From Neotabrizicola shimadae (lineage in GTDB: Bacteria; Pseudomonadota; Alphaproteobacteria; Rhodobacterales; Rhodobacteraceae): a stretch of DNA of 64,000 bases. The stretch is taken from NCBI RefSeq assembly GCF_019623905.1, contig NZ_CP069370.1, positions 2,604,001 to 2,668,000 on the forward strand. Reading direction: 5' to 3'. The notes under the pieces are model-generated. The model did no database searches. It was not told where the DNA came from and was given only the letters and a program-made list of their open reading frames with translations. Shown piece after piece: positions 1 through 64,000 of this stretch. How positions within the stretch are numbered: the stretch's first letter is position 1; each line of letters starts with the position of its first letter. Position numbers and translations under genes: made by a program.

Positions 1-1976
1 ACACCGACAGCCCGCTCGGTGTGGTAGGCCTGATCGACATCACCGACCCGGCCGCGCCCAAGCCCCTGGGCAACATCGACATGGGCGGCGAGCCGACCAC
101 GGCGCAGATCGTGGGCAACATGGCCTTTGTCGCGGTGAACACCTCCGAATCCAAGGCCAATCCCTCGGGCAAGCTGGTGACCGTGGACCTCGCCACCCGC
201 AAGGCGGTGGCCGAATGCGACCTCGGCGGCCAGCCCGATTCGGTGGCCCGCGCCAAGGACGGCAGCTTCCTCGCCATCGCCATCGAAAATGAGCGCGACG
301 AGGATGTGAACGACGGCGCCATTCCCCAGATGCCCGCAGGCTTCCTGGTCAAGCTGCCGCTGAAGGATGGCGCGGTTGACTGCGCAGGCCTGCAGAAGAT
401 CGACATGACCGGACTTGGCGTCGTCGCGCCCGAGGATCCCGAGCCCGAATTCGTCTCGATCAACGAGGCGGGCGAGATCGTCGTCACCCTTCAGGAAAAC
501 AACACCATTGTCGTGGTGGGCGCCGACGGAAAGGTCGCCAAGGCCATCGACGCGGGCAAGGTCGCGCTCGAAGGCATCGACACCAAGCGCGACGGCCGAC
601 TGCACTTCGACGGGTCCAAGGAAGCCCTGCGCGAGCCCGATGCGGTGAAGTGGATCGACAACGACCACTTCATCGCCGCCAACGAGGGCGATTACGAAGG
701 CGGGTCGCGCAGCTGGACCGTCTGGAACAAGGACGGCACCGTGGTATGGGAATCGGGTGCCTCGCTGGAACAGGCCATCGCCCGCATCGGCCACTACCCC
801 GATGCGCGCAACTCGAAGGGCGTGGAACTGGAATCGGTCGATTTCGCGGTCTTCGACGGCACGCCGCTGGCCTTCATCGCCTCGGAACGCGCCTCGATCG
901 TCGGCGTCTATGACATGACCGATCCGAAAGCGCCGAAGCTCCTGCAGCTCCTGCCGTCGGGGATCAGCCCCGAGGGTCTGGTGTCGATCCCGTCGCGCAA
1001 CCTCCTCGCCACCGCCAACGAGGTGGATCTCGGCGAAGACGGCCTCGCCCGCGCGCATGTGATGATCTACCAGCGCAGCGATGCGCCCGCCGCCTATCCG
1101 ACCATCACCTCCGAAGGCGCAGAGGGCGTTCTCGGTTGGGGCGCCCTTTCCGCGCTCGCCGCCGATCCCGAAAAGCCCGGCATCCTCTATGCCGTGTCGG
1201 ATTCGGTCTATGCCGCCGAACCCGCGATCTACACCATAGACGCCACCCAGACCCCGGCCCGCATCACCGCCAAGACCGTGGTCACCCGTGGCGGCGATGC
1301 CGCGCAAAAGCTGGACCTCGAAGGCATCACCCCCGATGGCGAGGGCGGCTTCTGGCTCGCCTCCGAAGGCCGCACCGACCGGCTCACCCCGCATGCGATC
1401 CTGCATGTCGATGCCGAAGGCGCCATCGACAAGGAAATCGCCCTGCCGCCCGAACTGCTGGCCGGCGAGGTCCGCTTCGGCTTCGAAGGCATCGCCAAGT
1501 CCGGCGACACGCTGTGGATGGCCGTCCAGCGCCCGTGGAAGGACGATCCCGAAAACACCGCCAAGCTCCTCGCCTACAACACCGCCGAGGAAACCTGGGG
1601 CGCCGTGCGCTACCCGCTGGACCCCGCGCCCGAAGGCGGCTGGGTCGGCCTGTCGGAAATCACCCTGTCGGGCGACTGGGTCTATCTGATCGAACGCGAC
1701 AACCAGGTCGGCGAGAACGCCGGGCTCAAGGCCATCACCCGCGTGCCGGTCTCGGCCATGGTGCCCGCGGCACTGGATGGCGAGATCCCGGTGGTCACCA
1801 AGGAAACCTTCCGCGACCTGATCCCCGACCTTGCCGGCTTCCACGGCTTCACCGCCGAAAAGGTCGAGGGCTTCGCCATCGATTCGGCTGGCACCGGCTT
1901 TGTCGTGACCGACAACGACGGCGTGGCCGACAGTTCGGGTGAAACCTTCTTCTGGTCCATCGGCCCTGTGAAATAA
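1..1976 (+). CDS. Esterase-like activity of phytase family protein (5' end outside window)
   Basis: The frame is open to the left edge, so the gene is cut and its true start is not visible; the first GTG inside the window at 21 is not a credible start. The visible product has beta-propeller-type repeats in its N-terminal half; two copies share the pattern D-[IM]-T-DP-x-AP-K (near codons 10 and 300). From about codon 370 (after a GWGALSALAADP stretch) it resembles the phytase-like esterase domain (PF13449 type). Family members are usually exported and act on phosphate esters or related substrates; the substrate here cannot be told. A hairpin terminator follows the stop. Confidence 0.8.
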   Translation, partial: TDSPLGVVGLIDITDPAAPKPLGNIDMGGEPTTAQIVGNMAFVAVNTSESKANPSGKLVTVDLATRKAVAECDLGGQPDSVARAKDGSFLAIAIENERDEDVNDGAIPQMPAGFLVKLPLKDGAVDCAGLQKIDMTGLGVVAPEDPEPEFVSINEAGEIVVTLQENNTIVVVGADGKVAKAIDAGKVALEGIDTKRDGRLHFDGSKEALREPDAVKWIDNDHFIAANEGDYEGGSRSWTVWNKDGTVVWESGASLEQAIARIGHYPDARNSKGVELESVDFAVFDGTPLAFIASERASIVGVYDMTDPKAPKLLQLLPSGISPEGLVSIPSRNLLATANEVDLGEDGLARAHVMIYQRSDAPAAYPTITSEGAEGVLGWGALSALAADPEKPGILYAVSDSVYAAEPAIYTIDATQTPARITAKTVVTRGGDAAQKLDLEGITPDGEGGFWLASEGRTDRLTPHAILHVDAEGAIDKEIALPPELLAGEVRFGFEGIAKSGDTLWMAVQRPWKDDPENTAKLLAYNTAEETWGAVRYPLDPAPEGGWVGLSEITLSGDWVYLIERDNQVGENAGLKAITRVPVSAMVPAALDGEIPVVTKETFRDLIPDLAGFHGFTAEKVEGFAIDSAGTGFVVTDNDGVADSSGETFFWSIGPVK

Positions 1977-2007
1977 GGCCGTTCTCCGCTCCCTGACGGC
2001 CGACTGT

Positions 2008-2042
2008 GACCCCCGCGCGACACGCACGGGGGTCATTTCTTT
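2008..2042 (+). terminator. Rho-independent terminator of the phytase-like gene
   Basis: An 8-bp stem GACCCCCG/CGGGGGTC (2008-2015 with 2027-2034) is followed by ATTTCTTT, 32 bases after the stop codon at 1976. Confidence 0.7.
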
Positions 2043-2122
2043 CACGAATCGAACGCGGGACTTGACCGAACCCCCGCCGCGCTGTGACTCAGCCTGTCTG
2101 CCGCCCTTCTCCCGAGGCCCAA

Positions 2123-2983
2123 GTGTCCCTCTTCCGCCTGCTGCTCGCCCTTACCCTGGCCGCCCTGCTCTCTGCCTGTGGCACCACGACGAAGCCGGTG
2201 GACGGTCGCACCGACTATCCGTCGCGCACCCCGCCAGAGTACGAGGGCATCCAGGACGGCATGTTCTTCATCCCGCCGGTGGAACCGCTGCACCTGTGCT
2301 GCCAGAACCAGCGCACCGTCGTGCCCTACAACGGCACCGAAGAGCCGGGCACCATCGTGGTGGATACCTATGCCCGCCACCTGTACTATGTGCTCGATGG
2401 CGGCATGGCCGTGCGCTATGCCATCGCCGTCGGGCGCGAGGGCATCGCCTATCGCGGCACCGGCTATGTCGGGCGCAAGCAGGAATGGCCCTCGTGGCAA
2501 CCGACCCGCAACATGATCCGCACCCGCCCCGATCTTTACGCCGAGTTTGCCGGCGGCCTGCCCGGCGGGCTCGACAACCCGCTCGGGGCGCGCGCGCTTT
2601 ACCTGTATCGTGGCGGTCGCGACACGATGTTCCGCATCCACGGCACCATCGACGATGCCTCGATCGGCCGCGCCACCTCGGCCGGCTGCATCCGCCTGTT
2701 CCAGCGCGACGCCATCGACCTCTATGACCGGGTCGAAACCGGCGACACCATCAAGGTGCGCACACTGGATGAATCGCTGGAACTCGAAGGCCCCTACATG
2801 GACGATGCCTGGGGCCGCGCCGTGCCCGACACGCCGGAAAACCGGGCCCAGCTGGAACGCGACCTGCCCATCGCCATGGCCGAGGCCGAGGCGGACGCCG
2901 CGGCCCAGGCCCAGGCCGATGCCCTCGCCGCAGAGGCAGCCGCAGCCGATGCGGCAGCCCTCGCAGGCGCGACCTTCAACTGA
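2123..2983 (+). CDS. L,D-transpeptidase (YkuD) lipoprotein
   Basis: Cell-wall enzyme that forms or trims L,D peptide cross-links, or links proteins to peptidoglycan. The YkuD catalytic signature is clear: HGT near residue 173, then SIGRATSAGCIRL with the nucleophilic Cys near residue 189. The GTG at 2123 is preferred over GTG 2084 because it has a GAGG element 5-6 bases upstream. It also places a lipoprotein signal (LLSAC, Cys19) right at the N terminus, so the protein should be anchored in the outer or inner membrane facing the periplasm. Length is 286 residues; the last 40 or so form an Ala/Glu-rich, probably helical tail. The gene stands alone and converges on the cupin gene. Confidence 0.88.
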   Translation: MSLFRLLLALTLAALLSACGTTTKPVDGRTDYPSRTPPEYEGIQDGMFFIPPVEPLHLCCQNQRTVVPYNGTEEPGTIVVDTYARHLYYVLDGGMAVRYAIAVGREGIAYRGTGYVGRKQEWPSWQPTRNMIRTRPDLYAEFAGGLPGGLDNPLGARALYLYRGGRDTMFRIHGTIDDASIGRATSAGCIRLFQRDAIDLYDRVETGDTIKVRTLDESLELEGPYMDDAWGRAVPDTPENRAQLERDLPIAMAEAEADAAAQAQADALAAEAAAADAAALAGATFN

Positions 2984-2989
2984 TCGGAC

Positions 2990-3011
2990 CCCGGCCCGCG
3001 AACGGGCCGGG
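2990..3011. terminator. Bidirectional hairpin between convergent genes
   Basis: A perfect 9-bp stem CCCGGCCCG/CGGGCCGGG with a CGAA tetraloop lies between the convergent L,D-transpeptidase and cupin genes. No clear T-tract on either side. Confidence 0.55.
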
Positions 3012-3034
3012 ACACGGGGATCTGGAACGCTGGG

Positions 3035-3376
3035 TCAGGCCAGGATCACATAATCCTTCAGCGTGATTTCCAGCACCTCCCAGGTGCCGGAAAACCCCGG
3101 CCGGATGATGAAGCTGTCGCCTGCGCGCAGCACCGTCTCGACACCGGCCGCATCGGTCAGAACCGACACCCCCTTCAGGATGTGGACATATTCCCACTCC
3201 TCATAGGAAATCCGCCACTTGCCCGGCGTGGATTGCCACAGCCCGCAATACAGCCCGCCCTTCTCCTCGATGTTCCAGGTGGTGTGCACGGGATCGCCCG
3301 CCAGCACCTTCTCGGGCTCGGGGCGGCTTTCCTCGGCGGCAATGCCCTCGCGGGCGACGCGCTGCAGATGAGTCAT
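3035..3376 (-). CDS. Small cupin-domain protein
   Basis: A 113-residue single-domain cupin (DUF861-like). The stretch [15 protein letters not shown] followed by [19 protein letters not shown] has the spacing of cupin motifs 1 and 2, but few of the classical metal-binding His residues are present. The start at 3376 is chosen because GGAGGA lies 7 bases upstream; a longer open frame to 3448 has no such site. These proteins often bind small acids or sugars or have ureidoglycolate-like activity; no specific role can be assigned. It is transcribed alone, divergent from panB. Confidence 0.75.
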
Positions 3377-3552
3377 GAATGGTCCTCCGGTCATGCCCGC
3401 TTCTGGCAGGCCGCATCGCGCCCGGTCAAGGGCGCTGTCAGAGGGCACCTGCCCGCCGCCGCCAATGCCGCAGCGCGGCGTGATCGCGCTTTCCAGACCG
3501 CGCCACCCCGGTTATAAACCGCTGAAATGCTGTGCAGGAAAGGCCCCAACCG

Positions 3553-4379
<827 letters not shown>

Positions 4380-4383
<4 letters not shown>

Positions 4384-5222
4384 CCCCGCCCATCTTCCGC
4401 AGCGTCGAAAGCCTGCGCGACACCGTCCGCGCCTGGAAATCCGCCGGCCAGACCGTGGGCGTCGTCCCCACCATGGGCGCGCTGCACGAAGGCCACCTCT
4501 CGCTCGCCCGCCGCGCCCGCACCGAATGCGACCGGGTCATCACCACGATCTTCGTGAACCCCAAGCAGTTCAACAACCCCGAAGACCTGAAGAAATACCC
4601 CCGGACCGAGGAAGCCGACGCCGCCCTCCTCGCCACCGTGCCGGTGGACGCCATCTTCGCCCCCCCGGTGGACGAGGTCTATCCCGAAGGCTTCGGCACC
4701 AATGTCAGCGTTTCCGGCGTGTCCGAACCGCTGGAGGGCAAGATGCGCCCCGGCCATTTCGACGGCGTGGCCACGGTGGTGACCAAGCTCTTCGGCATGA
4801 CGCTCGCCGACCGCGGCTATTTCGGCCAGAAAGACTGGCAGCAACTGCAAGTCGTGCTGAAACTTGTGCGCGACCTGAACCTGCCCGTCCAGATCGTCGG
4901 CTGCGAGACGATCCGCGATCCCGACGGCCTCGCCATGTCCTCGCGCAATGTCCGCCTCACGCCCGAAGGCCGGGCCAAGGCGCCCGTGCTCTACGCCGCG
5001 CTCTCCGCCGCCACCGCCGAAATCCGCGCGGGCCTGCCCGACCGCATGGCCATCCGCGAGGCGGCCGAGCAGATCCGCGCCGCGGGCTTCGACCGCGTGG
5101 AGTATATCGAGCTGCGCGACGCCGCCACGCTCATCCCCTCCGACGACCCCACCCGCCCCCGCCGGATGCTCGCCGCCGCCTGGCTTGACGGCGTGCGCCT
5201 GATCGACAACATCCCGGTCTAG
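4380..5222 (+). CDS. panC: Pantoate-beta-alanine ligase (pantothenate synthetase)
   Basis: ATP-dependent condensation of pantoate with beta-alanine, the last step of pantothenate synthesis. 280 residues. Signature sequences seen: [14 protein letters not shown] (HIGH-like nucleotide-binding element), [19 protein letters not shown] and AMSSRN. The ATG overlaps the panB stop (ATGA at 4380-4383). The gene ends in a strong hairpin before the convergent restriction-modification gene. Confidence 0.97.
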
Positions 5223-5230
5223 CGCCCCTT

Positions 5231-5250
5231 GCCCCGGCGAAAGCCGGGGC
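5231..5250. terminator. Hairpin between panC and the Type IIL RM gene
   Basis: A perfect 8-bp stem GCCCCGGC/GCCGGGGC with a GAAA tetraloop, 8 bases after the panC stop. It sits between two convergent genes and could stop transcription from both sides, although no T-run follows. Confidence 0.6.
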
Positions 5251-5256
5251 CTCCGC

Positions 5257-8025
5257 CTACCGCCCCGCGCGCCGCCTCACGCGGGGCGGGGCCGGCAGCA
5301 GCGGCGCCGCCATCGCCTCATACAGCGCAAACAGATGCTCCACCCGCTCGCGGTCGCCCGAAAACGGCTTGGCCCGATACAGCCGGTCCACCGCCCGGTC
5401 GAGCCGCCCATGAGCGGCCCGCAGATCGGCCGGCATCAGGTCAGGGTCGTAAAGGTCGGCCAAGGTCGCGCCCGGATGGGCGGCACGGGCATCCAGCACC
5501 GCCTGCGCCAGCGGATCGAGTTTCGCCAGGTCCGCGCCGGGTGGCAGGGGGAAGGTGTTGTAGACGAGGCCAATTGTATAGCGAAAGTCGCTCTTGAGTC
5601 GTCCGCCTATGTGACGAAGCCAAGACATGTGCATGGCCGATGTTAGGAGTGCGAACGTCGACAATTCTGCATCTGGGACAATCTGGACAAGGTTGCTGGG
5701 AATGACCGGAGGTTCTAGCCAACCTATAGGCGCATACGGCCGTCTCTCAGAGCTGACGGATGGAAGCACCAAGAACGATTTGGTTGGAACCGTGCTTACT
5801 TCATACCTTGTTGGATAATCGGCAAGCCGAACTGTTGCCGCTTTCCTGCTCTTACTTCTCATTCTTCGGACTTGCAAAATCCGCTCTCTTACGAGTGGCA
5901 TGTTCGCAAGTTCATTAGGTGAGGCATCTTCAAGATGCAAAATAAAGCGATCAATTCCGTTAATGAACTCTCGTGAGCCGATAAATGGCCGAAAAAATCG
6001 CGCGGCTCCCGGTTCCATAGCTTCAAAGTCTGCGCGCTCCTTTGCGCTAAAAATGTAATGATCCCCAACGACTGGTTTGGTCCCCATTCTAGCTTCTGGA
6101 AGATGGTTGATAGGTTTCGGCACGTCCTGCACGACGAGATGTGGGTTCCCAAGCAGTGACGCATCGAAAAGATAGGGCGATATCATGCGGTGAACGGTCT
6201 CGATTGGATCACCGTCGAGGTCATCATAACTGAATAGGCGGCAAGAAGACCGGGCGTTGTCCCTCCTGTCGAGTCCAATGATTACCACATGGACATGCGC
6301 TTTGCCGCGCGCATCAGAACCCCAAGCGAATGTTCTATGTGCAAACGCTATTTCCAATCCATATCGGTCGAACAACACTGGCCAGAGTAGGGCGACTTGC
6401 TCACCCTGAGTGATTGAGTTCGTAGCAACGAAGGAAATCCGAGTCCTACCTTGAACGTATGCACCGGCTTTGAGGAACCACGCGCCCACGTAGTCAAGTG
6501 GCGTGCCAGTCGCCCCCTTGGGGTTCATCAGCTCGCGCATTTGCTCTCTCTGCTTAGGCGACTGATAACTCTGCCCCACAAACGGCGGGTTCCCCAGCAC
6601 AAATGAACAGCGCTCTGGCGGCAGAACCTCGGCCCAATCCACCTCCAGCGCATCGCCGTAGCGGATGGTTGGCGCCTTCTTCAAGGGGATGCGCGGGTAA
6701 TAGCCGCCAAAGGCCGTGCTCAGGGCCAGGTTCATCAAGTGGTCCATCATCCACAGCGCGGTTTCCGCGATGCGGGCGGGAAACTCGCCGATCTCGATGC
6801 CGTAGAACTGGTCCACATCCACCCGGCTCAGCACCGATGCATCCAGCTGCAACTGGCCGTCGCTGCGCAGCTCCAGCAGAAGCTCAAGCTCCAGTTGCCG
6901 GATTTCCCGATAGGTGATGACAAGAAAGTTGCCGCAGCCGCAGGCCGGGTCAAAGAAGGTCAGGCTCGCCAGTTTGTCGTGAAACGCCCGCAGCGCCTGT
7001 TGCCGCCCGGTGCGCCGGGCACGGATCGCCGCGAATTCGGCCCGCAGATCATCCATGAACAGCGGCCCGATCAGCTTCAGGATGTTCTTCTCGGTCGTGT
7101 AATGCGCGCCCGCCGCGCGGCGCTCCTTCGCATCCATCACGCTCTGGAACAGGCTGCCAAAGATAGCGGGTGAAATCGGCGTCCAGTCGAACCGGCAGGC
7201 GTTCAGCAGGGCGGTGCGCATCCCCTCGTCGAAGTCGGGGGGCGGGAAGTATTCCTTGAACAGATGCCCGTTCACATAGGGAAACTGTCGCAAGGCATCG
7301 CTCAGGGTGGTGGACCGGGCATCCTCTGCCGTGTCCAGCACTTCGAACAGCTTGTTCAGTTGCGGGCCAAGGCTGGCGGGATCGGCGATCCCCTCCAGCC
7401 AATCGTGCAGGATGTCCTTCGGCTCGAAGATGCCGGTATCATCCGCGAACAGGCAGAACACGATCCGCGTCAGGAACACTTCCAGCTTGTGCCCGGTATA
7501 GCCTGATGCCGCCAGCTTGTCGTGCAGATGGCCCACCAGTTCGGCGGCCTTGATGTTCACCGGGTCCTGATCCTTGAACCGCGCCGTCTGGCGGCCAAGG
7601 ATGAAACCGAACTTGTCGATGTGCTTCGGCAGGTCGCGCAGGGCGAAGGCCACTTCCTCGCCCGTGGTCAGGTCGGTCAGCATCCATGTCTGAAAGTCGC
7701 AGACCAGAAGCCGCTTGGGCATTTCCGCGTCGCTCAGGCGGTGGGTGTAGTCCATCGCCTGGATCTTCGCGCCCAGCAGGTCATGACCGCGCGACTTCTG
7801 CTCCACAAGCAATTCGCCGGGCCAGAACAGGTCGATCCGGCCGGGCGTCCCGCTCAGTTTGGCGACCGATTTCTCGTAGACGGCAACGCGCTTTCGGTCG
7901 ACCCCGAAGATGGCAAAGAACTCGTTATAGAAGCTCTGGGTCTCGCCGATCTCGTAATGGGCGTCCTTCCAGTCCTTCGCGAATACAGCCGCACGCGCCC
8001 GGATTTCGGGCCAACTCAGTCTCAT
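5257..8025 (-). CDS. MmeI-family Type IIL restriction-modification enzyme (nuclease, methyltransferase and specificity in one chain)
   Basis: 922 residues, close to MmeI (about 919). The N-terminal PD-ExK nuclease has Asp65, then nine residues, then Glu75-Gln76-Lys77, the arrangement known in MmeI. A helical linker precedes an N6-adenine methyltransferase core with SAM motif DPACGCGNF and catalytic NPPF near residue 478. The C-terminal third holds the target-recognition domain. The family methylates one DNA strand for protection and cuts about 20 bases from the site, so no separate endonuclease or S subunit is needed. ATG at 8025 follows GAGGA. The part encoding residues ~488-815 (bases 5580-6560) is much more AT-rich than either end: rows I counted are 40-48% GC against about 62% in the N-terminal half. 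This suggests an exchanged specificity segment. Confidence 0.88.
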   Translation of the reverse strand: MRLSWPEIRARAAVFAKDWKDAHYEIGETQSFYNEFFAIFGVDRKRVAVYEKSVAKLSGTPGRIDLFWPGELLVEQKSRGHDLLGAKIQAMDYTHRLSDAEMPKRLLVCDFQTWMLTDLTTGEEVAFALRDLPKHIDKFGFILGRQTARFKDQDPVNIKAAELVGHLHDKLAASGYTGHKLEVFLTRIVFCLFADDTGIFEPKDILHDWLEGIADPASLGPQLNKLFEVLDTAEDARSTTLSDALRQFPYVNGHLFKEYFPPPDFDEGMRTALLNACRFDWTPISPAIFGSLFQSVMDAKERRAAGAHYTTEKNILKLIGPLFMDDLRAEFAAIRARRTGRQQALRAFHDKLASLTFFDPACGCGNFLVITYREIRQLELELLLELRSDGQLQLDASVLSRVDVDQFYGIEIGEFPARIAETALWMMDHLMNLALSTAFGGYYPRIPLKKAPTIRYGDALEVDWAEVLPPERCSFVLGNPPFVGQSYQSPKQREQMRELMNPKGATGTPLDYVGAWFLKAGAYVQGRTRISFVATNSITQGEQVALLWPVLFDRYGLEIAFAHRTFAWGSDARGKAHVHVVIIGLDRRDNARSSCRLFSYDDLDGDPIETVHRMISPYLFDASLLGNPHLVVQDVPKPINHLPEARMGTKPVVGDHYIFSAKERADFEAMEPGAARFFRPFIGSREFINGIDRFILHLEDASPNELANMPLVRERILQVRRMRSKSRKAATVRLADYPTRYEVSTVPTKSFLVLPSVSSERRPYAPIGWLEPPVIPSNLVQIVPDAELSTFALLTSAMHMSWLRHIGGRLKSDFRYTIGLVYNTFPLPPGADLAKLDPLAQAVLDARAAHPGATLADLYDPDLMPADLRAAHGRLDRAVDRLYRAKPFSGDRERVEHLFALYEAMAAPLLPAPPRVRRRAGR

Positions 8026-8103
8026 GGGAAATCCTCACAATCACCGGGGGCGACTGTGGGGCAGGCACGGGGCATGGGTCAAGCGGTGTGGCCCTCGGAC
8101 AAG

Positions 8104-8177
8104 TGTTAAGTCCAAGTTAATTCGGGCCGGCAAGTCCTTGATTTTGCTGGGTCCGGGCAAGCGTCCGAGCTCGGACG
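8104..8177 (-). repeat. Palindrome-headed intergenic repeat, copy 1
   Basis: Read on the minus strand, the 16-bp palindrome CGTCCGAGCTCGGACG (8177-8162) is followed about 40 bases later by TTAACTTGGACTTAACA (8120-8104). The same two blocks in the same order occur at 46857 and, with a degraded second block, at 57905. This copy lies between mcl1 and the Type IIL gene in the orientation of mcl1. The linker is only loosely conserved. Confidence 0.7.
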
Positions 8178-8197
8178 GCCAGGCCCGGAAAACACAG

Positions 8198-8222
8198 CGC
8201 CCCAGGGTCAGACCCTGGGGCG
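8198..8222. other. Strong hairpin in the mcl1-RM intergenic region
   Basis: A perfect 11-bp stem CGCCCCAGGGT/ACCCTGGGGCG with a 3-base loop, 136 bases downstream of the mcl1 stop. There is no T-tract. It may terminate mcl1 transcription or protect its 3' end. The 332-base gap 8026-8357 holds only this hairpin and repeat copy 1; I see no gene in it. Confidence 0.5.
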
Positions 8223-8357
8223 TGCGTCCTCCCCTCATGCCGCCTCGGGCCTCCCCCCCTTGGCAGCCGGGTATCTCGTCGCCGGATTTCCCGGCGGTGT
8301 GCCCAATTGCCCCGCATCGAGCCGAAAGTCAACGATTCTACGCCGCCCTGCGCCGCG

Positions 8358-9320
8358 TCACCCCTTGCCATCCAGAAGATCGGCCTGCCGCACGATCCCC
8401 TCCGCCTGCTTGATCGAGGCGATGTCCACCAGCCGGCCCTTGTAGACCGTGGCTCCCTCGCCCCGCGCCTTGGCCTCTGCCATGGCCGCCAGGATCTCCC
8501 GCGCCTCGGCCACCGCCGCCGCAGAGGGCGTGAAGACCTCGTTGGCCAGCGCCACCTGCCTGGGATGGATCGCCCACTTGCCCACCATCCCCAGCGTCGC
8601 CGACCGCAGCGCCTGCGCCCGGAACCCCTCGTCATCGCTGAAGTCGCCGAAGGGCCCGTCCACCGGCAACAGCCCATGCGTCCGGCAAGCCGCAACGATG
8701 GCCGCCTGCGCCCAGTGCCAGGGATCGGACCAGTACTTCGCCCCCTCCCGAAGCATGTAGTAGTTCTCCTGCGTCCCCCCGATGCCGGTGGTCGCCATCC
8801 CCATGCTGGCCGCAAAGTCCGCCGCCCCCAGGCTCATCGCCTGCATCCGTGGCGAGGCCGCCGCGATCTCCTCGACATGGGAGATGCCGGCGGCCGACTC
8901 GATGATGACCTCGAACCCGATCGGCTTCGCCCGCCCCTTCGCCCGCTCCACCGCCGTGACCAAGGCGTCGACGGCATAGATGTCCGCCGCGCAGCCGACC
9001 TTGGGGATCATGATCTGGTCCAGCCGGTCTCCCGCCTGCTCCAGGAGGTCCACCACATCCCGGTACCACCAGGGCGTATCCAGCCCGTTGATCCGGACCG
9101 ACAAGGTCTTGCTGCCCCAGTCCACGTCGGACACCGCCTTGATGACATTCGCCCGCGCCTCGGCCTTGTCGGTCGGCGCCACTGAATCCTCAAGGTCGAG
9201 GTTGATCACATCCGCCTCAGAGGCCGCCATCTTGGCAAAAAGAGCGGGGCGCGAGCCCGGGCCGAACAGCTGGCAGCGGTTCGGGCGGGCCGGAGCGGGG
9301 GGCTGAAGGCGGAAGCTCAT
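8358..9320 (-). CDS. mcl1: L-malyl-CoA/beta-methylmalyl-CoA lyase (CitE-like)
   Basis: HpcH/HpaI-citrate lyase beta superfamily TIM barrel, 320 residues. It closely matches the Rhodobacter sphaeroides Mcl1 sequence from memory, starting MSFRLQP and including NRCQLFGPGSRPALF, INLDLEDSV, IMIPKVG, FEVIIESAAG and GKWAIHP. Mcl1 cleaves methylmalyl-CoA to glyoxylate and propionyl-CoA in the ethylmalonyl-CoA pathway of acetate assimilation, and also condenses acetyl-CoA with glyoxylate to malyl-CoA. Glu and Asp of the ESAAG and DLED motifs bind Mg. The start at 9320 has GAGGA upstream and matches the family; an extension to 9389 does not. Confidence 0.95.
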   Translation of the reverse strand: MSFRLQPPAPARPNRCQLFGPGSRPALFAKMAASEADVINLDLEDSVAPTDKAEARANVIKAVSDVDWGSKTLSVRINGLDTPWWYRDVVDLLEQAGDRLDQIMIPKVGCAADIYAVDALVTAVERAKGRAKPIGFEVIIESAAGISHVEEIAAASPRMQAMSLGAADFAASMGMATTGIGGTQENYYMLREGAKYWSDPWHWAQAAIVAACRTHGLLPVDGPFGDFSDDEGFRAQALRSATLGMVGKWAIHPRQVALANEVFTPSAAAVAEAREILAAMAEAKARGEGATVYKGRLVDIASIKQAEGIVRQADLLDGKG

Positions 9321-9413
9321 GGAATCCTCGTGCAAGGAAGTTTCAATGTGAAGCAGCCCTGCGATAGATTGTTGCGCGACGGGCTTCAAGCCCCTTTTCG
9401 CATCTGCAGCAAT

Positions 9414-9830
9414 CTACAGCGCACGCACCCGGTTGTTGCGCGGCCCGTGTTCCAGTTCCACCAGCCCGAGCAGTTCCATCACCGGCGTCACATAGTTGGC
9501 GAAACGCCCGCGATAGCCCTTGCGCAGACCGTAGTAGCCGCCGACCGGGTTTGCAGCGTCGCGCGCCCAGGCCTCGACCGAGCCTTCAGCCACGGGCTTG
9601 CCCTCGTCAGCATTGCCAAGCGCCACCCAGTCGCCGCGCGCCTTCAGCATGGCGTGGCAATCCTCCAGCCCGCGCCACTGATAGGACAGTTGCGTTGTGC
9701 CGACCTGCACCACCAGCTGCGGCGGCGCGACGCTCTCATCCTTCCAGGCCTGAAAGTCCGATGTCTGCGGCGGTGTCTTCACCAGCCAGGGGTCGTCCTT
9801 CGTACCGCTGCCATAGGTCACCATCGCCAT
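9414..9830 (-). CDS. Small conserved protein paired with a YafY/WYL regulator (DUF6855-like)
   Basis: 138 residues, soluble, rich in Trp, Gly and Asp, with no signal peptide or membrane segment. Motifs such as YGSGTKDDPW at the N terminus and PRNNRVRAL at the C terminus recall a small family I know as DUF6855; that identification is from memory. ATG 9830 has an AAAGGGCGG element upstream. It is divergent from the regulator at 9913 with an 82-base shared promoter containing two inverted repeats, so it is the likely target of that regulator. Biochemical role unknown. Confidence 0.7.
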   Translation of the reverse strand: MAMVTYGSGTKDDPWLVKTPPQTSDFQAWKDESVAPPQLVVQVGTTQLSYQWRGLEDCHAMLKARGDWVALGNADEGKPVAEGSVEAWARDAANPVGGYYGLRKGYRGRFANYVTPVMELLGLVELEHGPRNNRVRAL

Positions 9831-9881
9831 GTTCCGCCCTTTCCCGTTGCGCTGGATGCCAGAGCCTAGCAAGGGTATCGT

Positions 9882-9914
9882 GACACCTTCTGTCCTGATT
9901 GGAAGTGCTCCAAT
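9882..9914. promoter_or_regulatory. Two inverted repeats in the divergent promoter (candidate WYL-regulator operator)
   Basis: GACA-CCTTC-TGTC (9882-9894) and ATTGGA-AGTGC-TCCAAT (9898-9914) lie side by side in the 82-base gap between the two divergent genes. The second overlaps the regulator's start codon. TGACA-N5-TGTC resembles operators of some YafY-type regulators (inference). Confidence 0.5.
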
Positions 9915-10530
9915 GCGCGCCGCCCGTCTGCTGCATATGCTGCTGATCCTGCAGAACCGCGGCCGGCAGAGCGTGGGCCAGCTGGCGGCCGAACTGGAAG
10001 TGTCACGCCGCACCGTCCAGCGCGACCTTGACGCGCTGACCCAGGCCGGGCTGCCGGTGATAACCTGGCGCGGCGCGCAGGGCGGGGTGGAACTGGGGTT
10101 CGACTACCGCACACGGCTGACCGGGCTGGACGCCAGCGAAGCCGAGGCAATGGGGATTCTGCTGTCGCTGGCGCCGCGCCTGTTCGCCGATCTTGGCCTG
10201 GCTGCGGCGCTGGCCCGCGCCCAGGCCAAGATGCGTGAAGCCTTTCCCGATCAGACGCGGGCCCTCATCATCCGGGCACAGGCGCGGTTCCCTGTCGTGC
10301 CCGACCCTCCCGGCCCGGCCGATCCGCGGCGCGCGGCGCTGGCCGAAGCCGTTCGCACCGGCCGGGTGGTACGCCTGCAGGCCCGGTCACTCCTGCCGGT
10401 GACGGTGCATCCGGTGACGCTTGAACTGGCCCGCGAGGGCTGGACGCTGCACTGCGCCAGGACCGGGCACGGCTGGCCGGAAGCCGACTGGGGCGATGTG
10501 AACATATCCGCGCGGCGCTTCTCGGACTGA
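9913..10530 (+). CDS. DeoR/YafY-type HTH transcriptional regulator with short WYL-like region
   Basis: 205 residues. An N-terminal winged HTH (residues 1-60: RAARLLHMLLILQNRG, then SRRTVQRDLDALTQAGLPV) is followed by a linker typical of YafY proteins (GVELGFDYRTRLTGLDASEAEA). The C-terminal WYL-type ligand domain is short (the family is usually 230-320 residues) and lacks a clear WYL tripeptide. It probably represses its divergent neighbour and itself through the repeats at 9882-9914. ATG 9913 was chosen over an earlier in-frame start at 9829, which would run back across the divergent gene's start. Confidence 0.8.
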   Translation: MRAARLLHMLLILQNRGRQSVGQLAAELEVSRRTVQRDLDALTQAGLPVITWRGAQGGVELGFDYRTRLTGLDASEAEAMGILLSLAPRLFADLGLAAALARAQAKMREAFPDQTRALIIRAQARFPVVPDPPGPADPRRAALAEAVRTGRVVRLQARSLLPVTVHPVTLELAREGWTLHCARTGHGWPEADWGDVNISARRFSD

Positions 10531-10586
10531 ACGGGGATTGCGCTTGCCCGCCGGGACCGCCAGTTTCGCCGGGAAGGAGAGCGCCG

Positions 10587-11549
10587 ATGATTGAAGTCAC
10601 CGCCGATACTTTCCGCCTGGCACAGGCTTTCACCATCTCGCGCGGGACGCGCACCGAGGCGCGGGTTCTGACCGCCACCGTTATCCGCGACGGCATCACC
10701 GGACGGGGCGAATGCGTACCCTATGCCCGCTACGGCGAAAGCCTGGAGAGTGTGACGGCGCAGATCGAGGGGTTGACCGGGGGCATCACGCGCGATGCCC
10801 TCCAGGCGGCCCTGCCGCCAGGCGCTGCCCGCAATGCCGTGGATTGCGCGCTCTGGGACTGGGAGGCGAAGCGCGCGGGGTGGCGCGCTTGGGATCTGGC
10901 CGGGATCGCGGCGCCGCGCCCGGTGCCGATCACCTATACCCTGTCGCTCGACACACCCGAGGCGATGCGCGCACAGGCCTCGGCCCATGCCCACCGGCCG
11001 CTGCTCAAGATCAAGCTGGGAACGCCCGACGACATGCCGCGGCTGGAGGCGGTGCGGCAGGGGGCGCCGCGGTCCGTGATCATTGTCGATGCCAACGAGG
11101 GCTGGACGGCGGAGGTCTATACCGAACTGGCGCCGCATCTTCTGCGCCTGGGCGTGGCCATGGTCGAACAGCCGCTGCCCGCCGGACGGGACGGCATGCT
11201 GGGCGAGATCGCCCGCCCGCTGCCGGTCTGCGCCGATGAGTCCTGCCACGATCGCGCGTCGCTGCCCGGACTCAAGGGCAAGTACGACCTCGTCAACATC
11301 AAGCTCGACAAGACCGGCGGTTTGACCGAAGCGCTGGCCCTTCGACAGGCAGCTCTGGACGCAGGCTATGGTGTGATGATCGGCTGCATGGTCGGCTCGT
11401 CGCTGGCGATGGCGCCGGCTACGCTGCTGACAGCCGGTGCGGATTATGTCGACCTTGACGCGCCGCTGCTTCTGGCTGAAGACCGCGCACACCCGCTGAA
11501 AATCGACGCTGCGGGAATTCACCCGCCCTGCCCCGAGCTTTGGGGCTGA
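10587..11549 (+). CDS. dgcA: Enolase-superfamily epimerase (DgcA / L-Ala-D/L-Glu epimerase-like)
   Basis: 320 residues, muconate-lactonising subgroup. The catalytic pair is visible: Lys-x-Lys in LLKIKLG on one face and Lys in NIKLDKTGG on the other, with metal ligands in IIVDANEGW, VEQPLP and VCADESCHD. Close relatives are annotated either as dipeptide epimerase (murein-peptide recycling) or as N-acetyl-D-glutamate racemase DgcA; sequence alone does not separate the two. AAGGAG precedes the ATG. The next gene, a D-amino-acid aminotransferase, starts 13 bases after the stop, which supports a role in D-amino-acid metabolism. Confidence 0.85.
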   Translation: MIEVTADTFRLAQAFTISRGTRTEARVLTATVIRDGITGRGECVPYARYGESLESVTAQIEGLTGGITRDALQAALPPGAARNAVDCALWDWEAKRAGWRAWDLAGIAAPRPVPITYTLSLDTPEAMRAQASAHAHRPLLKIKLGTPDDMPRLEAVRQGAPRSVIIVDANEGWTAEVYTELAPHLLRLGVAMVEQPLPAGRDGMLGEIARPLPVCADESCHDRASLPGLKGKYDLVNIKLDKTGGLTEALALRQAALDAGYGVMIGCMVGSSLAMAPATLLTAGADYVDLDAPLLLAEDRAHPLKIDAAGIHPPCPELWG

Positions 11550-11562
11550 GAAGGAGCCTGCG

Positions 11563-12426
11563 ATGAGCCGCACCGTCTTTGTGAACGGGAGCTACCTGCC
11601 GGAAGAGGCCGCCACCGTCTCGATCTTCGACCGCGGATTCCTGATGGCCGATGGCGTCTATGAGGTCACTTCGGTGCTGGGGGCCAAGCTGATCGACTGG
11701 CCCGGCCATTGTGCCCGCCTTGCCAGGTCGCTCAAGGAATTGGATATGGCGGCGCCCTGTTCGGACGAGGATCTGCTGGCGATCCATCGCGAACTGATCG
11801 TGGCAAACGGCCTGACCGAGGGGATGGTCTACCTGCAGGTCACGCGCGGCAATCCCGGTGATCGGGATTTCGCTTTCCCTGACCCGTCGGTCACAAAATC
11901 GACCCTTGTAATGTTCACCATGGTCAAGACGCTGGAGTCTGGCAACGCCGCCGCCCGGAAGGGTCACCGGGTGATCTCGATCCCCGATATCCGGTGGGGA
12001 CGGCGCGACATCAAGACGGTGCAGCTTCTTTATCCGTCGATGGGCAAGATGATGGCCAAGAAAGCGGGCGTCGATGATGCCTGGCTGACCGAGGATGGCT
12101 TCGTTACGGAAGGCACCTCGAACAACACCTGGATTGTGAAGGGAAACCGGATCGTCACCCGGCAGCTTGGCACCGACATCCTGCATGGCATCACGCGAGC
12201 GGCTGTGCTGCGCTGTGCGGCGGACCTTCAGCTGGAGATCGAGGAACGCCCCTTCACCATTGAGGAAGCGCAGGCTGCCGACGAGGCATTCTATACCTCT
12301 GCCTCGGCCTTCGTGATGCCGGTGATCGAAGTGGACGGCGCCGCAATCGGCAAGGGTGTTCCTGGCCCGATCGCGGCGCGGTTGCGGGAAATCTATCTGG
12401 ACGAGATGCGCAAGACGGCGGTCTGA
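11563..12426 (+). CDS. dat: D-amino-acid aminotransferase (class IV, PLP)
   Basis: 287 residues, fold-type IV aminotransferase. It starts with the family's FVNGSYLP...VSIFDRGFLMADGVYEVT. The PLP Lys is in DIKTVQLL (near residue 150), the phosphate-binding loop in EGTSNNTW and the C-terminal Thr loop in LHGITRAAVL. It interconverts D-amino acids and 2-oxo acids; D-Ala with 2-oxoglutarate is the classical pair. AAGGAGCCTGCG precedes the start. It forms a two-gene unit with the epimerase, ending in a hairpin at 12453. Confidence 0.92.
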   Translation: MSRTVFVNGSYLPEEAATVSIFDRGFLMADGVYEVTSVLGAKLIDWPGHCARLARSLKELDMAAPCSDEDLLAIHRELIVANGLTEGMVYLQVTRGNPGDRDFAFPDPSVTKSTLVMFTMVKTLESGNAAARKGHRVISIPDIRWGRRDIKTVQLLYPSMGKMMAKKAGVDDAWLTEDGFVTEGTSNNTWIVKGNRIVTRQLGTDILHGITRAAVLRCAADLQLEIEERPFTIEEAQAADEAFYTSASAFVMPVIEVDGAAIGKGVPGPIAARLREIYLDEMRKTAV

Positions 12427-12452
12427 CCTTCCTGTCAGCACGAAATAAGAAA

Positions 12453-12471
12453 GCCGCTCCTTTGGAGCGGC
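12453..12471. terminator. Hairpin terminator, strongest for the minus-strand small-protein operon
   Basis: An 8-bp stem GCCGCTCC/GGAGCGGC with a 3-base loop. Read on the minus strand it is followed by TTTCTTATTT, a good intrinsic terminator for the gene ending at 12515. On the plus strand it ends dat without a T-run. Confidence 0.75.
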
Positions 12472-12514
12472 CCTGAAATCTGTTGGCTTGCGCCGCGAAC
12501 GAGCACGCCGGCGG

Positions 12515-12697
12515 TCAGGCAGCCAGCTTCTGGGGGGCGTCCCCGGGCTTCTTGCCCATGATATCGGCCCAGTCGTCTTCAAGCCCCTTGAAGGGATCAA
12601 CCGACCGGCGCGGACGAGCAAGGCGACGAGGGTATACAGCGGCAAGCGCGAAGATGATCGCAAGGCCGCCCAAGAGGAAGAGCTGAAGGAAGGTCAT
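12515..12697 (-). CDS. Small single-span membrane protein, function unknown
   Basis: 60 residues. An N-terminal hydrophobic segment (residues 3-22, FLQLFLLGGLAIIFALAAVY) is followed at once by an Arg-rich patch and then an acidic-to-basic tail with Trp (DDWADIMGKK). By the positive-inside rule the tail is cytoplasmic. It lies 29 bases downstream of another tiny gene and is followed by a clear terminator, so the two form a small operon under the promoter at 12905-12933. I do not recognise a family. Confidence 0.65.
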   Translation of the reverse strand: MTFLQLFLLGGLAIIFALAAVYPRRLARPRRSVDPFKGLEDDWADIMGKKPGDAPQKLAA

Positions 12698-12726
12698 ATT
12701 GCACTCACAAGCTTTACAGGTGTTCG

Positions 12727-12876
12727 TCAGATAATGGGTTCAGCGTCAGGATCCAGACCCTCATCGGACTGGGGCGCCGAGTCTTCGGAATTGTGATCGT
12801 CATTTGATGCTGCATCCATTGCGAAGCCGCCTGCGAGGGCGAGCGGCACCGATAGCAGCATGAGAAACACTTCCAT
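12727..12876 (-). CDS. Very small (49-residue) secreted or membrane protein
   Basis: Read from the sequence: ATG at 12876, stop at 12727-12729. Residues 1-19 are hydrophobic (MEVFLMLLSVPLALAGGFA) and could be a signal peptide or anchor. The remaining 30 are strongly acidic (DDHNSEDSAPQSDEGLDPD) with no basic residue other than one His. GGTGATGG precedes the ATG, and a TTGACT-N17-CAATAT promoter lies 29-57 bases upstream. The N-terminal layout recalls the start of some Rhodobacteraceae calcium-binding proteins (a memory-based hint only). Function unknown. Confidence 0.55.
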   Translation of the reverse strand: MEVFLMLLSVPLALAGGFAMDAASNDDHNSEDSAPQSDEGLDPDAEPII

Positions 12877-12904
12877 TTGGTTACCATCACCAGAACACAT
12901 CAAC

Positions 12905-12933
12905 ATATTGTCCGGTTACGGTGAAAAAGTCAA
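12905..12933 (-). promoter_or_regulatory. Sigma70-type promoter of the small membrane-protein operon
   Basis: On the minus strand, TTGACT (12933-12928), a 17-base spacer and CAATAT (12910-12905) make a near-consensus promoter. Predicted transcription starts near 12898, about 20 bases before the ATG at 12876. Between 12934 and 13119 I see no other feature. Confidence 0.65.
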
Positions 12934-13119
12934 ACTTGACCAGCCATTCAACGCCGTTGTTGCACGGATGACGAACAGTTCACGGGGCAGGTCTGGACTG
13001 TTCGAACTAATGCAACGGGTCCTGCGACCGAGCAATCAACGCCCAGGAACTTTGTTTCGAAAAAACACTTTCAGGTTGTATGCTGGCCATCCACCTCAGC
13101 CAAAACGAACCTCCGGGAA

Positions 13120-13443
13120 TCACCTTTGCGGCCCGACATTGCGGTTGAAGGCATCCTGGAAGGCGGCCTTCTTGTCGTCGCTGGCCTCAGTCTGGTGCTG
13201 CGCCACCCAATCGGCATAGGGCATGCCATACACGATTTCGCGCGCCTCTTCCTTTGACAGGGTAATACCTCGTTCGGCGGCAGCCTCCTGATACCAGCGG
13301 CTGAGGCAGTTCCGGCAGAAGCCGGCCAGGTTCATGAGGTCGATGTTCTGCACATCGGGGCGCTTTTCCAGAAGGTGATGCATCAACGCGCGAAAGGCCG
13401 CGGCTTCCAGTTCAACCTGAGTGGATGGGTCGATCATCGTCAT
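13120..13443 (-). CDS. DUF1244 domain-containing protein
   Basis: 107 residues, small soluble helical protein. Typical DUF1244 features are present: AAAFRALMHHLLEKRPDVQNIDLMNLAGFCRNCLSRWY, with the conserved CRNC pair, then EEAREIVYGMPYADW. The family is widespread in alphaproteobacteria and of unknown function; the CxxC pair could bind metal. ATG 13443 has GGAGGAGG about 6 bases upstream and overlaps the upstream gene's stop in an ATGA arrangement, so it is translationally coupled to the amidohydrolase gene. Confidence 0.88.
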   Translation of the reverse strand: MTMIDPSTQVELEAAAFRALMHHLLEKRPDVQNIDLMNLAGFCRNCLSRWYQEAAAERGITLSKEEAREIVYGMPYADWVAQHQTEASDDKKAAFQDAFNRNVGPQR

Positions 13444-14210
13444 CTGTCTGCCTCCTCCAAAGCGTCCACGAGCACGGGCGCCAGTCGTTCCGCCCACATT
13501 TCCTGATGTTCCGGTGTGGCGATCAGGTCCTGCCGAAGCTCGATCAGCGTGTTGTGCCTTCCGGCCCTCAGCGCGTGCTGGTCGATGGCATCGCCCGGAA
13601 GGTGACCGGAATAAGGTTCATTGTCGCCAACGACCAGTCCGGGCAACCGTTCAAGGCAGGCAATTAGGCTACGGCTGAGGCGTTCGTCCAGATGCGAATA
13701 GAGCACGCCCACATGCCAGGGACGCGGTGCACGGCCTTTCAGGCAGGGCGTGAACGAGTGGACGGCAAGGATGACCCGATCCGACCGTTGAACGGCAAGC
13801 CTTTCGTAGGCCGCGTGATAGGGGCGATAGAGGCTGTCCAATCGGCGTTCGACCTCGACCAGATCGGCATGGCGGTTCCCTGGCACGATGGTCCCGTCGT
13901 AAAGCCGCATCACCAGGGTCGGGTCGTCCTCGCCGCGGTTGGGGTCGATGACCAGGCGAGAGAACCGCGTCAGGATGGCCGGACTGTTCAGGCGCCGCGC
14001 CAGGCCAACGGCGACACCGGCAGCGCCCGGGTCCCAGGCGATGTGGCGGGCCATCTCGGATTGGGGAAGGCCAAGCGTCCCTCCGAAATCTTCGGGAACG
14101 CGGTTCGAGGCGTGGTCGCAGGTCACAAGCCAGCGGCCAGGCCGGGATTCGCCGATGATTTCGAAGGCATCCACTGGCAGCTCCGGTGCGCTGATTGCAT
14201 CACCTGACAT
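13440..14210 (-). CDS. N-formylglutamate amidohydrolase
   Basis: 256 residues. Members hydrolyse N-formyl-L-glutamate or related N-acyl amino acids, often at the end of histidine breakdown. Recognisable stretches are TCDHASNRVP, HIAWDPGA, SRLVIDPNRGEDDPTL, AVHSFTP, NEPYSGHLPGDAIDQHA and LIELRQDLI. The conserved His and Asp residues in these segments are the likely zinc ligands. No hut genes are nearby, so its substrate in this organism is uncertain. It is the first gene of a two-gene unit with DUF1244. Confidence 0.92.
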   Translation of the reverse strand: MSGDAISAPELPVDAFEIIGESRPGRWLVTCDHASNRVPEDFGGTLGLPQSEMARHIAWDPGAAGVAVGLARRLNSPAILTRFSRLVIDPNRGEDDPTLVMRLYDGTIVPGNRHADLVEVERRLDSLYRPYHAAYERLAVQRSDRVILAVHSFTPCLKGRAPRPWHVGVLYSHLDERLSRSLIACLERLPGLVVGDNEPYSGHLPGDAIDQHALRAGRHNTLIELRQDLIATPEHQEMWAERLAPVLVDALEEADR

Positions 14211-14309
14211 TTATGCTGCACTGGCAGAAAGCGCCAGTTGCCCCGCCAGCCGGATTCGGCGATAAGACGCGCGGCCCACCACGAACGTGACGAACAAAAG
14301 GAGCATGGC

Positions 14310-15755
14310 ATGAGACGCCTGCGCAACGTGAAGATCGTGGCCACGCTCGGGCCGGCCTCCAGCGACTACAAGACCATTCGCGGCCTGTTCGAGGCCGGGG
14401 CCGATGTGTTTCGCCTGAACATGAGCCACGGCACGCACGACGACATCCGTGCGCGCCATGCGATCATCCGGCAGGTGGAGGCAGATACCGGCCGTCCGAT
14501 CGCCATTCTGGCCGACCTTCAGGGGCCGAAGCTGCGGCTTGGGACCTTTGTGGCCGGCGCTGTGGAACTGGAGGACGGGGCGAAGTTCCGGCTGGACCTG
14601 GACCCGGCACCAGGCGAGGACCATCGCGTTCAGCTTCCCCACCCAGAGATCTTTGCGGCGCTTGAGCCGGGGACGACACTTCTCGTCAATGACGGCAAGA
14701 CCCGGTTGAAGGTCGATGTCTGCGGCACGGATTTCGCGGATTGCACCGTGATCGTGGGCGGCATGATCTCGAACCGCAAAGGCGTGAACGTGCCTGACGT
14801 GGTGCTTCCGCTGGCCGCCCTGTCCGAAAAGGACAAGGTTGACCTGGAGTTTGCGTGCCAGATCGGTGTGGACTGGTTGGCCCTGTCTTTCGTGCAGCGC
14901 CCCGAGGACGTGCTTGAGGCGCGCCGTCTGGCCAAGGGTCGCGCGGCCGTGCTGTCGAAGATTGAAAAGCCGGCTGCCGTGAAAGCCTATGACGAGATCC
15001 TGGCGGTCTCGGACGGGATCATGGTGGCACGGGGCGATCTGGGCGTGGAGTTGCCGGTTTATTCGGTGCCGCCGATCCAGAAGCGTCTGGTGCGCGGCGC
15101 ACGGGCAGCGGCCAAGCCGGTGATCGTGGCAACTCAGATGCTGGAATCCATGATCGAAAACCCGATGCCCACACGGGCAGAGGTTTCCGATGTGGCGACC
15201 GCTATCTACGAAGGTGCCGACGCCGTGATGCTGTCGGCAGAATCCGCCGCGGGCAAGTTCCCGATCGAGGCGGTTCAGACAATGAACAACGTCGCCATTT
15301 CGGTTGAGAGTGACCCGACCTATCGCTCCGTGATCGAGGCGAGCCGCGTGGTCGCCCGCGCTTCGGTGGCAGATGGCATCGTCGCGGCAGCGCGCGAGAT
15401 CGCGGAATCGGCGAACATCAAGGCAATTTGCGTGTTCACCCAGTCCGGCAACACCGTGGGCCTGGTTGCACGCGAGCGGCCCCGTGTGCCGATCATCGCC
15501 TTGACGCCGCTGATCGAGACGGCGCGGCGGTCCTGTCTGACCTGGGGCGCCCATTGCTGCATCACCGAGGAACAGGAACGGTTCAAGGGTGCGGTCATCT
15601 CGGCGGTGCGCGCGGCGCGGTCGGAGGGCTTTGCCCAGGAGACCGACCAGATCGTGCTGACCGCTGGCGTGCCGTTCAACGTGCAGGGCACCACCAACAT
15701 CCTGCGCGTGGCCCCCTGTGACGAACGGTTGATCTACAGGGCTGACCCGGAATAA
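14310..15755 (+). CDS. pyk: Pyruvate kinase
   Basis: Final step of glycolysis: PEP + ADP to pyruvate + ATP. 481 residues. Active-site blocks are FRLNMSHGTHD, KIEKPAAV (catalytic Lys), MVARGDLGVELP (metal-binding segment) and ATQMLESM. The C-terminal domain from about residue 350 carries FTQSGNTVGLVARERP. AAGGAG precedes ATG 14310; the upstream extension to 14238 lacks one. A small membrane-protein gene follows 32 bases later. Confidence 0.97.
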   Translation: MRRLRNVKIVATLGPASSDYKTIRGLFEAGADVFRLNMSHGTHDDIRARHAIIRQVEADTGRPIAILADLQGPKLRLGTFVAGAVELEDGAKFRLDLDPAPGEDHRVQLPHPEIFAALEPGTTLLVNDGKTRLKVDVCGTDFADCTVIVGGMISNRKGVNVPDVVLPLAALSEKDKVDLEFACQIGVDWLALSFVQRPEDVLEARRLAKGRAAVLSKIEKPAAVKAYDEILAVSDGIMVARGDLGVELPVYSVPPIQKRLVRGARAAAKPVIVATQMLESMIENPMPTRAEVSDVATAIYEGADAVMLSAESAAGKFPIEAVQTMNNVAISVESDPTYRSVIEASRVVARASVADGIVAAAREIAESANIKAICVFTQSGNTVGLVARERPRVPIIALTPLIETARRSCLTWGAHCCITEEQERFKGAVISAVRAARSEGFAQETDQIVLTAGVPFNVQGTTNILRVAPCDERLIYRADPE

Positions 15756-15787
15756 CCTGCACTCGCTTGGACCAGCGGGAGGGCGGC

Positions 15788-16012
15788 ATGGATACCGATC
15801 TCATGCTTACGGTGGGATTATTCCTGCTTGCGCTGACACTGCCTGCCCTTCTGAATGCCTATTCTTCCAGCACCCCGCCCAGGGGTGCTGCCATCCTGTT
15901 GCTGATTTCCGCCGTCCTGATCGTCACGGCCCTGGTGAAACACCCGTCAGGCTATGAGTTCCGGGAGTTGCCTGACGTCGTGGTGCGGACTGTTCAGCGA
16001 TTCATCGGCTGA
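15788..16012 (+). CDS. Small two-span membrane protein, function unknown
   Basis: 74 residues with two hydrophobic segments (about 5-23 and 34-51) separated by a short Pro/Ser loop, and a soluble C-terminal tail. GGGAGGGCGG lies just before ATG 15788. It follows pyk by 32 bases and is probably co-transcribed. No family recognised; similar small proteins downstream of pyk occur in relatives (from memory, not checked). Confidence 0.7.
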   Translation: MDTDLMLTVGLFLLALTLPALLNAYSSSTPPRGAAILLLISAVLIVTALVKHPSGYEFRELPDVVVRTVQRFIG

Positions 16013-16024
16013 GCGTCTTTGCCC

Positions 16025-16053
16025 TTGCACCCCCACCGGGATGACCCTATACG
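16025..16053 (+). promoter_or_regulatory. Putative promoter of rpmI-rplT
   Basis: TTGCAC (16025-16030), a 17-base spacer and TATACG (16048-16053) give a plausible sigma70 promoter about 70 bases before rpmI. I see no clear IF3/L20 autoregulatory structure in the leader by eye. Confidence 0.45.
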
Positions 16054-16126
16054 GCGCCCTCTGAATACCCCTGCGCGGCCGGCCTAAGTGGCATGCCGAG
16101 TCGCGCCTGTAACGACGGAGATCGAA

Positions 16127-16327
16127 ATGCCCAAGATGAAGACCAAGTCGGCGGCGAAGAAGCGCTTCAGCTTCACGGCGTCCGGTCGGGCCAAGGCCGG
16201 CGTTGCCGGCAAGCGGCACGGCATGATTAAGCGGACGACGAAATTCGTGCGGGATGCAAGCGGCACCATGCTGCTGTGCGACAGCGATACGAAGATCGTC
16301 AAGAAGTACATGCCCTACGACCGGTAA
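16127..16327 (+). CDS. rpmI: 50S ribosomal protein L35
   Basis: 66 residues, very basic, beginning [13 protein letters not shown] and containing [12 protein letters not shown], typical L35. It is followed 12 bases later by rplT, the usual pairing. infC is not adjacent here. ATG 16127 was chosen because it matches the family N terminus. Confidence 0.97.
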
Positions 16328-16339
16328 GGAGAAAGACAC

Positions 16340-16702
16340 ATGTCCCGCGTCAAGTCCGGCAAGGTCACGCATGCCCGTCACCGCAAGGTGATCAAGCAGG
16401 CGTCCGGCTACTATTCGGCCCGTTCGCGCAACTTCCGCACCGCCACGCAGGCGGTCGACAAGGCGAACCAGTACGCCACCCGCGACCGTTCGGTTCGCAA
16501 GCGCCAGTTCCGCGCCCTGTGGATCCAGCGCATAAACGCCGCTGTGCGTCTGTTCGACCCGGCCTTCACCTATTCGCGCCTGATTGACGGCCTGAACAAG
16601 GCAGGCATCGAAGTGGACCGCAAGGTTCTGGCCGATCTGGCCGTGCATGAGCCCGAGGCGTTCAACGCCATCGCAGCGCAGGCTCGCGCGGCTCTGGTCT
16701 GA
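16340..16702 (+). CDS. rplT: 50S ribosomal protein L20
   Basis: 120 residues, typical L20: [33 protein letters not shown], then [18 protein letters not shown]. It binds 23S rRNA early in 50S assembly and in many bacteria autoregulates its operon. AAGGAGAAAGACAC precedes the ATG. A strong terminator follows at 16731. Confidence 0.98.
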
Positions 16703-16730
16703 CACAAGGCGGCCACAATAGATACGGAAA

Positions 16731-16758
16731 GGCCCCGGACAGTATGTCCGGGGCCTTT
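16731..16758. terminator. Bidirectional terminator between rplT and phoH
   Basis: A perfect 11-bp stem GGCCCCGGACA/TGTCCGGGGCC (16731-16741 with 16745-16755) is followed by TTT on the plus strand and by a mirrored CTTT on the minus strand. It serves the two convergent operons. Confidence 0.8.
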
Positions 16759-16778
16759 GCCATTCTGCGGTGTGGTTA

Positions 16779-17792
16779 TCAGCCCTGGTAGGGTTCGTCG
16801 GCCTCGTAAGCCTCGATGATGCGGGCGACGAGTGGGTGGCGCACGACGTCCTTGGCAGTGAAGTAGTTGAAGGTGACGCCCTTCACCCCCTTCAGGATGC
16901 GCTCGGCCTCGGCCAATCCGCTGGGCACCCCCCGCGGCAGGTCGATCTGGGTGCGGTCGCCGGTGATCACCATGCGGCTACCCTCGCCCAGACGGGTCAA
17001 GAACATCTTCATCTGCATCGACGTGGCATTCTGGGCCTCGTCCAGCACCACAAAGGCGTTCGACAGCGTACGGCCGCGCATGAACGCGAGGGGAGCGATC
17101 TCGATCCGTTTCTCCTGCATGAGCTTCTCGACCTGCTTCGATGGCAAGAAGTCATTCAGCGCGTCGTAGAGCGGCTGCATGTAAGGATCGACCTTCTCCT
17201 TCATGTCGCCGGGCAAGAAGCCCAGACGCTCGCCCGCCTCGACGGCGGGACGGGACAGGACGATCTTCTCGACAGCGCCAGAGATGAACATGGTCACGCC
17301 CACGGCAACCGCAAGATATGTCTTGCCGGTGCCGGCCGGGCCAATACCGAACCCCAACTCGTGCGAGAAGAGATTGGCGACATAAGCCTTCTGCGCCTCG
17401 GTTCGCGGCTCGATCGGCTTCTTGCGGGTTCGAAGCTCCATCGACATGCCGCCGAACAACTCGATCTGCTCACCCTCGCGCGCGGGCTCGGGGTTGGGGC
17501 GCCCCAGACGCAAGGCCGCATCAACATCGCCGGCGCCGATGCCGCGTCCGCCTTCAAGGCGAGCGTACAGACCGCGCAGCACCGCCGCCGCCTGCTCTCG
17601 CGCGCCCTTATCGCCGATCACTGCCAGACGGTTGCCCCGTCGCAGGATGTGCACGCCCATCTGGTGTTCGATCTGCGAGAGGTTGCGATCGTACTCACCA
17701 CAGAGGTCGATCAGAAGGCGGTTGTCGGGGAACTCCAGCAGGGTTTCGACAATGTCTTCGGCTTTCGGGGGGGTCAGCGCGCTGATGCCCAA
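16779..17792 (-). CDS. phoH: PhoH family ATPase
   Basis: 337 residues. The C-terminal P-loop domain has Walker A GPAGTGKT and Walker B VVLDEAQN; the N-terminal 100 residues form the KH-like PhoL/PhoH extension. PhoH2-like proteins are thought to act in RNA metabolism and ribosome maturation with YbeY. The start appears to be TTG at 17792: no ATG or GTG fits, and AAAAGGAA lies about 7 bases upstream. In many alphaproteobacteria phoH sits between miaB and ybeY; here miaB is about 1.3 kb upstream with two envelope genes between, and ybeY is absent from the window. Confidence 0.93.
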   Translation of the reverse strand: MGISALTPPKAEDIVETLLEFPDNRLLIDLCGEYDRNLSQIEHQMGVHILRRGNRLAVIGDKGAREQAAAVLRGLYARLEGGRGIGAGDVDAALRLGRPNPEPAREGEQIELFGGMSMELRTRKKPIEPRTEAQKAYVANLFSHELGFGIGPAGTGKTYLAVAVGVTMFISGAVEKIVLSRPAVEAGERLGFLPGDMKEKVDPYMQPLYDALNDFLPSKQVEKLMQEKRIEIAPLAFMRGRTLSNAFVVLDEAQNATSMQMKMFLTRLGEGSRMVITGDRTQIDLPRGVPSGLAEAERILKGVKGVTFNYFTAKDVVRHPLVARIIEAYEADEPYQG

Positions 17793-17996
17793 GTGGGGTT
17801 CCTTTTCGCTTTGGTGGACGGATAAAGGCTAACCGATGAATTGAGACTGCGCCGTGACAGTTCCGCGAGCAAGCACAGATTGCACCGATCCCGGCATTCT
17901 GGCGTGACAACGCCACATTTTGTGGCAGCGCCCCCCCGCAAACACAAAGGACCGCGCTGCTGCACGGCCCTTTGAGATATTCGGGAAGCGGTTACG

Positions 17997-18338
17997 TCAG
18001 TTCGGGAACCAGTTCGGAATGCTGTTGGTCTGGTACTCCCCGATGACCGTCCCACCGGGAGCGAGTTTGTTGCACACTGGCAGCCCTGATACGGGGTCGT
18101 TGCGCCGCGTGGCATAGCCTTCGAAGCCATCGTCGATCAGCCAGGTCTGGCAACCATCGGGATCATAAGCGATCGCGGTCTGCTTCGTCAGGCCAGGCTT
18201 GCTGTCGACACCCGTGTCGTAGGCAGTGGCGATCACGGGCAGACCGTTCGAGGTGCTGCGAGCGGTCGGACTGACGCCACAGGCGGACAGCGCGGAAAGG
18301 ACCAACAGGCCAGCGCCAAGGGAAAAAACTCTGTTCAT
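17997..18338 (-). CDS. Small lipoprotein with a DPDGC module
   Basis: 113 residues with a lipoprotein signal (LSALSAC, lipidated Cys20). The mature part carries a module DPDGC (Cys63)...W...D.G.EG...R..P.SG.PVC (Cys89). The upstream OmpA-like protein has the same module with the same 26-residue Cys-Cys spacing. ATG 18338 has GGTGGTGAG upstream, overlapping the stop of the OmpA gene, so the two are coupled. Probably an outer-membrane-attached periplasmic protein; exact role unknown. Confidence 0.8.
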   Translation of the reverse strand: MNRVFSLGAGLLVLSALSACGVSPTARSTSNGLPVIATAYDTGVDSKPGLTKQTAIAYDPDGCQTWLIDDGFEGYATRRNDPVSGLPVCNKLAPGGTVIGEYQTNSIPNWFPN

Positions 18339-18343
18339 GACAC

Positions 18344-18949
18344 TCACCACCGATAGCAGATGACTTCGACGCGACGGTTCTTCTGCATGTTCGCCGGCGA
18401 GTCATTGGGGGCAATCGGCCGTGTCTCGCCAAAGCCAATCTGACGCTCCACCGCGGCGCCTTGCGACCGGGCCACGGCAGCGACCGAAGCGGCGCGCCGC
18501 TCGGACAGGCCCTGATTGTAGGCATTCGAGGCACGGCTGTCAGTATGGCCGTAGATTGCATAACCAAAGGCATTGGCGGTGCGGAAGAACTCTTCCAGCC
18601 GGGCGCGGCCGGATGCGGTCAGTTTGGCCGAGTCCGTGGCAAACAGAGTGTCAGTGTTCTCCACAAGACAGGTGTTCTTGCGCAGGCACACGGGCTTTCC
18701 GGTCTTTGGGTTGACGCGGCTGACCATGAACCCCTCGGCGCCACCATCGGCGTACCAGTGCATACAGCCATCGGGGTCGATCCAGACGCCCCATTCGACA
18801 AATCCGGTCGCGCGCGGTGCGGTTTCAGGAGGGACACCCGTAATGGGTGCGGCAACCTCTGCCTGCGCAGTCACTGACCATGCCGAAGCAACCATGACGG
18901 CTGCAACCGTAGCCAACCGACGAAATGAAATTGTACCGGACCCCAACAA
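18344..18949 (-). CDS. OmpA-family protein with N-terminal DPDGC module
   Basis: About 201 residues from TTG 18949, which has GGAGAG upstream and gives a good signal peptide (SFRRLATVAAVMVASAWSVTAQA). No ATG fits except an internal one in the signal segment, so the start is moderately uncertain. Residues 50-90 hold the module DPDGC...PVC shared with the next gene. Residues about 98-200 form an OmpA peptidoglycan-binding domain: DSAKLTASGRARLEEFF, IYGHTDSRAS, NQGLSERRAASV, NRRVEV. It probably links the outer membrane to peptidoglycan. No beta-barrel is present. Confidence 0.85.
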   Translation of the reverse strand: MLGSGTISFRRLATVAAVMVASAWSVTAQAEVAAPITGVPPETAPRATGFVEWGVWIDPDGCMHWYADGGAEGFMVSRVNPKTGKPVCLRKNTCLVENTDTLFATDSAKLTASGRARLEEFFRTANAFGYAIYGHTDSRASNAYNQGLSERRAASVAAVARSQGAAVERQIGFGETRPIAPNDSPANMQKNRRVEVICYRW

Positions 18950-19121
18950 TGCAGCTCTCCCGACCTTGGCCCCACCCAAGCGCGACCCGTCCCAATTGTG
19001 GCTAGAATACGGTGAAGTAAAGAAAAATCGATGGAATCGCGTTTGGGCTTCAGCCAATGATCCCGGGGCATAGAAAATCCCTACACAGCATGAGGGATTT
19101 CTCTTGAAGCGGAAACAGCCC

Positions 19122-20435
19122 TCAAGGGATAGCCGGTTCGCCCGACAATGAGTTGGGCGCCGAGCCGACGATTCGCACCCGCACCAGGTCTCCAACCTGC
19201 CCCGACGAGTCGCGGACATGAACGGCGTGAAGGTGATCCGATTTGCCAACCATCTGCCCCGGAAGCCGCCCGGACTTCTCGTAGAGCACGGTGACTTCCT
19301 TGCCCACCATCACCATCTGAGCTGCGCGCTGCTGTTCGGTGATCAAAGCCTGGAGGAGTTGCAGCCGTTCATCCGCGACGTCGCCGTCAACCGGATGCCT
19401 TTCAGCCGCAGGGGTGCCTGGCCGGGAGGAGTACTTGAAGCTGAAGGCCGCGCCAAAACCGACGGCACGGATCAGGTCAAGCGTCTGCCGGAAATCCTGA
19501 TCGGTTTCGCCCGGGAAGCCAACGATGAAATCAGAGCTGAGCAGGATGTCCGGGCGCGCTGCGCGGATACGTTCGACCAGCCTCAGATACTGGTCGGCCG
19601 TGTGCTTTCGGTTCATCGCCTTCAGGATCCGGTCCGACCCGGACTGCACCGGGAGATGCAGGTAGGGCATCAACTGGGTCACTTCGCCGTGCGCGGCGAT
19701 GAGGTCCTCGTCCATGTCATTCGGATGGCTTGTTGTATAGCGGATGCGCGCAAGCCCCTCGATACGGGCGAGGTTGCGTATCAGTCGCGCCAGGGACCAA
19801 GGGCCATCAGGGCCTTCGCCGTGGTAGGCGTTGACGTTCTGGCCTAGCAACGTGATCTCGCAGACACCGCGCGCGACGAGATCCTCTGCCTCGGCCATCA
19901 GTCGGGAAACAGGGCGGCTGACCTCGGCCCCCCTGGTGTAAGGCACGACACAGAACGCGCAGAACTTGTCGCAGCCCTCCTGCACCGTCAGAAAGGCCGT
20001 CGGGCCCCGCAGGGCCTTGCGTTCCGGCAGGTGGTCGAACTTGTCTTCGGGCGGAAATTCGGTATCGACGCTGCGGCCTGGCGCCTTGGCCAGGGCAGGC
20101 AGGCGATGGTAGCTCTGGGGGCCAACGACAAGATCGACAAGCGGCATCCGCCGAATGATCTCTTCGCCTTCGGCCTGAGCCACGCAACCGGCAACACCAA
20201 TCTTCAGGTCGGGTCGAGCCGCCTTTAGCGGCTTCAAGCGCCCCAGATCAGAGTACAACTTCTCGGAAGCCTTCTCGCGGATGTGGCAAGTGTTCAGCAG
20301 GACCATGTCTGCTTCTTCCACCGCCTCGGTCAGGACATAACCCTCGGCGCCCATGGCTTCGGCCATGCGCTCGCTGTCGTAGACATTCATCTGACAGCCA
20401 TAGGTCTTGATGAAGAGCTTCTTCGCGTCCGCCAT
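19122..20435 (-). CDS. miaB: tRNA-2-methylthio-N6-dimethylallyladenosine synthase
   Basis: Radical-SAM methylthiotransferase that modifies A37 of tRNAs reading UNN codons. 437 residues. The N-terminal domain carries the auxiliary-cluster Cys residues ([22 protein letters not shown]). The radical-SAM cluster is [10 protein letters not shown], followed by RGAEVSRP. The C-terminal TRAM domain begins near residue 375. ATG 20435 matches the family start ([17 protein letters not shown]). Confidence 0.97.
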
Positions 20436-20560
20436 GGTTGAACCCCCATCCGAAGGCCCGTGCCATACACGATCCTGGCCGCCTTGGGCAATCCGCCCCC
20501 CTTGCCTTGTGGCTTTGCTTGCCCTTTTCTGCAACCGTTCTGGAAAATCACGGGTCGCCG

Positions 20561-21430
20561 ATGCGATACACTGGCCTTATCGACTTTCTGACCCGTTCCA
20601 GGGCCCTGCTGGCCAAGGGGCCGGTCGCGGTTATCGTGATCGAAGACCGGGTCGAGGTGGAAAGCACGCTGCGCCATCATCTGAATGCCGGGTTCCGCGC
20701 TGTCGTCGCACTGGCGCCCGAAGGAATCGAGTTGCCGGAGGATCTGGCCGACAGCATCCATGCGGTGACCTACGGCGTGCATGGGCCAGGTGCGCTGACC
20801 AGTGCCATCAATACACTGATCGATGCAGCGCCCGGAACCTGGTTCTACTATTGCTACAATGCAGAGTACCTGTTCCATCCCTTCTGCGAGACACGCAACA
20901 TCCGCGAGTTGATCACGTTCCAGACAGAAGAACGGCGCGATGCCATCTTGAGCTATGTGGTGGACCTCTATGCCGAGGATCTGCGTCGTTTTCCTGACGC
21001 CGTTTCAACAGCGGACGCCTGCCTTGATCGCTCGGGATACTATGCGCTTGGCCGGAATGATCCGGCAAACCAGAACCACCCTAAGGAACGGCAGCTGAAT
21101 TTCTTCGGTGGCCTGCGCTGGCGGTTCGAGGAGCACATTCCTTTGGCGAAGCGCAAGATTGACCGGATCGCACTGTTCAAGGCCAAGCCGGGGCTACTGC
21201 TGAGAGAGGACTACACACTCAACGATGAGGAGTACAACACCTACGCCTGCCCATGGCACAACAACATCACCACGGCCATCGTGTCATTCCGCACAGCAAA
21301 GGCGCTGCGCACCAACCCGGGATCACGCGACCTGGTGCCGACCTTCCGGTGGTACAACTCTGAGCGCTTCGATTGGACGTCGACACAGCTCATGAACCTT
21401 GGCCTGATGGAACCCGGTCAATGGTTCTGA
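20561..21430 (+). CDS. Glycosyltransferase-2-like protein, function uncertain
   Basis: 289 residues, no signal peptide or membrane segment. The first 100 residues look like a Rossmann-type fold ([32 protein letters not shown]). The middle contains [12 protein letters not shown] and a long region with conserved aromatic residues ([25 protein letters not shown]). This recalls GT2-like proteins of alphaproteobacteria, but no DxD motif is obvious and the assignment is tentative. The gene is divergent from miaB and followed 123 bases later by an ABC-F gene. Confidence 0.6.
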
Positions 21431-21553
21431 TCGCACCTGCTTGACTCACGCCGCCCGAGACACCAGATCCGCACCAAGAAACGAAGGAAATCCCGCCGAT
21501 GCGCCTGCCCGAAACCGAGAGACTGGTCCCTTCCGGCATTCGCAGGTGCAATC

Positions 21554-23056
21554 ATGTCATCCGTCTTCGTTCTTTCAAGAGTCGGCGTCTCCCGTCCTGA
21601 CGGATCGACCCTCCTTCCGCCAATAACAGCAAGTTTCGGCTCCGGCGTGACCGCGCTTGTCGGACCGAACGGCGTAGGCAAGTCCACGGTATTGCGCCTT
21701 CTGGCCGGCGAGATCGACGGGACCGGCGGCCATGTCCGGAGACCGGGCAGGATCGGGTTCCTTCGCCAGATCGAGCCATCGGGGATACAGTCTCTTCATG
21801 AGGTCTTTCCTGCCGGCATGACTGATGGCTTGATCCGCGCCCAGCTTGGCCGGGCCGGGGTTCATGCGGAACCTGACCGGGCATTGTCGAGCCTTTCCGG
21901 CGGGCAGCGGACCCGTGCACGGCTGGCGGCATTGATTGCAGGAACCCCAGATGCGCTGTTGCTGGATGAACCGACCAACCATCTGGATGCAGATGGCGTG
22001 GCTCTCGTGCTCCACCTGCTTTCGGACTTCACAGGGCCTGTCGTTGTTTCAAGCCATGACACCACACTTCTTCGCCGGTGCAGCCGGTTCGCAGCACTTT
22101 CCCCACGCGGACTGACCCTTCATGGCCACGGTTACGACGCCTTCGCAATCGCGCAGAAAAGAGAGGCGGCGGGTCGGCAGCGCACCCTGGACCTTGCCGA
22201 ACGCGCAAGGTCAAAGGCAATGCGGGCGGCGCAGGAAGCTTCCGAGCGCAAGGCACGCCATGACGCCGCAGGCCGGCGTGACCGATCGAGCGGGAGCCAA
22301 GGCAGGATGCTGATGGATTTCCGGAAGGACCGCGCAGAGGGGAGCGATCGGGGGCTGTCGCGGATGTCGGATCGGCGGGTGGTGGCCGCCACTGAGGCCT
22401 TGGCCGTGGCACGGGCGGCCGTGGATCTGCGTCAGCCTCTTTCTGCGCTCATGCCACGGCTGGATATGCCACCCACGCGCTTGCTGCTGAGGGCCCGCGG
22501 GTTGTCGGGTAGTGCGGGGTCTGCAAGTCACGCCATCGGGCCCTTCGACATCGACATCACCGGGCCCGAGCGGATTGCAGTCACGGGACCGAACGGATCA
22601 GGCAAGTCCACGCTTCTGCGCCTCCTTTCCGGCGATCTGCATCCCACATCGGGGCGATTGGATCGCATGGTCCGAACCGCCCGGCTGGACCAGCACTTGG
22701 TACCAGCAGGTGAGGACCTGATAGAAGCTATGCGGGCTGCCCATCCGGCCCTTTCGCTACAGGATGTCCACGCCTCGCTAGCCCGGTTCGGGTTTCGCGG
22801 CGCTGCGGCCAAGGTCAGCCGAGCAGGCTTGAGCGGAGGCGAAGCGCTGCGGGCTTCCCTAGCAATCGTGTTTGGCGGCCCGGAACCGCCCTCGCTGCTG
22901 CTGCTGGACGAGCCAACCAACCACCTCGACTCGGAGGCTCGGACTATGCTGGAGGAAGCCCTCGTCGCTTTCGATGCCGCGTTGGTCATCGCCAGTCACG
23001 ACAGGGATTTCCTGAAAGCGATAGGAACCACGCGCGAGATAAAACTCGCGCCCTAA
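21554..23056 (+). CDS. ABC-F family ATP-binding protein
   Basis: 500 residues with two ABC domains and no membrane segment. Domain 1 has Walker A GPNGVGKST, signature LSGGQ and Walker B LLLDEPTNHLD. Domain 2 has GPNGSGKST, signature LSGGE and LLLLDEPTNHLD. A charged linker (about residues 195-285) joins them. ABC-F proteins act on the ribosome in translation or antibiotic protection; the subclass cannot be fixed by eye. The gene overlaps the convergent regulator gene by 4 bases at 23053-23056. Confidence 0.9.
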   Translation: MSSVFVLSRVGVSRPDGSTLLPPITASFGSGVTALVGPNGVGKSTVLRLLAGEIDGTGGHVRRPGRIGFLRQIEPSGIQSLHEVFPAGMTDGLIRAQLGRAGVHAEPDRALSSLSGGQRTRARLAALIAGTPDALLLDEPTNHLDADGVALVLHLLSDFTGPVVVSSHDTTLLRRCSRFAALSPRGLTLHGHGYDAFAIAQKREAAGRQRTLDLAERARSKAMRAAQEASERKARHDAAGRRDRSSGSQGRMLMDFRKDRAEGSDRGLSRMSDRRVVAATEALAVARAAVDLRQPLSALMPRLDMPPTRLLLRARGLSGSAGSASHAIGPFDIDITGPERIAVTGPNGSGKSTLLRLLSGDLHPTSGRLDRMVRTARLDQHLVPAGEDLIEAMRAAHPALSLQDVHASLARFGFRGAAAKVSRAGLSGGEALRASLAIVFGGPEPPSLLLLDEPTNHLDSEARTMLEEALVAFDAALVIASHDRDFLKAIGTTREIKLAP

Positions 23057-23949
23057 CCTTCAGCCTCGGCGGTCGGCACTTGCACCAGGGCGACCCCTGT
23101 ATCGGCCACGCGGGTCATGCTGACCATGTTTTCCAGGCAGTGGCGCACCTCGAACGGCGCGCTGTCGCCTTGCTCGAAAGGATCAAAATCCTGGGCAGCT
23201 TCGAAATCGGCGATGTTCGTCGCGTCGTCGCCCGTTATCGCGCGCTCGCGTTCCAGAACCATTGGCGAGACGGTCGGCACCATAAGCCGGTCCGAGGGGC
23301 CCATCATGAGCCCCGTCAGCCGCCGCGCGACAGGCTGCTGACCGGGGTTGGTCAACATGAACATCATGGCCTGATAGCGCTTTTCGGAGAGTTGGATGTA
23401 GAGCCGGTTCATGAGCAAGAGCGCCCAGCCCCCGAATTCGAAACCGTTGGCGCCGTAGCGGGCCTCGATCAGACCGTCTCGCGGGCTGAGCATCATGGCC
23501 ATCCGAACGACCCTACCAGGGCGGGTGAACGACCAGTAGTACAACGAGTAATGGCCGAAGTATTCGACCCCTCGGCGCTCCGTCTCTTTTCGAGCATCGT
23601 TCAGGGCGTCATAGGGCAATTCAAGCCCGACGACCGATGGACCCTCCGCCGATGCGGGCCGGCGCAGTGGCACCGTGCCGGGACCGAGGTCAAGAACGCG
23701 CGCGAAATGCTCGGCAGGCGCCTCGAATGCCAAGGCGGAAAAACCAGGGCGGGCGCGTGCGATCTCTGACGCGATTCGCGTCAGATTGTGACCTGAGGGG
23801 GTCACCTTCCCCGAAAGCCAGCGCGAGATCACCGACTTGTCCACCCCTACAGCCGCTCCGAGCGCCGCAGGCGACATATTGATGACCTTCAGGGCCAACC
23901 CGAGGCGCCCAGAAAAAGTGTCAGGGATGTCCAAGGTACAGGGTTCCAC
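23053..23949 (-). CDS. XRE-type HTH transcriptional regulator with unknown C-terminal domain
   Basis: 298 residues. An N-terminal Cro/CI-type HTH (about residues 12-65; LGAAVGVDKSVISRWLSGKVTPSGHNLTRIASEIA) is followed by a ~230-residue domain I do not recognise, containing YFGHYSLYYWSFTRPG and GGWALLLMNRLYIQLSEKRYQAMMFMLTNP. The start is GTG 23949; no better start with a ribosome site is seen. Four phased TGCAAC repeats and a 12-bp inverted repeat lie just upstream (23963-24034), suggesting autoregulation. A ligand-sensing role is likely but unproven. Confidence 0.8.
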   Translation of the reverse strand: MEPCTLDIPDTFSGRLGLALKVINMSPAALGAAVGVDKSVISRWLSGKVTPSGHNLTRIASEIARARPGFSALAFEAPAEHFARVLDLGPGTVPLRRPASAEGPSVVGLELPYDALNDARKETERRGVEYFGHYSLYYWSFTRPGRVVRMAMMLSPRDGLIEARYGANGFEFGGWALLLMNRLYIQLSEKRYQAMMFMLTNPGQQPVARRLTGLMMGPSDRLMVPTVSPMVLERERAITGDDATNIADFEAAQDFDPFEQGDSAPFEVRHCLENMVSMTRVADTGVALVQVPTAEAEG

Positions 23950-23962
23950 GGCAGCGCATCAA

Positions 23963-24034
23963 TGCAACAGAATGCAACCTTCCGCCAATCCGTGCAACCA
24001 CACATCTGCCGCTGCAACTGACGCAGCGGCAGAT
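23963..24034. promoter_or_regulatory. Phased TGCAAC repeats and 12-bp inverted repeat (candidate operator)
   Basis: TGCAAC occurs at 23963, 23973, 23993 and 24013, spaced exactly 10, 20 and 20 bases, which is one or two helical turns. The last copy lies inside a perfect inverted repeat ATCTGCCGCTGC/GCAGCGGCAGAT (24004-24015 with 24023-24034, 7-base loop). Helical phasing in front of an HTH gene suggests cooperative regulator binding. Confidence 0.55.
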
Positions 24035-24045
24035 TGGCATATAAT
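24018..24045 (+). promoter_or_regulatory. Putative plus-strand promoter with perfect -10
   Basis: A consensus TATAAT at 24040-24045 is preceded 16 bases earlier by CTGACG (24018-24023), a fair -35. It overlaps the inverted repeat at 24004-24034 and points into the structured non-coding region. Transcription would start near 24052. Confidence 0.45.
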
Positions 24046-24051
24046 TGGGGC

Positions 24052-24350
24052 ATTCAAACCGATTGACCGATTGCTGCCATGACGATCTTGCATGCACCAC
24101 GCGCCCATTCATCTGACGCCGCTTGCGTGGAATTTCACCTCGCCCGACTGGACAGGCTTGGTCCTGTGGCCTCGCCTGTCCAGTCGGATGTGCGTCTCGT
24201 CATCGCCCGCGCTGCGGCTCGAGGCGTTCGGCGCGGGCGGACGAGGAGCCGGCCCCTGGCCGGCATCATTCGCAGGCTAGCCATGGCGCTCTTCTCGACG
24301 AGTTGACCTTAAGGCTCGGATGGTTTCACGCAGCGCCTTTTTCCCAAGTT
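24052..24350 (+). ncRNA. Candidate structured RNA (or short 75-codon gene) downstream of a TATAAT promoter
   Basis: Three stem-loops follow one another: 24144-24157 with 24174-24187 (14 perfect bp), 24196-24212 with 24231-24245 (6+9 bp around a 2-base bulge), and 24248-24254 with 24258-24264 (7 bp, CCT loop). AAGGC...GCCTTTTT near 24313-24341 could be a weak terminator. A 75-codon frame (24079-24306) crosses the region but has no ribosome site or recognisable motif. I favour RNA structure over coding, at low confidence. Confidence 0.3.
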
Positions 24351-24718
24351 TGTTTCAGCACGTTCTGGCCGATTGTCCCAGTCCCCGGGGCATCGCCCAT
24401 TCACTTGCACCGACCTCTGCTGCGGCACCACCGCGCAGAGGCCGGTGCCAGTGGACAACGAGGCAATTGATCCGAGGATGATTTCACGTGCGTCACTCCG
24501 GCCTGCCTCTAGTAGGCGACGTTGCTGCATTCGCACGAGGGTTTTCGATCGCGCCTTCGCCCTGAAGCACATTCGGGAAGTCTGGTCAGCTAGACCAATT
24601 CGTCACAGCACGATGCGCGCATTTCTGGCCATGGTTCAAAGGCTTCTGGCCGATATCGAGCTTGGCGCGGACGCCCGCGACACGGACGCGCCACACGCTT
24701 GAAGCGGGCGAGGGTCCT
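24351..24718. other. Intergenic stretch without supported gene
   Basis: Short frames exist on both strands, but none has a ribosome site, a family motif or a convincing amino-acid composition. One further hairpin is present: CCTCTGC-T-GCGG/CCGC-GCAGAGG at 24414-24441. It could be decayed coding sequence or the 3' part of a structured transcript. Confidence 0.5.
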
Positions 24719-25135
24719 TCAGGAGCGGCGCAGACGGATAACCACGTCGACGCGTGAAATGACGGTACCCTGCGGCGCCTCGGGCAGACCCGCGATCTGC
24801 AGCTGGTCCTTGGGAGCATCCGTCAACTCGGCGCTGTCTTCCCAGTAGAAGTGAGGATGGTCGTCCAGCCGCGTGTCGAAGTAGGACCGCGACCCATCCA
24901 CCACCACCTCTTGCACGAGCCCGGCATCGCAAAATGCACGCAACGTATTGTATACCGTCGCAAGGCTCACTTTCGCGCCAGAACGATTGCTTGCTGCATA
25001 GAGGCTCTCGGCCGTCACATGACGGTCATGACCATCGCCCACCAGAAGGTGGGCCAGCGCCAGGCGCTGGCGCGTAGGCCGCAGCCCGCCGCGCGCAAGC
25101 CATTCCTCCCCGCGATTGCGTGTGGTGACCGCCAT
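24719..25135 (-). CDS. irr: Fur-superfamily iron response regulator Irr
   Basis: 138 residues. A winged helix (RPTRQRLALAHLLVGDG; KVSLATVYNTLRAFCDAGLVQEV) is followed by the dimerisation/metal region FDTRLDDHPHFYWEDSAEL. The His-x-His segment (HPHF) and its place beside fabA fit alphaproteobacterial Irr better than classical Fur; the N-terminal heme-regulatory Cys-Pro motif of Bradyrhizobium Irr is absent, as in other Rhodobacteraceae. Irr controls heme synthesis and iron uptake and could control the heme-uptake locus at 28006-34491 (inference). ATG 25135 is preferred because GGTGAAGGGG precedes it; ATG 25159 is the alternative. Confidence 0.85.
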   Translation of the reverse strand: MAVTTRNRGEEWLARGGLRPTRQRLALAHLLVGDGHDRHVTAESLYAASNRSGAKVSLATVYNTLRAFCDAGLVQEVVVDGSRSYFDTRLDDHPHFYWEDSAELTDAPKDQLQIAGLPEAPQGTVISRVDVVIRLRRS

Positions 25136-25313
25136 GCTCTTCGCCCCTTCACCTGCCATATAAGGGAGACTGCCCGCTCACTTCAAACGGAAATCCTGTG
25201 ATTGCGGGCGTCGAGGGCCCTACGGCGAGACACAGCCCGTTGGCCCCCCGCCCTTGCCACCCATTCCCGGCGGGTGCTAGAGGGAAACAATGCATGTGGG
25301 GGGCCAGGGCAAG

Positions 25314-25823
25314 ATGCCGCTTTATCCGTCGCGTTTCGACAAGGACGACCTGCTGAAATGCGCGCGGGGCGAATTGTTCGGACCGGGCAATGCCCAGCTT
25401 CCGGCGCCTCCGATGCTGATGATGGACCGTATAGTCGAGATTTCGGAAGACGAGGGCGAGCATGGCAAGGGCCATGTGGTGGCCGAGTTCGACATCAGCC
25501 CGGACCTCTGGTTCTTCGAATGTCACTTTCCCGGTAACCCGATCATGCCGGGTTGCCTTGGCCTTGACGGCCTGTGGCAACTGACGGGCTTCAACCTCGG
25601 CTGGCGGGGCTGGCAGGGGCGCGGCTATGCGCTTGGCGTGGGCGAGGTCAAGCTGACCGGGATGGTTCGGCCCGACCGCAAGATGCTGCGCTATTTCGTC
25701 GATTTCACCAAAGCCGTGCAGACCCGCCGCCTGACCATGGGTGTCGCAGACGGTCGGGTCGAAGCGGATGGCGAAGTGATCTATCTGGTCAAGGACATGA
25801 AGGTCGCCCTCTCTGCGTCCTGA
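25314..25823 (+). CDS. fabA: 3-hydroxydecanoyl-ACP dehydratase/isomerase
   Basis: Bifunctional hot-dog enzyme that dehydrates 3-hydroxydecanoyl-ACP and isomerises trans-2- to cis-3-decenoyl-ACP, the branch point to unsaturated fatty acids. 169 residues. The catalytic His is in [19 protein letters not shown] and the acidic partner lies in the GCLGLD segment. The family start [13 protein letters not shown] places the ATG at 25314. First gene of fabA-fabB-fabI, divergent from irr. Confidence 0.97.
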
Positions 25824-25844
25824 CCCTTACTGAAGGAGTACCCC

Positions 25845-27074
25845 ATGCGTCGCGTCGTCATCACCGGCATCGGGATCGTCTCGCCCATCGGCAACAATGC
25901 GGCCGAGGTCGAAGCCAGCCTTCGCTCCGGCAAGTCGGGCATCGTCTTTGCACCGGACTATGCAGAGCACGGCTTCCGGTCGCGCGTGCACGGTCAGCCG
26001 AACATCGTGCTCGAGGATCACATCGACAAGCGCGACCTGCGCTTCATGGGCGATGGAGCGGCCTACACCTTCATCGCCATGACCGAAGCGGTGAAGGACA
26101 GCGGTCTTTCCGAGGCCGACATCTCGAATGAACGCACTGGCATCATCGTGGGTTCGGGTGGTCCTTCGACCAAGAGTTTCTTCCGCGCCCACAACATCGT
26201 GCGCGAAAGCGGAAGTCCCAAGCGCATTGGCCCCTTCAGTGTCACCAAGGGCATGTCCTCGACCGTCTCTGCGTGTCTTGCCACCCCGTTCAAGATCAAG
26301 GGCGTGAACTACTCGATCACATCGGCCTGCTCGACCTCGGCACATTGCGTGGGCAACGGGTCGGAGTTGATCCAGATGGGCAAACAGGACATCGTTTTCG
26401 CCGGCGGCGGAGAGGAACTTGACTGGACGCTGTCCTGCCTGTTCGATGCCATGGGCGCGATGTCGTCAAAGTACAATGATGCGCCGGAGACCGCTTCGCG
26501 ACCCTATGATGCGACACGCGACGGCTTTGTCATCGCCGGCGGTGGCGGGGTGGTGGTTCTAGAAGAATTGAACCATGCGCTGGCCCGGGGCGCCAAGATC
26601 TATGCCGAGGTCACCGGCTACGGGGCCACATCGGACGGCTACGACATGGTGGCGCCGAGCGGCGAAGGCGGCGAGCGGTCGATGCGGGTGGCGCTCTCGA
26701 CCTTGCCGGAAAGTCGCCGGATCGACTACATCAACAGCCATGGCACGTCGACCTCTGTGGGCGACGTGACGGAAGTAGAGGCGATCCGCCGAGTGTTCGG
26801 AAAGGGAAAGACGCCGCCCATTTCCTCGACGAAGTCGCTTACCGGTCATTCTCTTGGTGCAACCGGGGTGCATGAGGCGATCTATTCGCTTCTGATGTTG
26901 AACGGCCGGTTCATTGCGGCTTCGGCCAATGTGACCACGCTGGATCCCGCGCTGGACCCGTCGGAGATCGTGACGACACTGCGTGAAGGGGTCGATCTGG
27001 ATTCGGTTTTGTCGAACTCCTTCGGATTTGGCGGAACCAACGCGACGCTCGTGATGAGCAAGTACCTCGACTGA
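25845..27074 (+). CDS. fabB: Beta-ketoacyl-ACP synthase I
   Basis: Condensing enzyme that elongates both saturated and cis-unsaturated acyl-ACPs; its pairing with fabA marks the anaerobic-type unsaturated pathway. 409 residues. The catalytic triad is visible: Cys in [10 protein letters not shown], His in NSHGTST and His in [11 protein letters not shown], with C-terminal [17 protein letters not shown] precedes the ATG; it lies 21 bases after fabA. Confidence 0.97.
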
Positions 27075-27084
27075 CGGAGGCATC

Positions 27085-27873
27085 ATGCCCGGACTGATGA
27101 CAGGCAAGCGCGGCCTCGTGATGGGTGTCGCGAACGAACGTTCCATTGCTTGGGGTATCGCCTCGGCCTTGGCTGCAGAAGGTGCGGAACTGGCCTTCTC
27201 GTATCAGGGCGACGCCTTCGGCAAGCGAGTCCAACCGTTGGCCGCCTCGGTGGGATCGGAGCTGCTGGTCGATGTTGACGTGGCAAATGAAGAAAGCCTC
27301 GACGCCTGCTTTGCCACCTTGCGCGAAACCTGGGGGCGGTTGGATTTCCTGATTCATGCCATAGCATTTTCAGACAAGGCGGAACTGACCGGTCGCTTCG
27401 TGAATACGACACGCGGCAATTTCTTGAATTCTTTGAACATTTCCTGTTTTTCGTTCATCGACTGCGCCCGCAGGGCCGCCGATCTGATGACAGATGGCGG
27501 CAGTCTGATTACCCTGACCTTCCAAGGATCGAACCGGATATCGCCCAACTACAACGTGATGGGTGTGGCGAAGGCGGCGCTGGAAAGCGCGACGCGCTAT
27601 TTGGCCAACGACCTTGGTCCACAGGGCATACGCGTGAATGCCATATCGCCTGGCCCGATGAAGACGCTAGCAGGTTCGGCGATTGGGGGTGCGCGGGCGA
27701 CCTTCCGGCATACCGAGGAAAACGCACCTTTGCGTGCCAACGCAACTCTGGAGACCATCGGTGGCACCGCAGTCTGGTTGTGTTCGGCCTATGGCGCAGC
27801 GACGACAGGCGAGATCGTTCACGTAGATGGCGGTTACCATATCATGGGCTTCCCCCAGGCCGAGAACATCTGA
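27085..27873 (+). CDS. fabI: Enoyl-ACP reductase (NADH), FabI type
   Basis: Last step of each fatty-acid elongation cycle; the target of triclosan-type inhibitors. 262 residues, SDR fold. The nucleotide-binding segment is GLVMGVANERSIAWGIA and the catalytic pair is Tyr-x6-Lys in YNVMGVAK. The FabI tail GEIVHVDGGYHIMGF is intact. It starts 10 bases after fabB with ACGGAGG upstream, and a hairpin follows. Confidence 0.97.
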   Translation: MPGLMTGKRGLVMGVANERSIAWGIASALAAEGAELAFSYQGDAFGKRVQPLAASVGSELLVDVDVANEESLDACFATLRETWGRLDFLIHAIAFSDKAELTGRFVNTTRGNFLNSLNISCFSFIDCARRAADLMTDGGSLITLTFQGSNRISPNYNVMGVAKAALESATRYLANDLGPQGIRVNAISPGPMKTLAGSAIGGARATFRHTEENAPLRANATLETIGGTAVWLCSAYGAATTGEIVHVDGGYHIMGFPQAENI

Positions 27874-27887
27874 CGCCGTCGGTGTGG

Positions 27888-27916
27888 CTGTCCTGGCGAG
27901 CACTTGCCCAGGACAG
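27888..27916 (+). terminator. Hairpin after fabI
   Basis: A 9-bp stem CTGTCCTGG/CCAGGACAG (27888-27896 with 27908-27916) lies 14 bases after the fabI stop. No T-run follows, so it may be a weak or factor-dependent terminator. Confidence 0.5.
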
Positions 27917-28005
27917 GAAACCCGACTAAAACCCTAAGCCAAGCGAAATCCAGCAGGATCACGGTCCGGCCAGATAGGCTCATCCCTCTTCTGACCGGTA
28001 TCCCA

Positions 28006-28935
28006 ATGAGTGCTTCTTCGCCTCGTCTCTCGCTCCGTCCGGCGGCTGTCATGGCTATTGCCGGAGTCATTTGGGTCGCGATCGCGTCAGGTCATGCCTC
28101 TAGCCAAGAAGCACCGCCCGATGTCGTAACCACAGCCCCCGGAGGTCTCTCGGCACCAGCATCCGAAGCGCCACCGAGCCTCCCCGGCATCGACTTCGGA
28201 CATCAGGGCACGTCAGTTTCCTTGCCCGATGGTGCGCCGAAGGGCGTAAGGCTGCCCGATTTGACGCCCATGGGAATGTACCGGGCGGCCCATCCAGTGG
28301 TGAAGGGGGTGATGATCCTGCTGGTTCTCGCCACGGTCGTCAGCTGGACGATCCTGCTGTACAAATCGGTCGAGATCGGACTGGCGCGTCGGCGGGTCAG
28401 GCACAGTCTCGCAGTCATTGCTACGGCGCAGTCTCTGGCAGAGGCAGCGGACGGTCTCGGCGCACGTCTGGATCCGTCCGCCTTGATGGCGAAGGCGGCG
28501 TTCCATGAATTGGTCCAATCCGCTCCTGCAATCGAACGGGCCGGTCCGGATGGCATCAAGGAGCGGGTGAGGTCCTTGCTGAACCGGGCGGATGCGGCAG
28601 CGACCAGTCGATTGCGGCGGGGTACGGGTCTGCTGGCCACAATCGGCGCCATCGCTCCTTTCGTCGGTCTGTTCGGCACCGTGTGGGGAATCATGAATGC
28701 CTTCGTCGGGATCGCGGAAAGCCGGTCCTCGAACCTCGCCGTCGTTGCGCCCGGCATTGCCGAGGCGCTCTTGGCCACAGCCATCGGGCTCGTCGCGGCA
28801 ATCCCTGCCGTGGTCATATACAATGTGTTCAGCCGCCGGATCGCGACCTATCGGTTGATGCTGGGCGATGCCGCCGCGACGGTGGAACGGTTGGTCAGCC
28901 GCGATCTGGACTTCGGCCGCGCGGGGAGGGCATGA
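28006..28935 (+). CDS. exbB: TonB-system biopolymer transport protein ExbB
   Basis: 309 residues. It has an N-terminal signal peptide (cleaved near ASSQ, about residue 33) and a ~70-residue Pro-rich periplasmic extension, as in the long ExbB variants. These are followed by the three-span MotA/TolQ/ExbB domain: first span GVMILLVLATVVSWTILLY, then the conserved LATIGAIAPFVGLFGTVWGIMNAF and the ALLATAIGLVAAIPAVVIYN span. With ExbD it uses proton flow to energise TonB. First gene of the heme-uptake block. No strong ribosome site precedes the ATG. Confidence 0.93.
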   Translation: MSASSPRLSLRPAAVMAIAGVIWVAIASGHASSQEAPPDVVTTAPGGLSAPASEAPPSLPGIDFGHQGTSVSLPDGAPKGVRLPDLTPMGMYRAAHPVVKGVMILLVLATVVSWTILLYKSVEIGLARRRVRHSLAVIATAQSLAEAADGLGARLDPSALMAKAAFHELVQSAPAIERAGPDGIKERVRSLLNRADAAATSRLRRGTGLLATIGAIAPFVGLFGTVWGIMNAFVGIAESRSSNLAVVAPGIAEALLATAIGLVAAIPAVVIYNVFSRRIATYRLMLGDAAATVERLVSRDLDFGRAGRA

Positions 28936-28936
28936 A

Positions 28937-29362
28937 GTGGGCTTTTCTGTCGGAGGCGGCGATCCCGAGGATGAAGGGGAACTCCACGAGATCAACGTCA
29001 CACCTTTCATAGACGTGATGCTGGTGCTCTTGATCATCTTCATGGTTGCAGCACCACTTTCCACAGTCGATGTGCCGGTTGACCTGCCAGGGACAAGTGC
29101 CCCGCCAGGTCCTCCACCCGAAGACCCTCTCTACCTGACGCTACAGAAGGATCTGACGCTCGTCGTCGACACGACCACTGTTCCTCGCGAAGGATTGGCA
29201 GCGGTACTCGATGCCCGCACCGGGCAACAGCGTGATCGCCGCATCTTTGTTCGCGCCGACCGCAGCGTGGACTACGGCGCGCTGATGCAGCTCATGGGAG
29301 ATCTGCGGACCGCAGGATACCTTAGGGTCGCCCTCGTCGGCATCGAGGGTAGCCCGCCATGA
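28937..29362 (+). CDS. exbD: Biopolymer transport protein ExbD
   Basis: 141 residues: short cytoplasmic N terminus, one membrane span with the proton-carrying Asp (NVTPFIDVMLVLLIIFMV), then a periplasmic domain. The start is GTG 28937, with GGGAGG 7 bases upstream, one base after the exbB stop. Its 3' end overlaps the tonB start by the ATGA arrangement. The acidic EGELHEINVTPFIDV is the classic ExbD/TolR signature. Confidence 0.93.
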   Translation: MGFSVGGGDPEDEGELHEINVTPFIDVMLVLLIIFMVAAPLSTVDVPVDLPGTSAPPGPPPEDPLYLTLQKDLTLVVDTTTVPREGLAAVLDARTGQQRDRRIFVRADRSVDYGALMQLMGDLRTAGYLRVALVGIEGSPP

Positions 29363-30207
29363 CGCATTCCTTGAGTTGGCACATGCCTCTGCGCCGACGC
29401 GACCGACTGGCCGAGGGAGCAGGCTGGCTCCTGTCCTGCACTCTGGTAACAACGGTCCTTGGCGGAACGTTGATCTGGACAGAGCGTCAGATAGGAGACG
29501 AACGCGGGGTCCAAGAGGCGATCATCCTTGAACTTGAGCCTTTGCCCCCCGTAGCCGCGGTTCCAGCTCCTCCACCATCTGTATCGGCGGTCGCGGCGTC
29601 TCTGCCCGACCCACTTCCACCCGCCGCCCATCAACCTCCCGTCAATCTATCAGAGCCCGACTCTGCGCTCGCTCCGATGCCAGAGGCAATGCTGCCGGAT
29701 CAGGCGACGCCGGACAGGCCACCGGTCCCCGCAATGCAGCCGAGCCCAGAGCCCGATTTTACGGTGGCGGCAGATCCGGCTCTCGCCGAAGCCCGTCCGA
29801 TGGCCCGCCCCGAACGGGAGAAGGCTATCAAGGCTGCTACTCCGGATGCAGAGCCGTCTTCCAGCTCGGTAGAAGCGGCCTCGACGCAGCCGCAGTCTTC
29901 GGCGGCTTCGAGAGCTGGCGCTACGGATGCAAAGGCGCAATGGGGCGCGGCAATCCGAAAGAGGGTCGAGCGTCGCAAGGCCTATCCCAGGGCCGCCCAG
30001 GGTGCCAATGGTGAAGTGGTTGTACGTATGGTGATCGGGACAACAGGATCACTTGAAAGCGTCTCGGTCACGCGATCTTCGGGCAATGTCGAACTGGACA
30101 AGGCTGCGTTGGCCGCGGTTCGCCGTGCAGGCCGATTTCCCAAGGCACCAGAGGCACTTGAAGGCAACCGTCACGTCTTCTCGTTGCCAATCCGATTTTC
30201 ACCCTAG
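29359..30207 (+). CDS. tonB: TonB energy-transducing protein
   Basis: 282 residues. An N-terminal membrane anchor (about 20-43) is followed by a long Pro/Ala-rich periplasmic spacer (50-190) and the TonB C-terminal domain (RVERRKAYPRAAQGANGEVVVRMVIG; VTRSSGNVELDKAALAAVRRAGRFPKAP). It carries the energy from ExbB-ExbD to outer-membrane receptors. Its place directly before the hemophore-receptor genes suggests a dedicated TonB for heme uptake, like HasB in Serratia. Confidence 0.92.
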   Translation: MTHSLSWHMPLRRRDRLAEGAGWLLSCTLVTTVLGGTLIWTERQIGDERGVQEAIILELEPLPPVAAVPAPPPSVSAVAASLPDPLPPAAHQPPVNLSEPDSALAPMPEAMLPDQATPDRPPVPAMQPSPEPDFTVAADPALAEARPMARPEREKAIKAATPDAEPSSSSVEAASTQPQSSAASRAGATDAKAQWGAAIRKRVERRKAYPRAAQGANGEVVVRMVIGTTGSLESVSVTRSSGNVELDKAALAAVRRAGRFPKAPEALEGNRHVFSLPIRFSP

Positions 30208-30231
30208 GACGCCCATTCCGAAGAATAAATG

Positions 30232-30260
30232 TTGACAGAAACAATAGGCATTTGCTAACG
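30232..30260 (+). promoter_or_regulatory. Putative promoter of the hemophore-receptor genes
   Basis: A perfect TTGACA (30232-30237) is followed, after 17 bases, by CTAACG (30255-30260). It lies in the 197-base gap between tonB and the first hemophore gene. The gap also holds GCGGACA-T-TGTCCGC (30377-30391) just before the start codon. I see no clear Irr or Fur box by eye. Confidence 0.5.
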
Positions 30261-30404
30261 GACGGTGTCTGCATGCAGCCCGCTTTGGCCCTGCAAGAAG
30301 TTCCGGAAGTGTTCCGGCCTTGAGCGCCCTTCTGCCAGTCCCATGCCGCGTACCCGCAAGGTGAACCCGCAACTGGGCGGACATTGTCCGCTGGACTGAA
30401 AGGC

Positions 30405-31400
30405 ATGATCTTGACCAAAGCCCTGACCATCGACGCGAGCGCCCTCTCGGGCGTGGACTTCAACAGCTACATCAACACGTTCTTTTCGTCGCTGGCCGCC
30501 GACTCGAACGATTTCTACGGCGGAACGCCCGATATCTTCTACGGCCGGCCCTATAATGTCAGCGGCTCTCAGGTGCTGTCCACCTACACAGAGGGCGAAG
30601 CTGCTTCCCCCTCGGTCGCGCTCATCGAAGGGGCAGACCTTGCCTATGACTACATCCATTATGGCTCGTCCTTTGGCCACGGAATCTCGGGGCATATCGA
30701 CAGCCTCACCTTCGGCACCTGGGTCGATGGCGTAGCGACCGGTACTCAGGGTATCGGCGAGTCCGGTGAGATTGCAGGGCTTGCCACCGGGCTTTTGATC
30801 GACGGTCTGGATCTCTCTGCCGCAGCCGGCAGCGGCACCGACACTTCGACCAACCTGGTCTACGGTGTCTACAAGGCGGTAAACGCCCTCGATGCCGCTT
30901 ATCTGTACGATCTGATCTCGACCTACGCGGTCGAGTTCACCGGTAGCGCCGGGAACGACTCCGTAGTCGCCTACAATCACGATGATGTGCTGATGGGTGG
31001 CGCGGGCAATGACACCATGCGGGGAGCCGGCGGCAGGGATGTGCTGCTTGGCGATGCAGGCGACGACCTGCTGTTCGGCAATGGTGGAGCCGATATCCTG
31101 CGTGGTGGCTCTGGCGCTGACCGGCTTGTGGGCGGCGGCGGGCGTGATCTTCTGACAGGCGGTTCCGGGGCGGATACCTTCATAATTGCCAAACTGCCCG
31201 CACAATCAGACATCGATATCATCACCGATTTCGAGACGGGCGTCGACCGCCTGTCGCTGCGGCAGTTCGGGCTGACCAGCCTGGACGACCTCACAGTTAC
31301 CGAGACCGCGGACTACGTCGATCTTGTCACTGGAACGCAGACGATCCGCCTCGAGGGCCTGACAGCCGCCGACCTCGACTCGGTGTCGATCCTGTTCTGA
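30405..31400 (+). CDS. HasA-like hemophore fused to RTX repeats (hemophore 1)
   Basis: 331 residues. Residues ~15-178 resemble the HasA heme-binding domain: SGVDFNSYINTFF, then DFYGGTPDIFYG, then YDYIHYGSSFGHGISGHIDSLTFG, which parallels the HasA Tyr75/His83 loop (HTLYGQLDSLSFG). Tyr81 or Tyr83 and His92 are the likely heme ligands; no His sits in the distal-loop position of HasA His32. Residues ~180-265 are RTX nonapeptides (GGAGNDTM, GDAGDDLL, GGSGADRL and others), followed by a C-terminal region that should hold the type I secretion signal. No N-terminal signal peptide, as expected for this route. The start is uncertain: TTG 30411 is better spaced from GAAAGG than ATG 30405. Confidence 0.8.
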   Translation: MILTKALTIDASALSGVDFNSYINTFFSSLAADSNDFYGGTPDIFYGRPYNVSGSQVLSTYTEGEAASPSVALIEGADLAYDYIHYGSSFGHGISGHIDSLTFGTWVDGVATGTQGIGESGEIAGLATGLLIDGLDLSAAAGSGTDTSTNLVYGVYKAVNALDAAYLYDLISTYAVEFTGSAGNDSVVAYNHDDVLMGGAGNDTMRGAGGRDVLLGDAGDDLLFGNGGADILRGGSGADRLVGGGGRDLLTGGSGADTFIIAKLPAQSDIDIITDFETGVDRLSLRQFGLTSLDDLTVTETADYVDLVTGTQTIRLEGLTAADLDSVSILF

Positions 31401-31410
31401 TCCACCAGGC

Positions 31411-31439
31411 AGGTGCGGCAGATCCGATCTGCCGCACCT
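31411..31439 (+). other. Intercistronic hairpin between hemophore 1 and receptor
   Basis: A perfect inverted repeat AGGTGCGGCAGATC/GATCTGCCGCACCT (14-base arms, 1-base centre) lies 11 bases after the hemophore stop and 21 before the receptor ATG. No T-run. It could attenuate read-through or stabilise the hemophore mRNA. Confidence 0.6.
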
Positions 31440-31459
31440 CCATCTGCGAAGGCTTCACC

Positions 31460-33466
31460 ATGACCCCACGTGCCATCCGTCCCAAGCAGGGACTAAAGGT
31501 CCTTGCGATCACCACACTCGCAGCAGCAGGCCCTGCCATTGCTCAGGAGGAAGATGGTGATGGCACAGTTCTGGACGCCATCGTCGTCTCTGATGAGGAA
31601 GCCTTGGGCCAGGCAGGCGGCACCGGGACACCATCGGAATCGGTCATCGAACAGGCGCAGATGGCAATCCAGTATGCCGGCGCGTCGATCCAGACCATCC
31701 TCGAAGGTTTCGCTGGCGTCACTGCCGAGACCATTCCCGGAGATCCGGCTGTTGCAGTCAACATTCGCGGCTTGCAGGGAGATGGCCGAGTCGCCGTGAC
31801 CATCGACGGGGCCCGTCAGAACTATGGGCGCGAAGGGCACGGTATCGGTTCGTCCTTCTACACCGATCCCGAGATGCTTAGGAGCATGGAAGTGGTGCGC
31901 GGCACGGCAAGTGCCGACGCCAGCGCCGGTGCCATCGGCGGGACGCTGGTGCTGCGAACAGTGACCGCGGAAGATCTGATCGCCGAAGGGGAAACCCAGG
32001 GCGGCGAAGCGCGCCTGCGGTTCGGCACACTGCTGGCTGAACCGACCGTCCACGCCGCCTGGGCAACGCAACTGAACGAATCCGCCACGGCCCTTCTGGC
32101 TTTCACACGAACGTCGGCGGCCAACTACACCTCGGGAGACGGAACTTTCGTCGAAGCCGAGGCCACGACTCTCTCGGGTCTCGCGAAGTTGTCCTATGCC
32201 ATCGACGACCGTCAGCAACTCACGTTCTCGGCCTCGCAGATGACCTCGGACTTCTACACTGGGGTCAGCGAGGGTTACCCGCGTGACAATGATCAGACGG
32301 CAAGAAACTTCATCCTGGACTACAGCCTTGGCGACGAATCGGATCCTTGGTCGCTGGATGCAACACTCTACCGCACTGTCACGCAGGTCTCGCAGCAGTT
32401 GGAAGACGCGGAGACAGGCGCGCTCGACGGGCTCGAGCGATCCTATGAAACGGCAACCGACGGGCTGCGGGCCCAACTGGACGGTTTTGCACAGACCGGC
32501 GCAATTGAACACGATCTCGCCTTCGTCGTGGAAATGTTCCAGGACAATGTCACGACGGATGATCCGAACTCGCCGCTGGGCAGCCTGACTGCCTCGGGCA
32601 TCCGAGACATCTGGTCGGTCTATGCCGAAGATGCCATCGGTCTGACAGAGACGACACAAGCCACGATTGGCCTGCGTTTTGACAGCTATCGGCTGTCCAG
32701 CGATGACGGCAGTTCGGAAGGAACCGGCACGTCTCCATCGCTGACGATCAGCCAGCAGGTTGGATCGGCCCTGACACTGTATGCCACGGCGGCCCAGGCC
32801 TATCGGCCGCCCACACTCTCGGAATCGCTGGTGAATGGGCAGCACCCTCCACCCGCCACGTTCTATATCCGCCCGAATCCGGACCTGAAGCCCGAAAGCA
32901 GCTTCAACCAGGAGATCGGGGCAACGCTCGCCATGAACGACCTAATGGTGGCGGGAGACACCCTGACCGGGCAGATTGCGGCGTATCGCAACGACGTGGA
33001 CGACTACATCGGCCTGGTGCGCCGGGGAGGCATCTTCAACGGCTACTACCAGTACGCGAACATCGACCAGGTGCGTATCGAGGGCGTCGAACTGGAGCTT
33101 TCCTACGACGCCGAATGGGTCTTTGCGTCCCTTTCAGGCCAGCAGATCAACGGCACCGATATGGCCACCGGCGAAGAAGCCGCAGGCATACCGCCAAACC
33201 GGATGGTCATGACCCTTGGGCTCCGCGATATCGAGACGATGCGCGAAGCCGGTGCGCGCCTGACCAGCGTGGCGGCGCGCGAAGAAGGCGAACTGTCCAC
33301 GGATGCGTGGCAGACCATCGACCTGTTCTTCAACATTCCCGTCGGCGCGACCGGCAACTTCGGCATCGCTCTGAACAACCTGACCGACGAGGAATACACC
33401 CAATACCTCAACACCCAGCCGTCGCCAGGGTTCAACGCACTGGCCTCGCTGACCTTTACGTTCTGA
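31460..33466 (+). CDS. TonB-dependent heme/hemophore receptor (HasR/HemR-like)
   Basis: 668 residues. Signal peptide (LKVLAITTLAAAGPAIA), then a TonB box (DAIVVSDEE), a plug domain (SIQTILEGFAGVTAETIPG; VNIRGLQGDGRVAVTIDG) and a 22-strand barrel ending in TFTF. The heme-receptor signature is YRPP (a FRAP equivalent), then a His (NGQH), then NPDLKPE (NPNL equivalent), the pair that brackets the heme-ligand His in HemR, HasR and ShuA. It is flanked by two hemophore genes, so HasR-like function is likely; it is shorter than Serratia HasR (~865) and lacks the N-terminal signalling extension. GAAGG precedes the ATG. Confidence 0.9.
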   Translation: MTPRAIRPKQGLKVLAITTLAAAGPAIAQEEDGDGTVLDAIVVSDEEALGQAGGTGTPSESVIEQAQMAIQYAGASIQTILEGFAGVTAETIPGDPAVAVNIRGLQGDGRVAVTIDGARQNYGREGHGIGSSFYTDPEMLRSMEVVRGTASADASAGAIGGTLVLRTVTAEDLIAEGETQGGEARLRFGTLLAEPTVHAAWATQLNESATALLAFTRTSAANYTSGDGTFVEAEATTLSGLAKLSYAIDDRQQLTFSASQMTSDFYTGVSEGYPRDNDQTARNFILDYSLGDESDPWSLDATLYRTVTQVSQQLEDAETGALDGLERSYETATDGLRAQLDGFAQTGAIEHDLAFVVEMFQDNVTTDDPNSPLGSLTASGIRDIWSVYAEDAIGLTETTQATIGLRFDSYRLSSDDGSSEGTGTSPSLTISQQVGSALTLYATAAQAYRPPTLSESLVNGQHPPPATFYIRPNPDLKPESSFNQEIGATLAMNDLMVAGDTLTGQIAAYRNDVDDYIGLVRRGGIFNGYYQYANIDQVRIEGVELELSYDAEWVFASLSGQQINGTDMATGEEAAGIPPNRMVMTLGLRDIETMREAGARLTSVAAREEGELSTDAWQTIDLFFNIPVGATGNFGIALNNLTDEEYTQYLNTQPSPGFNALASLTFTF

Positions 33467-33492
33467 CGCGCACGGCCATTAGGAGCATCGAC

Positions 33493-34491
33493 ATGACCAT
33501 CACGATATCCCTGACCGCCGATCCCGTGACCGGTGCTGGCGTCAACTTCGTCGCACAGTATCAGTCCTTCTTCGCGGACTTCACTCCGTTCGAACTGCCG
33601 CTGTTCCTGGGACCCAGCAGTTCCAGCACGACGCAGGTCGTCCACTTGGACACACCTGTCACGGGCCAGGAGTCCAATACCAAGGCGATCCTCGTCGAAG
33701 GGTCGAATTTCCTGTACACTTTCTCGGACCATGTTGTCAGCGGAACAATCAACACCATCCGCCTGACAACACTCGGCAACGCCTTGAATACCGGGACGGG
33801 CGACCTCGTGCTGAACGGCGGCATCGTCACGACGGCAACCGAGTCAATTTCGATCTCCGGCCTCGATCTGTCGAACGCACCGCATGTTCGCGGCGATGTC
33901 CACAATCTGATTGCCAGCTTCATGGGCGGCGGGCCAGGGGGCGAAACGATAGACACCACACTCCTGATGAATGTGATTTGGTACCAAGGCCACAACCTAC
34001 TTGGCTCGACCGGTGGCGACACGTATTGGGGCAGCGACTTCTCTGATGTTGTCCGGGGTTTCGGCGGCAATGACAGCCTGTACGGCAGTCTCGGCTCCGA
34101 CCGGATTTCTGGTGGTGGCGGTCGGGACTTGATCGTCGGTGGCGCAGGGCGCGACATTCTCACCGGTGGCGCTGGCGCTGATGACTTCCAGTTCCTCGCT
34201 GTCAGCGACAGTACCGTTGCGGTAGCCGGCCGAGACCGGATTGTCGACTTCGAGTCGGGCGTTGACGATATCGACCTGCGCAACATCGACGCCGACATCC
34301 GCGATGCGGATAACGATGCCTTCGTCTGGCGAGACAACCTGGCATTCAACGGGACGGCGGGAGCCTTGCACTGGCGCGCGATCACCGGCGGGGTCCTCCT
34401 TGAGGCCGACCTGAACGGAGACCGCATCGCAGACTTCGCGGTCTACCTCGACGGGGTATCCAGTCTGCAACGCGGGGACGTGATGCTGTAA
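33493..34491 (+). CDS. HasA-like hemophore fused to RTX repeats (hemophore 2)
   Basis: 332 residues, almost the same length and layout as hemophore 1 but strongly diverged. The N-terminal domain (~1-168) keeps the HasA pattern VEGSNFLYTFSDHVVSGTINTIRL: Tyr75 and His80 are candidate heme ligands, with a shorter loop than in hemophore 1. Residues ~170-240 are RTX repeats (GGNDSLYG, GGGRDLIVGGAGRDILTGGAGADDF), followed by a C-terminal secretion region with an EF-hand-like DLNGDRIADF. TAGGAG precedes the ATG, 26 bases after the receptor. Not a simple duplicate: the two probably differ in heme affinity or source. Confidence 0.72.
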   Translation: MTITISLTADPVTGAGVNFVAQYQSFFADFTPFELPLFLGPSSSSTTQVVHLDTPVTGQESNTKAILVEGSNFLYTFSDHVVSGTINTIRLTTLGNALNTGTGDLVLNGGIVTTATESISISGLDLSNAPHVRGDVHNLIASFMGGGPGGETIDTTLLMNVIWYQGHNLLGSTGGDTYWGSDFSDVVRGFGGNDSLYGSLGSDRISGGGGRDLIVGGAGRDILTGGAGADDFQFLAVSDSTVAVAGRDRIVDFESGVDDIDLRNIDADIRDADNDAFVWRDNLAFNGTAGALHWRAITGGVLLEADLNGDRIADFAVYLDGVSSLQRGDVML

Positions 34492-34498
34492 GAATTGC

Positions 34499-34526
34499 GG
34501 GGCCGGCTCCAATCGGGGCCGGCCCC
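34499..34526 (+). terminator. Hairpin after hemophore 2
   Basis: A 9-bp stem GGGGCCGGC/GCCGGCCCC with a 10-base loop begins 7 bases after the hemophore 2 stop, between convergent genes. No T-run. Confidence 0.55.
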
Positions 34527-34536
34527 GGCCCCTTCG

Positions 34537-35454
34537 CTACAAGGTTTTCGCCCCGGAGACCGCAAGGTAAATCGCATAAAGCGAGGCCGAAGCCGTAATG
34601 AACAGCCGGTTCCGGCGCGGGCCGCCAAAGGCAAGATTTGCGACCGCCTGCGGCACCAGGATCTTGCCAAGCCGAGTCCCATCTGGGGCGAAGCAATGCA
34701 CTCCATCCCCGGCGGACGACCAGAGATTGCCCTGCGAGTCCACGCGCATGCCATCGGGGATACCCTCATCGATGGTGGCAAAGACCCGCCGGCCGGATAG
34801 CCGCCCGTCCCTCTGGTCGCAAGCAAGGATGTGGCGCGGCGCATCGGGGACGTGGCTGGCGCCGCTGTCGGCAATATAAAGCGTCCGCTCATCTGGCGAG
34901 AAAGCCAGTCCGTTCGGTTGCAGAAAGTCCTCGGCCACTCTTGCAAGCTGACCGTCTGGCGCAAGTCGGTAGACGCCCCGCACCGGCTGCTCCGGTTCCG
35001 CCTGATAGCCTTCGTAGTCGGACAGGATTCCATAAGTCGGATCGCTGAACCACACGCCACCATCGCTGGCCACAATAACATCATTGGGCGAATTCAACCG
35101 CTTGCCCTGATAGCTTTCGGCCAGAACCGTGATCGAGCCATCCACTTCGGTTCGGGTCACACGGCGTCCGCCGTGCTCGCAGGTTACAAGCCGACCCAGC
35201 CGGTCGCGGGTATGGCCATTGGCAAAGTTGGATGGCTGGCGGAACACTGTAACCGCGCCACCGCCCATGGCATCGGATGACCAGCGCAAGATGCGCTGGT
35301 TGGGAATATCGCTCCACAGGAGGCATCCAAGGTCACCGAACCAAACCGGCCCTTCGGCCCACCTGCATCCCGAATAGAGCTCGTCCAACCGAGCGGACGG
35401 AGCGATCAGATGCATGAAGCGTGCATCGTCGATCTGGAACGGAGAAGATGACAT
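34537..35454 (-). CDS. SMP-30/gluconolactonase/LRE family lactonase
   Basis: 305 residues, six-bladed propeller. Metal-binding residues of the family are recognisable: Glu in WAEGPVW, Asn in NSPNDV and QPNGLAFSPDE, and Asp in GIPDGMRVDSQGNLW. Members hydrolyse sugar lactones such as gluconolactone or xylonolactone; no sugar-pathway genes are nearby, so the substrate is open. The start at 35454 has AAGGAG 8 bases upstream. Confidence 0.9.
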   Translation of the reverse strand: MSSSPFQIDDARFMHLIAPSARLDELYSGCRWAEGPVWFGDLGCLLWSDIPNQRILRWSSDAMGGGAVTVFRQPSNFANGHTRDRLGRLVTCEHGGRRVTRTEVDGSITVLAESYQGKRLNSPNDVIVASDGGVWFSDPTYGILSDYEGYQAEPEQPVRGVYRLAPDGQLARVAEDFLQPNGLAFSPDERTLYIADSGASHVPDAPRHILACDQRDGRLSGRRVFATIDEGIPDGMRVDSQGNLWSSAGDGVHCFAPDGTRLGKILVPQAVANLAFGGPRRNRLFITASASLYAIYLAVSGAKTL

Positions 35455-35640
35455 CGGGCACTCCTTCGGCGACCAAGACATGGCGACCGAGGCCGCATGG
35501 CTGGTGGTCACGTTCAGCCGGTCGGGATCATCCGCCAGCCCGCAACGAACCTATAGCCGTTCAGCGGGCAAGCAATGAGGAAGATATCCCGCAACGAACG
35601 GGCCCCGGATCGCCACCCTCTACCCCGGAACCCTGCGCGT

Positions 35641-36282
35641 TCAGTCTTCGAACAGTTCCGTCTGACCCGTCGCCTGCTCCTCCTCCGGCTCCGGCGTCTC
35701 GCGCATGGATCCTGGCAGGGGGCGATTGTCCAGAAGACCGGCGGCACGCAACTCCTTCAGCCCTGGCAAGTCACGGGCGCTTTCCAGGCCGAAATGATCG
35801 AGGAACGCCTCCGTCACCACGAAGGTCACAGGGCGTCCAGGAGTCATGCGCCGACGGCCCAGGCGGATCCAGTCCATCTCCATCAACTGCTGGATGGTCC
35901 CAGGACTGACGGCGACACCCCGGATTTCCTCGATCTCGGCACGGGTGACAGGCTGGTGGTAGGCCACGATCGCAAGCGTCTCGATCGCGGCGCGCGACAT
36001 CTTGCGCTGCTCCACCGTCTCCTTCCGCATCAGAAAGCCCAGGTCCGGCGCGGTTCGGAAGGCCCAGGCGTCACCCACACGGGTCAGTGCCACCCCCCTT
36101 CCCTCGTACCGCTTGCGCAAGTGCACCAGCGCCTCCGCCGGGTCGCAGCCATGCGGCATCCGCGATTGCAGGTCAGCCACGGTGACCGGATCTGCCGAGG
36201 CGAACAGGATCGCCTCCACCATCCGTTCCTGCTCGCCCATTGGCGGGGCGGCGAAGAGGCTCTTCTCTTCACCGTCGCTCAT
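35641..36282 (-). CDS. scpB: Segregation and condensation protein B
   Basis: 213 residues, tandem winged-helix kleisin partner that binds ScpA in the SMC condensin complex, which organises and separates sister chromosomes. Typical stretch: RAAIETLAIVAYHQPVTRAEIEEIRGV and GRPVTFVVTEAFLDHFGL. It overlaps scpA by ATGA (36279-36282). The C-terminal tail is acidic and not conserved. Confidence 0.95.
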   Translation of the reverse strand: MSDGEEKSLFAAPPMGEQERMVEAILFASADPVTVADLQSRMPHGCDPAEALVHLRKRYEGRGVALTRVGDAWAFRTAPDLGFLMRKETVEQRKMSRAAIETLAIVAYHQPVTRAEIEEIRGVAVSPGTIQQLMEMDWIRLGRRRMTPGRPVTFVVTEAFLDHFGLESARDLPGLKELRAAGLLDNRPLPGSMRETPEPEEEQATGQTELFED

Positions 36283-37067
36283 GCCCCCTCCCGGCGCTTG
36301 ATCTGCAGGGGGGCGAAGGTCTCGGATTGGCGCAGGTCGATCTGGCCACGCTTGGCAAGCTCCAGCACAGCCGCGAAATGTGCCGCGACAGAAGACCGGC
36401 GGCGCATGGGCGTGGCGGTCCAGCCATCTGGCAGGAAGGAGGCGAGGTCCGACCACTCGCCGGCATATCCGATCAAGCCTCGCATCCGGTCCAGCGCCTG
36501 TTCCATGGTGAAGACATGGTCACGGTCCATCACGAAGGGACGGAAATCATCCTTGGTGCGGATGCGGGCATAGGCACGCATCAAGTCCAGCAACGTTGCC
36601 ACATGCGTGACTTTGCGGTGCAGCGTCATGTCTTCGGGCAAGCCGCGGGCAAAGAAATCCCGCCCCTTCTGGTCGCGCGCCATCAACCGCGCCGCCGCTT
36701 CCCGCATAGCCTGCAGGCGTTCCAGCTGGAAGGCCAGGTGAGCCGCCAGATCCTCTGCCGAGGGCCCCTCGACCCCAGGTTCGGGCGGCAAGAGAAGGCG
36801 CGATTTCAGGAAAGCCAGCCAGGCAGCCATCACAAGGTAATCGGCCGCAAGTTCGATCCGCAATGCCTGAGCGCGCTCGACGAAACTCAGGTACTGCTCC
36901 GCCAGTTGCAGTACAGAGATGCGGCGCAGGTCCACCTTCTGGGTCCGCGACAAGGTCAGCAGCAGATCAAGCGGTCCTTCATAACCATCGACATCGACAA
37001 TCAGCGCCTCGGCCGCCATCCGGTCGGCCGGGTTCAGCTGTTCGATGCTCCAGTCTTCCTCAGCCAT
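36279..37067 (-). CDS. scpA: Segregation and condensation protein A
   Basis: Kleisin subunit of the SMC-ScpAB complex, 262 residues. The N-terminal SMC-neck-binding block is DVDGYEGPLDLLLTLSRTQKVDLRRISVLQLAEQY; the C-terminal winged helix binds the SMC cap (AHFAAVLELAKRGQIDLRQSETFAPLQI). ATG 37067 overlaps the nagZ 3' end by 8 bases. Confidence 0.95.
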   Translation of the reverse strand: MAEEDWSIEQLNPADRMAAEALIVDVDGYEGPLDLLLTLSRTQKVDLRRISVLQLAEQYLSFVERAQALRIELAADYLVMAAWLAFLKSRLLLPPEPGVEGPSAEDLAAHLAFQLERLQAMREAAARLMARDQKGRDFFARGLPEDMTLHRKVTHVATLLDLMRAYARIRTKDDFRPFVMDRDHVFTMEQALDRMRGLIGYAGEWSDLASFLPDGWTATPMRRRSSVAAHFAAVLELAKRGQIDLRQSETFAPLQIKRREGA

Positions 37068-38076
37068 GGGCCCCACCGCGCGAGAGGGCCGCAAGGTCCG
37101 CCTCCAGCGCAGCGATGTCAACCGTGTCGGGCTCGGGGCGACGGGCAAGAGCCGCCCGAAGGCGTGCGGTGGCCGCGACGGTCAGATCACCGCAGGCAGA
37201 GGCGACCTGCTGCATCTCGATCATGTCGCCCTTGCAGTGCAGCGCGATATCGCAGCCCGCGGCGATCGCCAGAGCGGCCCGTTCGGCCAGGTTGCCAGTC
37301 AGCGCCTGCATGTTCAGGTCGTCCGTCATCAGCAGCCCGGCAAAGCCTAATTCCTCGCGGATCACGCGGATCATCTCCGGCGACTGGGTCGCAGGGCGTT
37401 CCGCGTCATAAGCCGCAAAGACAAGGTGGCCGGTCATCGCCATCGGCAGGTCATTCAGGGCACGGAACGGAGCGAAATCTTCCGCAGCCAGCGTCGCGCG
37501 GTCCGCCATCACGGTTGGCACAGCGTGGTGTGTGTCGGTATAGCTTCGACCATGGCCCGGCAGATGCTTCATCACAGGAAGCACACCACCGGCCAGCAGC
37601 CCCTCCGCAACGGCACGGGCAACCGCGATCACCTGATCTGCCGAGGTGCCATAGCACCGGTTGCGTAGAAACGGGTGAGTCTCGTCCAGCGCCAGGTCGC
37701 CAAGTGGCGCGCAATCGGCGTCAATACCCACCGCCCGCAACTCCCGCGCAACGATCCTCATGCGCAGGCCCATGATCCGCGCGGCTGTGCCCATATCCGG
37801 CGCGGCAAGCACGGTGTCCAAAGGTGGCGCCCATTCGCGCCAATGCGGCGCGCGAAGGCGCTGCACACGCCCCCCCTCCTGATCGACCAGGATCGGTGCC
37901 TCCCAGCCCACAGCTTCGCGCAGATCCGACGTCAGGCGTACAAGCTGCGCGGGATCTTCGACGTTGCGGGCAAACAGGATGAATCCCGCCGGCTGAGCGT
38001 CACGGAAGAAATCCCTCTCTTCCGCCAAAAGCTGCGCGCCAGAGCAGCCAAAGATGGCAGCCAGACGGGCCGTCAT
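37060..38076 (-). CDS. nagZ: Beta-N-acetylhexosaminidase
   Basis: Cytoplasmic GH3 enzyme of peptidoglycan recycling that removes GlcNAc from anhydromuropeptides. 338 residues. Family signature MKHLPGHGRSYTDTHHAVP with the catalytic His-Asp loop, and the nucleophile Asp in LLMTDDLNMQAL. ATG 38076 overlaps the upstream SPOR gene by ATGA and fits better than GTG 38082. The nearby SPOR protein and L,D-transpeptidase also act on the cell wall. Confidence 0.95.
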   Translation of the reverse strand: MTARLAAIFGCSGAQLLAEERDFFRDAQPAGFILFARNVEDPAQLVRLTSDLREAVGWEAPILVDQEGGRVQRLRAPHWREWAPPLDTVLAAPDMGTAARIMGLRMRIVARELRAVGIDADCAPLGDLALDETHPFLRNRCYGTSADQVIAVARAVAEGLLAGGVLPVMKHLPGHGRSYTDTHHAVPTVMADRATLAAEDFAPFRALNDLPMAMTGHLVFAAYDAERPATQSPEMIRVIREELGFAGLLMTDDLNMQALTGNLAERAALAIAAGCDIALHCKGDMIEMQQVASACGDLTVAATARLRAALARRPEPDTVDIAALEADLAALSRGGAHG

Positions 38077-39077
38077 CTCCACACGACCGGGATGCAGGTC
38101 GCATTCTCCGCCTGAAGCGCGGCACAGAACCGTCGGGCATCGGCGTCGTCCTCGAACCCCTCGGCACGCAACCGCCAGAAGGCGCGTCCCCCGGATTGCG
38201 CAGCCTGTACCACCATGCCCTTGCCTGCCATCAGTTCAGCGAATTGCGTTGCGATGCGGGTCCAGTCGGCTTCTGCCGCCTCTGGGCTGTCATAGGCACC
38301 GAACTGCACAAGGCGCGTGCCGATCTTGAGCGTTGCCGGATCGACCACGCGCGGTGGCGCGGCCGGGCCGGGTGCGTCAGTGCTGGGAGCTGCGGTCGCC
38401 GCAACTCCTTCCAGACGGGCTGGCCGTGCCGGGGGCCTCACCGATTTCGCCACCGCCGGATTCTCAACCGGCTCATTGGCCGCGGGCTCCTCGGCAACGT
38501 CCTCAACAGCAGGCTCTGCCCCGGTCTCGGGGTCCATAAGCGGGGCCTCAGCAGCAGCAAGCGCGGCTTCCAGGTCCTCGCCCGTGGCGGTATCTGCCAC
38601 CGACTGTTCGGGGTCTTCGATCGGCGAGACAGCGGCTGCCGCGGGCAACACAGGCGGTGGCGTCACCACACCCGCCGATCCGGGCGCGACCGCCGGCACG
38701 GCGGCAACGGTCTCGGGTGCCTGAACTAGGCCGGGCATATCCTCCTCGGCCAATTCCTGAGCACGCGGGGCCAGGGCAATCTGGTCGGCCACGGGTTCGG
38801 CCATGCCGGCTTCAGGGATCGCATTGACCGCAAGGCCCTGGTGCAACGTGATCTCGCCGCCGGGGTTCTCGGGCGCCATGCGCAGCGGTCCTTCCAGCGC
38901 ACGCACGACGGGCACGCCGGAAATATCCCGCACCGCTATCCGGTAGCCCCAGTATCCAAGCCCCAGCACCAGCGCAATCGACGTCAGCGCACCGGCCAGA
39001 TGCACCAATCGCTGCACCCGATGCGGGCGCATCGGGGCGTCCACCGCGCCGACCTCGTCGTATTCAACGTCCGCCAT
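38073..39077 (-). CDS. SPOR domain-containing membrane protein
   Basis: 334 residues. One membrane span near residues 28-48 (GALTSIALVLGLGYWGYRIAV), a long Pro/Ala/Glu-rich periplasmic linker, and a C-terminal SPOR domain (~260-332: TRLVQFGAYDSPEAAEADWTRIA; FWRLRAEGFEDDADARRFCAAL). SPOR domains bind denuded septal glycan, so the protein probably localises to division sites. It lies between argS and nagZ, a common alphaproteobacterial order. Confidence 0.9.
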   Translation of the reverse strand: MADVEYDEVGAVDAPMRPHRVQRLVHLAGALTSIALVLGLGYWGYRIAVRDISGVPVVRALEGPLRMAPENPGGEITLHQGLAVNAIPEAGMAEPVADQIALAPRAQELAEEDMPGLVQAPETVAAVPAVAPGSAGVVTPPPVLPAAAAVSPIEDPEQSVADTATGEDLEAALAAAEAPLMDPETGAEPAVEDVAEEPAANEPVENPAVAKSVRPPARPARLEGVAATAAPSTDAPGPAAPPRVVDPATLKIGTRLVQFGAYDSPEAAEADWTRIATQFAELMAGKGMVVQAAQSGGRAFWRLRAEGFEDDADARRFCAALQAENATCIPVVWR

Positions 39078-39140
39078 GCCTGCCTCGCCGGGGCCGTTCC
39101 ACCCCGTTCTTGCCCGTTCACGCCGGCGGGCGCCTGTTCG

Positions 39141-40886
39141 TCAGCGCATTTCCTCGACCGGAGTGACGCCAAGGATACCCAAACCATTGGAAATCACAAC
39201 GCCCGTGGCACGCGCGAGGGCGATTTTCGCCTGCGAGGTCGCAATGTCACCTTCCTGGATGAAACGCAGAGATGCGTCGTCATTCCCGCGGTTCCACAGG
39301 CCGTGGAATTCCGACGCCAGCTCGTAGAGGTAGAAGGCTATACGGTGCGGTTCGTTGTTGCGCGCAGCAATTTCCACAAGCCGCGGGAATTCGGCCAGCT
39401 TCGCCGCCATGGCGATTTCCGCCGTGTTGTCCAATCGGGCCAGATCTGCAGCAGCCAGCGTGGTGTCGTCGCAGACGATCCCGGCTTCCCGCGCCTTGCG
39501 CAGCACCGAATTCACCCGCGCATTGGCGTATTGCACATAGAAGACCGGGTTGTCCTTCGACTGCTCCAGCACCTTGTCGAAGTCGAAATCCAGCGCCATG
39601 TCGTTCTTGCGCGTCAGCATCACGAAGCGCACGACATCGGGGCCGACCTCGTCGATCAGGTCGCGCAGCGTCACAAAGGTTCCGGCGCGCTTCGACATCT
39701 TGAAGGGCTGGCCGTTCTTGAACAGCTTCACAAGCTGGATCAACTTGATATCCAGCGGGACCTTGCCATCCGAAAGGGCCGCAACGGCCGCCTTCATCCG
39801 CTTCACATAGCCGGAATGGTCGGCACCGAAGATGTCGATCAGCTGGTCAAAGCCGCGCGTGACCTTGTCATAGTGATAGGCGATGTCCGGGGCAAAATAG
39901 GTCCAGGACCCGTCCGACTTCATCACCGGGCGGTCGACGTCATCGCCGTGCGCGGTGGACCGGAACAACGTCTGCTGCCGCGGCTCCCAATCCTCAGGGG
40001 TCTTGCCCTTCGGCGGCTCCAGCACGCCCTCGTAGATCAGGCCCTTGTCGCGCAGCGTATTCAGCGCCGCCTCGATCTTTCCGGTACCGTAAAGGGCCTT
40101 CTCGCTGGAATAGACATCCATCCGAACGCCAAGCGCCTGCAGATCATCGCGGATCATCTGCATCATCATTTCGGTGGCGAAATCACGGATGTCTTTCAGC
40201 CAAACCGCTTCCGGCTGGTTCAAGAGGCTCGACCCGTACTTTGCCTTCAGCGCCTCGCCAACCGGGATGAGGTAGTCCCCCGGATAAAGCCCCTCGCGGA
40301 TTTCAGGCTCCAGACCGTTCGCCTCGCGATAGCGTTCGAAGGCGGACCGTGCCAGCACATCCACCTGCGCACCGCCATCGTTGATGTAGTATTCGCGCGT
40401 CACATCCCAGCCGGCAAAGGCCAGGAGGCTAGCCAGCGCATCGCCCACCACGGCGCCGCGGGCATGGGCCACGTGCATCGGACCGGTCGGGTTGGCGGAA
40501 ACGAATTCGACGTTGACCTTCTGGCCCGCACCAATGTTCGACCGGCCGTAGTCGGCCCCCTCCTCCAGCACATCACGCACAAGGCTCTGCCAGACGCCGG
40601 GCGCCAACCGAAGGTTCAGGAATCCAGGACCAGCCACCTCGGCGGCAATCACGCGCGGATCGCGCGACAGGCCGGCCGCCAGACCATCAGCGATCTGGCG
40701 CGGCGGCAGTCCCGCAGGCTTGGCCAGCACCATGGCCGCATTGGTCGCCATGTCGCCGTGCGCCGGATCGCGCGGCGGCTCGACCGCCACGGCGGAAAGG
40801 TCAAGGCCAGCGGGCAGTTCGCCCGCCGCCACCATCGCAGCGATCTCGTCAAGGACCAGCGCGCGGATTTCGGCAAAGAGGTTCAT
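39141..40886 (-). CDS. argS: Arginyl-tRNA synthetase
   Basis: Class I aminoacyl-tRNA synthetase, 581 residues. The HIGH-like element is HVAHARG in [22 protein letters not shown] is in FKMSKRAG. The N-terminal Add-1 domain and the C-terminal DALR anticodon domain ([20 protein letters not shown] onward) are complete. ATG 40886 matches the family ([10 protein letters not shown]). Confidence 0.97.
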
Positions 40887-40975
40887 TTGATCAAGTCCCG
40901 TTCCCTCCTCGCGCAATGACAGAGGGACCGGGACAGGTCAAGGTTCGCAGGCCGCAGGACCGCCCGGCCCCGCGT

Positions 40976-41347
40976 TCAGCGCCGCTCTCCGGCCTCGTTG
41001 GGCTTCCGCGCAGCACGGATGTAGAACGCTTCGCGCGCGCCGAAGGTAAAGGTCAACACACCGCCAAGCAGCCACCACATTTCTTCCGGCATGGCGGCCA
41101 GCGCCTGCATCCGCGCCTCGAAGCCAACGGGATCCACCAGCGCGAACCCCATCAGCGCCAGCGCCCCAAGCGCCGCCACCGGCCGCGGCAGCCGGTTCAG
41201 CGCGTCGACGGCGCGGTCGTAGCCCTTCTTTCCCGTGGATGTGGCGGTTTCGCGCATCGGCACTTGTCCGATCCCCGGCTCGCCCTCCACAAGCCCCTCC
41301 GCCAGATCGCCCAAAGTCTCGCCCAGATTGCGGATGTTCAGTCCCAT
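40976..41347 (-). CDS. Holin of the gene-transfer-agent 3-TM type
   Basis: 123 residues. The C-terminal half has two to three hydrophobic segments (PVAALGALALMGFALV; MWWLLGGVLTFTFGAREAFYI), and the N-terminal half is soluble. This fits the GTA-type three-TM holin family (PF11351). It overlaps the upstream endolysin gene by 10 bases. In Rhodobacter capsulatus the GTA holin and endolysin lie away from the main GTA cluster as a two-gene unit, the same situation as here. Expected to make inner-membrane holes that release the endolysin. Confidence 0.8.
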   Translation of the reverse strand: MGLNIRNLGETLGDLAEGLVEGEPGIGQVPMRETATSTGKKGYDRAVDALNRLPRPVAALGALALMGFALVDPVGFEARMQALAAMPEEMWWLLGGVLTFTFGAREAFYIRAARKPNEAGERR

Positions 41348-41937
41348 TTCGCCACCCTTTCCCGATGCTGCGCCTCGCTCAGACGATGCTGCGGCGCCAT
41401 GAACTCCTCGGCCCGCGTGATCCACCCGCCCTTCCCGCCATCGCGTCTTCGGGCATACTTGCGGCTGGCGGGCCGGGCATCGGCCAGGGCGTAGTAGTAG
41501 TCCCTGCGCGCTATGGCATAGGCCTCGGCGATACCACCTCCCGCGCCATAGGCCGCGGCCACCGTGCGCGGTCCGATGATCCCGTCATCCGGGCAAGGCC
41601 GCCCAAGGCGCGTCAGCAACCGCTGCAGGATCTTCACCGCATTGGCACCCGCGTTGACATACATATCGAAGACAGCGGGCTGCAGGTCCTCGGGCAGCCG
41701 TTCGATGCCGGGACGCCGCCAGTAGTGGTCGATGAAGATTTCGACCGCCTGAGCCCGTGTCAGCTTGCGCACATCGGCGGTGCTCACCCGGCCATCGCCC
41801 GTCAGATCCAGTCCCAACCGGCGCAGGGTGCCGATCGTCACCCCATGGTTCGTGGCACCGCCAGGGTCGACGGGGTCGTTCACATAGCCGCCCTCACGGG
41901 CGACGATCTCCTCGGCAAGGGACAGGACGGATCGCAT
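41338..41937 (-). CDS. GTA-type endolysin (GH108 N-acetylmuramidase)
   Basis: 199 residues. The GH108 signature is at the N terminus: EEIVAREGGYVNDPVDPGGATNHGVTIGTL, with the catalytic Glu in the REGGY motif. A peptidoglycan-binding C-terminal part (FIDHYWRRPG...DDGIIGPRTVAAA) follows. It degrades the cell wall to release gene-transfer-agent particles or phage. Paired with the holin; no other GTA structural genes are in the window. Confidence 0.87.
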   Translation of the reverse strand: MRSVLSLAEEIVAREGGYVNDPVDPGGATNHGVTIGTLRRLGLDLTGDGRVSTADVRKLTRAQAVEIFIDHYWRRPGIERLPEDLQPAVFDMYVNAGANAVKILQRLLTRLGRPCPDDGIIGPRTVAAAYGAGGGIAEAYAIARRDYYYALADARPASRKYARRRDGGKGGWITRAEEFMAPQHRLSEAQHRERVAKWD

Positions 41938-41997
41938 GGGGCCTCCGCAGCTTCCAACTGCGGCCAGCCTCCGACGATCACGTTAACGAAGCAGCAA

Positions 41998-42459
41998 TCA
42001 ACCGCCCGCTGCAGCCGGATCGACGTACGTGCCCTGTTCCTTCAGGGCGTCGATCACTTCCGCGGGCATGTAGGTCTCGTCGTGCTTGGCCAGGATTTCA
42101 GAAGCGGTGAATGTGCCGCCCGTCATCTCGCCCATGGCCACAACGCCCTGGCCTTCGGCGAACAGATCCGGCAGCACGCCGGTATAGGTGACGGCCACCT
42201 TGGCCGCGCCGTCGGTCACCGCAAAGCTGACCGTCTCGCCCTGCCCACGCACCAGGCTGCCCTCTTCCACCAGCCCGCCCAGGCGGAACACCTCGCCCGC
42301 GCGCGGCGGGTCCGACACGACCTGAGCGGGTGAACGAAAGAAATTGATCCCGTCGCGCATGGCATAGCCGATCAGACCGACAGACACCGCCAAGGCCACG
42401 AAGGCCAGGGCAATGACCTGGATGCGCCGCTGCTTCTTCAGACCCTTCAGACCTGCCAT
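41998..42459 (-). CDS. ccmE: Cytochrome c maturation heme chaperone CcmE
   Basis: 153 residues: an N-terminal membrane anchor (about 14-35) and a periplasmic OB-fold. The heme-attaching His is in LAKHDETYMP (near residue 124), the family signature; the Tyr two positions before Met-Pro is also conserved. It receives heme from CcmC and passes it to CcmF. GAGGAGA precedes the ATG; it lies 7 bases after argC. ccmF, which usually follows, is not here: the GTA lysis pair follows instead. Confidence 0.95.
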   Translation of the reverse strand: MAGLKGLKKQRRIQVIALAFVALAVSVGLIGYAMRDGINFFRSPAQVVSDPPRAGEVFRLGGLVEEGSLVRGQGETVSFAVTDGAAKVAVTYTGVLPDLFAEGQGVVAMGEMTGGTFTASEILAKHDETYMPAEVIDALKEQGTYVDPAAAGG

Positions 42460-42466
42460 TGTCTCC

Positions 42467-43495
42467 TCACGGGAAGACGGGCGCCAGCATCAGCCCCGTG
42501 GTTTCCTCGATCCCCAGCATCAGGTTGGCGTTCTGGATCGCCTGGCCCGACGACCCCTTCGTCAGGTTGTCCAGCACGGCTACCACGACGGCCCGCCCGG
42601 GAATGCGGTCGCCGATCACGCCGATATGGCAGAAGTTGGAGCCCGCGATATCCCTTGTCGAGGGGAGTGCGCCGAAAGGAAGCACTTTCAGGAACGGCTC
42701 ATCGGCATAGGCCGTGGCCAGAGTGGCATGAACCGCGTTCGGATCGCCCTTCACATAGACCGTCGCCAGAATACCCCGGTTCATCGGCAGAAGATGCGGC
42801 GTGAACTGCACCCGCACCGGACGCCCCGCAATCTTCGAGAACTCCTGATCGAACTCGCCCAGGTGCCGGTGCTTGCCGCCCGCCGAATAGCTGTGCGTGC
42901 CGCCCGAAAGCTCGGCATGAAGCAGGTTTTCCTTCAACGACCGCCCCGCGCCGGAAACCCCCGCCTTCAGGTCGATCACGATGTCGTCCAGGTTGATCAC
43001 CCCCGCCGCAATCAGCGGCCGCAGGGCATATTGACCGGTTGCCGCGTTGCAGCCCGTCCCCGCGACCAGCCGACCCTTGCGGATTTCCTCGCGGTAGAAC
43101 TCTGTCAGGCCATAGACGGCCTCCTTCTGCACCTCCACCGCGGCATGGGGCTGGCCGTACCACTTTTCGTATTCCGCCGGATCACGCAGCCGGAAGTCCG
43201 CCGACAGGTCTACAATCTTCAGATCGCGCGGCAGACCGGCGATCACCGCCTGGGTGGTCGCATGGGGCAGCGCGCAGAAGCACAGGTCCACGCCCGAAAA
43301 GTCGATCTCGTCGATCTTCACCAGACGCGGCAGGTCCAGGTGGCGCAGGAAGGGAAAGACCTCGGCCATCGACTGCCCCGCCTTGCGGTCGGCCGAAAGC
43401 GCCACGATGCGCAGGTCGGGATGCGTGGCCAGCAGACGGACAAGTTCCGCCCCCGTATAGCCCGAGGCTCCCAGAATGGCGACGCGGTAGGTCAT
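42467..43495 (-). CDS. argC: N-acetyl-gamma-glutamyl-phosphate reductase
   Basis: Third step of arginine synthesis: NADPH-dependent reduction of N-acetylglutamyl phosphate. 342 residues. NADP-binding [16 protein letters not shown] at the N terminus and the catalytic Cys in [11 protein letters not shown]. The start may be ATG 43495 (chosen) or ATG 43504, which adds MSA. It is the first gene of the long minus-strand run to scpB. Confidence 0.96.
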
Positions 43496-43612
43496 GGCGG
43501 ACATCCCTGCAAGTGACGCGGGTTTCCTGCCGAAACGAGCGGCAAAACGCAAGGCAAAGGCGCGCGAGTACCCCACTGGACAGCCCGCACCGCCTGCGAC
43601 AGCCTTCGCGGC

Positions 43613-44260
43613 ATGACCGATCCCCGATTTGCCCCGCACAGCGCCCTTGCCGCCCGGCTTACGCCACACGCCGCCAGCCCCGGTGACGGCTCGCACGACC
43701 TCAGCCACATTCTGCGGGTCTGGGCCAACGTGCGGCAGCTGATGGCCGAAGAGGGAGGCGATGAGGAAATCCTGCTGGCCGCTACGCTGCTGCACGATTG
43801 CGTGGCGGTCGAAAAGACCTCTCCACTGCGGTCGCAGGCCTCACGCCTTGCGGCGGAACGGGCGGGCGAACTCCTCGCCAGCCTCGGCTGGCCCGCACCG
43901 CGTGTCGCTGCCGTGGCCCATGCCATTGCCGCACACAGCTTTTCCGCCGGCATCGCGCCGGAAACACTGGAAGCCCGCATCCTGCAGGACGCCGACCGTC
44001 TGGATGCCATCGGCCTGATCGGCGTGGCGCGCTGCTTCTACGTCGCCGGGCGCACTGGCGCGGCCCTCTACGACCCCGCGGATCCGCAGGCCACGAACCG
44101 CCCGCTGGACGACCGCCGCTTTGCTCTGGACCATTTCGAGACCAAGCTTCTCACGCTCGCCAAAGGCTTCCAGACCGTGACGGGGCGCCGCCTCGCGCAG
44201 CTCCGCCACGAAAGCCTTCTTGCGTTCCGCGACGGACTCCTGGCCGAAATCGCCGGCTGA
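43613..44260 (+). CDS. HD-domain phosphohydrolase
   Basis: 215 residues, single HD domain: His in [12 protein letters not shown], His-Asp in [10 protein letters not shown], His in [11 protein letters not shown] and Asp in [12 protein letters not shown]. This resembles YedJ/YpgQ-type nucleotide pyrophosphohydrolases. Substrate unknown. Divergent from argC; a TSUP permease gene follows 81 bases later. Confidence 0.87.
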
Positions 44261-44341
44261 GCCCCTGTCCATGACGCCTTGCCTTTCCGGCCTGCCACGG
44301 AAAGGATCGCGCTTCGTTCGAACCTGGCCATCGGAGGCACC

Positions 44342-45094
44342 TTGGAACTCTGGATCATTCTCATGCTGTTCGGCGCGGGATTCCTCGGCGGTCTGGCCAA
44401 TGCCATCGCCGGCGGCGCCACGCTGATCACCTTTCCGGCCATGCTGGCCTCGGGCCTGCCTCCCGTCATCGCCAATGCCTCGAACGCGCTCGCCGTGCTG
44501 CCCGGCGCCCTGATGGCCGCCTGGGCCGACCGTGGGAAACTTCCGGGCTGGAGCCGCGGCTTCGCAATGCTGCTCGTCTCGGCTCTGTTGGGCGGCGCCT
44601 TCGGCGGCGTCCTTCTGATGCTGACCTCGGACAGTGTCTTCTCATTGCTGGTGCCCGCGCTGATCGGCTTCGCCACGCTGGTCTTCGCCTTCGGCAAGCG
44701 CATCCAGGGCATGGTGCGCGGGCTTGCCGACGGGTCCGAGACCCTGCGCATCGGTCTGATCTTCCCGGCCGCCGCCTACGGCGGCTACTTCGGGGCCGGG
44801 CTTGGCGTGATGCTGATGGCCGTGCTGGCCATCACCGGGCACGAGGAACTGCGCCAGGCCAATGCCATCAAGAACGTCGCCTCCACGGTCGCCAACCTGA
44901 CAGCGGTCGTGGTCTTCGTGGTGATGGGCCTGATCGCCTGGCCGCAGACCCTGGTGATGCTGGTCGGCGCGGCTTGTGGCGGGTTTTCCGGCGGCAAGCT
45001 GATCGCCGTGCTTCCCGCCCAGGCCGTGCGCAGCACGATCATCGTGATCGGCTGTGCCATGACCCTGATCTACGCCTGGCGTGCCTGGTTCTGA
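44342..45094 (+). CDS. TSUP-family (TauE/SafE) membrane permease
   Basis: 250 residues with about eight membrane segments. The first half carries the TSUP repeat GFLGGLANAIAGGATLITFPAML, and the second GGYFGAGLGVMLMAVL. The family exports sulfite, sulfoacetate or other sulfonates; the substrate here is unknown. TTG 44342 is the likely start: GGAGG lies 5-6 bases upstream, and it puts the first membrane segment at the N terminus. Confidence 0.87.
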   Translation: MELWIILMLFGAGFLGGLANAIAGGATLITFPAMLASGLPPVIANASNALAVLPGALMAAWADRGKLPGWSRGFAMLLVSALLGGAFGGVLLMLTSDSVFSLLVPALIGFATLVFAFGKRIQGMVRGLADGSETLRIGLIFPAAAYGGYFGAGLGVMLMAVLAITGHEELRQANAIKNVASTVANLTAVVVFVVMGLIAWPQTLVMLVGAACGGFSGGKLIAVLPAQAVRSTIIVIGCAMTLIYAWRAWF

Positions 45095-45111
45095 CCGGCA
45101 GAAATGCAAAA

Positions 45112-45145
45112 GGGGCCGCAGCGGACTGCGACCCCTCCTGAACAG
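45112..45145 (-). terminator. Terminator of efp (convergent with the TSUP gene)
   Basis: GGGGCCGCAG/CTGCGACCCC (one mismatch, CGGA loop, 45112-45135). On the minus strand the stem is followed by TTTTGCATTT, a good intrinsic terminator for efp. Confidence 0.7.
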
Positions 45146-45157
45146 ACTTCGCCAGGA

Positions 45158-45724
45158 TCAGTCCTTGGCGCGCTCGACGTAGCTGTCGTCGTCGGTGTTG
45201 ATGACGATGCGGGTGCCCGGCCCGATATGCGGCGGCACCATCACGCGCAGACCGTTCGAGGTCATAGCCGGCTTGTAGGACGACGAGGCCGTCTGGCCTT
45301 TCACCACCGGCTCGGTCTCGGTGATCTCGACGGTGATCTTCTGCGGCACTTCGATGGCGATCGGCGCACCGTCAAAGGTCTTGAGGTAGCAGCGCATGCC
45401 TTCCTGCAGATAGACCTTGTTGGCGCCCATGATGTCCTCGGTCACCACGACCTGGTCATAGCTTTCCGGTTCCATGAAGTGGAACCCCTCGCCGTCCTCG
45501 TAGAGGAAGTCATACTCCCGCTCGTCCACTGTGGCCTTTTCCACCTGGTCGGTGGTCTTCCAGCGTTCCGACACCTTCACCCCGTCCGAGATGCGGCGCA
45601 TGTCGACCGAGGTGGTCGGCGTGCCCTTGCCGGGGTGGAAGTTGGTGGCAGAGAGAACGACGTAGAGCCGGCCGTCCATATCGACGACATTGCCCTTGCG
45701 GAGGGAAGAGGCGATGACTTTCAC
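45158..45724 (-). CDS. efp: Elongation factor P
   Basis: 188 residues, three-domain tRNA-mimic that rescues ribosomes stalled at polyproline. The modified Lys lies at position 33 in [11 protein letters not shown] (Lys34 in E. coli). The start is GTG 45724 with AAGGAAAC upstream. Divergent from epmA, whose product lysylates this Lys, so the two are functionally linked. The Pro-rich TonB spacer and SPOR linker in this window are examples of proteins that would need it. Confidence 0.97.
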
Positions 45725-45821
45725 GGGTGTTTCCTTGCAGCGGTCCAGGGTCCGCGCTAGACGCGCGCGGAATTGGCGCTGGCCCTAGCGCATCCGGCAC
45801 AGGAATTCCAGAGAGAACGGC

Positions 45822-46856
45822 ATGGATCAGTGGTGGCGACCCGAAGTGCATGAGGGGCGGCGGGCCGGGCTTATGGCCCGCAACCGCATCCGGCAGGCCA
45901 TAGGCGGCTGGCTCGCCGCGCGCGACTTCGTCGAGGTGGACCCGGCGGCGCTGCAGGTCAGCCCGGGGAACGAGGCGCACCTCCACGGCTTTGCCACCAC
46001 AGCCATCGGGAACGACGGGGCCGGGCGGGGGATGTACCTCCACACCTCGCCCGAGTTCGCCATGAAGAAGCTGCTGGCGGCGGGAGAGCAAAGGATCGCG
46101 GCCTTCACCCATGTCTGGCGGAACCGCGAGCGGGGGGCGCTGCACAGCCCCGAGTTCACGATGCTGGAATGGTACCGGGTGGGGGAGGATTACACGGTCC
46201 TGATGGAGGACGTCGCGGCCTTCGCGCGGCTGGCGGCCGAAGCCTCGGGCGCAGGGGTGCTGCGGTTCCGTGACCGGAGCTGCGACCCGGCGCTGCCCTT
46301 CGAGCGGGTGTCGGTGGCCGAGGCCTTCGCGGACCATGCCGGCATCGACCTGCTGGCCACGATCCGGGCCGACGGGACGACCGACGCCCCTGCCCTGCGG
46401 GCGGCGATGGAGGCGGCGGGGATGAAGGCCGCGCCGGACGATACCTGGTCCGACATGCTGTCCCGTGTGCTGGTCGAGAGGGTTGAGCCGCATCTGGGGC
46501 ACGGGCGGCTGACCGTGCTGGACCGCTATCCGGCGGCGGAGGCAGCGCTGGCGCGGCGGTGCCCGGACGACCCGCGGGTGGCGGAAAGGTTCGAGGTCTA
46601 TGCTTGCGGGGTGGAGCTGGCCAACGGGTTCGGCGAGCTGACCGACCCGGCTGAGCAGCGCCGCCGGTTCGAGGCCGAGATGGACGAGAAGGCCCGGGTC
46701 TATGGGGAGCGGTATCCCCTGGACGAGGAGTTCCTGGCCGCCCTTGCCCTGATGCCCGCGGCCTCGGGGATTGCCATGGGGTTCGACCGGCTGGTGATGC
46801 TGGCCACCGGGGCGCCCAGCATCGACCATATCCTGTGGACCCCGGTGGCCGGCTAG
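45822..46856 (+). CDS. epmA: EF-P--lysine lysyltransferase (GenX/PoxA)
   Basis: 344 residues, paralogue of the class II lysyl-tRNA synthetase catalytic domain without the anticodon-binding domain. Motif 2 is FRNRERGALHSPEFTMLEWYR-like (WRNRERG...HSPEFTMLEWYR), and motif 3 is SGIAMGFDRLVML. It attaches (R)-beta-lysine or lysine to EF-P. EpmB, which makes beta-lysine, is not in the window. An intergenic repeat begins immediately after its stop. Confidence 0.95.
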   Translation: MDQWWRPEVHEGRRAGLMARNRIRQAIGGWLAARDFVEVDPAALQVSPGNEAHLHGFATTAIGNDGAGRGMYLHTSPEFAMKKLLAAGEQRIAAFTHVWRNRERGALHSPEFTMLEWYRVGEDYTVLMEDVAAFARLAAEASGAGVLRFRDRSCDPALPFERVSVAEAFADHAGIDLLATIRADGTTDAPALRAAMEAAGMKAAPDDTWSDMLSRVLVERVEPHLGHGRLTVLDRYPAAEAALARRCPDDPRVAERFEVYACGVELANGFGELTDPAEQRRRFEAEMDEKARVYGERYPLDEEFLAALALMPAASGIAMGFDRLVMLATGAPSIDHILWTPVAG

Positions 46857-46930
46857 GCGTCCGAGCTCGGACGCTTCGCTCGATCCATATATTTCAATGG
46901 GTTGCGAAGCCGCCTTAACTTGGACTTAAC
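46857..46930 (+). repeat. Palindrome-headed intergenic repeat, copy 2
   Basis: Starts on the base after the epmA stop. An 18-bp perfect palindrome GCGTCCGAGCTCGGACGC (46857-46874) is followed by ATTTCAATGGGTTGC (46891-46905) and TTAACTTGGACTTAAC (46915-46930). It shares both blocks with copy 1, and the palindrome and middle block with copy 3. Confidence 0.75.
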
Positions 46931-46965
46931 AATTTGCCGACGTCGGGGACCTGGTTGGGCCGCGA

Positions 46966-47730
46966 TCACGGCCAGCGTTCGCCGGCCTCGATGCGGAAGG
47001 TCAGCACGTTGCCGGGAGGTGGCAGCGGGCAGATGGCGAGGTCGGTGAAGGCGCAGGGCGGGTTGGTGGCGCGGTTGAAATCCAGCGTGATCGCCCCGTC
47101 GCCCGCATCCTCGCCCAGAAGGAAGCGGGCGGCGCCGTAGGTGTCCTTGCCCGCCGTGGCATCGCGGATTACGAACATCGGCTTGCCGCCCTTCCAGTGG
47201 GTGGGCGTCAGCACGACCTGCTGCCCCTCATGGGCAAAGCGGGCGCGGTGCGAGATGGTGACGGTATCGGCGGCGCCGCCCTTCATGGCGATGCCAAGGG
47301 CCTGAGGTTGCTCCAGCCCCTCCCAAACTGCGCGGATGACCCAGTCGGGATTGTCGGGAAAGTGGTGCAAGCCGGGAAAGGCAAGCCGGGCCGGGTGGTC
47401 GGTCTGGCGTACGCGCAGCGCGGGGCGGCCTTCGACAACGTGAAGCTCCAGAAGGAGGTCGGCGACCTCGAGCCCCGCCGGCGCCTCGGGCCGGGGCTGG
47501 AACGGGTGGTCCTGTCCGGCAAGATCGGTGAGGACGGCCTTGTTGTCCGGTGTGACGGTCAGGCGGCCCAGATGGGCGGGGCCGGCCGAGAGCCGCAGAT
47601 CGTTGCCTTCGGCCCGGCCAACGGTCCAGGTGCCGGCGCCGGTCTCGATACGGTCGATGAGGTTGAGCCAGCCGTCCGGGGCGGTGAGGGCGGCGAGGCG
47701 GTCGGCGCGGAACTGGGCTAGGCTTTCCAT
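46966..47730 (-). CDS. DUF1684 domain-containing protein
   Basis: 254 residues, soluble, no signal peptide. It fits DUF1684: an N-terminal SLAQFRADRLAALTAPDGWLNLIDR, and the family's closing block GAITLDFNRATNPPCAFTDLAICPLPPPGNVLTFRIEAGE. Function unknown; the fold is beta-rich. ATG 47730 was chosen over an upstream extension that would run into the neighbouring gene's end. It probably has its own promoter between the two genes. Confidence 0.87.
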   Translation of the reverse strand: MESLAQFRADRLAALTAPDGWLNLIDRIETGAGTWTVGRAEGNDLRLSAGPAHLGRLTVTPDNKAVLTDLAGQDHPFQPRPEAPAGLEVADLLLELHVVEGRPALRVRQTDHPARLAFPGLHHFPDNPDWVIRAVWEGLEQPQALGIAMKGGAADTVTISHRARFAHEGQQVVLTPTHWKGGKPMFVIRDATAGKDTYGAARFLLGEDAGDGAITLDFNRATNPPCAFTDLAICPLPPPGNVLTFRIEAGERWP

Positions 47731-47770
47731 GGGGGCAGAGTGACGCGGCGATGGCGGCGCGGCAAGGGGG

Positions 47771-48565
47771 CTAGCCGCCACAACCGCCACAGCCACCGCA
47801 GCCGCCCGCATCGTTGGTGGATTTCCACCATTCCCACTTGCCGGTCAGGGCAAAATGCCCAAGCGGAACCCCCAGAAAGACCGTACTGACAACCCCGACG
47901 AAAATGACCGTCGGCAGAGCATCGGCGTGGACAGCCCACGCGATGGCTAGTGCCGCTATCGGAATGGCCAACGTTACCGCGGCCGCCAGCGCACGCAGCA
48001 GACGGACCGGCCGCCGCACCACCCAATGCGTGTGCGTACTGACCATGCGCTGAGTCCCGGCTTCGGCGAAGCGCGTCTCGACATCGGGCCAGATATCGGC
48101 CGGCGGCTGTGACCCGAACACCTGACGATAGCGTATCAGGGTTCTGGCATAGGCCGCGCGAAAGCGCTCCTCCGCTGCCTCGCCACCTTCGGTCGGATCG
48201 TGGTGTAGCGGCAGCCCGCCCAGGATGCCCGTGCACAGGTCATCCCAATAGGACCGAGAATAGCTCAGGTGCAGGTGCCAGGCCGCATCTACCGCCTCGG
48301 ACGGGGTGAGGAGATCCGTGGACGTCGCCATCAGGTAGAGGAAGCGCTTGTATTCCTCGATCACGGCGCGGGCCTGGATTTCGCTCCACAGATTCTCGCG
48401 CGCCAGCCGGGCCGCAAAGCCAAGCGCGCGGTCCGACTGGTCCAAGTCCAGAGCCGAAATCCGGTCGTACAAGACCTGGGACTGCGGCAGGCGCGGGTCC
48501 CGCGCGACAGGCGCCGAGTCTGGCAGGGCAAGGGCGTCAGGCACGGGCAGGGCAAGCTCGGACAT
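47771..48565 (-). CDS. Glycine-rich-domain (GRDP-like) membrane protein with GGCGGCGGCGG tail
   Basis: 264 residues. Residues 60-150 contain AVDAAWHLHLSYSRSYWDDL and GLPLHHDPTEGG, the conserved His/Trp blocks of the glycine-rich-domain-protein family (PF07173-like). Two membrane segments follow (LLRALAAAVTLAIPIAALAIAW; TVIFVGVVSTVFLGVPL). The protein ends GGCGGCGGCGG with three evenly spaced Cys, a tail that could bind metal or be modified. Similar Gly-Cys tails occur on TIGR04222-type membrane proteins. Function unknown. Confidence 0.72.
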   Translation of the reverse strand: MSELALPVPDALALPDSAPVARDPRLPQSQVLYDRISALDLDQSDRALGFAARLARENLWSEIQARAVIEEYKRFLYLMATSTDLLTPSEAVDAAWHLHLSYSRSYWDDLCTGILGGLPLHHDPTEGGEAAEERFRAAYARTLIRYRQVFGSQPPADIWPDVETRFAEAGTQRMVSTHTHWVVRRPVRLLRALAAAVTLAIPIAALAIAWAVHADALPTVIFVGVVSTVFLGVPLGHFALTGKWEWWKSTNDAGGCGGCGGCGG

Positions 48566-48707
48566 GGCAGGCAGCCTCCGTCGCAGATGACCTGCGCCCA
48601 GATTACGGCAACCGCGCCCTCGGATATATTGGGGATTCCCACAATAGGCCGCCCCTGCCCCGGTGAACCGCGCTCCAGCGCTGACCGGGGCGTCAGGGAG
48701 GGGGTGT

Positions 48708-48727
48708 AAGGGGGCGACTGCCCCCTT
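48708..48727. terminator. Hairpin after the DctD-like gene
   Basis: An 8-bp stem AAGGGGGC/GCCCCCTT with a GACT loop, 7 bases beyond the 3' end of the response-regulator gene, read on the minus strand. Confidence 0.6.
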
Positions 48728-48734
48728 CACGGGA

Positions 48735-50063
48735 TCAGACGTAGTCGCCGCGGGTCAGGCCATACTTGGCCATCTTCTCGTTCAGGGTGCGACGGGGAAG
48801 GCAGAGTTCCTCCATCACCGCGACGATGCTGCCCTTGTGGCGGCGCATCGTGTTGTCGATCAGCATCCGTTCGAAGGCTTCGACGTAATCCTTCAGCGGC
48901 TTTCCTTCCGTGGTCAGCGTCGGGCCCGCGGCCTCGTTGTCGGCCATCAGGAGCGAGGCGATGGAGCCCGAGCCGCGGCGGTTTTGCAGGACCGCGCGTT
49001 CGGCGATGTTCACGAGCTGGCGCACGTTGCCGGGCCAGGGCGCCTGAAGAAGCTGGGCGGCCTCTTGCGCCGTGACCTGCGGGGCGTCGCAGCCATATTC
49101 CTCGGCGAATTGTTCGGAAAGCCGGGTGAAGAGGGTGAGGATGTCCTCGCCGCGGGTGCGCAGCGGCGGGCAGACGATCGTCATGGCGCCAAGCCGGTAG
49201 AAGAGGTCGGGGCGCAGCGTTTCGGCCAGGGTCTTGTCGGGGGTATGGCCGTTGCAGATGGCGATCACTCGGGTTTCGGGCGGGGTGCCCTGGTCGTTGA
49301 TGAAGGCCAGGAGCCGGGCCTGAAGCGCGTTCGGCAGGTCTTCGATGTCTTCAAGGCAGAGCGTGCCGCCGCGGGCTTCCTCGACAAGCGGGATCGAGCC
49401 ATCTTCGGCGGGGCCGAACAGGCGCTGCACCAGCTGGTCTTCGGACCAGGCGGCGCAGGAGATCGAGACGAATTTCTTGGACGCGCGGGGGCCGACGGCA
49501 TGGAGCGCATGGGCCACCAGCGTCTTGCCCGTGCCGGTTTCGCCGTCGATCAGCACATGGCTGTCGGCCTGGCCGAGATCGAGGATGTCCTCGCGCAGGC
49601 GGTCCATCGCCGGGGAGCCGCCGATGAGCTTCTTCATCATCACCGAGCCGTCGGCCAGTTCCTTGCGCAGTGCCCGGTTGTCCAGCGTGAGGCGGCGCGT
49701 CTGGGTGGCGCGCTTGGCCAGTTCGGTCATGCGGTCGGGGTTGAACGGCTTTTCCAGGAAGTCGAAGGCGCCGACGCGCATGGCTTCGACCGCCATGGGC
49801 ACGTCGCCGTGGCCGGTGATGAGGATGACCGGCAGGCCGGAATCGAGGCTCATCAACCGTTTCAGGAAGGCCATGCCATCCATGCCGGGCATCTTGATGT
49901 CGCTGACCACGACGCCGGGCCAGTCGGGGCCGATGCCCTTCAGCGCGTCTTCCGCGCTGGCATAGGTTTCGGTGTCGAATCCCGAGAGCGCCAGCCACTG
50001 GCTGATGGATGCCCTCATGTCGGCCTCGTCATCGACGATGGCCACTTTCATTGCCCGGGTCAT
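48735..50063 (-). CDS. dctD: DctD-like response regulator with degenerate sigma54-activator core
   Basis: 442 residues: receiver domain (Asp11/Asp12, phospho-acceptor Asp55, Lys in FLEKPF), AAA+ domain (Walker A GETGTGKT) and a Fis-type HTH (KGSIVAVMEELCLPRRTLNEKMAKYG). The GAFTGA loop that contacts sigma54 is missing: the region reads RLFGPAEDGSIPL. The Walker B site is LCLEDIEDL rather than the usual LFLDEI. It therefore may not activate sigma54 RNA polymerase in the classical way. With the sensor gene just upstream it resembles the C4-dicarboxylate DctB-DctD pair; no dctPQM transporter is in the window. ATG 50063 has GAGGGGCG upstream. Confidence 0.85.
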   Translation of the reverse strand: MTRAMKVAIVDDEADMRASISQWLALSGFDTETYASAEDALKGIGPDWPGVVVSDIKMPGMDGMAFLKRLMSLDSGLPVILITGHGDVPMAVEAMRVGAFDFLEKPFNPDRMTELAKRATQTRRLTLDNRALRKELADGSVMMKKLIGGSPAMDRLREDILDLGQADSHVLIDGETGTGKTLVAHALHAVGPRASKKFVSISCAAWSEDQLVQRLFGPAEDGSIPLVEEARGGTLCLEDIEDLPNALQARLLAFINDQGTPPETRVIAICNGHTPDKTLAETLRPDLFYRLGAMTIVCPPLRTRGEDILTLFTRLSEQFAEEYGCDAPQVTAQEAAQLLQAPWPGNVRQLVNIAERAVLQNRRGSGSIASLLMADNEAAGPTLTTEGKPLKDYVEAFERMLIDNTMRRHKGSIVAVMEELCLPRRTLNEKMAKYGLTRGDYV

Positions 50064-50070
50064 GCGCCCC

Positions 50071-51831
50071 TCATTCTGCTGCTTCGGCTTCGCTGCCGTA
50101 GATGGGCAGCTGCATTTCGAACACCGCGCCCCCGCCTTCGGCATTGCGCGCCGTGAGGCGGCCGCCGAGATCGGTCACGATGCCCGAGGAGATGGCCAGG
50201 CCAAGGCCCACGCCCTCGCCCGGTTTCTTGGTGGTGTAGAAAGGTTCGAAGAGATTCTCCAGATCCTCGATGCCGTGGCCGTTGTCGCGCACGGTGAGGG
50301 TCGCGGTTTCGCCGGCGGCGATCATCAGGTCGATCTGTGGCGCGGCGGTCTGGCGCGTGGCGTCCAGCGCGTTGCGCAACAGGTTGATGATGACCTGTTC
50401 CAGGCGGATGCGGTCGGCCATGACCATGACGGGCTGGCGCGGCAGGGCGCGGGTGATCTTCACCAGGCGCTGCTTCAGTTGCGGTTCCATCATGGACAGG
50501 GCGGAGGAGAGCGAGGTGCGCAGGTCCACCGGCTCGAACGCCTCGCCGCCCTTGCGGGCGTAGGACTTGAGCTGGCGGGTGATGGCGCCCATGCGGTCGA
50601 TCAGGTCGTCGATGCGCTGGAAGGAGGACAGCGCCTCTTCGGGGCGCTTGCGTTGCAGAAGGAGCCGCGCGCCGGCGAGGTAGGTCTTCATCGCGGCGAG
50701 GGGCTGGTTCAGCTCGTGGCTGACGGCGGCCGACATCTCGCCCAATGCGGCAAGCTTGGAGGACTGGGCGAGGGTGAGTTCGGCCACCTCCAGCGATTTC
50801 TGCGCCTTCTCGCGTTCGGCGATTTCGCGTTGGAGCCGGGCGTTCAGGAGCCGCAGTTCGGCGGATTCGCGGCGGAAGCTGCGGGTCTGCGACCAGGCGC
50901 GGCGGGACAGGACGTAGAAGGTGAGCGCCAGCAGGATGGCGAAGCCCATGATCTCCAGCGCCAGCACGCCGTTCACGCGTTCGCGCACCGAATCGTAGGC
51001 GGTGAAGTTGTAGATGCGCCAGCCGCGGAAGGGGACGCGCGCCTCGGTCTTCATCACCGCCTCGCCGCGCAGGTAGGCATCCGGCGGGCGCTGCGTGAAA
51101 TCGGTGGTGGCTTGCAGGGCGCGGTCGAAGACGGACAGCCGGTCGCCGCGGGTGAGCGCCTCTTCAAGGGGCTTGCCGCGCCAGCGCGGGTCGGTGCCCA
51201 GGACGACGACGCCTTCGGAATTGGTGACGACGACCACGTCCTGCAGGCCGGACCAGGAGCGTTCGAATTTCATCAGGTCCACGGCCACGACGATGACGCC
51301 GAGCGGCTTGCCATCGGACACGATGGCGCGGGAATAGGCGAAGTCGAAGCCGCCACCATCGCGGGGGGTGGCCGTGAAGACGGTGTCGCCGGCGCGGATG
51401 GCATCCAGGTAGAAGGGCGCCGAGGCGAACCAGGTGCCAAGGATGTTGCGGTTGGTGGCGGCGACGGTGCGGCCGTCCTTGTCCAGCAGCATGATCGAGG
51501 CGACGCCGATTTCCTGCTGGACGCGCATCAGGCGCTGCGAGGTGGAGGTGAAGGTGCCTTCCTTCAGTGCCTGCAGAAGAGCGGGATCCTGCCCCAGAAG
51601 CAGCGGCACGACGGAGGTGCGCTGCAGTTCCGAGACGATGTTGCCGGAATAGAGCGCAAGCCGCAGGTCGGCGCGGTTGCGGGTGGTTTCGGTGAAGCGG
51701 TCCGTCAGCCAGCGGTTGGTGACCAGCACCACGACAATGGCGAAGATCACCAGAAGGCCCACCGCCAGGCGGATCGGCCAGGAGGCCGACGAGTCGTCAG
51801 ACGAGGGGGCGAGCGGGCTGCGGAGCGTCAT
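50071..51831 (-). CDS. dctB: DctB-like sensor histidine kinase
   Basis: 586 residues. Two membrane spans (about 20-40 and 298-316) enclose a periplasmic double-PAS (dCache-like) sensor domain. A coiled coil (REIAEREKAQKSLEVAELTLAQ) leads to the dimerisation domain with the phospho-His in AAVSHELNQPLAAMKTY, then the HATPase with the N box (VIINLLRNALDAT), DNGHGI and GEGVGLGLAIS. It belongs to the NtrB/DctB group that senses C4-dicarboxylates. The gene lies 7 bases upstream of the regulator. Confidence 0.88.
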   Translation of the reverse strand: MTLRSPLAPSSDDSSASWPIRLAVGLLVIFAIVVVLVTNRWLTDRFTETTRNRADLRLALYSGNIVSELQRTSVVPLLLGQDPALLQALKEGTFTSTSQRLMRVQQEIGVASIMLLDKDGRTVAATNRNILGTWFASAPFYLDAIRAGDTVFTATPRDGGGFDFAYSRAIVSDGKPLGVIVVAVDLMKFERSWSGLQDVVVVTNSEGVVVLGTDPRWRGKPLEEALTRGDRLSVFDRALQATTDFTQRPPDAYLRGEAVMKTEARVPFRGWRIYNFTAYDSVRERVNGVLALEIMGFAILLALTFYVLSRRAWSQTRSFRRESAELRLLNARLQREIAEREKAQKSLEVAELTLAQSSKLAALGEMSAAVSHELNQPLAAMKTYLAGARLLLQRKRPEEALSSFQRIDDLIDRMGAITRQLKSYARKGGEAFEPVDLRTSLSSALSMMEPQLKQRLVKITRALPRQPVMVMADRIRLEQVIINLLRNALDATRQTAAPQIDLMIAAGETATLTVRDNGHGIEDLENLFEPFYTTKKPGEGVGLGLAISSGIVTDLGGRLTARNAEGGGAVFEMQLPIYGSEAEAAE

Positions 51832-51887
51832 GGGGCAAATCTAGGCCCCGGCGGAGGGGGCCACAAGCAAGGCCCCCGGAAGCTGCC

Positions 51888-52556
51888 TCAGGCCGGCACC
51901 ATCCCGCCAAGGAGCGCGGAGAACAGGGCCGCGCCGTCGGTGCCGCCCTGCACCGGGTCCACCACGCGTTCGGGGTGGGGCATCATGCCCAGGACGCGGC
52001 GGTTGGCGGACAGGATGCCGGCGATGTCGCCCATCGAGCCGTTGGGGTTGTCGGCATAGGTGAAGGCGATGCGGTCCTCGGCCTTGAGGGCCGCCAGCGT
52101 CGCGGCATCGGCGGTGTAGTTGCCGTCATGGTGGGCGACGGGGATGCGAATCTGCTGGCCGGCGGAATAGCCCGAGGTGAAGGCGCTGGCACTGGTGGCG
52201 ACGGTCAGCGTCACCGGGCGGCAGACGAACTTGAGCCCCGCGTTGCGCATCAGCGCGCCCGGCAGGAGACCCATTTCGGTGAGCACCTGGAAGCCGTTGC
52301 AGATGCCAAGGACAAAGCCGCCGCGCTCGGCATGGGCCACGACCGCCTGGCCCACCGGCGAGCGGGCGGCGATGGCGCCGCAGCGCAGGTAGTCGCCGAA
52401 GGAGAAGCCGCCGGGGATGCCGACGATGTCGGTGCCGGCAGGCAGCGCGGTTTCCTTGTGCCAGACGCGGGCGACATCGAAGCCCGCGCGTTCGAAGGCG
52501 GTGGCAAGATCGCGGTCGCAGTTGGAACCGGGGAAGGTGATGACGGCGGCCTTCAT
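51888..52556 (-). CDS. purQ: Phosphoribosylformylglycinamidine synthase subunit PurQ
   Basis: Glutaminase subunit of FGAM synthase in purine synthesis; works with PurS and PurL. 222 residues. Class I amidotransferase triad: Cys in GICNGFQ, His and Glu in PHPERV. GGAG precedes the ATG. purS and purC lie about 2.1 kb upstream in the same direction, separated by two unrelated genes. Confidence 0.96.
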
Positions 52557-52829
52557 CGGGCGCTCCCTATGGCGTGGCGGCTGAGGGTGCCCTAGCGCAT
52601 CGGGGCCGCGGGTTCCAGTGCAGGAATCTTCTGCGAAGGGTCATGCGCGCCGGATTTCCGCGAAAACCCCGGGCGCGGCGGTTTGGGGAACCTTCTCCAG
52701 AAGGATCGCCGGCGCCAGTCCTTCGCAGAGGAATTGCCAGCCCCATCGCCGCGCGGCGGCGCCACCTTGCATCCGATGCGCGGCTGGGGTCTGTTGCAGG
52801 CCAATGCCGCGACGGGTCCGGAGACCTGC

Positions 52830-53558
52830 ATGTCTGTCCCGACCCCTGCCCTCTTTGCCCTTGTCGCGCTGACTGCCGGACTGGCCCGCGGGTTTTCGGG
52901 CTTTGGGGCGGCCTTGATCTTCATGCCGCCGGCAAGCGCGCTGGTCGGCCCGCAACTGGCCGCAACGACGCTGGCGCTGGTGGATATCGTGCTGGCTGCG
53001 CCGATGATCCCTCGGGCGCTGCCAAAGGTGTCCCTGCCCGCCATTGCCGTGATGCTGGCAGGAGCGGCGGTGACCGTGCCGGTCGGCGCCTGGCTTCTGA
53101 AGTCCCTGGATCCCATGACCCTGCGCTGGATGATTGCCGGCATCGCCACGGTGATGCTGGGACTGCTGGCTTCGGGTTGGCGGTACCGCGGGACGCCGCA
53201 TCCGCTGGCCGATCTGGCGGTGGGGGCGGCTTCGGGTCTGTTCAGCGGCGTCGCGCAGATCGGCGGCCCGCCGGTGGTGGCCTATTGGCTGGGCGGACAG
53301 GGCGACCACACTGAAGCGCGGGCCAAGATCATCGTGTTCTTTGCCGGGAGCAGCCTGATCTCGCTGGCGACCTATCTGGTCTCGGGCCTGATCGGGCGAG
53401 ACACCCTTTGGTGGGCGCTGGTGATGGGGCCGGCCTACGGACTGGGGCTTTTCGCCGGGGCACGCCTGTTCTGGCTGGCGGACGAGCGGAGCTTTCGTCG
53501 CGCCAGCCTTCTGTTGATTGCGCTGGCCGTGGTGACGAGCCTGCCGGTCTGGCGGTGA
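52830..53558 (+). CDS. TSUP-family membrane permease (second copy)
   Basis: 242 residues, about eight membrane segments, TSUP repeats GLARGFSGFGAALIFMPPASAL and GAASGLFSGVAQIGGPPVVAYWL. It is not closely similar to the TSUP gene at 44342. Substrate unknown (organosulfur anions are typical). CGGAGA precedes ATG 52830. It runs opposite to the pur genes and lies between purQ and the alcohol dehydrogenase. The 273 bases before it (52557-52829) hold no gene I can support. Confidence 0.87.
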   Translation: MSVPTPALFALVALTAGLARGFSGFGAALIFMPPASALVGPQLAATTLALVDIVLAAPMIPRALPKVSLPAIAVMLAGAAVTVPVGAWLLKSLDPMTLRWMIAGIATVMLGLLASGWRYRGTPHPLADLAVGAASGLFSGVAQIGGPPVVAYWLGGQGDHTEARAKIIVFFAGSSLISLATYLVSGLIGRDTLWWALVMGPAYGLGLFAGARLFWLADERSFRRASLLLIALAVVTSLPVWR

Positions 53559-53562
53559 GCCC

Positions 53563-54600
53563 TCAGGCGGCGAAGCTGTCGATCACCGCGACGCCGGGGG
53601 GCATGGGACCGTTGAAGGCGGCAAGCTCGGCGCTGGCACCCGACAGGGGCACGGTGCGCGCCACGATGGGCGAGACATCGACACGCCCCGCCGCGATGAG
53701 CCCCAGAAGCGAGGGATAGCGCCAGGACGGCATCCCGCGGGTGCCGAACAGCGCAAGTTGCTTCATGTAGACCGCGTTCAGGTCGATCTCCATCCGCGCC
53801 TGATGGCCGGTGGGCAAGCCCACCTGCACATGCCGGCCGAGAGGGCGCAGGCAGGCGACCGAAGCGGCGAGCGTGGCGGGATGGCCAAGCGCCTCGATGC
53901 TGACATGGGCGCCGCCACCGGTGATCTCCACGATCTCGGCCGCGGCGCGGCCTGTGCGGGCATCGACCACCGCTTCGGCGCCAAGCGACAGCGCATGGTC
54001 CAGCCGTTCGGGCACGACGTCCACCGCGATGACACGCGCGCCAAGCGCCCGGCCCAGGATCAGCGCCGACAGCCCCACCCCGCCGGTGCCATGGATCGCC
54101 AGCCATTCGCCGGCCTGAAGCGCCGCGCGGCCGGTCAGGGCGTGCCAGGCGGTGGTGACGCGGCAGCCAAGGCCCGCGGCCAGAATGGGCGACAGCCCTT
54201 CGGGCAGGGCGGCAAGGTTATGGGCATGGGGCACGGCCACATATTCGGCCCAGGCGCCCTGGGTGCCGAAGCCGGGCACGATCTGCGACTTGCAGGTGGT
54301 CGAGGCGCCCGAGCGGCAGTCGGGGCAGGCCCCGCAGGACAGGATGAACGGCGCGATCACGCGGTCGCCCACCTTCCACTGCGCGCGGGGTCCGGCGGCG
54401 ACGACCTCGCCGGAATACTCGTGGCCCAGGATGTCGCCGGGTTTCACCTTCGGATGCTCGCCCACCCAGCCGTGCCAGTCAGACCGGCAGATGCCACAGG
54501 CGAGGAGCCGCAGCACCACGCCGTCTTCCGGGCAGGCCGGATCGGGGACGGTGCCGATGGTGAGCGGCTGGTTGTATTCGGTCAGGATGGCGGCGCGCAT
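53563..54600 (-). CDS. Zinc-dependent alcohol dehydrogenase family protein
   Basis: 345 residues, medium-chain dehydrogenase. Catalytic zinc ligands Cys and His-Glu (CGICRSDWHG; GHEYSGEV), structural zinc loop CGACPDCRSGASTTC, and NAD-binding GTGGVGLSALILGRALGA with an Asp at the end of the second strand, suggesting NAD. The substrate is unknown. GGAGG precedes the ATG. It sits between purQ and purS and looks like an insertion into the purine gene order. Confidence 0.9.
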   Translation of the reverse strand: MRAAILTEYNQPLTIGTVPDPACPEDGVVLRLLACGICRSDWHGWVGEHPKVKPGDILGHEYSGEVVAAGPRAQWKVGDRVIAPFILSCGACPDCRSGASTTCKSQIVPGFGTQGAWAEYVAVPHAHNLAALPEGLSPILAAGLGCRVTTAWHALTGRAALQAGEWLAIHGTGGVGLSALILGRALGARVIAVDVVPERLDHALSLGAEAVVDARTGRAAAEIVEITGGGAHVSIEALGHPATLAASVACLRPLGRHVQVGLPTGHQARMEIDLNAVYMKQLALFGTRGMPSWRYPSLLGLIAAGRVDVSPIVARTVPLSGASAELAAFNGPMPPGVAVIDSFAA

Positions 54601-54659
54601 GGGAACCTCCGGAGCCTCGCATTGGCACCGGAGGCGGGCGCGCGGTCAAGGGGCCGGGG

Positions 54660-54905
54660 TCAGGCGATCTCGACCGTGTATTTCTCGATCACCGTGTTGG
54701 CGAGCAGCTTCTCGCACATCGCCTTGACCTCGGTTTCGGCGGCGGCGCGGTCGGTGGCGGCAAGGTCAAGCTCGATCACCTTGCCCTGGCGCACGGCCTG
54801 CACACCGGCAAAGCCGAGCGTGCCGAGGGCGTGACGCACGGCCTCGCCCTGGGGATCGAGGACGCCGTCCTTCAGCATGACATGGACGCGGGCTTTCAGG
54901 GCCAT
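54660..54905 (-). CDS. purS: Phosphoribosylformylglycinamidine synthase subunit PurS
   Basis: 81 residues. Small dimeric linker subunit that brings PurQ and PurL together. Typical pattern: ARVHVMLKDGVLDPQGEAVRHALGTLGF and CEKLLANTVIEKYTVEI. It lies 11 bases after purC. Confidence 0.95.
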   Translation of the reverse strand: MALKARVHVMLKDGVLDPQGEAVRHALGTLGFAGVQAVRQGKVIELDLAATDRAAAETEVKAMCEKLLANTVIEKYTVEIA

Positions 54906-54916
54906 GGGCGAGCCTT

Positions 54917-55684
54917 TCAGTTGATGAGCGAGGGCTTCGGCGTGGCGTGGGTGACGTTCGAGGGCATCACGCCAAGCCGCCGCGCCAGTTCGGTATAGAC
55001 ATCCGGCAGCGGGCCGGGATCGCGGGTCTGGCCCTCGCGGTCGGGCAGTTCCGCGGCCCGCAGATCCCACAGGCGCATGGAATCGGGGCTGATCTCGTCG
55101 GCCACGATCAGGCGCATGAAATCGCCTTCCCAGATGCGGCCGACCTCGATGCGGAAATCGGCCAGCCGGATGCCCACGCCCAGCATGACGCCGGACAGGA
55201 AGTCGTTGACGCGGAGCGCCAGCGCAACGATGTCGTCCAGGTCCTGCTGATTGGCCCAGTTGAAGGCAATGATGTGTTCTTCCGACACCAGCGGCAGGTT
55301 CAGCCGTTCGTCCTTGTAGTAGTACTCCACGATCGGACGCGGGAGCGGCGTGCCTTCGGGGATGCCAAGCCGGTCGGAGATGTCGCCGGCGGCGAAGTTG
55401 CGCACCACGACCTCCAGCGGGATCATCTCGACCATGCGGACGAGCTGTTCGCGCATGTTGATGCGGCGGATGAAATGCGTGGGCACGCCGATGGCGTTCA
55501 GCCCCGACATGAAGAATTCCGACAGGCGGTTGTTCAGCACGCCCTTGCCTTCCACGCCCGACGAGGGGGCGGGCGCGGCGGGGACGGCGGCATCGTCCTT
55601 GAAGTACTGGATCAGGGTTCCGGGTTCGGGGCCTTCGTAAAGGATCTTCGCCCTGCCCTCGTAAACCTTCTTGCGGCGTGCCAT
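54917..55684 (-). CDS. purC: SAICAR synthetase
   Basis: Joins CAIR and aspartate in purine synthesis. 255 residues. Signatures: [46 protein letters not shown] and [37 protein letters not shown] 55684 is the family start ([10 protein letters not shown]); the very long upstream open frame is antisense to other genes. Confidence 0.97.
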
Positions 55685-55850
55685 GGATGCTCCGGTTCCA
55701 ATGCGGGACGGGGCGGCGCCGGGCCACCCCATCCTTACAGGGCGGCTATAGGGCAAGGCGGGCGGAGCGGCAAGGCGGGACGGCCCCACGGCGGCTGCGC
55801 GCTTGGCCTGGCGGTGGCGGGGTGGCAGGATCGGGGAAACGGAGGCCGGC

Positions 55851-56435
55851 ATGGGACGCGAGGCAGAGACGGAGGTGCGGTTCGCCGGGGCCGCGGGGCG
55901 GGCGCGCCTGCTGCTGGAGGCCGATGCGCTGATCCTGCGCGGCGGGCTGAAGGCCCGGCTGGAGCGGACGGGCCTGGGCGCGGCCACGGCGCAGGACGGT
56001 GTGTTGCGGATCGAGACGGTGGAGGGCGTGCTGGAGGCGGATCTGGGTGCGGCGGCCGAGGCCTGGGCGAAGGCGGTGGCGACGCCGCCGCCGGATCTGG
56101 CCCAGAAGCTGGGCCTGCGCGCTGACCGGCGGGTGGTTGTACTGGGGGCGTTGAGTGGGCCGGAGATAGCAGCGGCGGTGGACCCGTGGCGGGCCGAGGC
56201 GGGAGGCGCCGCGATGGCGCTGGCCGAACTGCCGGACGCGGCGACCTTTGGTGCGGTCTGGCCGGTGGCCGAGGCGCTGGCGCTACCGTTCTGGGGCGTC
56301 ACGCGCAAGGGCAAGGGCGCCGCCTTTGCCGAGGCCGATCTGAGGGCCGCGCTCCGGGCGGCGGGCTGGATCGACAGCAAGACCTGCGCGGTTTCGCCGG
56401 ACTGGACAGCGACACGGTTCGGCCTGCGGCGCTGA
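55851..56435 (+). CDS. DUF3052-like protein, function unknown
   Basis: 194 residues, very Ala-rich, soluble. The last 60 residues ([37 protein letters not shown], then TRFGLRR) resemble the C-terminal part of DUF3052, whose pattern is a hydrophobic strand, a Lys-Gly, an acidic helix and GxxDxKxCAV. The N-terminal half is not recognised. GGAGG precedes ATG 55851; an in-frame upstream start at 55803 lacks one. The gene is divergent from purC. Confidence 0.6.
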
Positions 56436-56512
56436 GGCCGCCGATTGCGCTTGAAGGCGGGCTGGCCCGTGGGCATATGGGAAGCCAGAGAGATCAGCCG
56501 GAGGACCCTTCC

Positions 56513-56827
56513 ATGACCACCTTCGACGACCGCGAGAACGCGTTCGAGGCCAAGTTCGCCCATGACAGCGAGATGATGTTCCGGGCCGAGGCGCGGCGGA
56601 ACCGGCTCTTGGGGCTGTGGGCCGCAGGGCTTCTGGGCAAGTCGGGCGACGATGCAGCGGCCTATGCGATGAGCGTGGTGGAATCGGATTTCGAGAAGCC
56701 GGGCGTCGATGACGTTGTGGCGAAGGTCGCGGGCGATCTGGCCGGCAAGGCGAGCGAGGCGGAGATCCGGTCGAAGCTGACCGAGCTGATGACCGTGGCG
56801 AAGCAGCAGCTCGCCAGCGAAGTCTGA
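56513..56827 (+). CDS. F1-ATPase inhibitor subunit zeta (DUF1476)
   Basis: 104 residues, the same length as Paracoccus denitrificans zeta and very similar from memory: [20 protein letters not shown], then [28 protein letters not shown]. In Paracoccus the N-terminal segment enters F1 and blocks ATP hydrolysis, acting as a one-way pawl. GGAGGA lies 7 bases before ATG 56513. The atp operon is not in the window. Confidence 0.93.
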
Positions 56828-56890
56828 CGCTTCGGGCGGGGGCGGTGCGGCCCCTGCCCTTTTCCCTTTCCTTTCCGGCCGAGGCCCGCA

Positions 56891-57904
56891 ATGTCCCACG
56901 ACGCGCTGCAACGCCTGATGGCGGACCGCGACTTCCTGCTGGCCGATGGGGCCACCGGGACCAACCTGTTCAACATGGGCCTCTCGTCGGGCGAGCCGCC
57001 CGAGATGTGGAACGTGGAGCATCCCGACCGGATCGCCACGCTGTACCGCAGCGCGGTGGAGGCGGGGTCGGATCTGTTCCTGACCAACTCGTTCGGGGGC
57101 AATGCGGCCCGGCTGAAGCTGCACGGGGCGCAGGGACGGGTGCGCGAATTGAACCGGCTGGCGGCCTCGATCGGGCGCGAGGTGGCCGACAAGGCCGGGC
57201 GCACGGTGGTGGTTGCCGGGTCGATGGGGCCGACGGGCGAGATTTTCGAGCCGATGGGCACGCTGACCCATGCCGCGGCCGTGGAGATCTTCCACGAGCA
57301 GGCCGAAGGGCTGAAGGAAGGCGGGGCGGACGTTCTGTGGGTCGAGACGATCTCGGCCGCAGAAGAATACCGGGCGGCGGCGGAAGCCGCGGCGCTGGCG
57401 GGCATGCCCTGGTGCGGGACCATGAGCTTTGACACCGCCGGGCGGACCATGATGGGCATGACCTCGGCGGCGATGGCCGAGATGGTCGAGGCGCTGCCCA
57501 ACCCGCCCCTGGCCTTCGGGGCCAACTGCGGCGTGGGCGCCTCGGACCTGATGCGGACGGTTCTGGGCTTTGTCGCCGCCGGGACCGAGCGGCCGCTGAT
57601 CGCCAAGGGCAATGCCGGGATCCCGAAGTACCACGACGGGCACATCCATTATGACGGGACCCCGGAGTTGATGGCGGAATATGCCGTGCTGGCGCGGGAT
57701 GCCGGGGTGAAGATCATCGGGGGGTGCTGCGGGACCATGCCCGAACACCTGCGGGCCATGCGGGCGGCGCTGGACAGCCGACCCAGGGGGCCGCGGCCTT
57801 CGCTGGAGACCATCGTCGAGAAGCTGGGGGCCTTCTCCTCGGCATCCGACGGGACCGGGGCGGACGACGGCGCCGGCCGGCGCGAGCGGCGGCGGCGGGG
57901 TTGA
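56891..57904 (+). CDS. bmt: Betaine-homocysteine S-methyltransferase-type enzyme
   Basis: 337 residues, (beta/alpha)8 homocysteine methyltransferase domain. Zinc ligands: Cys in FGANCGVG and the Cys pair in IIGGCCGT; N-terminal [10 protein letters not shown] is typical. Related proteins in marine Rhodobacteraceae use glycine betaine or DMSP-like donors to make methionine; the donor is not shown by sequence. The C-terminal 30 residues are low-complexity. An intergenic repeat begins at once after its stop. Confidence 0.9.
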
Positions 57905-57979
57905 GGCGTCCGAGCTCGGACGCCTTGACGACCCAAACGATTTCAATGCGTTGCTGGTTCGGATTAACTCGGCGTTCAT
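57905..57979 (+). repeat. Palindrome-headed intergenic repeat, copy 3
   Basis: Begins on the base after the bmt stop. A 20-bp perfect palindrome GGCGTCCGAGCTCGGACGCC (57905-57924), then ATTTCAATGCGTTGC (57940-57954), then a degraded TTAACTCGGCGTTCA (57964-57978). It matches copy 2 best. Confidence 0.72.
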
Positions 57980-58052
57980 CCTTGCCCGCAACGCGGCAAT
58001 CCCCGTGACACCAGCATGGCCACCGCGTCCGGGCGCGGAGGCCATGGATTTT

Positions 58053-58688
58053 TCAAAGCGCAGCCACCGCCTCGGCCACCGCGGCGCCCAGCTTGGCATG
58101 GGCGGCCTCGTCGAAATGGACACCGTCCACCGGGCTCACCTCGATCACGCGGCCCGCGTCCAGGAAGCCCACGCCTCGCGACTGCGCGAGGTCGGCCAAC
58201 AGGGGAGCAAGAGCCTGGCTGCGGGCGGCCCCGCCCCAGAACTCCACCTTGATCGGCCCGGTTTCCACCACCGGCGGCGGGCAGATCAGCAGGATCTTGA
58301 AGCCGGAATGACGGGCCTGCATCTCCATCGACTGCGCCACGTCCAGAAGGCCCGCGATCCCCGCCGCCACCATCTCGGGCGTGGTGGCGAAGCGGGTCTT
58401 CACGTCATTGGTCCCCAGCATGAGGGTCATCACGTCCAGCGGCCCGTGGCTTTCCAGCGCGATCCGAAGCCCCGTGCGCCCGTTCATGTGCGCCCCCATC
58501 ACCGGGTCGTCGTATTGGGCGGTGCGGCCGGGCAAGCCTTCCTCGGCCAGGTGCCACGCCGGCCCAAGCGCCCGCGCTGCCACGCAGGTCCAGCGCGTCG
58601 CCGTGTCGAAGCGGGCATAGACTCCGCGGGTCACGATGGGCGGCGTGCCATGGGTATTGCTGTCGCCGAAGCACATCAGGTTGGGCAT
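58053..58688 (-). CDS. SGNH/GDSL hydrolase (arylesterase-like)
   Basis: 211 residues, no signal peptide. SGNH blocks: Ser in CFGDSNTHG, Gly in EEGLPGRT, Asn in MLGTND, and Asp-His in [10 protein letters not shown]. It cleaves small esters or acyl groups; close relatives are called arylesterases. GGAGGATC precedes the ATG. Confidence 0.92.
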
Positions 58689-58805
58689 GGGATCCTCCGT
58701 TTGCCGGCAGGCTAGTGCGCCCGCCCCCGCGCGTAAAGCGTCGCTCCCCCTTGGCGTTTGGCCGCCTCGCGCGCATATAGGGGCAAACCACTGACGAGGA
58801 CCGCC

Positions 58806-59708
58806 ATGCTCGGCATCAGCGAGAAACCGCAGCCCGCCGCCGACCTGATCAAGGAAGGCACCGACGCCACATTCATGAAGGACGTGATCGAGGCCAGCCG
58901 CGAGGTGCCCGTGATCGTCGATTTCTGGGCCACCTGGTGCGGCCCGTGCAAGACGCTTGGCCCGATGCTGGAAAAGGCCGTGGCCGAAGCCAAGGGCAAG
59001 GTCCGCATGGTGAAGGTCGATGTCGACCGCAACCAGATGATCGCGGGCCAGTTGCGCATCCAGTCGATTCCCACGGTCTATGCCTTCTGGCAGGGCCAGC
59101 CGGTCGACGGCTTCCAGGGTGCGGTGCCGGCCAGCGAGATCAAGAAGTTCATCGACCGTCTGACCGCGCTGACAGGTGACGGCGGTCTTGCCGAGGCTCT
59201 GGAGGCGGCCGAGCAGATGCTGGCCGAAGGCGCGGTGGCCGACGCGGCCGAGACCTTCGCCGCCATCCTGGGTGAAGAGCCCGAGAATGCTGCGGCCTAT
59301 GGCGGCATGGCGCGCGCCCACATTGCCGCCGGCAACCTGGATCAGGCCGAAGCCTTCCTGACCGCCGCCCCCGCCGCCATTTCGAAGTCGAAAGAGATCG
59401 AAGCCGCACGCGCCCAGCTGAACCTGGCGCGGCAGGCGGCCAATGCCGGGCCCGAAGCCGAGCTGCGCGCCGCTGTGGCGGCCGATCCGGCAAACCTGCA
59501 GGCGCGGTTCGATCTTGCCCAGGCGCTTCATGCCGCGGGCAAGGTGGACGAGGCGGTGGACGAGCTGCTGGACCTGTTCCGCCGCGACCGCGACTGGAAC
59601 GACGGCGCCGCCAAGGCCCAGCTTCTGACCATCTTCGAGGCGATGAAGCCCACCGATCCGGTGGTGCTGAAGGGCCGCCGCCGACTGTCCTCGATGATCT
59701 TCGCCTGA
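58806..59708 (+). CDS. cnoX: Thioredoxin-TPR co-chaperone (CnoX/YbbN-like)
   Basis: 300 residues. The N-terminal thioredoxin domain has an intact WCGPC active site ([14 protein letters not shown]). Residues ~125-300 form TPR-like repeats ([50 protein letters not shown]). CnoX proteins protect unfolded clients and hand them to GroEL or DnaK. Unlike E. coli CnoX, which has SXXC, the redox CxxC is complete. The next gene follows by 3 bases. Confidence 0.9.
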
Positions 59709-59711
59709 GCC

Positions 59712-60371
59712 ATGGCCATTGCCGGGCTGAGGCGCGTGTCCGACCTGCCGGACGTGATTCCGGTCTTCCCGCTGCCGGGGGCGCTTCTTCTGCCCCGGTC
59801 GCGGTTGCCGTTGCACATCTTCGAGCCGCGCTACCTGGCCATGCTGGAAGACGCGCTCAAGACGTCGCACCGGCTGATCGGCATGGTGCAGCCGCGCGAG
59901 GTGCCCGGCGGGGGCGAGGCACGGCTTCAGGCCATCGGCTGCGCGGGCCGGGTCACGGTGTTTTCCGAGGCCGAGGATGGCCGCTACATGATTACCCTGA
60001 CCGGCGTGTCGCGGTTCCGCATCCGCGACGAGGTGCAGGGCTTTGCGCCCTATCGCCGCTGCACGGTGGACTGGGCGGATTTCGATCGCGATCTGGGCCC
60101 GTCGGAAAGCGACGTGGGCTTCGACCGGCCGGCCTTCCTTGCGGTTCTGGGGCGTTACTTCCAGTCGGTGAAGATGTCGACCGACTGGGAGGGCCTGCGC
60201 GGCGCCGAGACCGAGCTTCTGGTGAACTCGCTGTCGATGCTGTGCCCCTTCGCGCCGGGCGACAAGCAGGCGCTGCTGGAAGCGCCCTCGCTGACCACCC
60301 GGCGCGAGACGCTGGTGATGCTGATGGAATTCGCGCTGACCGGCGGCGCGGGAGGAGACAGGCTGCAATGA
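59712..60371 (+). CDS. LON substrate-binding-domain protein
   Basis: 219 residues, only the Lon N-terminal (PUA-like) domain without ATPase or protease: [36 protein letters not shown] at the N terminus. Stand-alone versions are common in alphaproteobacteria beside the thioredoxin-TPR gene. Possible adaptor or substrate binder; function not proven. It overlaps the Trm112-like gene by ATGA. Confidence 0.92.
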
Positions 60372-60550
60372 CCGACACGCCCCGCCACGACCGCCGGATG
60401 CTGGAGATGCTGGTCTGCCCGCTGACCCATGCGATGCTGACCTGGGATGCCGAGCGGCAGGAACTGATCAGCCGCGCCGCGGGCCTGGCCTTTCCGGTGC
60501 GCGACGGCATCCCGATCATGCTGGAAAGCGAAGCGCGCCGGCTGGACTGA
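60368..60550 (+). CDS. Trm112-family small protein
   Basis: 60 residues. [16 protein letters not shown] and the closing [19 protein letters not shown] match the Trm112/YcaR family, which partners methyltransferases. The usual second zinc Cys in CPxC is replaced (CPLTH), so metal binding may be lost, as in many bacterial members. Translationally coupled to the LON-domain gene. Confidence 0.9.
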
Positions 60551-60573
60551 CCGGCGCGCGCCCGGACCGCCGC

Positions 60574-61800
60574 CTAGAGCGGCTGGCCCTGCATCAGCCG
60601 CGGCAGGTCGCCCGACAGGCCCGCCGCCTCGCGCATGAAGCGGCGGCGGAGCGCCGGGGCGGCGTTCACCGCGCCAAGGCCCAGGTCGCGCAGGCCCCGC
60701 AGCAGCGGGTTGTCGTTGGAAAAGAGCCGGTTCACCCCGTCCATGCCAAGCGCCAGCGCCGTGGCGTCGAACCGGCGCCAGGTCTGGTAACGGTCCAGCA
60801 CATCGGGCGCGCCGATGTCTTCGCCGCGTCGGGCGGCGCCCACCAGCACCTCGGCCAGCGCCCCCACGTCGCGCAGGCCAAGGTTCAGCCCCTGCCCCGC
60901 GATGGGATGCACGCCATGCGCCGCATCGCCAACCAGCGCCACGCGCGGCGCGACAAAGCGTTCGGCCAGCGACAGCGACAGCGGATAGGTGAAGCGGTCG
61001 CCCGCCAGCCGGATCTCGCCCAGGAATTCGCCGAAGCGGGGGCGCAGCACGGCCAGGTAATCCTCGTCCGGCAGCGCCTGGATCGCGCGGGCCGCCGCCT
61101 CGTCCTCGCTCCAGACGATGGAGGAACGGTTGCCCGGCAGGGGCAGGATGGCCAGCGGACCCGATGGCAGGAACAGCTGGTGCGCGGTGCCCTCATGCGG
61201 GCGTTCATGCTCCACCGCGGTGACAAGCGCGGTCTGGCCATAGCCCCAGCCCTGGCGGCGGATGCCCGCGCGGGTGGCGGTGCCGCTGCCGCGCCCGTCG
61301 CAGCCGGCGATCAGCCGGGCGGTCAGCACCTGGTCGTCCGACAGGGTGACGCAGATGCCGCCAGGCACCGGCTCCTGCCCGGTGACGGCGGTGCCGGGGA
61401 TCAGGCGGATGCCGGGATGAACCTGCAGGGCGCGCAGGAAGGCACCGTACAGGTGTCGGTCCTCGACCATGTGGCCCATCGGGCCTTCCTCGATCTCGGC
61501 GGAATCGAAGGTCAGGAAGAAGGGCGCGGCGCCGGTCCCGGCGCGGCCGTCCGAAGCCACGATCTTCAGGATCGGCTGCGACAGGGGCGCAAGGCCTGGC
61601 CAAAGGCCGATGGCCTGCAACAGGCGGCGTGACGCCAGGGCGAGCGCATAGGCGCGGCCGTCGAAGCCCGGCTCGCTGCGCGCGGGCGCCGGGCGGGCAT
61701 CGACCACGGTGACGGTCAGCCCGGCCTGCGCCAGGGCCAGGGCAAGCGCCGGGCCGTTCAGCCCGCCGCCGGCGATGAGAATGTCGGTATCCGGTGTCAT
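60574..61800 (-). CDS. UbiH/UbiF-family FAD-dependent hydroxylase
   Basis: 408 residues, class A flavoprotein monooxygenase. The FAD-binding GxGxxG variant is AGGGLNGPALALALAQAG, the second is ALVGDAAHGVHPIAGQGLNLGLRD, the UbiH/COQ6 signature. It hydroxylates the ubiquinone ring; which position (C1, C5 or C6; UbiH, UbiI, UbiF or UbiL) cannot be fixed by eye. It is divergent from the amidase. Confidence 0.92.
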   Translation of the reverse strand: MTPDTDILIAGGGLNGPALALALAQAGLTVTVVDARPAPARSEPGFDGRAYALALASRRLLQAIGLWPGLAPLSQPILKIVASDGRAGTGAAPFFLTFDSAEIEEGPMGHMVEDRHLYGAFLRALQVHPGIRLIPGTAVTGQEPVPGGICVTLSDDQVLTARLIAGCDGRGSGTATRAGIRRQGWGYGQTALVTAVEHERPHEGTAHQLFLPSGPLAILPLPGNRSSIVWSEDEAAARAIQALPDEDYLAVLRPRFGEFLGEIRLAGDRFTYPLSLSLAERFVAPRVALVGDAAHGVHPIAGQGLNLGLRDVGALAEVLVGAARRGEDIGAPDVLDRYQTWRRFDATALALGMDGVNRLFSNDNPLLRGLRDLGLGAVNAAPALRRRFMREAAGLSGDLPRLMQGQPL

Positions 61801-61881
61801 GGGGGGAAGATGGTGCCGCCGGGCGGGATTGTCCATGCGCGCCAGTGCCGCTACCGTCCCGGAAATGGCAGGGAGACGGGC

Positions 61882-63213
61882 ATGGCGGCGGTCTGGTCGG
61901 CACTGACGGCAAGCGAGCTGGGGCGCGAGATCGGCGCGGGGCGCATCAGCCCGGTGGAGCTGACCGAGTTCTTCCTGGACGCCTGCACCCGCCACCCGCA
62001 GGGCGACCGCATCTATGCCCGCCTGACCCCGCGGCGCGCCCGCTCGATGGCAATGGCGGCGCATGGCCGGGCCAAGGCGGGCCTGCGCATCGGTCTTCTG
62101 GACGGGGTACCCCTGTCCTGGAAGGACCTGTTCGATGCCTCGGGCGCCCCGACAGAGGCCGGTTCGGCCCATCTGAAGGGCCGGGTGCCGGAGGTGGATG
62201 CCGTGGTCCTGGCCAATGCCACCGAGGGCGGGGCGATCTGCCTGGGCAAGACCCACATGACAGAGCTGGCCTTTTCCGGCCTGGGGCTGAACCCGGTGAC
62301 GGCGACGCCGCCCTGCATCAACGACGACCGCGCGGTGCCCGGCGGCTCGTCCTCGGGCGCGGCGGCATCGGTCGCCTTCGGGCTGGCCCCGGCGGCGGTG
62401 GGGTCGGACACTGGCGGATCGGTGCGGATTCCCGCTGCCTGGAACGACCTCGTGGGGCTGAAGACCACACATGGCCGCCTGTCGCTGCAAGGCGTCGTGC
62501 CGCTGTGCCCACGGTTCGACACGGTGGGGCCGCTCGCAAAAAGCGTGGAGGATTGCGCGCAGATCCTGGCGCTCCTGGAAGGCGGTCGCCCGGCCGACCT
62601 GACCGGCGCGGCCATTGCCGGCGCGCGGCTGGCCGTGCTGGACACCGTGGCGCTGGAGGACGTGCGCGAACGCCCCGCGCTTGGCTTCGAGGGCGCAGTG
62701 GACAGGCTGGCGGTCGCGGGGGCAAGCGTGACCCATATCCAGGCGCCCGAAGTGGCCGAGGCCATGGCGCTGGCCGGGGTGCTGTTCACCGCCGAGGCCT
62801 GGGCGACCTGGGGCGAGACCATCGAGACCGCGCCGGAAAAGATGTTCCCGCCGGTTCTGAACCGCTTCCGCGCCGGGGCGCAGGTCCTGGCTGCGGACTG
62901 GATCCGCGCCTGGGTGCGGCTGGACAGGCTGCGCCGGCAATGGGCCGCGCGGGTCGCGGGCTTTGACGCGGTGCTTCTGCCGACCTCGCCCATCCTGCCG
63001 CCCGACCGCGAGCGCCTGCTGACCGAGCCTGACTTCTTCACCGCCGAGAACCTGCTTGCGCTGCGCAACACGCGCATCGGCAACCTGATGGGCGGCTGCG
63101 TTCTGACACTGCCCACCGGCCAGCCCTCCTGTGGGCTGTCGCTGATGGCGGGACCGGGCGAGGAGGAGCGGCTTCTGCGCCTGGGCGCGGCGGCGGCGCG
63201 GGCGCTTGGCTGA
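61882..63213 (+). CDS. Amidase (amidase-signature family)
   Basis: 443 residues. Catalytic Ser-cisSer-Lys triad: Lys in PLSWKDLFD, cis-Ser in PGGSSSGAAASVA, and nucleophile Ser in GSDTGGSVRIPAA. Possibly a stand-alone amidase rather than GatA, since gatB and gatC are not nearby. GGGAGACGGG precedes the ATG. Its end overlaps the next gene by 8 bases. Confidence 0.92.
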   Translation: MAAVWSALTASELGREIGAGRISPVELTEFFLDACTRHPQGDRIYARLTPRRARSMAMAAHGRAKAGLRIGLLDGVPLSWKDLFDASGAPTEAGSAHLKGRVPEVDAVVLANATEGGAICLGKTHMTELAFSGLGLNPVTATPPCINDDRAVPGGSSSGAAASVAFGLAPAAVGSDTGGSVRIPAAWNDLVGLKTTHGRLSLQGVVPLCPRFDTVGPLAKSVEDCAQILALLEGGRPADLTGAAIAGARLAVLDTVALEDVRERPALGFEGAVDRLAVAGASVTHIQAPEVAEAMALAGVLFTAEAWATWGETIETAPEKMFPPVLNRFRAGAQVLAADWIRAWVRLDRLRRQWAARVAGFDAVLLPTSPILPPDRERLLTEPDFFTAENLLALRNTRIGNLMGGCVLTLPTGQPSCGLSLMAGPGEEERLLRLGAAAARALG

Positions 63214-63481
63214 GGGCTTCACCTTCACCGCGCGCATCCTGCGCAAGGAAGCGTTCCTGCCGCGCTATGTCGTGGTCAAGCCTGAATTCGTCTTGGGCAG
63301 GACGGGGTCCTTCGCGGCACTGGTGAGCCTGAACGGCTCAGCGCCTTTTGCCCGGACCGTCCATCCCTGGGGCAAGGGATCGGAGGCGTTTTTCTTCAAC
63401 CTGACGGAACCGCAGTGCCGCAAGGCCGGGGTGGACACCGGCAGCGTTTGCGAGGTGCGGGTCGAGCCGCTGGACCGGTAG
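63206..63481 (+). CDS. Small DUF1905-like beta protein
   Basis: 91 residues. Alternating beta strands and the closing CRKAGVDTGSVCEVRVEPL resemble DUF1905 domains. The likely start is TTG 63206, overlapping the amidase stop; no clear ribosome site, so translation may depend on the amidase ribosomes. Function unknown. Confidence 0.6.
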   Translation: MAEGFTFTARILRKEAFLPRYVVVKPEFVLGRTGSFAALVSLNGSAPFARTVHPWGKGSEAFFFNLTEPQCRKAGVDTGSVCEVRVEPLDR

Positions 63482-63528
63482 GGGCGCCCCACAGGGGAAG
63501 CGTATTCGGTCTCATGGACGAAGAAGTG

Positions 63529-63550
63529 CCGGACCCTTGGAAGGGTCCGG
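63529..63550 (-). terminator. Hairpin terminator of ftsK
   Basis: A perfect 10-bp stem CCGGACCCTT/AAGGGTCCGG (63529-63538 with 63541-63550), 8 bases beyond the ftsK stop on the minus strand and convergent with the DUF1905-like gene. Confidence 0.65.
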
Positions 63551-63558
63551 CCTTGGCC

Positions 63559-64000
63559 TTACGCCTCGGGAATGAGGATCTCGCGCTTGCCCACATGGTT
63601 GGCCGGAGTGACGACGCCCTGGTCCTCCATCTGCTCCACCAGGCGCGCGGCCTTGTTGTAGCCGATGCCCAGCTTGCGCTGGATATAGGAGGTCGAGCAC
63701 TTGCGGTCCTTGGCCACGATGGCCACCGCCTGGTCGTAAAGCGCGTCGTCGCTGCCTTCACCGCCGCCCAGTCCCAGGACGGCGTCGATGGAATCGGCCA
63801 CCTCGTCATCCGGCCCCTCGACCACGCCCGACATGTATTGCGGCGGGCCGAAGCTCTTGAGGTAGGTGACGATCTCCTCGACTTCCTCGTCGGACACGAA
63901 GGGACCATGCACGCGGTTGATGCGACCGCCGCCAGCCATGTAAAGCATGTCGCCCATGCCCAGCAGCTGTTCGGCACCCTGTTCGCCCAGGATGGTGCGG
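63559..64000 (-). CDS. ftsK: DNA translocase FtsK, C-terminal part (cut by the window edge)
   Basis: 147 codons are visible and the frame runs off the right edge. The end of the RecA-like motor domain ([39 protein letters not shown]) and the complete gamma winged helix that reads KOPS ([43 protein letters not shown]) are present. FtsK pumps chromosome dimers to the division septum for XerCD resolution. Confidence 0.95.

What the first reader, a model, noticed from the sequence alone, without database searches (positions are those of the whole stretch)
5257..8025. Type IIL restriction-modification gene with an AT-rich island exactly over the specificity half
Seen: the rows I counted in the region fall to about 40-48% GC (5881-6000), against about 62% in the N-terminal part (7021-7080) and higher at the 3' end. 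The low-GC stretch runs from just after the NPPF motif to just before the C-terminal helical region. Known: in MmeI-family enzymes this part carries the target-recognition domain, and specificity changes by swapping it. Inference: a recombinational replacement of the recognition domain inside a resident gene.
Basis: partly seen in the sequence, partly recalled or inferred. Interest (0 to 1): 0.7.

Follow-up and report, generated by a model that had tools for sequence, protein, structure and literature searches.

The report
Restriction enzyme with swapped-in recognition half
A bacterial anti-phage enzyme of the known MmeI (Type IIL) kind carries a foreign-looking, AT-rich block where it reads its DNA target, which fits the idea that such enzymes change target by trading that block; the enzyme type is known, but the scar is unusually clear here and a milder form recurs in many relatives.

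Summary
Window 5257-8025(-) is a full-length, apparently intact MmeI-family (Type IIL) restriction-modification gene. The AT-rich island is real. Codons ~505-818 (window ~5572-6474; left edge uncertain, up to 6573) are AT-rich: residues 485-828 have GC3 0.51 where 0.82 is expected from host codon usage (z -14.9), while both flanks match the host (z +0.7). The island covers the last third of the methyltransferase domain plus the target-recognition domain and ends three codons after the last base-contact residue. The chassis belongs to a Rhodobacterales clade. Relatives with the same chassis but another recognition half (L047, L033; L039 against L043) switch just after NPPF and back around VYNTFP, so cassette exchange does occur. 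Trees alone do not prove that this copy's cassette is the imported one, and no donor was found. Two corrections: (1) a milder GC3 drop of this half is family-wide and one-sided (131 genes: 51 below z -3, none above +3), so part of the dip is not specific; (2) the gene is not 'resident': in a same-genus genome unrelated DNA fills the panC-citE gap, and the non-homologous block is the gene itself. Predicted target: CC(C)GAG, A methylated (inference).

The parts
5257..8025 (-). MmeI-family (Type IIL) restriction-modification gene, 922 aa
   Evidence: open frame; MmeI 5hr4 over residues 1-921, E 2.2e-268; five MmeI Pfam domains; PADLOC REase_MTase_IIG 1111 bits
5572..6474 (-). AT-rich island, codons ~518-818 (left edge between codons 485 and 522, i.e. 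window 6573 to 6462)
   Evidence: GC3 change-points, codon-usage segment, GC 0.506
7507..7995 (-). MmeI_N domain (PD-(D/E)XK nuclease)
   Evidence: Pfam PF20464, residues 11-173
7795..7833 (-). nuclease motif D65...E75-Q-K77 (MmeI D70, E80, K82)
   Evidence: alignment to MmeI
7258..7491 (-). MmeI_hel helical spacer
   Evidence: Pfam PF20465, residues 179-256
6235..7008 (-). gamma-class N6-adenine methyltransferase domain
   Evidence: Pfam PF20473, residues 340-597
6925..6951 (-). SAM-binding motif DPACGCGNF, residues 359-367
   Evidence: sequence; invariant in alignment
6580..6591 (-). catalytic NPPF motif, residues 479-482; left exchange joint lies just after it
   Evidence: position; identity breaks right after NPPFxG in L039/L043 and WIN/L047
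5542..6144 (-). target-recognition domain (MmeI_TRD)
   Evidence: Pfam PF20466, residues 628-828
5689..5694 (-). N778-L779, aligned with MmeI N773 and A774 (positions 3 and 4 of the target)
   Evidence: alignment, rules in PMC4833311
5581..5595 (-). K811, D813, R815, aligned with MmeI E806, R808, R810 (positions 6 and 4 of the target)
   Evidence: alignment; K-D pair specifies G
5548..5565 (-). conserved VYNTFP block, residues 821-826; right exchange joint
   Evidence: codon alignments, change-point at 818
5302..5523 (-). MmeI_C helical domain
   Evidence: Pfam PF20467, residues 835-908
5230..8032 (.). block without homology to same-genus genome G001; it is the gene with a few bases on each side
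   Evidence: blastn homology 3452-5229 and 8033-9411 only

Best explanation
The gene makes a single-chain Type IIL restriction-modification enzyme: one polypeptide binds an asymmetric site of about 6 bp, methylates one adenine in it, and cuts unmodified DNA about two helical turns away (known for MmeI; inferred here). The gene is a mosaic. A Rhodobacterales-type chassis (nuclease, spacer, first part of the methyltransferase, C-terminal helices) carries a recognition cassette of about 300-340 codons from an AT-richer source, joined near the conserved NPPF and VYNTFP blocks, most simply by homologous recombination. The same recognition domain directs cutting and methylation, so such a swap changes both together and leaves a working enzyme. 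Shown: the composition breaks, their positions, and the same exchange unit in independent relatives. Inferred: that this copy's cassette is the imported part, the direction of transfer, the AT-richness of the donor, the recombination mechanism, and activity.
For: Flanks fit host codon usage (z +0.7), recognition half does not (z -14.9), breaks highly significant. Chassis in a supported 7-row Rhodobacterales set, recognition half not. L047 and L033 share 64-82% of chassis and C-domain residues but 39-50% of the recognition half. L039/L043: 94.7% DNA identity in flanks, 61.4% inside, edges 466 and 820; WIN/L047 edges 486 and 823; both switch right after NPPFxG. L043, the divergent member of its pair, also shows the GC3 dip, -0.224 against -0.085 in L039. 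Where chassis and cassette were co-inherited the TRD diverges little or no faster than the chassis (L003/L076, L070/L071), while WIN/L031 differ 0.24 in chassis, 0.21 in C domain, 0.52 in TRD-N and 0.37 in TRD-C.
Against: The AU test does not reject WIN with L031 (p 0.30) or with L031, L056 and L051 (p 0.28) in the recognition half. Protein distance of the distal MTase part WIN/L031 (0.26) equals that of the chassis (0.24), so import of that part rests on composition. No donor above about 61-63% identity. Part of the dip is a family trend. The left composition edge (506-522) lies somewhat inside the joint seen in relatives (about 484).
Confidence: 0.72

Rival explanations
1. No recent swap in this gene: the recognition half of MmeI-family genes is intrinsically AT-shifted at silent sites (fast turnover, relaxed codon selection, AT-biased mutation, or selection for it), and this gene is the extreme of that trend.
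For: Of 131 family genes, 51 have a recognition half with GC3 z below -3 and none above +3, 61 and 0 after amino-acid correction; 59 of 70 thinned genes are negative at fourfold sites, p 4.5e-9.
Against: This gene is the most extreme of 37 close relatives and first or tied first of 131; its silent sites switch abruptly at 818; sister genes L039/L043 differ in the dip exactly where L043 has a different cassette; several genes have no dip (L002, L034, L062, L070, L071).
Confidence: 0.18
2. The gene arrived in this lineage as a finished mosaic (or as one piece) by insertion between panC and the citE-like gene; the cassette was joined to the chassis in another organism, so the composition break records an older event elsewhere.
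For: The gene is the block missing from G001, which has other DNA there; chassis relatives at other loci (no panC; one weak citE match); family members on mobilizable plasmids and viral contigs.
Against: None direct. This is a variant of the main explanation in timing and place, not in kind; confidence overlaps with it.
Confidence: 0.5
3. Assembly chimera: the low-GC stretch is foreign sequence joined by error.
For: Abrupt composition breaks within one ORF.
Against: One uninterrupted 922-codon frame aligning end to end with MmeI, catalytic and SAM motifs kept, in a 5-contig, 99.9% complete genome.
Confidence: 0.02

Closest known systems
MmeI, Type IIL R-M enzyme (PDB 5HR4; PMC4833311)
   Same: Same length, same five domains in order, catalytic residues kept, contact positions alignable.
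   Different: Different contact residues (K-D instead of E-R, L for A774, K for A723), so a different target is predicted; mosaic composition.
NmeAIII (GCCGAG 20/18), MmeI family (PMC3874165)
   Same: Predicted to share the GAG end of the target.
   Different: Position 1 predicted C rather than G. No sequence comparison with NmeAIII was made here.
modA phasevarion methyltransferases, Type III (PMC3311624)
   Same: Central recognition domain exchanged en bloc between conserved 5' and 3' parts, with lower GC than both flanks in modA12.
   Different: Type III Mod protein, phase-variable, in Neisseria and Haemophilus; here a single-chain restriction-methylation enzyme.
Type I and Type IIG S subunits with TRD exchange and domain movement (PMC3077401, PMC3983042)
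   Same: Specificity changes by recombination in conserved sequence that flanks a TRD.
   Different: Separate S subunit with two TRDs and repeats; here a single chain, one TRD, and only one match to the enzyme in the genome.
BREX PglX
   Same: Related methyltransferase and recognition fold; weak hit to a BREX PglX model.
   Different: Score 18.5 against a cut-off of 900; no BREX genes were seen next to it in the part of the window examined.

Membership tests
Type IIL (MmeI family) | Single chain with nuclease, helical spacer, gamma-class N6-adenine MTase, TRD and C-terminal helices in this order | tested here: met
   all five Pfam domains; end-to-end match to MmeI
Type IIL (MmeI family) | Intact nuclease and methyltransferase motifs | tested here: met
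   D70, E80, K82 equivalents; DPACGCGNF and NPPF
Type IIL (MmeI family) | Contact positions that can be read with the known residue-base rules | tested here: met
   positions 1, 2, 4 and 6 readable, position 3 (S751/N773) not a described pair
Type IIL (MmeI family) | Methylates one strand only and cuts about 20/18 from an asymmetric site | not testable with these tools
   needs a methylome and a cleavage assay
Recombinational exchange of a recognition domain (as in Type I S, Type III mod) | Relatives with the same flanks but a different recognition part | tested here: met
   L047, L033 against WIN; L039/L043; L036/L042
Recombinational exchange of a recognition domain (as in Type I S, Type III mod) | This gene's own recognition part has a different history from its flanks | tested here: inconclusive
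   composition says yes; AU tests with nearest chassis relatives p 0.28-0.30
Recombinational exchange of a recognition domain (as in Type I S, Type III mod) | An identifiable donor | tested here: not met
   best recognition-half matches about 57-63%; the collections are only samples
Phase-variable or shuffling specificity system within a genome | A second TRD copy or silent cassette in the genome | tested here: not met
   one match to the whole enzyme and one to the recognition half in the genome

The most novel reading that the evidence does not exclude
The recognition halves of MmeI-family genes behave as a separate gene pool. They move between chassis at two preferred joints (after NPPF; around VYNTFP) and carry a lasting, one-directional AT shift at silent sites in hosts of very different GC. 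Two readings remain open: they circulate mainly through AT-richer mobile carriers, or some selection or mutation bias keeps this half AT-rich.
Probability: 0.35. Interest if true: 0.6.

Novelty: new member of a known kind. Interest (0 to 1): 0.42.

Why it matters
In the literature read here, MmeI-family specificity is described mostly as diverging by changes of paired contact residues, with domain exchange noted for Type IIG enzymes more broadly. The relatives collected here show whole-cassette exchange at recurrent joints within single-chain Type IIL genes, which would let a bacterium change its restriction target and its self-protection in one step. It gives a prediction, CC(C)GAG, that one methylome run would test. 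The one-sided AT shift of this half across the family is an unexplained regularity worth its own study.

Tried and rejected
Donor search with the recognition half alone in viral contigs, plasmids and 385 genomes of the class: nothing above about 61%. Tree test of WIN with its nearest chassis relatives in the recognition half: not decisive. Regression to a mean GC3, expected if cassettes came from random donors: not seen as positive shifts in AT-rich genes; the deviation is one-sided. Avoidance of the predicted site in 400 kb of host DNA: CCCGAG observed/expected 0.90, uninformative. Rfam and tRNA scans for an insertion target at the locus: none. The two original MmeI-family papers of 2009 are not held. 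The automatic breakpoint for WIN/L031 (524-526) only caught an insertion in L031 and was discarded. Structure prediction was not run: the protein aligns end to end with the solved MmeI structure.

Full report
WHAT IS THERE. Window 5257-8025 on the minus strand is one open frame of 922 codons. It matches MmeI (PDB 5hr4) from residue 1 to 921 with E 2e-268, hits all five MmeI Pfam domains above their cut-offs and scores 1111 bits against a PADLOC Type IIG restriction enzyme-methyltransferase model. The nuclease residues D-E-K, the SAM motif DPACGCGNF and NPPF are present, so the enzyme looks intact. The neighbours are panC (ends 5222) and an HpcH/HpaI aldolase (citE-like) gene (8358-9389).

THE ISLAND. 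GC is 0.62 in the N-terminal part (6475-8025), 0.51 at 5572-6474 and 0.73 at 5257-5571; no other 900-base stretch of the 64 kb window is as low. Host codon usage was estimated from 314 long ORFs in 464 kb of the same genome. Residues 1-484 (z +0.7) and the C-terminal domain (z +0.7) look like the host, whereas residues 485-828 have GC3 0.51 where 0.82 is expected for their amino acids (z -14.9); none of 449 comparable windows has so low a z. GC3 change-points are at codons 506-522 and 818. A codon-usage scan gives 518-818, with starts back to 485 only slightly worse. The right edge is sharp: it falls three codons after the residue aligned with MmeI R810, the last base-contacting residue, and before the conserved VYNTFP block. 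The island covers the last third of the methyltransferase domain as well as the TRD (5542-6144).

COMPARISON WITH RELATIVES. I gathered 36 close full-length relatives from GTDB genomes, plasmids and relatives of the host. With residues 1-484, this gene falls in a seven-row Rhodobacterales set (support 99*); with residues 485-828 it has no supported place. L047 and L033 share 64-82% of chassis and C-domain residues with this gene but only 39-50% of the recognition half. The acidobacterial pair L039/L043 is 94.7% identical in DNA over its flanks and 61.4% inside, with best-fit edges at residues 466 and 820; L036/L042 differ in the TRD alone (642-790). Codon alignments show the switch directly after NPPFxG in both L039/L043 and WIN/L047. 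In the L039/L043 pair, L043 also has the stronger GC3 dip (-0.22 against -0.085). So cassette exchange between conserved blocks happens in this family and can leave the mark seen in the window. Where two genes inherited chassis and cassette together, the TRD diverged about as much as the chassis or moderately more (L003/L076; L070/L071).

WHAT IS NOT PROVEN. The AU test rejects the chassis clade as a clade in the recognition half (p 0.0008), but this rests largely on L047 and L033; WIN with L031, L056 and L051 (p 0.28) or with L031 (p 0.30) is not rejected. No donor was found; the best recognition-half matches are about 57-63% identical. The claim that this gene's own cassette is the immigrant therefore rests on composition, sharp edges near the family's exchange joints, and TRD distances.

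A FAMILY-WIDE TREND. That is partly so. In 131 family genes from cells, plasmids and viral contigs, the recognition half has GC3 lower by 0.083 on average; 51 have z below -3 and none above +3, while a split within the chassis gives 6 of 130 beyond 3 either way. Correcting for amino acids makes it 61 and 0. At fourfold sites the drop is 0.11-0.21 in the TRD of cellular and viral genes, and 59 of 70 thinned genes are negative (p 4.5e-9); the C-terminal domain, as control, averages -0.038. Genes with GC-rich chassis average -0.125, so roughly two fifths of the dip of -0.32 here may be family background; the rest is specific. The gene ranks first of 37 close relatives, and first or tied first of 131 after correction. 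Cassettes from random donors should also give positive shifts in AT-rich genes; they do not. The cause is open.

THE LOCUS. In the one same-genus genome held (G001), DNA homology runs to window 5229 and resumes at 8033; in between, G001 has about 3.3 kb of unrelated DNA of about 50% GC. The block absent from G001 is thus this gene with a few bases on each side. The gene is cargo of this lineage rather than a proven resident of the genus, and the swap may predate its arrival. Only one match to the enzyme exists in the genome, so an internal store of spare cassettes is unlikely.

PREDICTED TARGET (inference from PMC4833311, and the alignment). Position 6: K-D pair gives G. Position 5: the methylated A. 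Position 4: R810 with bulky L774 gives G. Position 3: N773 with S751 is not a described pair; C is likeliest. Position 2: K645 suggests C. Position 1: K723 suggests C. Hence CC(C)GAG, with position 3 weakest and positions 1-2 only correlative. The eight members of the chassis clade including L032 have eight different sets of contact residues, so they probably read different targets.

PRECEDENTS. Lower GC in a central recognition domain than in both flanks, read as transfer, is described for modA12 of Type III systems (PMC3311624). TRD exchange by recombination in conserved flanks is described for Type I and Type IIG S subunits (PMC3077401; PMC3983042). A review states that MmeI-family specificities diverged widely, by changes in paired contact residues, and cites domain exchange for Type IIG more broadly (PMC4081073). 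I found no paper in the held library that reports natural whole-cassette exchange or the AT shift in the MmeI family, but the original 2009 papers are not held. The gene is a new member of a known kind; the exchange joints and the one-sided AT shift are the parts that may be new.

Noticed in passing
window 5230-8032; L102:3911-7220: The gap between panC and the citE-like gene is filled by unrelated DNA in the two genomes of the genus (this R-M gene here; about 3.3 kb of AT-rich ORFs without Pfam hits in G001), so it may be a preferred insertion site.
   Followed up: partly
131 MmeI-family loci: The recognition half has lower GC at silent sites than the rest of the gene across the family, in one direction only.
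   Followed up: partly
window 9411-10558: About 1.1 kb with a DUF6855 gene and an HTH_11 regulator gene, without homology to the same-genus genome G001 between two homologous stretches.
   Followed up: no
L031, near window-protein residue 525: An in-frame insertion of about 48 residues in the distal MTase part of the L031 relative.
   Followed up: no
L002/L052 (G025), L061, L063: Relatives with a premature stop or split frames, that is, probably broken copies.
   Followed up: no
G000 sample L112-L131 (400 kb): The palindromes ATCGAT and CTCGAG occur at 0.17 and 0.18 of the Markov expectation, the lowest of all hexamers tested.
   Followed up: no
Viral-contig scan: 164 candidate stretches on IMG/VR viral contigs encode MmeI-family relatives, so phages or prophages (or mis-binned host DNA) carry many such genes and could spread cassettes.
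   Followed up: partly
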